Position numbers and translations under genes: made by a program. From a virus, in IMG/VR virus record IMGVR_UViG_3300045963_000097, positions 1 to 22,108 of that record: 22,108 nt of DNA; one strand, 5' to 3'. Under the pieces are notes generated by a model. It was given only the letters and a program-made list of their open reading frames with translations. It was not told where the DNA came from and ran no database searches. Position 1 is the stretch's first letter, and the number at the start of each line of letters is the position of its first letter. Positions 1 to 22,108 of the stretch are shown in pieces.

Positions 1-2510
1 ATGTCAGGTGCTCGCTGCGGCCCGCCATTGCCCGGCAGCCACCAGAACGACTGCCCCCATTCCTTCTGCGCGCGCTGCTGCATCTTCCCCAAATAGCCAG
101 GGCTCAGATTCTCCTGCAGCGCATGCATGCCCGCATGGTCGATGGCCGCCTTGGCGTACCAGAGGTTGACGTATGGCGCGTTGGCCCGCACCAGGTTGAT
201 GGCGTCAGCCGTGGCGTGCGTCTGCTTGCCCTTCGACGCTTCCCAGATGTTGCCGGCGCCGACCTTCAGCGTGGCGTCCAACACTGTGCCGATGGCTGGT
301 CCTACGATGGACTTGCCGGCGTTTATTGCCATGTCGGCAGGGTTGTTGCCGGGGTCATTCAGCAGCGTGTCGCCGACGATGGACAGTCCTCCACCCTGCG
401 CCGCGGCGCGCAGCCAGAACTTACCGGCGTGCTCTCCACGCATGTCGATCGGATCTTTTCCGGTGACGATCTGCTTGGCTTGCAGTGCGATCGCACCCAA
501 GGCCGTGGTGCTGACCAGCATGGCGCCTGAGTACATCAGCCGATTGGCCATCCTCGGCGCGCTGCCATCGCTCATCTGCGGCGCGTCGAGCATGCGGCGC
601 CAGTGGCGCGAGATCATGGCCACAGGGAACGACTTGAACTGCATCATGCTGCGCGCCAGTTCGCCGCGCACTGTGCCGCGCTGGGTGCCGCCGGCGCTGG
701 CGATAGCCTTGGTGGCTAGATCGGGATTGAGCACTGCGTATTCGCTCTCGTCGGTGATCAGGCCCAGCACCTTGGCGACGATTTCTCGGCTGTTGGCATC
801 GCCGGTGGCATGGATGCTCTCGGGCGTGAGGTGGTCCTTTCCGCTGAAGTTCGTCAGCGGCGCCTGCCGGATCACACCCCAGTCGGCCTCGGTCAGTCCC
901 GCTCGCTCCAGGTGGGTTCTGTCCCACTCGGTCAGCGCCGCCCAGTCCTTGCCGGCCATGCGCGCCAAGCCTTGCATCATCGTCAGCGAGTAAGCCCGGC
1001 GCAGCGTGTCGGTCCAAACATTCATCAGCGACAACTTCAGCACTGACTGCGCCAGCCGGCCGCTCCAGGTCTGCCGGATGTTGTCGTTCGTCCAGCGGTT
1101 CAGGTCGCCGATCATCGACTCGGCGATGATGCCGTGCGTGGTCAGGAAGTCGCGCGTGTCCTTGCTGCCGGCCACCTTGCCGTAATTGGCGAAGGCGTCC
1201 CAGTAGCTCAGCCGGTTGTAGCCGGTGCTGACGATGTAGGTGCCCAGGTCGGTGATGCTGCTGATCACCGCGCCGCCCAACTTGCCGAAGGTCTGGACGT
1301 TGCGCATGTCGGTGCCGATCTGCGCCAGGCGTGCGCTGGCCGGCGTGGCTGCGGTGCCGTTGATCACATCCCAGTAGGACTGCGGGCGCAGGCCCATCGT
1401 GCGCGGCAGGTTGTCCACCTTGAACCCGTCCGCCTTCGCCGCCAGTTGGAACTGCAGTCGCATCTGCGCCGCCGGGTTCGGGCCATAGCGCTCGACCAGG
1501 CCGATGTCACGCGCCATCTTGCCGACGTGGCCGACCATCGCGTCGTACATGCTGCCGGCGCCGTAGTCGTTGACGTAGGCCAGGAAGCTCTCGGCGTCCT
1601 TGAAGTGCAGTTCGCGGTGCGCGCTGCCGCTGTTGGATCGGGCACCGCTACCCTTGAAATCGCCCGGCACCTGCTTGTTCAAGCCGTCGCTGGCGATGGT
1701 CTCGTGCACCGCGCGCAGCATGTCTAGCACCTCGGCATCACCGAGTCGCGCGCCGGCCTCGTCCACGTACTTGCTGCGATCCAGCTTGGGCAACATCTCG
1801 GCCGACCACTTGTCAGCGCCAGCAGCACGTACCCGAGCGGAGTCGTGCGGCTGCGGAAGGTAGCCGTAGTCGAGCTGCCCCACGTTGCCGCCTGCCGAGT
1901 TGAAGCGCTGGCGCAGCTCTTCGATCACCTGGAGCCAGGCCTTAGCGCCTTCCTGCGCTACCTTGTTTCCCGTGGAACCATTGGCATTCGCGAACACCTC
2001 TGTTGCAAGGTCGCGCGTCATCTGCGGGTTCTGCACGTCGAACAGGAACATCGACACGCGGCGGCCGGTGCTGGCGCCTTCGCCGTCTTTCACGGCATCC
2101 ATCAGGTTGACCAGTCGAGCCATGCTCTCCTGCTTGATGCCGTTGATGTAGTTGCCCGTCTGGTCCATCTCGCGCACCAGGCCGTGCGATCGCTGTGTCT
2201 CGGAGAAAGCGGCCAGGGCCTGCGACACGCGCGCCTCAGTCGCCGCGGTCTTCACGATCTGAAGTTGGGCGTTCACCACCTTGCGAGCGGCCTCCCCTTG
2301 AATGTCCTGCATGGCGCGCTGGCTGGCCATCGTCAGGCGCTGATCAGCACTCAGGCTCTGCCATGTCGGTTCGGTGCCGGCCAGGTGGCGCATGGTGCGA
2401 CGCAGCCGACTGTCGATGTCGGCGAGCTGCGCCTCGGTCAGAGGCTTGGCGCGGCCCATGGCCTTCGCTGCAGCCTGGACAACGGGCTTACACTGAGGTT
2501 TCATGGCCAT
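1..2510 (-). CDS. Very large internal virion / ejection protein (T7 gp16-like by position), C-terminus outside window
   Basis: The frame is open from the start to the left edge, with 836 codons visible and no stop. ATGs at 2510 and 2504 are in frame and a stop lies two codons before the first, so the start is well bounded although no Shine-Dalgarno sequence is evident. The N-terminal ~250 residues are helical, followed by GYLPQPHDSARVRAAGADKW. Residues ~406-432 carry GKLGGAVISSITDLGTYIVS, a signature I associate with large podovirus ejection proteins. A hydrophobic stretch MLVSTTALGAIALQ lies near 660. Unlike T7 gp16, the N-terminus has no visible transglycosylase domain. It probably forms part of the DNA-ejection channel. 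Confidence 0.82.
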   Translation of the reverse strand, partial: MAMKPQCKPVVQAAAKAMGRAKPLTEAQLADIDSRLRRTMRHLAGTEPTWQSLSADQRLTMASQRAMQDIQGEAARKVVNAQLQIVKTAATEARVSQALAAFSETQRSHGLVREMDQTGNYINGIKQESMARLVNLMDAVKDGEGASTGRRVSMFLFDVQNPQMTRDLATEVFANANGSTGNKVAQEGAKAWLQVIEELRQRFNSAGGNVGQLDYGYLPQPHDSARVRAAGADKWSAEMLPKLDRSKYVDEAGARLGDAEVLDMLRAVHETIASDGLNKQVPGDFKGSGARSNSGSAHRELHFKDAESFLAYVNDYGAGSMYDAMVGHVGKMARDIGLVERYGPNPAAQMRLQFQLAAKADGFKVDNLPRTMGLRPQSYWDVINGTAATPASARLAQIGTDMRNVQTFGKLGGAVISSITDLGTYIVSTGYNRLSYWDAFANYGKVAGSKDTRDFLTTHGIIAESMIGDLNRWTNDNIRQTWSGRLAQSVLKLSLMNVWTDTLRRAYSLTMMQGLARMAGKDWAALTEWDRTHLERAGLTEADWGVIRQAPLTNFSGKDHLTPESIHATGDANSREIVAKVLGLITDESEYAVLNPDLATKAIASAGGTQRGTVRGELARSMMQFKSFPVAMISRHWRRMLDAPQMSDGSAPRMANRLMYSGAMLVSTTALGAIALQAKQIVTGKDPIDMRGEHAGKFWLRAAAQGGGLSIVGDTLLNDPGNNPADMAINAGKSIVGPAIGTVLDATLKVGAGNIWEASKGKQTHATADAINLVRANAPYVNLWYAKAAIDHAGMHALQENLSPGYLGKMQQRAQKEWGQSFWWLPGNGGPQRAPD

Positions 2511-2703
2511 CGGTCAAGCACTCCTGTTCGTTGCCGCAATCGCGGGGCTGCTGTCCATCGTCCCGCTGGCGACCTGGGCTGCAACCGGAAGCCTGCGCTC
2601 TGCGTGGGAAGCGCTCAAGGGGTACATGCTCTGCATGGGCATCCTGGCTGGCTTTTGCTTGCTGGGCGTGCTGGCGGCACTCATCGGCAGCATCAGTACC
2701 TGA
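2503..2703 (+). CDS. Two-helix small membrane protein on opposite strand (holin-like?), 66 aa
   Basis: This is the only credible plus-strand gene. It fills the only gap between ejection-protein genes: its ATG shares CATG with the start of the leftward gene, and its stop passes the end of the rightward neighbour by ten bases. GAGG lies four bases before the ATG. Two hydrophobic helices are predicted: residues ~5-28 (QALLFVAAIAGLLSIVPLAT) and ~42-62 (MLCMGILAGFCLLGVLAALI), joined by a basic/aromatic loop SLRSAWEALKGY. Size and topology fit a class II holin or small inner-membrane protein. The opposite strand also has a 59-codon frame ending four bases before the next start, so coding strand is uncertain. 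Confidence 0.55.
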   Translation: MAIGQALLFVAAIAGLLSIVPLATWAATGSLRSAWEALKGYMLCMGILAGFCLLGVLAALIGSIST

Positions 2704-4807
2704 GCGCGCATTCGGCCGCCGCCTGGATCAATTGCGCCTCTTCGGCGTCGGTAGCGGCCTCTTCGCGGATGCGCTTCATCAGGTCCGACACGCGCATCGG
2801 GCCATCCATGCCATCCAGCTGCACCAGCATGTCGGGGTTCATGGCTTCGACCTGAGCCGCTGCGGCATCGACTGCTGACTGCTCGGGAGCCTTGCTTCTC
2901 TGGCCTTCCACCGCGTCGGCTGCCACATCCATCAGCGGCGCCGTCTGGTCGCGTCGCGCCATGTTCTCGAAGTCCTGCAGCAGCCGCGCCCGGCCGGCGT
3001 CGTCCTTGGCTTTGTCCATGCCTATCAGTAGGTTGCGGACCTCTGGCGGATGCTGCGGGTTGTCGGTCAGGAATTGGGCAATGGTCTTGCCCGCAGCCTG
3101 GTGCTCGTCCATCGCAGTGCGGGCAGCCTCGGCGACCGGAGTGGCGCGGCTGGGTGCAGGCTCGGCTGATAGTCCAGGAGTCACAGCCTCGACCGGCTCT
3201 CGGGCGGCGCGCAATGCTTCGGCCGCCAGCGCGGTGCGGTACGGTGCAGCTTGCCGCTCCAGGTCTGGCAGCAGGCCGTCGATCTCGCCGATGCGCTGGT
3301 TTGCCTGCTGCGCCCTGGCATTGGCCTCGATGGCATCCTGCAGTCGCTGCTGGCGGGCCTCGAAGTCGGCCATCTGACCGTCGATGTCCTTCTTGGCCCG
3401 CGACAGCGCGGCTTTGTAGCTGACACCGTCGCGCCCTTGGATGTCCTTGGCCACATCCCTGTAGGCGGCATCCGAGTTGTCGGGGCGCCGCTGCTCCATC
3501 AGCCGCGGCTCTTCGCGTGCTTGGCGAATGGCGCCACGTTCAGCAAGACCGCCAGCCACCGGCAGCAGGCTCTCTCGCTCGGCTGCCAGGGCCTGCGCTT
3601 GATTGTGCGCATCGGCCAGCGCCGAGAAATCGGGCGCCAGGATGTTCGTGACCCGTACCGGCTCGCCACGACCGATCTGATCCATCGCCGTCTCGACTGC
3701 GCGCACATGCGCTTCGGCCCCAGCCAGGTCATCGGCCGGCGTCAGTCGTGACCGCTCCAGCGCCGTGGCCGCCTGCTGCACCCGTGCCGCGTGCACGTAG
3801 TCGGGATTCGATGCAACCTCGGCCGCCACGCTGCGCTGGTGATCCAGCAGGCCCTGCAGCACGACCTTGTTCTTCGGATCCTTCTCGGCTGCGATTGCCT
3901 GCTCCAGCTCGCGCAGATTGCTGGCGCTGCTTTCCTGCTGCGCCTCAAGCGCTGCTCGGTCCGGCTCCAGCACCGCGGCCGCGCGCATGTCGGCTTCGGT
4001 GCGCAGCGGAACCGGCGCGCGGGGCTTGCCGAACTTGGCGCCCAGCGCGCCCGGCACCAGGCCCATCGCCAGCGCAACCGGGTCCAGGGGGTCGAAAGTG
4101 TTGGCGATCTTGTCGTAGCCGGCGTGTTCAAGGATGACCTTCTCGGCAGCCGATTGGCCGATCATCGAGGCCTCACCCACTGCGGCGCCCTTGGCGAAAC
4201 GGGACAGCGCCGTCGCGCCACTCATCGGCATGATGACAGAGCCGCCGGCCACTGCGCCAGCCACTGCGCCGGCTTTCGTGCGAGTGGCCAAATCGACACC
4301 CTGCTGCTTCAGCCGGTCAGACTCGCTCATGCCGACATCGGCGCCCAGCAGCATCGCGCCGGCCGGGCCCATCGTCGCGGTGTAGCCGACAGCCTGGGTC
4401 ATGAAGTCGGTCAACCCAGCCACGATCTGCGCGCTGGCGTGCGTGGTCAGCGGGTCGGGCATGATGTCCCGCGCCCGCTGCCGGAAGATGTCGCCGGCTT
4501 CGTTGCTGTAGTCGATGCCCGTCGTCAGCAGCTTGCGGCGCTGCGCCTCGGCCTGCTTCTTCTGCTCGTCGGAAAGGGTGATCGGACCCAATGCTTCAGG
4601 GTAAGCGCCGGCCACCTGGCCGAATGCCCCGGTGATCTCGGACCCGAACGCCAGCGTCTTGGCTGCTGCGCCGCCGATACCCTGGAATGGTGACGCCACC
4701 AGATCCATGAACGAGAAGCCGGGCGCCGTCGGTACCGGTGCGCGCGGGCGTTGCAGTTGGTCATCCAGCACCTGATCGGTGCCGGCCTGGAACATGCCCT
4801 GAATCAC
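2693..4807 (-). CDS. Large internal virion protein with Gly/Ala-rich hydrophobic segments (704 aa)
   Basis: The start is GTG at 4807 (GTGA overlap) or ATG at 4795 four codons later. Two Gly/Ala-rich hydrophobic stretches, about residues 34-68 and 125-215 (with KAGAVAGAVAGGSVIMPMSG at 178-197), could insert into membranes. From about 280 onward the chain is charged and coiled-coil-like (for example SSASNLRELEQAIAAEKDPK at 293-312, and a long helix with DFEARQQRLQDAIEANARAQ). The C-terminus is acidic. No lysozyme or transglycosylase active site is recognised. It fits an ejection protein, a partner of the gp15- and gp16-like proteins, but I do not know the family. In T7 there is no separate homologue between gp15 and gp16. 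Confidence 0.72.
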   Translation of the reverse strand: MIQGMFQAGTDQVLDDQLQRPRAPVPTAPGFSFMDLVASPFQGIGGAAAKTLAFGSEITGAFGQVAGAYPEALGPITLSDEQKKQAEAQRRKLLTTGIDYSNEAGDIFRQRARDIMPDPLTTHASAQIVAGLTDFMTQAVGYTATMGPAGAMLLGADVGMSESDRLKQQGVDLATRTKAGAVAGAVAGGSVIMPMSGATALSRFAKGAAVGEASMIGQSAAEKVILEHAGYDKIANTFDPLDPVALAMGLVPGALGAKFGKPRAPVPLRTEADMRAAAVLEPDRAALEAQQESSASNLRELEQAIAAEKDPKNKVVLQGLLDHQRSVAAEVASNPDYVHAARVQQAATALERSRLTPADDLAGAEAHVRAVETAMDQIGRGEPVRVTNILAPDFSALADAHNQAQALAAERESLLPVAGGLAERGAIRQAREEPRLMEQRRPDNSDAAYRDVAKDIQGRDGVSYKAALSRAKKDIDGQMADFEARQQRLQDAIEANARAQQANQRIGEIDGLLPDLERQAAPYRTALAAEALRAAREPVEAVTPGLSAEPAPSRATPVAEAARTAMDEHQAAGKTIAQFLTDNPQHPPEVRNLLIGMDKAKDDAGRARLLQDFENMARRDQTAPLMDVAADAVEGQRSKAPEQSAVDAAAAQVEAMNPDMLVQLDGMDGPMRVSDLMKRIREEAATDAEEAQLIQAAAECALRY

Positions 4808-6816
4808 GGGCCCACCTTCAGGGTGAGGCGCTTGCCGGCCGTGTTCGTCACGGTGGCCATGCCAGCGCGGACGTTGTAGAGGCCCGGCCCGGCATCAACC
4901 AGCGAAGCCTTGGGCAGCGTGGCGACGAAGGCATCCAGCGCCATCGGCGTGCGGCCGACCAGTACCTGGCCGTCGGGAGCCTGCGCAGCCAGGTCGGCGG
5001 GCTTGATGGCGCTCAGGGCCTTGTCGAAATCAGGCTCCTTCATCCCGTAGGGCAGCGGGAACTTCTGGCCGTTGCGTTCCACGATTCCGCCCGTTGCAAG
5101 GCGCACCGCTTCAGGGATGTCGATGCTGTTGTTCTGCGCGTACTTCGCCGCGGCGATCTTGAAAGCGGCATCGACGGCAGCGTCTTCCGCCTGCCGGTTG
5201 CTGAAGGCACCCCTGATGCTCTTGGCGATGGTGGCCTGCCAGCCCGTCTCAGCAGCCTTGTCGATGGTCACGGTCTTGTCGCGCAGGGCCTGGTCGCCGC
5301 GCAGCACCAGCTCGGCAACCAAGCGGCCCTGCGTGGTCTGCTGGCTGGCGTACATCATGGCCAGGCCGAGACTGCCGTCCTTGTCGTGCAGCTGTTTGGC
5401 CATCGCCTCGACACGATCCGAGTTGCCCATGGACGCGCCGAAGCTGCCGAGCATCGTTGCCGCCTGATCCAGCGGCATGGTGCGCACCATCTTGCTGATC
5501 TGCTCAACCTCGGCCGGTTGCAGCGGGCTGACCTTGTGGCCGACCCACTGCTCGACCTGGCCGATGGTGGCCATCCGCTGCCGCATGATGGTGATGGCGC
5601 TCTGCGGGTCGGCTGCGTTGATCTGCGGCGCTTCCTGGATGCGGCCGGCTTGCTGGGCGGCTACCCATGGGTTGTCTTCTGCCGCGGTGCGCAGTTTGCT
5701 GTCCATCGTCTCGACGGCCTTCAGCAGCTTGTCGCCCAGCGGGTCAACGCCGACGCCTGGCGTGGCGCGGGCCGCGCGCAAGCGCTCGATCTCCTGCGCA
5801 CGTTGCGGCGCCGACTTGCTGGCGAAGCCGGCGATAGTGGACTGGCTGGCGATCAGGTCCAGCACCTGCGCCTGCATCGGCGTGCCGGCCGCTGTCGTCG
5901 TCATCTGGGTGATGAAATCGGGCGACAGGTAGCCGCCGCCCAGCGAGATGTCGGCGCCCTTGTTGAACAGGTCAACCGCCTCATTCGTCTGGACGCGAAG
6001 CGCATCTTCTGCGGCGCTCGTTGCCCGCACTTTCTGTGCGATCACATGCTGCTGCCAGCCGAAGACCTGGTGCATCAGCTGCGCCCGCTTCTGCGGGTCC
6101 AGCGCGTCACCGTCCGGGCCCTTGATCTTTGTCACCAGCTCGCCCAGCGCGTGGTCGTCGCCATTGGTCAGAGCGCCAGTGGCGGCGTTCTCGTAGAACG
6201 TGGCATGCACGCGCTCGCTGTAGGCGTTGCCCATCTTGCTGATCTGCGCTTCGTTCAGGCCGGCAGCCGGGCCGCTGTTGCGCAAGACGGTGCGGTAGTT
6301 CTCTGCTGACCACGCAGGCCCCTGCCTCGATGCCATGCGCTGGAACTGCTCGCCAAGGTCGTCGATGGTCGCCGCCGTCTCGGTCTGCTTGCGCTTTTGC
6401 ACCACGCCATCGAGGCCTCGCATCAGCGTGCCTTGCTGCTGCTGCAGGTGCGCGTCGATAACCATGCGCTGATCGGGCGCGTAGCCGTCCAGCGCCGGCC
6501 CGGTGATCTTGCCGACGGCCTCAGTGAACTTGGCCTGTGCCTGGTCGGCTGGAATGCTGCCGTCGTTGACGCCGCGCGAGATCTCGGTCGCCGTGTCGTG
6601 AAGGTCGTTCGTCGTCTTCGCCAGCGTCAGCGCGGTCTGCGCGCGCATGCGGGACTCATCCAGCTTCAACTGCCGCTGATCGTTGTCCGACTTGATGCCC
6701 TGCGCCGAGTCGGCCAGCGCGATCAGCCCGCTGGACACATCCTGGCGTGGCACGTTCAGCGCCTGGCCTGGCTGCGCCACAGCCTGGCCGTAGTTGCCCA
6801 TCGGTATGGTGGCCAT
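4804..6816 (-). CDS. Internal virion / ejection protein, middle (T7 gp15-like by position, 670 aa)
   Basis: I choose the ATG at 6816, two bases after the previous stop; an in-frame upstream start at 6831 would overlap the preceding gene. The protein is long, Ala/Gln-rich and largely helical, with no membrane segment. It opens with MATIPMGNYGQAVAQPGQAL, has the helix LDESRMRAQTALTLAKTTND near 51-70 and many further helices including ERVHATFYENAATGALTNGD. The length and the place after the small ejection gene fit T7 gp15 (747 residues). It would be packed inside the head and leave into the periplasm on infection. A GTGA overlap couples it to the next gene. Confidence 0.8.
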   Translation of the reverse strand: MATIPMGNYGQAVAQPGQALNVPRQDVSSGLIALADSAQGIKSDNDQRQLKLDESRMRAQTALTLAKTTNDLHDTATEISRGVNDGSIPADQAQAKFTEAVGKITGPALDGYAPDQRMVIDAHLQQQQGTLMRGLDGVVQKRKQTETAATIDDLGEQFQRMASRQGPAWSAENYRTVLRNSGPAAGLNEAQISKMGNAYSERVHATFYENAATGALTNGDDHALGELVTKIKGPDGDALDPQKRAQLMHQVFGWQQHVIAQKVRATSAAEDALRVQTNEAVDLFNKGADISLGGGYLSPDFITQMTTTAAGTPMQAQVLDLIASQSTIAGFASKSAPQRAQEIERLRAARATPGVGVDPLGDKLLKAVETMDSKLRTAAEDNPWVAAQQAGRIQEAPQINAADPQSAITIMRQRMATIGQVEQWVGHKVSPLQPAEVEQISKMVRTMPLDQAATMLGSFGASMGNSDRVEAMAKQLHDKDGSLGLAMMYASQQTTQGRLVAELVLRGDQALRDKTVTIDKAAETGWQATIAKSIRGAFSNRQAEDAAVDAAFKIAAAKYAQNNSIDIPEAVRLATGGIVERNGQKFPLPYGMKEPDFDKALSAIKPADLAAQAPDGQVLVGRTPMALDAFVATLPKASLVDAGPGLYNVRAGMATVTNTAGKRLTLKVGP

Positions 6817-6818
6817 GG

Positions 6819-7337
6819 TCAGCCGTTCCACTTCACGGTTGCCGTGGACACCGGTGCCGGCGCCTGCGTGCCGCTGAACCCTGGCCCAGCAGTTCGCCAG
6901 CCACTACCCTGCATGCCGGAGTAACCCGACGACAGCGCCGTGCCCATCGCCGCCATGTTCGCTTGGCTGGCTGCCAGATCACCCTGTGTGCGCGACATCG
7001 TGCCCGTGGCTCGCAGAGCATTGGACCGCTTGGTTCCGTTCAGGATGGTCGTGAACGCGTCGTGCTCGCTGTCGGTCTGGATCTGCGCGCTGACATCGGC
7101 TGCGCTGCCCTCACCTACCTTCACACCAGCGCCGGCATAGGCGGCCGTTGCTGAAGCCTCGGTGTAGCGCCCGGCGCGGCGGATGATGGCCGCTTGATCC
7201 AGCGATGCCTGCTGCTCCTGCTGGGCCTGGTAATCCAGCGACTGTGCCTGCGCGTTGGCCGTGGACTTGGCGGCCTGGCCTTGCTGAATCTGCCCCATCA
7301 CTTTCATGCCGCCGATGGCGACCCCGACCCAGCTCAT
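6819..7337 (-). CDS. Internal virion / ejection protein, small (T7 gp14-like by position, 172 aa)
   Basis: The ATG at 7337 has AAGGGA at suitable spacing in the 11-base gap after tail tubular B; a longer frame upstream would run into that gene. The N-terminus is a weakly hydrophobic MSWVGVAIGGMKVMGQIQQG, then a long Gln/Ala-rich helix (AQAQSLDYQAQQEQQASLDQ) and IRRAGRYTEASA, with a Gly/Ser-rich C-terminus. This is typical of the smallest of the three ejection proteins that form a channel across the host envelope in T7-like phages. Sequence similarity to gp14 itself cannot be judged here, so the name rests on order and composition. Confidence 0.78.
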   Translation of the reverse strand: MSWVGVAIGGMKVMGQIQQGQAAKSTANAQAQSLDYQAQQEQQASLDQAAIIRRAGRYTEASATAAYAGAGVKVGEGSAADVSAQIQTDSEHDAFTTILNGTKRSNALRATGTMSRTQGDLAASQANMAAMGTALSSGYSGMQGSGWRTAGPGFSGTQAPAPVSTATVKWNG

Positions 7338-7348
7338 GTGCGTTCCCT

Positions 7349-9808
7349 TCAATCGTTGATGGTGGTCTTGCGAACCACGGCCAGCACATGCATGGGCAGC
7401 GGCTGGTCTTGCACCACAGAGATCTCGGCGCGTCCGCGCTCCCATCCCAGCATTTCGATGCGCACCGGGCCGCTGTACATCGGGGGCGGCGCATCCAGCA
7501 CCGCGGTGCCGAAGCGGCGGAATGGAACGTCCTGCTCGCGGCCTTCGCCGTCCAGCACCTTGGCGCCCAGCGTGTTCAGCAGGCGGATCGTGATCTCGCC
7601 GATGTGTATGCTGTTGCCTTGCGCGGTGCCGCTGCCGGTTCCGGCCTCAGGCGTCAGCATGGTCAGGATAGTCTTGAAGTGCAGGCCGATCAGCGTGCGG
7701 TAGCTGGCGCGCGGCAGCGTGATCTGGCCACCCGTCACCACCTGCTGGGCCATGGCGCTGCCGTCGGCCACCACATCCACCGTCTTGCCTTCCAGGTGGC
7801 CCAGACCGGTGAACACGGTCTGCCCGCTGACGTTGTCCACCAGCTTGGCCGCGTCCACCGTGCAGCCGTAGACCGTTGGCTGCGTGATGGGCGGCAGCGC
7901 ATTGGGGTCAACCGCAGCCGGAAGGATGGGCTGGAAGTAGGTGTCGAACCACTCGATGTAACGCACGGTCACGCCGTTGACGATGCGGCGCACCACCGCC
8001 CACACCTGCTCGCTTGAGCCGATGGGGATGGCGGCCACCCACTCGAAGGCGCCGTCGGTGTAGTGCTTGGCCCAGCCCGTCACCTGCTGGTCGCGGTCCA
8101 GGGTGCACGTCAGCAGCGAGCCGTCGGCCAGCACCAGCCACACCAGCTGGTCGGGCTCCTGTTGGTAGCACATCGACACGATGCCCGAGGCCGTGATGTG
8201 CTCGGCCAGCACCGCCAGGTCAGGGCAGGTGTAGCCGTCGATCTGGAATGTGTAGCCCATCGCGCGCACCTTGCGGCCGGCACGCTGTACGAAGATCGAC
8301 TCCTTGCCGATGGTGAGCGGCCGAACATTCTTGCTGCCGTGTGACGTCTGCGACTTGATCTGCACGACGGTAGGTGTAATCGGTCTGTCGATTCCACCCT
8401 GCATGCTGAACTCACCCCCATACGTGTGGATGATCAGGATGCGCGCCGCGGCGAGGTAGCTGATTGGGTTGATCTCGTCGCTGGCGATGGTGAACGAGCA
8501 GGCGTCCGAATCGGCCACACCCTTGGTGAAGTCCAGATAGAGGCCGGTGCGGCTGCCCCAAATGGTCTGCGGGTACTTGGTCGATCCGGCGCACCACAGG
8601 CGCTGCTCGTGCAGCGTGCCCGTGCGAGGGTAGCCGTTGGTGGCGCTCCACACGGGCGCCTCCAGCGTCCAGGCTAATCCGGGCGACGCCACGATGCTGG
8701 TCATCGCGGTCACGATGCGGGCCGTCACTGCTGCGTCGCTGGCGTAGTTGGTGATCAGCACCATGCCGCCATTCAGGCGCACGTACTTGCCGACGTCCTC
8801 CGACCGGAAGGTGCTGCCGCTGATCCCCCATGCGCCAGATGCGTAGCTGGTCGACGCGAAGTCGGTGCTGGTGGTGGCGGCAATCTGGGCCGGGTTGGTG
8901 TAGCCCGTGATCGTGGCGACGCCGCTGTCGGCGTAGAGCGTCTTGCCGACATCGGTCGCAAGGAATGGAGCGCCGGTTGCCGTGACGGTGATGGCGCCCG
9001 TCTTGGCGGTCAGCGTGATGGTACCGCTGCGCTGCGCTGCACCGGTCAGCGTGATGGAGGTTCCGATCGGATCCTTGGCCGTCGGCACAGCCAGCGCCTG
9101 GGGTGAGACATCGAGGTACCACGCACCGCTGGCCAGCGCCGTGCTGGCGAATGCCGTGGTGATGCTGACCGTGACGTGCGTGGTGTCGGTGAAGGCTGTC
9201 ACCTTGCCGCTGCCGGCCGACGAGATCAGGTTGCGGCCGACGTCGCTTTGCAGGAACACCGCCGCGCTGGCTGTGGCTGTCACGGTGCCCGTCGTCGCGC
9301 CCAGGGTCAGGTTGGCCGCCAGATAGTGGCCCTGCTCATCGAACGGCTGCACCGTGAAGGGCGCGGCCGACAAGTCCCACAGCACACTGCTGAAAGATCG
9401 CAGCCGGTACGGTGCCACCGACGCATGGAACAGGAACATCGTGTCGGCGCCCTGCACGTAGTCGATGTCGGCCAGCATCGCTTCGGTGTATGGGCTCACC
9501 AGCTCGATGCCGGTGTACACGCCGCTGGGCGAGAAGATCCGCACGTACAGGTCACCGAACTCCAGCATGTAGGACGCGCTGCGGCTGACGATGAACTCGA
9601 TCAGCCGGGCCTTCTTGGTGCCGCTGTACTTGGCCGCCTGGGAGTAGAAGGTGCCCTCGCGCCGCACCGCGCCGCCGTGGATGACGGGGTGGCAGTTCTG
9701 CATCGTCTTGGCCGCGTTGTTGTAGCGGTCGATGTCGGTGCGGCCATGCAGGCGCGGGCTGATCTCCCCGGCCGTGAAGTTTGTCTGAACGAGGCTCAGC
9801 CGCGGCAT
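7349..9808 (-). CDS. Tail tubular protein B / nozzle (T7 gp12-like, 819 aa)
   Basis: The ATG at 9808 lies one base after the previous stop. MPRLSLVQTNFTAGEISPRL with LHGRTDIDRYNNAAKTMQNC (20-39) and a GGAVRREGT segment is the hallmark N-terminus of the tail tubular B family. Length is close to T7 gp12 (794). Between residues ~166 and 388 three related beta modules are inserted, each with DVG(K/R) and a final Trp (W230, W327, W380), of the kind databases often label FCCH-like. The rest is beta-propeller-like, with RLWCAGSTKYPQTIWGSRTG at 403-422 and DQLVWLVLADGSLLTCTLDR later. Six copies would form the tail nozzle. No catalytic motif is evident. Confidence 0.93.
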   Translation of the reverse strand: MPRLSLVQTNFTAGEISPRLHGRTDIDRYNNAAKTMQNCHPVIHGGAVRREGTFYSQAAKYSGTKKARLIEFIVSRSASYMLEFGDLYVRIFSPSGVYTGIELVSPYTEAMLADIDYVQGADTMFLFHASVAPYRLRSFSSVLWDLSAAPFTVQPFDEQGHYLAANLTLGATTGTVTATASAAVFLQSDVGRNLISSAGSGKVTAFTDTTHVTVSITTAFASTALASGAWYLDVSPQALAVPTAKDPIGTSITLTGAAQRSGTITLTAKTGAITVTATGAPFLATDVGKTLYADSGVATITGYTNPAQIAATTSTDFASTSYASGAWGISGSTFRSEDVGKYVRLNGGMVLITNYASDAAVTARIVTAMTSIVASPGLAWTLEAPVWSATNGYPRTGTLHEQRLWCAGSTKYPQTIWGSRTGLYLDFTKGVADSDACSFTIASDEINPISYLAAARILIIHTYGGEFSMQGGIDRPITPTVVQIKSQTSHGSKNVRPLTIGKESIFVQRAGRKVRAMGYTFQIDGYTCPDLAVLAEHITASGIVSMCYQQEPDQLVWLVLADGSLLTCTLDRDQQVTGWAKHYTDGAFEWVAAIPIGSSEQVWAVVRRIVNGVTVRYIEWFDTYFQPILPAAVDPNALPPITQPTVYGCTVDAAKLVDNVSGQTVFTGLGHLEGKTVDVVADGSAMAQQVVTGGQITLPRASYRTLIGLHFKTILTMLTPEAGTGSGTAQGNSIHIGEITIRLLNTLGAKVLDGEGREQDVPFRRFGTAVLDAPPPMYSGPVRIEMLGWERGRAEISVVQDQPLPMHVLAVVRKTTIND
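8645..9313 (-). repeat. Three diverged beta modules inside tail tubular protein B
   Basis: The coding segment for residues 166-388 contains three related units of about 60-70 residues. Anchors are Asp-Val-Gly-(Lys/Arg) at 189, 286 and 338, a following Val/Thr-rich strand pair, an Ala-Ser-Thr or Ser-Ile-Val turn, and a terminal Trp at 230, 327 and 380. Units one and two are the most alike, sharing an ASGAW ending; unit three is degenerate. Confidence 0.72.
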
Positions 9809-9809
9809 G

Positions 9810-10397
9810 TCACTGCCCAGCCAGGTCGCGGTTGCTGAAGCGGGCCTGCAGCAGCCTGAAGTCGCCCAGCGTCTGCGGCGGCTGGTCCTGCGAGTCGGTG
9901 GTGCGGGCGCGCTTGAGGATCGGCTCGATGGCCTGGTCGATCAGCTGCTCCAGGCTCGTGCTCTGCGTGATCGGGTACGCCAGCGCCTGGCGCATCGCCA
10001 TGGTCACGGCCATGATCAGCAGCGGCGTCCAGGTGTCCTCGACCGTGTTCTTCCAGACGTAGCGCAGCTTCAGCGTGGACTGGTTCATCAGGATCTTGCC
10101 GCTCTCGATCATGTGATCAGGCTCGTATCCGTCCTCACCGGTGGCCAGCAGTCGCAGGAAGTCGGCAGGCAGCGTGAACTGCGCCGACCAGTCGAAGGCC
10201 GGCACGTCGGTGTCTGGGCTCAGCAGCACGCGCTTGATGCAGCAGTTCCATGGGTGCGTGCTCAGCACGTAGTCGCGCACCGTCGGGTACAGGTTGGCGC
10301 ACTGCCGGGCCCGGTCGCTGCTGTCGTCCAGCGCATTGATGGTCTGCGCGCCATTCATCAGCAGCGCGTTGGAGCAGATCGAGACAGCCGACGTCAT
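9810..10397 (-). CDS. Tail tubular protein A (T7 gp11-like, 195 aa)
   Basis: The ATG at 10397 has AAGGA about seven bases upstream, between terminator and start. The product has the size and signature of the tail tubular A family (T7 gp11 is 196 residues): an N-terminal helix MTSAVSICSNALLMNGAQTI, then RARQCANLYPTVRDYVLSTH (29-48), PWNCCIKRVLL at 49-59, and PADFLRLLATG. These match the phage 'gatekeeper' pattern. It would form the dodecameric ring that connects portal to nozzle. Its stop is separated from the tail tubular B start by one base. Two adjacent Cys follow the Trp at 50, uncommon but neutral. Confidence 0.93.
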   Translation of the reverse strand: MTSAVSICSNALLMNGAQTINALDDSSDRARQCANLYPTVRDYVLSTHPWNCCIKRVLLSPDTDVPAFDWSAQFTLPADFLRLLATGEDGYEPDHMIESGKILMNQSTLKLRYVWKNTVEDTWTPLLIMAVTMAMRQALAYPITQSTSLEQLIDQAIEPILKRARTTDSQDQPPQTLGDFRLLQARFSNRDLAGQ

Positions 10398-10412
10398 GGT
10401 GTTCCTTCATGG

Positions 10413-10448
10413 AAAAAGGCCCGGCGCTGCAGTGACAGCGGCCGGGCC
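10413..10448 (-). terminator. Rho-independent terminator after the head module
   Basis: On the minus strand, GGCCCGGC (10448-10441) pairs with GCCGGGCC (10425-10418). After a single bulged C, GCTG pairs with CAGC to extend the stem by four, closing a six-base loop. Five T follow at 10417-10413, the usual U-tract. It sits between the cement-type gene and tail tubular protein A, 15 bases before that gene's ATG, and would reduce transcription into the tail module. Confidence 0.88.
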
Positions 10449-10467
10449 CGTGGCCGTGCGAGCAGGA

Positions 10468-11172
10468 TCAGTCCTGCACGTAGGCGACCTTCAGCGTGAT
10501 GACCTGGCCGGCGGCCAGCACCGCGCCGGCAACCGTGGAGACCAGCGTGCAGTCATCGGTGGCGCTGGCGAAGCCGTTGCCCACGGTGTTGCTGTCGTCC
10601 GTGGTCTCGAAGCCGCCGCCGGTCATGCTCATGGCCTGCGCGGTGTTGCTGGCCGTGGCCGCAGAGCTCAGTGTGACCGTCGCCCCGATGGCCGACCCCG
10701 AGACCGCCACGATGGTGGTGTTCGACGGGATGCCGGTGCCGGTGACCAGCGCGCCAGCCTGGAACGCTCCGGGCGATGCGGTGATGATGGCCTGCGTGGA
10801 GCCGCTCACAGTGGTCAGCGTTCCGGTGTTCACCTGCTCCGAGGCAGTCGGCACAGCCGTACTGGCCGACGCCACCGAAGTGGCAGCCAGGTGGCGCGCC
10901 GCGACGATGTTGTCGCCCAGGTTGATGGTGCTCGACGCCGTGCCGGCCGTGAAGGTCAGCTTCGACAGGTGGCCGACGATGCGCGCCTTCAACGGCAGCT
11001 TGCCCCAGTAGATCTTGTCGGCGATGGCCAGCGTGCCGGCGGGCACCACGAAGAACGACTCGAAGAAGCGCAGCCGGCCGCCGACCTTGTTGGCCTTGGT
11101 GCGCGTGGCCAGCGGCTGGCCGAAGGCCGGGCCGTTGACGATGGTTTGGACGTCGGCGAAATAGTTTGCCAT
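10468..11172 (-). CDS. Probable head decoration/cement-type protein with inserted beta module (234 aa)
   Basis: The ATG at 11172 has AAGGAACC a few bases upstream. The N-terminal ~100 residues look like a jelly-roll: GGRLRFFESFFVVPAGTLAI at 31-50, then a WGKLPLKARIVGHLSKLTF strand pair and STINLGDN. The middle (roughly residues 115-175) carries a common phage module, with QAGALVTGTGIPSNTTIVAV at 138-157 followed by ATVTLSSAATAS. The C-terminus returns to beta strands ending VITLKVAYVQD. In BPP-1 the gene next to the major capsid gene encodes the cement protein, which suggests the same role here; that is inference. A strong terminator lies twenty bases beyond the stop. Confidence 0.75.
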   Translation of the reverse strand: MANYFADVQTIVNGPAFGQPLATRTKANKVGGRLRFFESFFVVPAGTLAIADKIYWGKLPLKARIVGHLSKLTFTAGTASSTINLGDNIVAARHLAATSVASASTAVPTASEQVNTGTLTTVSGSTQAIITASPGAFQAGALVTGTGIPSNTTIVAVSGSAIGATVTLSSAATASNTAQAMSMTGGGFETTDDSNTVGNGFASATDDCTLVSTVAGAVLAAGQVITLKVAYVQD

Positions 11173-11196
11173 GGTGGTTCCTTGGTTGCTTGCCGC

Positions 11197-12093
11197 TTAC
11201 TCGAAGCAGGAGATTTCGACAACGCCTTCGTCTTCGAGCCGCGTGGCCGCGATGGACATGCGGGCGTAGACCTGCGCGCTGTAGTTCTTGCCCGGCAGCA
11301 CGTCGATGCTCGACACGATGTCCTTGCCGACGCCCAGGCCCATGCACGATCGGCTGAAGGCCAGCGCGAAGCGGCTGTTCACACTGGACGTGTAGGCCAG
11401 GCGCTCGCTGCGCACGAACTTGAAGCCCAGGAAGGTGTCGATCTGGCCCATAGCCAGCGCCTTCACCGAGTTGTAGTCGATGGACTTGATTTCCGTCGTG
11501 CCGTACAGGTTGGTCAGCATCTTGGCGTTGACCACGCACACACGCGCCGAGCTCTCGTTGTTCGACTGGCCGTCGAGCGCCATGCTCTGGTCGTCGTCCA
11601 CCTCGTTGCTGTCCAAGATTTCCTTGGTTGCCAGCAGCTTGGCCAGCGTCAGCGACGTGCCGCCCACCGCGATCTTCTGGCTCGACGGCAAGGCGATCAG
11701 GCCGGTGTTGGTGCGGGCATTGCCGCGCGCCGCGGCGATGATGATGTCGTCCTTCTGGCGGTTCAGCGCCATCACGGCCAGACCGGCATAAGGCGAGGTC
11801 GGGTCCGCCAGCATGCGGATCTTGTCCATCTCATCCACCAGCTCGGCCCAGCCCTTGTCCTGCAGATCGAGCCAGCGGCGCGAGTGCGGCACTTCGACAT
11901 ACTTGGTGTCGGCGTGGCGGCTGGTGATGTCGTAGGCCTCGGCCTTGCCGATCCGCTCGACGCTCTTCGACTGGCCGACGATGCCGGCTTCCATCTGGCA
12001 CCACGGCGCCAGGCGGGATTGACGTTGTTGGAACAGCGTGCGGAAGTTGGTCCCGTACTGCTGCACCATCGCTTCGGTGACTTGAAAGCTCAT
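11197..12093 (-). CDS. Major capsid protein (298 aa)
   Basis: The ATG at 12093 has AGGAG at 12104-12100, spaced six bases, the best ribosome site in the window, fitting a highly made protein. The sequence has the pattern of the HK97-fold capsid proteins of BPP-1-like and related short-tailed phages. It begins with an N-terminal MSFQVTEAMVQQYGTNFRTL, then HADTKYVEVPHSRRWLDLQD (60-79), a helix KIRMLADPTSPYAGLAVMAL (91-110), and a C-terminal region with RSERLAYTSSVNSRFALAFS. It directly follows the scaffold gene, which is the common order. It would assemble the icosahedral shell. The neighbour downstream is a likely cement protein. The name is secure; oligomeric details are not visible. Confidence 0.93.
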   Translation of the reverse strand: MSFQVTEAMVQQYGTNFRTLFQQRQSRLAPWCQMEAGIVGQSKSVERIGKAEAYDITSRHADTKYVEVPHSRRWLDLQDKGWAELVDEMDKIRMLADPTSPYAGLAVMALNRQKDDIIIAAARGNARTNTGLIALPSSQKIAVGGTSLTLAKLLATKEILDSNEVDDDQSMALDGQSNNESSARVCVVNAKMLTNLYGTTEIKSIDYNSVKALAMGQIDTFLGFKFVRSERLAYTSSVNSRFALAFSRSCMGLGVGKDIVSSIDVLPGKNYSAQVYARMSIAATRLEDEGVVEISCFE

Positions 12094-12287
12094 GAGTAGC
12101 TCCTGAAAGTTGAACGGTTGTTCGCCTATCGGGTTGTCCCTTTCGGGGCCCAGCTACGTGGAGCTACACCGGCTGCAGTGCGCGCTCAGGACGGGCGGTC
12201 GAGGGTTGCCCCTCGCCGGTTGTCCGCATGCCACTGCGGGCCGGCTGCGCAACTGTCAGCGCAACCGGCTGGCGCATTCAAGCCAGG
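12094..12287 (-). ncRNA. Structured 5' leader of the major capsid gene (candidate cis RNA element)
   Basis: This is the longest gene-free stretch. Read on the minus strand it can form an 11-bp stem (arms 12240-12250 and 12259-12269, one G-U pair, 8-base loop). Directly beside it is a 5-bp stem (12224-12228 with 12235-12239), then CGAGGG-GCAA-CCCTCG (12200-12215) with a GNRA-type loop. A short CCC-GAAA-GGG (12138-12147) and GAAC-AACC-GTTC (12112-12123) lie near the capsid ribosome site. No U-tract follows, so it is not a plain terminator. No promoter matching the usual consensus is evident. Role in regulating capsid synthesis or mRNA processing is inference. Confidence 0.5.
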
Positions 12288-13172
12288 TCAGACTGACGAC
12301 TGGAACGACATCGAGCCCGTGCGCTTGGCGGCCGTCCCATGCAACGCGGCGTAGTGCGCCGCCACCTTGGCCTTGACCACTGCATGCTGCGGGTCGTTCG
12401 GGTTCCAGTAGGCAGCCGACTTCGCCAACGACTCGACATCGGGCTCCGCCATCGCTCCAGCGGCGGCCGGCGTGCCACGGTCCTCGCCCAGTTCCTTGCC
12501 CACCGCAGCCAGCAGCCGCACGATGCGCGGGTCGTTGCCGTGGTCCTTCAAGATGCCTTCGAAGTCGGCGCCGCCGTATGCCTTGCCGGCGCGATAGGCA
12601 GCCTGCACGCCCGCCTGGAATTCGGCGTCGGTCTTCCAACCCTGGCGCAGTTCGGCCGTGGCCGCCTCGGCGCTGAGTTGGTCGCCGGCGGCGGCGTTCT
12701 TGATGCTGCGGTCCAGGAACTCGCCGACCACGGTGTCGAGCTGCTTCTGCGTCAGGCCCACCCCGTGCGCCTTGGCCAGGAACGCCTTGAAGGCTTCATT
12801 GCCCGCCAGGTCTTCAGCCTTCAGCTTGTCGGCCAGCGCCTCGGGCACCGTGACCTTGTAGTCCTCCACGGTCTTGGGCGGCATGTCGCCGGAGCCGAAG
12901 CGCTTTTCCAGGTGGGTGTACGCCTCGCCCATCTTCTTGGCCGAGTCTTCCAGGTTCAGCGTCTTGCCGTCTTCGCCGAACACGCGCAGCTTTTCCGGCA
13001 GCCACGCATGTGGGTCGGCCGGCGCTTGCGGCGTTGGCGCTGCCGCCGCGCCGCTGCCAAGAACGGAAGCAGGTGCAGCAGCGGGTGCGGCAACCGGCGC
13101 AGATGCGGCGGGAGCAGCATCAGGAGAAGCAGCAGTAGAAGGCGCTGCATTGCCAGAGGTGTCGTCAGACAT
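12288..13172 (-). CDS. Capsid assembly scaffolding protein (T7 gp9-like, 294 aa)
   Basis: The ATG at 13172 has AAGGA about ten bases upstream and overlaps the end of the repeat-protein gene by eight bases. The N-terminal ~55 residues are Ala/Pro-rich and probably disordered, followed by DPHAWLPEKLRVFGEDGKTL, a start pattern I associate with phage capsid-assembly proteins. Helices with KMGEAYTHLEKRFGSG, EDYKVTVPEALADKLKAED and VVGEFLDRS follow. The protein is charged and highly helical, ends with a helix AHYAALHGTAAKRTGSMSFQ, and sits directly before the major capsid gene, as in T7 (gp9, about 307 residues). It would direct procapsid assembly and then leave. The stop is followed by the 194-base leader. 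Confidence 0.88.
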   Translation of the reverse strand: MSDDTSGNAAPSTAASPDAAPAASAPVAAPAAAPASVLGSGAAAAPTPQAPADPHAWLPEKLRVFGEDGKTLNLEDSAKKMGEAYTHLEKRFGSGDMPPKTVEDYKVTVPEALADKLKAEDLAGNEAFKAFLAKAHGVGLTQKQLDTVVGEFLDRSIKNAAAGDQLSAEAATAELRQGWKTDAEFQAGVQAAYRAGKAYGGADFEGILKDHGNDPRIVRLLAAVGKELGEDRGTPAAAGAMAEPDVESLAKSAAYWNPNDPQHAVVKAKVAAHYAALHGTAAKRTGSMSFQSSV

Positions 13173-14307
13173 GTTCGATGGTCCTTGTCATGGGTAGGGG
13201 TTGTGAGCGGATCAGCTCCGCTCGGGCTTGACTGCGCACCAGCTCGGGCCGTGGCGCAGAAATTTGCAGGGCAATCGGCATCGGGCATCGACCGGCCCAT
13301 GCGAAGCCGGCGTGAGCTCCCGGCGCCGCCACGGGCCTTCGCGGCTTGCCGATGACCGGCGGCAGCGCTCTGGCGCTCCAGACCATCCGTGCGCGGGTGC
13401 GGCGGGCGATCTGGTCATAGCCGGCCTGGTTGCCGACGTACTGCACAAGCACGGGCGTCTGCACCTGGGAGATGAAGCCCAGCTCGGCGAAGACATCAGC
13501 CGCAACGACATCGGTTCCGGGTGCGGTGATGACTGGCGCATCGACGGCAGCAGACCACGCGAACGAGCCAGCCACGTCAGCGGCCAGCGTGTCGTAGATC
13601 GGCGCACCGACGCTGGCTGAGAAGCTGAACGAAGCCGACACCGTTGAGGCTGTCGTGTCGCTGGAGCCGGTGCTAGGTGCGCCAGCGGCTGCACTCCATG
13701 CGAACGACCCGGCGACATCGGGGGAGACGGTGTCATAGGTCGGAGCCCCGACGCTGGCGCTCCAGGCAAACGAGGCGGCAACGCTGGATGCCGTCGTGTC
13801 GCTGCCTCCGACGCTTGGAGCCGACGCATTGGCAGACCACGCGAAGGAAGCGCTGGCCGCTGGCGTCGTCGTGCCCACCAGTGGCGCAGAGGGTGACGCG
13901 GTCCAGACGAATGACCCGGCAACGGCTGGAGAGTTGACCCCGACCAGCGGCGCTGATGGGCTGGACAGCCATGCGAAGGTGCCAGCAATGCTCGATGCGT
14001 TGACGCCGACAAGCGGGGCGCTGGGTGATGCTGTCCAGGCGAACGATGCAGAGACGGTCGCCGCGTTGACGCCGACCAGTGGCGACGCCACGCTGGCCGA
14101 CCATGCGAAAGAACCGGCAGCGGTCGCGCTGCTGATGTCGATCAGCGGTGTCGATGCCGACGCGGACCAGGCGAAGCTGGCCGCGATGGTTGGCGCCGTG
14201 GTCGGCGAGCTGCCGCCGCTGCCGGCCGTCGTCGGGTCGCGCAGCCGAACATCGTTCGGGTTGGCGTCTGATGGGACGCTGTAGAGAAATACGTCGTTGC
14301 CGGCCAC
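13165..14307 (-). CDS. Tandem-repeat virion-associated protein (FAWSA repeats, 380 aa)
   Basis: The start is GTG at 14307, with AAGGGG about ten bases upstream. Residues ~40-265 hold ten tandem units of consensus xVAxSFAWSASxxAPLVGVx. The Phe of each unit is at 45, 67, 89, 111, 133, 155, 180, 202, 227 and 249, giving spacings of 22 with two of 25 where a GSDTTA-like insertion occurs. Degenerate units follow near residues 273, 308 and 335. The C-terminus is Arg/Pro-rich and repeats an R-x-E-L-(V/I)-R-S-Q motif. Such repeats suggest a beta-solenoid, fibre or extended surface protein. The last eight bases overlap the scaffold gene. I do not know a named family. Confidence 0.8.
   Translation of the reverse strand: MAGNDVFLYSVPSDANPNDVRLRDPTTAGSGGSSPTTAPTIAASFAWSASASTPLIDISSATAAGSFAWSASVASPLVGVNAATVSASFAWTASPSAPLVGVNASSIAGTFAWLSSPSAPLVGVNSPAVAGSFVWTASPSAPLVGTTTPAASASFAWSANASAPSVGGSDTTASSVAASFAWSASVGAPTYDTVSPDVAGSFAWSAAAGAPSTGSSDTTASTVSASFSFSASVGAPIYDTLAADVAGSFAWSAAVDAPVITAPGTDVVAADVFAELGFISQVQTPVLVQYVGNQAGYDQIARRTRARMVWSARALPPVIGKPRRPVAAPGAHAGFAWAGRCPMPIALQISAPRPELVRSQARAELIRSQPLPMTRTIEHV
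13513..14190 (-). repeat. Ten in-frame 66/75-base tandem coding repeats
   Basis: Within the 380-residue protein, DNA units of 66 bases (22 codons), with two of 75 bases, repeat ten times; the units are diverged, mostly about 50-80% alike at protein level. All length changes preserve the reading frame. The two 75-base units share a Gly-Ser-Asp-Thr-Thr-Ala-type extension, so they probably arose by duplication of a unit pair. Confidence 0.88.
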
Positions 14308-14320
14308 GGCAGCGAGCCCC

Positions 14321-14776
14321 TTACGTCGCGATCAGCGTGTTGACCGTGGTTCCGGCCACGTCAGGCGATCCGCTCTTGTAGGCCACGATGTAGTACGGGC
14401 CCGATCCTGGGTTCCAGAAGGTGAAGTTGCCAGATGCATCAGACTGCGTCTGCGCCGCCAGCGTGTCGGCATGCGTCATGTACAGGTCCAGGTCGCACAG
14501 CGGCAGCGCGGTGCCGCTGGAGTCTCGCGTCACGCCTGAGAGCGCTCGGTTGACCAGCGCGAACGGCGTAGCCCTGAACGGCGCAACGCCAGGCGATGCC
14601 CTGAGCAGCTGGCTGTGCGGCTTCGGCCTTGGCGGCGTGCACCCTGCCCCTGGCCCCATCATGGTCGGCGGCCCGCCACTGCCACCAGACCAGCCGGCAG
14701 CACGGCCCGGCGTGGCGACGAGCGAAGGCCCGCCAGCACGCTGAAGACCCGCGCTTCCGCCGACTGCGATTGGCAT
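14321..14776 (-). CDS. Phage protein with carboxypeptidase-regulatory-like beta domain (151 aa)
   Basis: The ATG at 14776 lies one base after the preceding stop (TGA-C-ATG). The N-terminal half is Gly/Pro-rich and probably disordered, with the run GGSGGPPTMMGPGAG at about 31-45. From about residue 77 a compact beta domain follows: SGVTRDSSGTALPLCDLDLY (79-98), then a SDASGNFTFWNPGSGPYYIV strand (112-131) and a C-terminal VNTLIAT. This SG-V-DxxGxPL...SDasGnFtf...GpYyivaYk pattern is that of carboxypeptidase regulatory-like/transthyretin-like domains, which phages use as virion decoration or fibre modules. A surface-exposed role is inference. Confidence 0.72.
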   Translation of the reverse strand: MPIAVGGSAGLQRAGGPSLVATPGRAAGWSGGSGGPPTMMGPGAGCTPPRPKPHSQLLRASPGVAPFRATPFALVNRALSGVTRDSSGTALPLCDLDLYMTHADTLAAQTQSDASGNFTFWNPGSGPYYIVAYKSGSPDVAGTTVNTLIAT

Positions 14777-14777
14777 G

Positions 14778-15341
14778 TCAGTTCAGCGCGTCCACACGGT
14801 AGCCGTGGACGGTCATGCTGCCGGTGGCAACGGTCTGCGTGAAGAACACATCCAGCGCGTTGGCCGCCGTGTTGTCGAAGCCTGTGCCGACTGCGGGTGC
14901 TCCGACGGGGACCAGCAGGCCACCATTGCCGCCCGCCGTGTTGACCGGAGCGCCGACCAGGGCCTCCGACTGGAAGTTGCCGACGCCCATGAAGTTGGTC
15001 GTCGTCGTGGCGCCCACAGCGCGGCAGGTCAGCCAGATTTCCAGCAACCACGGCACCGTGGTCTTCGCCACGATGTTCAGGTTCATCGCGCCCGAGTCGA
15101 ACACCACGATAGTCCCCGATGGGCCCATGCGGACGTCGAAGCGCGCCGTGCCGGGGGTCGTCACCGCACAACTGATCCGGCCGTGCAAGATGATCTTGAT
15201 GATCTTGCCGACATAGAAGTAGTTGTTCGGCAAGATGATTCGAGAGGCCGTCGGGATGCACGATGCAGCAGCCGCAGCGGTGAGGGTTGGGCCGTCGACG
15301 CTGCCCGCGACGATGGTTTCTTGCCAGGTCTGGATGCTCAT
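14778..15341 (-). CDS. Beta-rich virion protein (187 aa)
   Basis: The ATG at 15341 has GAGG about nine bases upstream in the short 20-base gap. The product alternates hydrophobic strands and small loops over its full length, for example ASRIILPNNYFYVGKIIKII at 32-51 and TVPWLLEIWLTCRAVGATTT at 93-112, with a final strand GSMTVHGYRVDALN. This is the character of a jelly-roll-type phage surface or tail-fibre-associated protein. The glycine-rich loop between about 138 and 150 may be flexible. Similar proteins of about 190 residues lie in head operons of related phages. No specific function can be assigned. Confidence 0.72.
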   Translation of the reverse strand: MSIQTWQETIVAGSVDGPTLTAAAAASCIPTASRIILPNNYFYVGKIIKIILHGRISCAVTTPGTARFDVRMGPSGTIVVFDSGAMNLNIVAKTTVPWLLEIWLTCRAVGATTTTNFMGVGNFQSEALVGAPVNTAGGNGGLLVPVGAPAVGTGFDNTAANALDVFFTQTVATGSMTVHGYRVDALN

Positions 15342-15361
15342 TGCGGGTTACCTCGATCTCA

Positions 15362-15778
15362 TCAAGTCGTCTGCACCGGATTCGTCAGCGGCACCGTGAA
15401 CGTGCCGCCGCCACCCGTGAACGTGCCGCCGAAGCTGCCCACCGCTACAGCCCGATTGCTCTTGCTGCTGTTGTAGATCAGCCATCCTGCGGCGCTGAAT
15501 GTGGCCGTCGCCCAGGTCGCATCGGCCCAGTCCAGAGACAGCCGACCAGAGCTGCTGGCCGTGGTGCCGGTGAGCGTCACGCCACCCGTGGTGTAGCCGG
15601 CGCCGCTGGCCACCTCGTCGGTCGCGAGGTCGCTGTAGTTGGTGGTCGCCTGCCCCAGCGTGCCGGCGCTGGACGGCTTGATCAGCGCCAGCTTGTAGGT
15701 GTCGGTCGTGAAGTGCCCGATGGTGCTGTTGACCAGCTCGCGGGTGAAGGTGTCGCAGACTGCTGTGGTGATGCTCAT
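15362..15778 (-). CDS. Conserved phage structural protein (138 aa)
   Basis: The ATG at 15778 forms an ATGA junction with the Bbp19-like gene. The protein is beta-rich and Ser/Thr/Gly-rich. It has an N-terminal strand followed by TYKLALIKPSSAGTLGQATT at 27-46, a segment with YSDLATDEVASGAGYTTGGV at 48-67, then an aromatic Trp-containing strand pair and a SNRAVAV strand near the C-terminus. These features recur in a common phage head-operon family usually labelled hypothetical or structural. No enzymatic motif is present. A minor capsid or neck role is inferred from position. Confidence 0.78.
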   Translation of the reverse strand: MSITTAVCDTFTRELVNSTIGHFTTDTYKLALIKPSSAGTLGQATTNYSDLATDEVASGAGYTTGGVTLTGTTASSSGRLSLDWADATWATATFSAAGWLIYNSSKSNRAVAVGSFGGTFTGGGGTFTVPLTNPVQTT

Positions 15779-16017
15779 GTCTCGGGTTCCTGCTCGTCAG
15801 GTGGGGGCACGTTGCCGGCCTGGTTGATCTGGCCAAGGATGAAGTCGAGCACCGCGCGCCGGCCCAGTCGGTAATCGGTTTCGCGACGGCCCTCTTCGCC
15901 TCCCTTGACGAACAAGGCGCCACCGAAGCGGCGGGTCATGTCCTCCAGGATCAGCACGCCCTCGTGATGGCCCTCGAAGACACGGGCGTACATCTCAGGC
16001 GACGTGGCCTTGCTCAC
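15775..16017 (-). CDS. Bbp19-like phage protein (80 aa)
   Basis: The start is GTG at 16017, overlapping the previous stop as GTGA, and the stop overlaps the next ATG at 15778. The sequence matches my memory of the Bbp19 family named after Bordetella phage BPP-1: YARVFEGHHEGVLILEDMTR at residues 10-29, a short Phe-Gly-Gly segment, then RRETDYRLGRRAVLDFILGQ near 44-63. The family is small, helical and encoded between portal and scaffold genes in BPP-1-like phages. Its function is not established; its constant location implies a head-assembly part. The acidic Pro-rich tail is poorly conserved in such families. Confidence 0.75.
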   Translation of the reverse strand: MSKATSPEMYARVFEGHHEGVLILEDMTRRFGGALFVKGGEEGRRETDYRLGRRAVLDFILGQINQAGNVPPPDEQEPET

Positions 16018-16373
16018 AGCAGTTCGGTGATGCTGGCGCTGTAGGTGAAGCTGGAGCCGGCCGAGTGCGTGACCTTGACGCGGTACACGTCGGGCAGCGA
16101 TGCGTTGGCAGACACGTTGGCCGTGACCACGCCGCCGGGCTGAACCTGCAGCACGTCGATGCCGGTCGTTGACCTGGCCGCCGCAGCCAGCACGGTGTAG
16201 TAGGTTCCGCTCACCGGGTCTTTCGCCTCGATGCTCAGCGTGACGGTGTCGGCGCCCGGCACAGCCGTGACGTTCAGGATGGCGATGCATCCGTGATTGC
16301 CCGGCACCTTCTTGTTGTCGTCGCCGGTCAGCGTTGCCGTGCGGACGGCTGATGCAATGCTCTGGTTGCTCAT
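16014..16373 (-). CDS. Small beta-rich virion protein (119 aa)
   Basis: The ATG at 16373 is preceded by GGAGAGCT within the end of the previous gene; a longer frame upstream would overlap that gene in full and is rejected. The sequence alternates hydrophobic strands with loops: HGCIAILNVTAVPGADTVTL, then a SIEAKDPVSGTYYTVLAAAA strand pair, and a C-terminal VYRVKVTHSAGSSFTYSASI. This is the pattern of a small immunoglobulin-like or jelly-roll phage structural domain, widespread in phage head operons. The stop overlaps the next GTG (GTGA). The copy number and virion site are unknown. Confidence 0.7.
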   Translation of the reverse strand: MSNQSIASAVRTATLTGDDNKKVPGNHGCIAILNVTAVPGADTVTLSIEAKDPVSGTYYTVLAAAARSTTGIDVLQVQPGGVVTANVSANASLPDVYRVKVTHSAGSSFTYSASITELL

Positions 16374-16375
16374 GA

Positions 16376-16702
16376 TCAGCTCTCCAAGCTCAGCTTGTAG
16401 CGGATGTCCTTCAGCGCCTGCTGAGTCACGCCGACGACACGCCACTGCTCACCGGCCACGACCGTGATGGCAGTGGCTGTCTGGTCGCTGTTGTAGGTCG
16501 TCTGGTCAGCCCATGCCGTGCCGGGCGCCGTGATCTTCTGAGTCTTGATGGTGTTCGACGCATCCAGGCCGACCGTGGTCAGCTTCATGGTCGGCGCAGA
16601 GAAGGCGGTGTTGGACGACGGCACGTCGATGACGTCCGATGCGTTTCCGCTGACCGGGTTCTGACCGGTGGCGAACGTGCCTTGAACGAGTGGACCGGGC
16701 AT
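16376..16702 (-). CDS. Small virion-type protein downstream of portal (108 aa)
   Basis: The ATG at 16702 follows an AGGAGA Shine-Dalgarno sequence that overlaps the end of the portal gene region, giving a clear start. The protein is rich in Thr, Ser, Val and Ala, with alternating strands (for example TAITVVAGEQWRVVGVTQQA near residues 76-95) and no Cys or membrane segment. It looks like a beta-structured virion component. I do not recognise a named family. Location between portal and the Bbp19-like gene suggests a head or neck component. Confidence 0.7.
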   Translation of the reverse strand: MPGPLVQGTFATGQNPVSGNASDVIDVPSSNTAFSAPTMKLTTVGLDASNTIKTQKITAPGTAWADQTTYNSDQTATAITVVAGEQWRVVGVTQQALKDIRYKLSLES

Positions 16703-16717
16703 GGTGATCTCCTGAAG

Positions 16718-18334
16718 TCAAGCGGCAGCCGCACGCGCGCCAGCAGCCTTGAACTGCTCGCCTGCGGCCATGGTCTGGATCTCTTGCTGGTGCGCCTGCT
16801 GCTGCGCCTGGGCCTGTTGCTGGGCGCGCTGCTGGCGCAGGGCCTGGACTTGCTGCAGATCCACGATGATCTTCATCGGCACGCCCTGCCCTTCGGCCAG
16901 CGTGCGCGCGATCTCGTCGAAGTCGTAGTTGTCCAGAATGTCGGGCCGCACGGGCGCAACCTGCAGCACGTAGCCCAGCGTCTGCTGGATGGCGGTGACG
17001 TCTTCGAGCTTCTGCGCTCGGGCCAGCGGGCTGATGTACTTGACGGCGAAGCCGCGGCCGGCGATGGACTGCGGCGGCTGGCCGAAGATGCCGGCGCGCA
17101 TGGCCAGCATGAAGCAGCGCACCACCAGGCCCTGCAGATACTCGGCCTGCATGCGCCCGAAGGTCGGTCCCAACTGCTGGCGGATCAGCGCAATGCGTGC
17201 GTGGATCTCAGTGGCCGTCATCGCCGGGCCATCCTGCGGCTGCAGCTGGTCGGCCATCAGCAGCTTGCGGATGCAGCCCTGCAGTTGCGCGATGCGCTCG
17301 TCAGCCAGTTGGAAGTTGGCACCCGTGGTCAGCGCCTTCATGCTGTCCACGCTGTTGGCCACGATGACCTTGCGCGCGCCGACCTTGATCGTGCGCGGGT
17401 TCAGCACACCGTCGTCTTCGGCGATCCACATGCCGCCGATGGCAATGTCGGCGCTGGCCAGGTCCATGCGCTTCAGCTCGTTGAGCATGCGGCAGTCGGG
17501 CAGCGCATCGAACATCGGGCCGACTGCGTAGGCGCTGTCCGGTATCAGGCTCCAGCGCGGGCAGATCACGGGCATTTCTTCGTAGCCAGACTCCAGCACG
17601 ATGGACTGCTGCTGCAGCTCCAGATGCACCGAAGCAATCGGCATGTTCTTGGACATGCGGGCGCCGGCTGCATGCGGTGTGCGCGGGAATATGCAGTGCA
17701 CCATCTCGACCGTGTGGTCAGGCTCGGTGATGGCCTTGGCCTGCACCACACCACTGACCGTGCCGCCGCGCGCTTCGGCGAACGACACAGCCTGGGCAGC
17801 CGTCAGCGTGTAGGTTCGGAACACCGTGTCGATGACGCCGTCAGCCCTGGTGCTGGCGAAGTAGCACTGAGCGATGGGCCACGAGTCGAACACCAGACCG
17901 CCATGGTCATGGTCCACGTCGACGTGCATACAGAACCAGCCGGCGGCCACCACGTCGAGCATCGAGTCCAGGGCCTCGCTGTCGAAGTTGGCGTTGTGGA
18001 TCTCCTGGTGCAACTGGTCGGCCGCGTTGTCCAACCAGGTCTTGGCGCCATCGTCGGCGCCGTACACGTCAAGGTTGAACCAGCGCGCATTGGCGGGCGT
18101 CATGCCGGCCTGAAGGCTGCTGGCCAGGATGCGGCCAGCGTCGGTTGCCGTGCTGTCCACCAGCCGGGCCTTGCGGTCCAGCGCGCTCTGCGCCGTCAGC
18201 GTGTTGGACTGCAGGCCGCTGCCCCGGATCGGGAAACTGTGGTCGAAGCAGTCACGCCAGACGAACTCATGCGGCTGGCGCAGGCTCTTGAGCTTGCTCA
18301 GCCGGCGAACGAGGGCGGGCGCTTCAGCAGCCAT
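16718..18334 (-). CDS. Portal / head-to-tail connector protein (T7 gp8-like, 538 aa)
   Basis: The product matches the head-to-tail connecting family of short-tailed phages in length (T7 gp8 is about 536 residues) and in sequence character. It has an N-terminal helical region with SLRQPHEFVWRDCFDHSFP at residues 17-35, a central body with DVVAAGWFCMHVDVDHDHGG near 128-147, and a Gln-rich helical C-terminus (QRAQQQAQAQQQAHQQEIQ) typical of the barrel/crown. Twelve copies would form the ring at the capsid vertex through which DNA is packaged and ejected. The ATG shares a base with the preceding stop. No terminase gene adjoins it on either side, unlike many phages. Confidence 0.93.
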   Translation of the reverse strand: MAAEAPALVRRLSKLKSLRQPHEFVWRDCFDHSFPIRGSGLQSNTLTAQSALDRKARLVDSTATDAGRILASSLQAGMTPANARWFNLDVYGADDGAKTWLDNAADQLHQEIHNANFDSEALDSMLDVVAAGWFCMHVDVDHDHGGLVFDSWPIAQCYFASTRADGVIDTVFRTYTLTAAQAVSFAEARGGTVSGVVQAKAITEPDHTVEMVHCIFPRTPHAAGARMSKNMPIASVHLELQQQSIVLESGYEEMPVICPRWSLIPDSAYAVGPMFDALPDCRMLNELKRMDLASADIAIGGMWIAEDDGVLNPRTIKVGARKVIVANSVDSMKALTTGANFQLADERIAQLQGCIRKLLMADQLQPQDGPAMTATEIHARIALIRQQLGPTFGRMQAEYLQGLVVRCFMLAMRAGIFGQPPQSIAGRGFAVKYISPLARAQKLEDVTAIQQTLGYVLQVAPVRPDILDNYDFDEIARTLAEGQGVPMKIIVDLQQVQALRQQRAQQQAQAQQQAHQQEIQTMAAGEQFKAAGARAAAA

Positions 18335-18693
18335 CAGCGACCACCACTGACGACTGGGGCTCCGCCGCCCAGCACAGACACGGTGGGCTGCACGCCGGCC
18401 TGGCGCTGCGCCGTCGAGGCTCCTGCAGCCAGCACGTTCTTCGTGCCGTCGCCGCTGCCAAGCGCCAGCGTGTTGGCCTGGTAGGCACGCTTCTGGCCGA
18501 CGCGCATGGCGTTCGCTGCCACCGCTGCACCGGTCTGCGCTTCAGCCGTGGCTCGTGCGTCGCTGGCCATCTGGTTGTTGATGGCGTCCGTCTGGGCGTG
18601 GCCTGCCTTGCGGGCCGTATCGGCGCTGCTGACGGTCGCAGCCGTCACACCAACGATGGCGGCCCAGCCCAGCGCGGTGATGCCAGCGCTCAT
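18334..18693 (-). CDS. Ala-rich small phage protein upstream of portal (119 aa)
   Basis: The ATG at 18693 forms ATGA with the cupin-like gene's stop, and its own TGA shares one base with the portal ATG (TGATG). The N-terminus is a short hydrophobic segment (GWAAIVGVTAATVSSA, residues 8-23), then a long Ala/Gln-rich helix that contains ADTARKAGHAQTDAINNQMA. The end is Gly/Val-rich. The composition resembles small internal virion or core proteins of T7-like phages and recalls the 172-residue protein at 6819-7337, although I see no clear alignment between them. Function is unknown; a virion-associated role is inference from position. Confidence 0.65.
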   Translation of the reverse strand: MSAGITALGWAAIVGVTAATVSSADTARKAGHAQTDAINNQMASDARATAEAQTGAAVAANAMRVGQKRAYQANTLALGSGDGTKNVLAAGASTAQRQAGVQPTVSVLGGGAPVVSGGR

Positions 18694-19172
18694 TGCAGCG
18701 CCTCCACCGTCTGGGCGCGCAGCGTCGGCATGCGCCTGGACTGCAGCATGCTGGCGTCGTCGAGCAGCCGATCCTCCAGCGTCGTGATGTCGCGGCAGTT
18801 GTCTGGGTTGGTGTGCACCGTCGTCCAGTGTGTGTCGGCGTGCGCCAGACCCACGCGCTTGGCTCCGGGCTGCGATGCCATGACTGCAAATCCGGTGAGT
18901 CGCTTCATGCCGGCCTCCGTCCACACCGTGATGTCGCCGCTGGCGATGTTCAGGTGCTCGGTCTTGTGGACTGCACCGGTCAGCAGCGTCCCGGCCTTGA
19001 TCAGGATCGAGCGCGCCACCAGGCCATCGGCGAAGTGGTGCCAGGTCGGCAGCTCGACTTCGCCCACCTCGGCACCCAGCGTCAGCATGTAGGCCTCCAG
19101 GCGCTCGATCTGCTCGCGCGTCGGCGTGGCCGGCAGCAGTGCCGTGCAGTCGATATCGGCCAGGTCAGCCAC
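18690..19172 (-). CDS. Cupin-like conserved phage protein (160 aa)
   Basis: The start is GTG at 19172, one base after the preceding stop. The core is cupin-like: a strand with HHF at 45-47, GTLLTGAVHKTEHLNI at 61-76 giving His69 and His73, then PGAKRVGLAHADTHWTTVH at 102-120 giving His111 and His115. These could place metal-binding or structural histidines in a beta barrel. Similar single-cupin proteins occur beside portal genes in several short-tailed phages of Proteobacteria, where their job is not established. The last ~35 residues are helical and basic. Its stop overlaps the next ATG (ATGA). Fold inference is good; function is unknown. Confidence 0.72.
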   Translation of the reverse strand: MADLADIDCTALLPATPTREQIERLEAYMLTLGAEVGEVELPTWHHFADGLVARSILIKAGTLLTGAVHKTEHLNIASGDITVWTEAGMKRLTGFAVMASQPGAKRVGLAHADTHWTTVHTNPDNCRDITTLEDRLLDDASMLQSRRMPTLRAQTVEALQ

Positions 19173-19173
19173 G

Positions 19174-19479
19174 TCAGGCCGGCACGTAGTAGCCGTCAGA
19201 GCACAGCACCGGGCGCGTGACGCCAGCAGCCTGGGCTTCGGCTGATGTCTTAGCAGCCCAGTTCTCGCCGATCAGGCGCGGGCCGGTGTTCGTCTGGACC
19301 GCGGCGCTCGGCACCGTCTGCACAGCGCGCAACTTCTCGTTGGCATCCTGCAGTGCAGCATTCAGTTGGGCGACCGTGGTCTCCAGCTCGGCGATGCGCG
19401 CGTCCTTAGGATCGACGGGCGTGTCGTCAGCGGCCGGCGCTTCAACGGCGCCTGGGATCTGAATATCGAAGTCGGGCAT
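19174..19479 (-). CDS. Small coiled-coil phage protein (101 aa)
   Basis: The ATG at 19479 is preceded by AAGGAG at good spacing, so I prefer it over an ATG-type start ten codons upstream. An acidic N-terminus is followed by a heptad-like helix (roughly residues 26-57, with ARIAELETTVAQLNAALQDA), then a short C-terminal domain ending GYYVPA. The C-terminal pattern PRLIGENWAAKTSAEAQAAG with a Cys-Ser-Asp-Gly-Tyr-Tyr ending resembles small conserved proteins found near head genes in phages. A role as an assembly or chaperone-like factor is possible but not shown. The gene begins after a 62-base gap and ends one base before the next GTG. Confidence 0.65.
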   Translation of the reverse strand: MPDFDIQIPGAVEAPAADDTPVDPKDARIAELETTVAQLNAALQDANEKLRAVQTVPSAAVQTNTGPRLIGENWAAKTSAEAQAAGVTRPVLCSDGYYVPA

Positions 19480-19541
19480 GAAGCGGGCTCCTTGTGTAAG
19501 CCGCCGCATGCTGGCGCTGGTGCCCTGGCGCTTTCAAGCCA

Positions 19542-19838
19542 TCAGGTGTAGCTGCTGGCGTTCTTTCCCCGGTGCACGCTGGCGATCCGTTCGACCGGAA
19601 CATAGGCCGCCGGCTTGCCGCTCAGCCGCATCCAAACCGCGATCAGGCGCTGGCCGTCGCTGTGCCGGGGCTCTGTGCCGTCGAGCATGTTGCGTACGGC
19701 GCCGCGGCTGAGCTGCAGGTACACGGCCAGCTTTGGCGTGCCGGCCGGCGTGCGGACATCAGGGAAGGCGAAGTCGTACTCGCCGATCAGCCACGCGATG
19801 TCGCTGAGCAGGCGGGGCCAATCGACGCGGGTCGTCAT
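19542..19838 (-). CDS. Putative HTH DNA-binding regulator (98 aa)
   Basis: The ATG at 19838 is chosen because the preceding 12-codon frame ends on it; the same frame stays open upstream, including a GTG near 19886, so a longer N-terminus is possible. Residues ~35-55 (PKLAVYLQLSRGAVRNMLDG) look like a Cro/C1-type or YdaS-like helix-turn-helix: helix, Leu-Ser turn, then a helix ending before a Gly. The N-terminal Trp/Leu-rich helix and the C-terminal basic segment fit a small phage regulator. Together with the LuxR-type protein it forms a regulator pair ahead of the structural genes. The HTH call is moderate; its target is unknown. Confidence 0.65.
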   Translation of the reverse strand: MTTRVDWPRLLSDIAWLIGEYDFAFPDVRTPAGTPKLAVYLQLSRGAVRNMLDGTEPRHSDGQRLIAVWMRLSGKPAAYVPVERIASVHRGKNASSYT

Positions 19839-19873
19839 GGGCAAACGCGCGCGCGGGTGTCGTCGTGAGTCAT
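19835..19873 (-). CDS. 12-codon mini-ORF bridging two genes
   Basis: The ATG at 19873 overlaps the stop of the 50-residue gene (ATGA), and the TGA at 19837-19835 overlaps the ATG of the next regulator gene at 19838 (again ATGA). The peptide reads MTHDDTRARVCP. Neither its own start nor the following ATG has an obvious Shine-Dalgarno sequence, so it may serve to pass ribosomes to the regulator gene rather than to make a useful peptide. Chance cannot be excluded for so short a frame. Confidence 0.35.
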   Translation of the reverse strand: MTHDDTRARVCP

Positions 19874-20022
19874 GGGCGGACCTCACACACCCGCCAGACC
19901 ACCGTGCCCAGCGTGAACTGCTCACCCACCGCAACAGTGAACGGCGCTAGCTGCGGCCCGGTGTAGACCAGCGTCATGCTGTTCCACCGGCCACGGCCGC
20001 AGGGCTTGCAGATCACGCTCAT
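19870..20022 (-). CDS. Small Cys-containing hypothetical protein (50 aa)
   Basis: This short gene has its ATG at 20022 overlapping the LuxR-type gene's stop as ATGA, and ends with TGA at 19872-19870. The N-terminus has a Cys-Lys-Pro-Cys pair (residues 5 and 8) followed by a basic stretch, and a third Cys at 46 near the C-terminus after VVWRV. The middle alternates like beta strands. This could be a tiny zinc-ribbon-like or beta-barrel protein, although only three Cys are present. I do not recognise the family. Exact junctions on both sides are the best evidence that it is translated. Confidence 0.65.
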   Translation of the reverse strand: MSVICKPCGRGRWNSMTLVYTGPQLAPFTVAVGEQFTLGTVVWRVCEVRP

Positions 20023-20246
20023 ACCCACCCCGCTTTAGTTGCGATCACCGCAGCCGACACACGAGTCCGAACGCCCAGCCGGTCGAAAATCTTCTTCAGA
20101 TACCCGTTGACCGTGCTGCGCGTGATGCCTAGGCACACGCCGATCTGCTCGTCCTGCCGGCCCTGCGCCATACAGACCAGCACTTCGCGCTCGCGGTGCG
20201 TCAGCGCGGCCAGGGCCGTGCGGTCGGTGTCGGTGAGCGATATCAC
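20019..20246 (-). CDS. Stand-alone LuxR/GerE-type HTH transcriptional regulator (75 aa)
   Basis: The start is GTG at 20246, overlapping the nuclease stop as GTGA. Nearly the whole protein is one GerE domain: LTHREREVLVCMAQG at residues 15-29, a recognition region GITRSTVNGYLKKIFDRLGV at 40-59, and a C-terminal helix rich in Ala/Val. No receiver or autoinducer-binding domain precedes it, so it is a bare DNA-binding effector domain. By family it binds DNA as a dimer and can activate or repress. Its place between replication genes and the virion genes makes a role in the early-to-late switch plausible, but that is inference. Its stop overlaps the next ATG at 20022. Confidence 0.9.
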   Translation of the reverse strand: MISLTDTDRTALAALTHREREVLVCMAQGRQDEQIGVCLGITRSTVNGYLKKIFDRLGVRTRVSAAVIATKAGWV

Positions 20247-20542
20247 AGCGCAGCCTCCTCACCCATCGCAGCCAGAACACGCAGCGCGCCCTCGATGTCT
20301 GTCACCGTGGCAACCGTCCCGCCGTTCCAGTCGAGCATGAAGTCCTTCTGCAGCTGCGTGTGTCCTGCAGCCTTCGGTGTGCGCTTGCCGGTCAGCGTCT
20401 TGACCTCCATCAATGCGGTCTTGCCGGCGTGGCCGACAAGCAGGTCAACGGGCAAACCGATGATCCAGACGCTGGCGCCGGCATTGCGTAGTGCCGCGAC
20501 GATCTCGGCCTGGTTCGCGTCGACTCGGGCGGCGTATCTCAT
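20243..20542 (-). CDS. PD-(D/E)XK nuclease-like protein (VRR-NUC/Hjc-type), 99 aa
   Basis: The start ATG at 20542 shares an ATGA junction with the previous gene. The sequence carries a PD-(D/E)XK-like core: an early Glu at residue 13, Pro-Val-Asp at 31-33 following a hydrophobic strand, then MEVKT at 45-49 giving Glu46 and Lys48. A conserved-looking Gln region GHTQLQK follows at 60-66. The length of about 100 residues suits minimal VRR-NUC or archaeal-Hjc-like nucleases that phages carry near replication genes. By family it would cut branched or damaged DNA using metal ions. Pro-Val-Asp instead of Pro-Asp is a common variant. The fold assignment is fairly secure; the exact substrate is not known from sequence. 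Confidence 0.72.
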   Translation of the reverse strand: MRYAARVDANQAEIVAALRNAGASVWIIGLPVDLLVGHAGKTALMEVKTLTGKRTPKAAGHTQLQKDFMLDWNGGTVATVTDIEGALRVLAAMGEEAAL

Positions 20543-20748
20543 GCGGCCTCCGTGACATCCACCGGCCTGGCGCTAGCCCAACTAGCAGCCCACTCCAGCG
20601 CCTCCGCCGTCGCGCCCTTGACCCAGCGCTCGTCCTTCATCAGCTTCTTCGCATGCAGCCTGCAGCGCTCGTGCATGTCAGCCAGGACGCGGGCTGCGGA
20701 GGGGTGGATGTCGGCGCCGAAGACGGGTTCGAGGTCGGGTGCTTTCAT
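20539..20748 (-). CDS. Hypothetical phage protein (69 aa)
   Basis: The chosen ATG at 20748 overlaps the preceding stop as ATGA, and the gene's own TGA overlaps the next ATG at 20542 in the same way. An ATG-like start further upstream would overlap the previous gene more. The protein is mixed charged and helical, with the run ARVLADMHERCRLHAKKLMK near the middle and Trp residues in EWAASWAS. No catalytic motif, membrane segment or Cys pair is evident and I do not recognise the family. Tight coupling between a helicase region and a nuclease-like gene suggests a small accessory protein of DNA metabolism, which is inference only. Confidence 0.6.
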   Translation of the reverse strand: MKAPDLEPVFGADIHPSAARVLADMHERCRLHAKKLMKDERWVKGATAEALEWAASWASARPVDVTEAA

Positions 20749-20975
20749 GCCTTCGCTCCTGCGGCCCAAGCCGCGAATCTCGGGTCCTTGGAAATCCTCG
20801 CCTTGAAGGCTTCATTCGGGTCAGATGTAACTGAAACGGCACAAACGGCACAAGGCACAGAACGGCACAAACGGCACGGCACAGTGCCGTTTTGCCCCCC
20901 GCGCGCGAGTGCCGTTGTGCCGTTTTCGGCGGTTTCTGTGCCGTTTTGGGGTTGTTTTTGGTCAAAACGGCACAT
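20745..20975 (-). CDS. Small hypothetical protein encoded across the octamer cluster (76 aa)
   Basis: The ATG at 20975 lies two bases after the helicase stop. The TGA at 20747-20745 overlaps the next ATG as ATGA, which supports translation of this frame. The N-terminal ~48 residues are low-complexity and follow from the DNA repeats: three NGT triplets, then Cys-Arg/Cys-Ala-Val runs. Only the last ~28 residues (SVTSDPNEAFKARISKDPRF and a short Ala-rich tail) look like ordinary protein. The true start could be an internal GTG, leaving a very short product and a largely non-coding repeat region. I recognise no family. Function is unknown; position next to a helicase suggests an early replication gene or simply a leader carrying binding sites. 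Confidence 0.5.
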   Translation of the reverse strand: MCRFDQKQPQNGTETAENGTTALARGGQNGTVPCRLCRSVPCAVCAVSVTSDPNEAFKARISKDPRFAAWAAGAKA

Positions 20976-21010
20976 GGTCAAAAGTCCTTCAGCACGATGA
21001 CTGTGCCGTT
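20835..21010. repeat. Cluster of ten AACGGCAC octamers in both orientations (iteron-like)
   Basis: Exact AACGGCAC starts at 20835, 20844, 20861, 20870 and 20966. The reverse complement GTGCCGTT starts at 20884, 20909, 20917, 20938 and 21003. A copy lacking one base is at 20852. The first four lie head-to-tail with a 9-base step inside each pair, the next four point the other way, and one further copy of each orientation flanks them on the helicase side. At the switch, 20876-20890 forms a palindrome ACGGCAC-A-GTGCCGT. The side next to the helicase gene contains T/A tracts unusual for this GC-rich sequence. The arrangement resembles iterons of a replication origin or a multi-site operator; the function is inference. 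Confidence 0.85.
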
Positions 21011-22108
21011 TGCAACTTCGATGAAACCGGCCTTTACAGCCCAATCTCGGGCCCTGTAAAACGCCATCTTTCGGGCGTGCGGGTCGGTGGTTTCCAGGGT
21101 GTCGTAGAACACCTTGCGCAGTTCCTTTTCAGGCATGCCGTTCTGGATGCAGCCCAGAAGCTGGCCGTTCTTGCCGCTGCGGCCGGACGTGAACTCCATC
21201 TGCCTGGCGTGCTCCAGCTCGATCCCTTCGGCCATGAACCGGGCCGATAGCGAGGTGATGTCGTCACCGTCTTCGTCCTGGCCGAGAACATGCGACTTCA
21301 GGCCGAAAGAGGCATCCTGTGGCGGCTCGCCGTCTTTCTGCTTCGACCATGAGATCGTGGCAAGCATCTCTTTCTCAGACCGGAACACGCCGATCAAGAA
21401 GTCCACATTGGCGCGCATGGCGCTCGAACCGCGCGGCCGCTCGGTGGCGCTATGGCCGCTGTGGTGGATCACCAGAACCACGCAGCGCCACAACGCGCGG
21501 AACTCTGTGCCCAGGTTGCGCAGGTAGGCCGCTATCTCGTTGGCGCTGTTTTCCTCGCCGTCGAAGGTCTGGCTCAAGGTGTCGACCACAACCAGGGCTG
21601 GCGCGGTGTTCTTGGCCTTGGCGGCGGCAACGACTGCCGTGGCGTCCTTCATCAGATCCACGGCCACCGGGACGATGTGGAAGTCCAGCCCGTGCCAGTC
21701 GAGGCCGCGCTCGATGTGCCATGCCTTGATGCGGCGCCACAGCCCCGTGCCGCCCTCGGCCGCGATGTAGATCACCGGGCCCTTCTTGGTCTTGAAGCCT
21801 AGCCACCGCAGCCCGTGCGCGACATGCAGCGCCAGGTCGAGCGCGATGAAACTCTTAAACGTCCCGCTGCCGCCGAACATCATGCCGATGCTGTCGGCCG
21901 GCACTAGGCCCTTGACGGTCCACGCGACTGACTGGCTGGCCTGCTCCAATTCTTCGATGCTCAGGTAAGGGAGTTGGTAGGCGACGGCCTTGGCCTCGCC
22001 CTCGTCCTTGGCGTACGCCTTGGCATGCAGCGCGACCACGCGACCCAGCAGCGCGTCGGCGCCGCCTGCCCGAGACACGGCGGCGTCAAGGGCTTCCAGT
22101 TCGTCATC
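20978..22108 (-). CDS. RepA/DnaB-like AAA ATPase (putative replicative helicase), 5' end outside window
   Basis: The frame is open to the right edge, so the N-terminus is missing; 376 residues are visible. A GTG at 22078 could act as a start, but upstream codons stay open (Asp-Asp-Glu-Leu-Glu...), so I treat the gene as partial. Numbered from that GTG, a Walker A-like P-loop GGSGTFKS lies at residues 69-76, with Phe before the Lys as in some RepA-like phage ATPases. A Walker B-type hydrophobic strand ending VVVDTLSQ is at 163-170, and a VIHHSGH motif at 203-209 fits the sensor region of RecA-fold helicases. The C-terminal ~100 residues look like a winged-helix-type tail. By family it would unwind phage DNA or load replication proteins. 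The next gene starts two bases after its stop. A DNA repeat cluster begins inside its last codons. Confident as a RecA-fold ATPase; the helicase role is inference. Confidence 0.85.
   Translation of the reverse strand, partial: DDELEALDAAVSRAGGADALLGRVVALHAKAYAKDEGEAKAVAYQLPYLSIEELEQASQSVAWTVKGLVPADSIGMMFGGSGTFKSFIALDLALHVAHGLRWLGFKTKKGPVIYIAAEGGTGLWRRIKAWHIERGLDWHGLDFHIVPVAVDLMKDATAVVAAAKAKNTAPALVVVDTLSQTFDGEENSANEIAAYLRNLGTEFRALWRCVVLVIHHSGHSATERPRGSSAMRANVDFLIGVFRSEKEMLATISWSKQKDGEPPQDASFGLKSHVLGQDEDGDDITSLSARFMAEGIELEHARQMEFTSGRSGKNGQLLGCIQNGMPEKELRKVFYDTLETTDPHARKMAFYRARDWAVKAGFIEVANGTVIVLKDF

Follow-up and report, generated by a model that had tools for sequence, protein, structure and literature searches.

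A constant leader in front of changing repeats: a candidate surface-fibre cassette exchanged between phages with unrelated capsids

The DNA analysed here (the window) is a virus record of 22,108 bases, probably a fragment, whose major capsid protein belongs to PF19821 (7.6e-70) and whose portal belongs to PF12236 (5.3e-103). Between the portal and scaffold genes lies a short run of genes with no recognised tail fibre gene beside it. Read in the direction of transcription, a gene with a transthyretin-like (TTR-like) product is followed by a repeat-protein gene, a probable scaffold gene and then the major capsid protein gene. The features that matter for what follows are these, all on the minus strand:

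15362..15778 (-), g138: 138 aa; matches PHROG 644, of unknown function, at 1.3e-15; often the first cassette gene
14778..15341 (-), g187: 187 aa, belonging to an unnamed family; marks the upstream limit of the DNA in common with L006
14321..14776 (-), TTR-like (CarboxypepD_reg-like) gene: 151 aa; the upstream partner; PF13620 at 1.6e-4, sub-threshold
13165..14307 (-), leader-repeat gene: encodes 380 aa and starts with GTG; shares 8 bases at its stop with the start of the following gene
14230..14307 (-), conserved leader: residues 1-26, M/V-AGNDVFLYSVPSDANPNDVRLRDPT; 54-81% identical in six other phages
13510..14187 (-), ten-unit array: residues 41-266; consensus VAGSFAWSASxxAPLVGVNxxT; units 22 residues apart, twice 25
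13165..13509 (-), C-terminal region of the leader-repeat gene: made up of three degenerate units plus a cap; L031, the sister phage, has it at 81% identity
14209..15341 (-), DNA in common with L006/L012: 1133 bp, 77% identical, a single match

A sequence-only reading of the window had described ten units of 22 residues at 13513-14190, with two spacings of 25, decaying toward the C-terminus and lying between a beta-sandwich-like gene and a scaffold gene. Both neighbours were correctly identified, and the core positions reproduce the count and spacing exactly: ten F[AVS][WF] cores in the 380-residue protein, between residues 45 and 249, separated by 22, 22, 22, 22, 22, 25, 22, 25 and 22 residues. 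The array as measured, 14187-13510, lies about 3 bases away from the position first given. Beyond residue 30, the protein has a self-identity of 0.30 at a lag of 22; none of 300 shuffles exceeds 0.18. The decay goes further than had been described, into three additional degenerate units (FAELGFISQVQTPVLV, ARMVWSARALPPVIG and AGFAWAGRCPMPIAL; residues 273-352). Both 25-residue spacings come from duplication of a 47-residue block of two units (units 6+7 and 8+9), the matching units of which are 68% identical. In a second contig a leader-repeat gene is present whose product is 100% identical over its full 380 residues; the array is therefore no product of faulty assembly.

Comparison of unit number in a sister phage, which the sequence-only reading had proposed, is informative. 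L031, with scaffold, capsid and tail genes that are related to those of the window, has six clean units where the window has ten, followed by the same degenerate units and a C-terminal region 81% identical to the window's. The best matches of L031 units 4-6 are window units 8-10 (77, 68 and 77%), and the 47-residue two-unit block that is present twice in the window is present once in L031. The proposed variation in unit number is borne out by the sisters. Easy present-day slippage is unlikely: the units of the window array are 33-67% identical to each other in DNA, with 14 bases the longest exact repeat, implying that the change in number is old or came about by exchange.

The window repeat protein finds no match in Pfam, PHROG or PDB (in Pfam, nothing reaches E 1). 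A known family for the FAWSA repeats was rejected on this basis, in agreement with the earlier reading, to which no named phage family was known. The phage record collection that was searched likewise holds no match to the repeat protein or to g187. A profile of the repeat unit, also suggested at the outset, matches only the window and L031; the repeats of other leader proteins score no better than reversed sequences, and kinship of FAWSA with them was therefore rejected. FAWSA units do agree in register and spacing with a class of GSF-x-LTG repeats. The window protein shows no receptor-binding domain at its C-terminus. The N-terminal PF03906 domain is absent from it in the Pfam search, which sets it outside the T7-type tail fibres. 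Neither the repeat protein nor g187 has an Ig-like match in Pfam or PHROG, a kind of search that can miss remote Ig-like folds.

Structure prediction yields models of low confidence: AlphaFold gives the repeat protein a mean pLDDT of 51 from the single sequence and of 53.9 with an alignment of ten sequences. In both models, each 22-residue unit in the array's first half has one long stretch of beta structure with a short turn. Foldseek returns no match to the weak model below E 0.001 (best, E 0.37). A second-look structure aligner puts parallel beta-helices first, with EtpA at Z 12.9 over 239 residues at 3.7 A, although middling Z scores are common for repeats and limit the weight of that value. 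On these weak models, a beta-solenoid is the likely, though tentative, fold of the repeat array.

The main point of this work is one that cannot be seen from a single sequence: the start of the protein is constant and the repeats behind it are exchangeable. The window protein begins with a leader of ~26 residues, MAGNDVFLYSVPSDANPNDVRLRDPT. A scan with the entire protein returns one near-identical contig and six relatives, which align over the first 26-185 residues, chiefly the leader; their repeats differ. In each of the six a TTR-like gene is present near the leader gene. Scans with the TTR-like gene, in which the leader was not used, return 22 and 80 loci (a combined TTR alignment is too diverse for scanning), and directly downstream in nearly all of these lies a gene starting M-x-D-[IV]-x-L-Y...DV-x-L-x-DPT and continuing into repeats; the choice of start codon gave leader-like starts a bonus here, which makes the exact fraction slightly favourable and leaves the pattern itself unaffected. 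With duplicates removed, the family set comprises 70 non-redundant metagenomic phage loci and their proteins. The leader motif is found in 63 of them, against 0.7% of shuffled sequences. Sixty-one of the 70 proteins have a repeat period stronger than that of every shuffle, and in 57 of these 61 arrays the period is 20, 21, 22 or 23 residues (12, 20, 20 and 5 arrays, respectively); it is 24 in three and 18 in one. The repeat bodies themselves fall into 47 clusters, with almost no common 5-residue peptides beyond 11 small groups. The leader peptide and the matched PDB entries (below) find no mention in the literature searched.

Some members of the family depart from the simple plan. At L027:6295-7002 the leader is followed by a laminin-G/concanavalin-like (lectin-like) domain in place of repeats (PF13385, 1.7e-8, above the cut-off). 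At L044:8256-9287 two tandem leaders precede the repeats; this locus is the P22-type metagenomic podovirus MW202691, where the gene is annotated as hypothetical, and it is the one match to the TTR-like query in the phage record collection. An acidic-leucine pattern at the C-terminus is matched by 28 of the 70 proteins. Such tails (for example RRKDETELLLLAA and EDEDELILLLAA) occur in L004, L006, L021, L033, L054, L058, L061, L110 and L119, the repeats of which are unrelated; one might speculate that the tail, which the window protein lacks, is an assembly signal in the relatives that have it.

The partner genes define the cassette family as used here: a leader gene with an adjacent TTR-like gene and usually g187, an arrangement that is found in the window. 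By profile, the TTR-like gene is present in 68 of the 70 loci, upstream of the leader gene in every untruncated one; the remaining two loci are cut at that place. Profile matches to g187 are found at 54 loci. The count for g138-like genes (27/70) is rough, because the g138 seed was mixed. For g187 there is no PHROG match and one chance-level match each in PDB and Pfam. The window TTR-like gene scores 22.4 bits against PF13620, where the curated cut-off is 32.3; 15 of 19 TTR-like members match that family at E 0.01 or better, the best at 1.5e-7. Among bacterial genomes the TTR-like query finds four CarboxypepD_reg-like proteins, each matching only part of it. Hints of a tail-fibre connection come from the best PDB match of the TTR-like profile, a chain named Tail fiber protein in 9e7m/9mgh (0.002), which we take from its sequence to be lambda Stf; from PF08400, the prophage tail fibre N-terminal family, matched by one of the 19 members (0.0016); and from a PHROG called tail fiber protein, matched by a single member (6.5e-4). 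TTR-like domains are widespread, and the hint is accordingly a weak one.

The cassette also travels. The match between the window and L006 runs from the g187 start codon (15341) to 33 codons into the leader gene (14209), with unrelated flanks, and the two phages have unrelated capsids (PF19821 in the window vs the HK97-type PF05065 in L006). L085 and L087 have 1895 bp in common at 96.7%, from approximately the start codon of a g138-like gene to a point inside the last repeats, and no protein similarity beyond the cassette. L101 and L108 have only the cassette in common, 2833 bp at 95%, the match again ending within repeats. In these three pairs, then, the leader and the repeats are end points of exchange. 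Assembly chimaeras are an unlikely source of the common cassettes, since the blocks have diverged by 3-23% and those of window/L006 and L085/L087 start within two bases of start codons. As judged from such comparisons, the cassette genes pass as a block between unrelated phages. A separate observation concerns L031:1-180 and L033:1-180, from one metagenome, in which near-identical ends of the TTR-like gene are followed by different repeat proteins and head genes.

The best named relatives of the window are HTVC010P-type pelagiphages, with capsid proteins at most 46% identical. Baldr, the closest of them, has a single gene of 73 residues between its portal and capsid assembly protein genes and no cassette there, which makes the block 13165-15778 an addition relative to Baldr. 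The window's portal and capsid genes are common to few of the loci, and the capsids of the carriers belong to at least four families (PF19821, PF05065, P22 coat and cap E); no cultured phage turned up among these carriers. At the left end of the window an open frame of 836 aa (3-2510, minus strand) runs off the sequence, without a Pfam match, beside genes of 704 and 675 aa; the position suggests internal virion proteins.

What might such a cassette be for? We think it reasonably probable that the leader-repeat protein is the shaft of an accessory virion-surface fibre, or of a fibre-like decoration, that comes from an exchangeable cassette. The order of genes is often a PHROG-644-like gene, then g187, the TTR-like gene and the leader-repeat gene. 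The leader, perhaps together with the TTR-like and g187 proteins, would dock the fibre onto the virion; the beta coils of ~20-23 residues would form an outward shaft or a binding surface; and a swap of array, or of array length, would change what the particle touches. Support for an accessory surface fibre comes from the TTR-like tail-fibre matches, the lectin-like member, the transfer as a block and the absence from Baldr. The linkage of leader and TTR-like gene, the steady period despite unrelated sequences and the beta stretches of the two weak models also speak for it. The sequence-only reading had offered a surface fibre, a decoration or a tape-like scaffold part: the first two fare best, on indirect evidence, but the last has found no support. 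More tentatively, the cassette may be a widespread mobile structural element, previously undescribed, in which the leader, the TTR-like protein and g187 make a general socket that lets phages with unrelated capsids take up any beta-structured array with coils of 20-23 residues, or a lectin domain, with junctions at the leader or in the repeats allowing the surface fibre to be exchanged.

The location between portal and scaffold does not choose between head and tail, and a decoration or cement role, with cassette proteins stabilising the capsid or binding environmental surfaces and taking no part in host recognition, has to be weighed. We regard it as unlikely. The cassette often lies just before the scaffold or protease gene and the major capsid protein gene, the window protein has no visible receptor-binding domain, and decoration proteins are described as accessory (PMC7602432). 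However, with at least four capsid families among the carriers it is hard to see how a leader could be tailored to one capsid surface, and other loci place the cassette beside tail tubular or nozzle genes. An internal or assembly protein (tape-like, a scaffold helper or injected with the DNA) has the adjoining scaffold gene in its favour, as well as the acidic-leucine tails and coiled-coil-like linkers of several relatives. It is nonetheless improbable: the related phage Baldr does without the cassette, the cassette moves among unrelated capsids, the repeats differ in almost every phage and, at L027, a lectin-like domain can replace them; a tape or scaffold role was rejected on these grounds.

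A similarly low probability attaches to a non-virion factor, acting inside the cell in host takeover or counter-defence, for instance, and encoded in a mobile late-operon cassette. Accessory status, mobility and fast change of sequence would suit such a factor, but beta-rich, low-complexity repeats whose period is strictly kept, together with partners of TTR-like and lectin-like type and a location in the structural operon, are better suited to a component of the particle. That the array is functionless repeat expansion behind a conserved start seems very improbable; the units do differ among phages, and their number varies, yet 57 of 61 arrays keep a period of 20-23, the C-terminal cap is 81% identical between sisters and the entire cassette has been transferred repeatedly.

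By itself, the window protein would be an orphan curiosity; it gains significance from the many arrays that stand behind a constant leader. Host-range variation of phages has mostly been sought at the tips of tail fibres. If the accessory surface fibre is real, the cassette would be a second, accessory site at which surface proteins are swapped in blocks across unrelated heads, in phages that include capsid types close to those of pelagiphages. The leader also serves as a searchable tag for repeat proteins that are otherwise unrecognisable and are missed by Pfam and PHROGs, and arrays that hold their period while their sequence varies freely amount to a natural test of the demands that a repeat fold makes.

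Several known systems invite comparison. Parallel beta-helix adhesins and lyases (TpsA secretion domains, Cthe_2159, PL3/PL6) likewise have 20-23 residues per repeat, and the weak models align with them at Z 10-12.9, with confidence too low for assigning a fold; they have no sequence relation to the window repeats (the relative L007 matches PF14262, Cthe_2159, at 9e-4, below the cut-off). EBPR siphovirus 2 gp72 and the Manatee Spring podovirus MW202742 have 22-residue repeats of the GSF-x-LTG type, as do L007, L121 and L085, but these two show no leader, and the neighbouring genes tested include neither a TTR-like gene nor g187. In gp72 (L124:3422-6181, JF412297) the leaderless repeats open a long protein whose gene stands with tail genes; in MW202742 (L123:1947-3323) the repeat protein, also leaderless, has a gene annotated as pectate lyase a few genes upstream, and the podovirus capsid protein is related. 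The lambda-type side tail fibre (PF08400) bears a weak likeness to the TTR-like profile (0.002), but here the TTR-like domain is a separate protein with an N-terminal part of its own, encoded before the repeat protein; with TTR-like domain and repeats in separate genes in the loci read, a fibre of that type was set aside. The T7-type tail fibres of pelagiphages share the plan of the leader-repeat cassette and differ in their anchor (Mizuno et al. 2014, PMC3909814). Their anchor is PF03906, in contrast to a 26-residue leader with separate TTR-like and g187 genes; the cassette also occupies a different place among the genes, and exchange of the whole cassette is what the present comparisons bring out. 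An anchor bearing a phage-specific repeat shaft is a known design; this leader-based, exchanged cassette is a new form of it.
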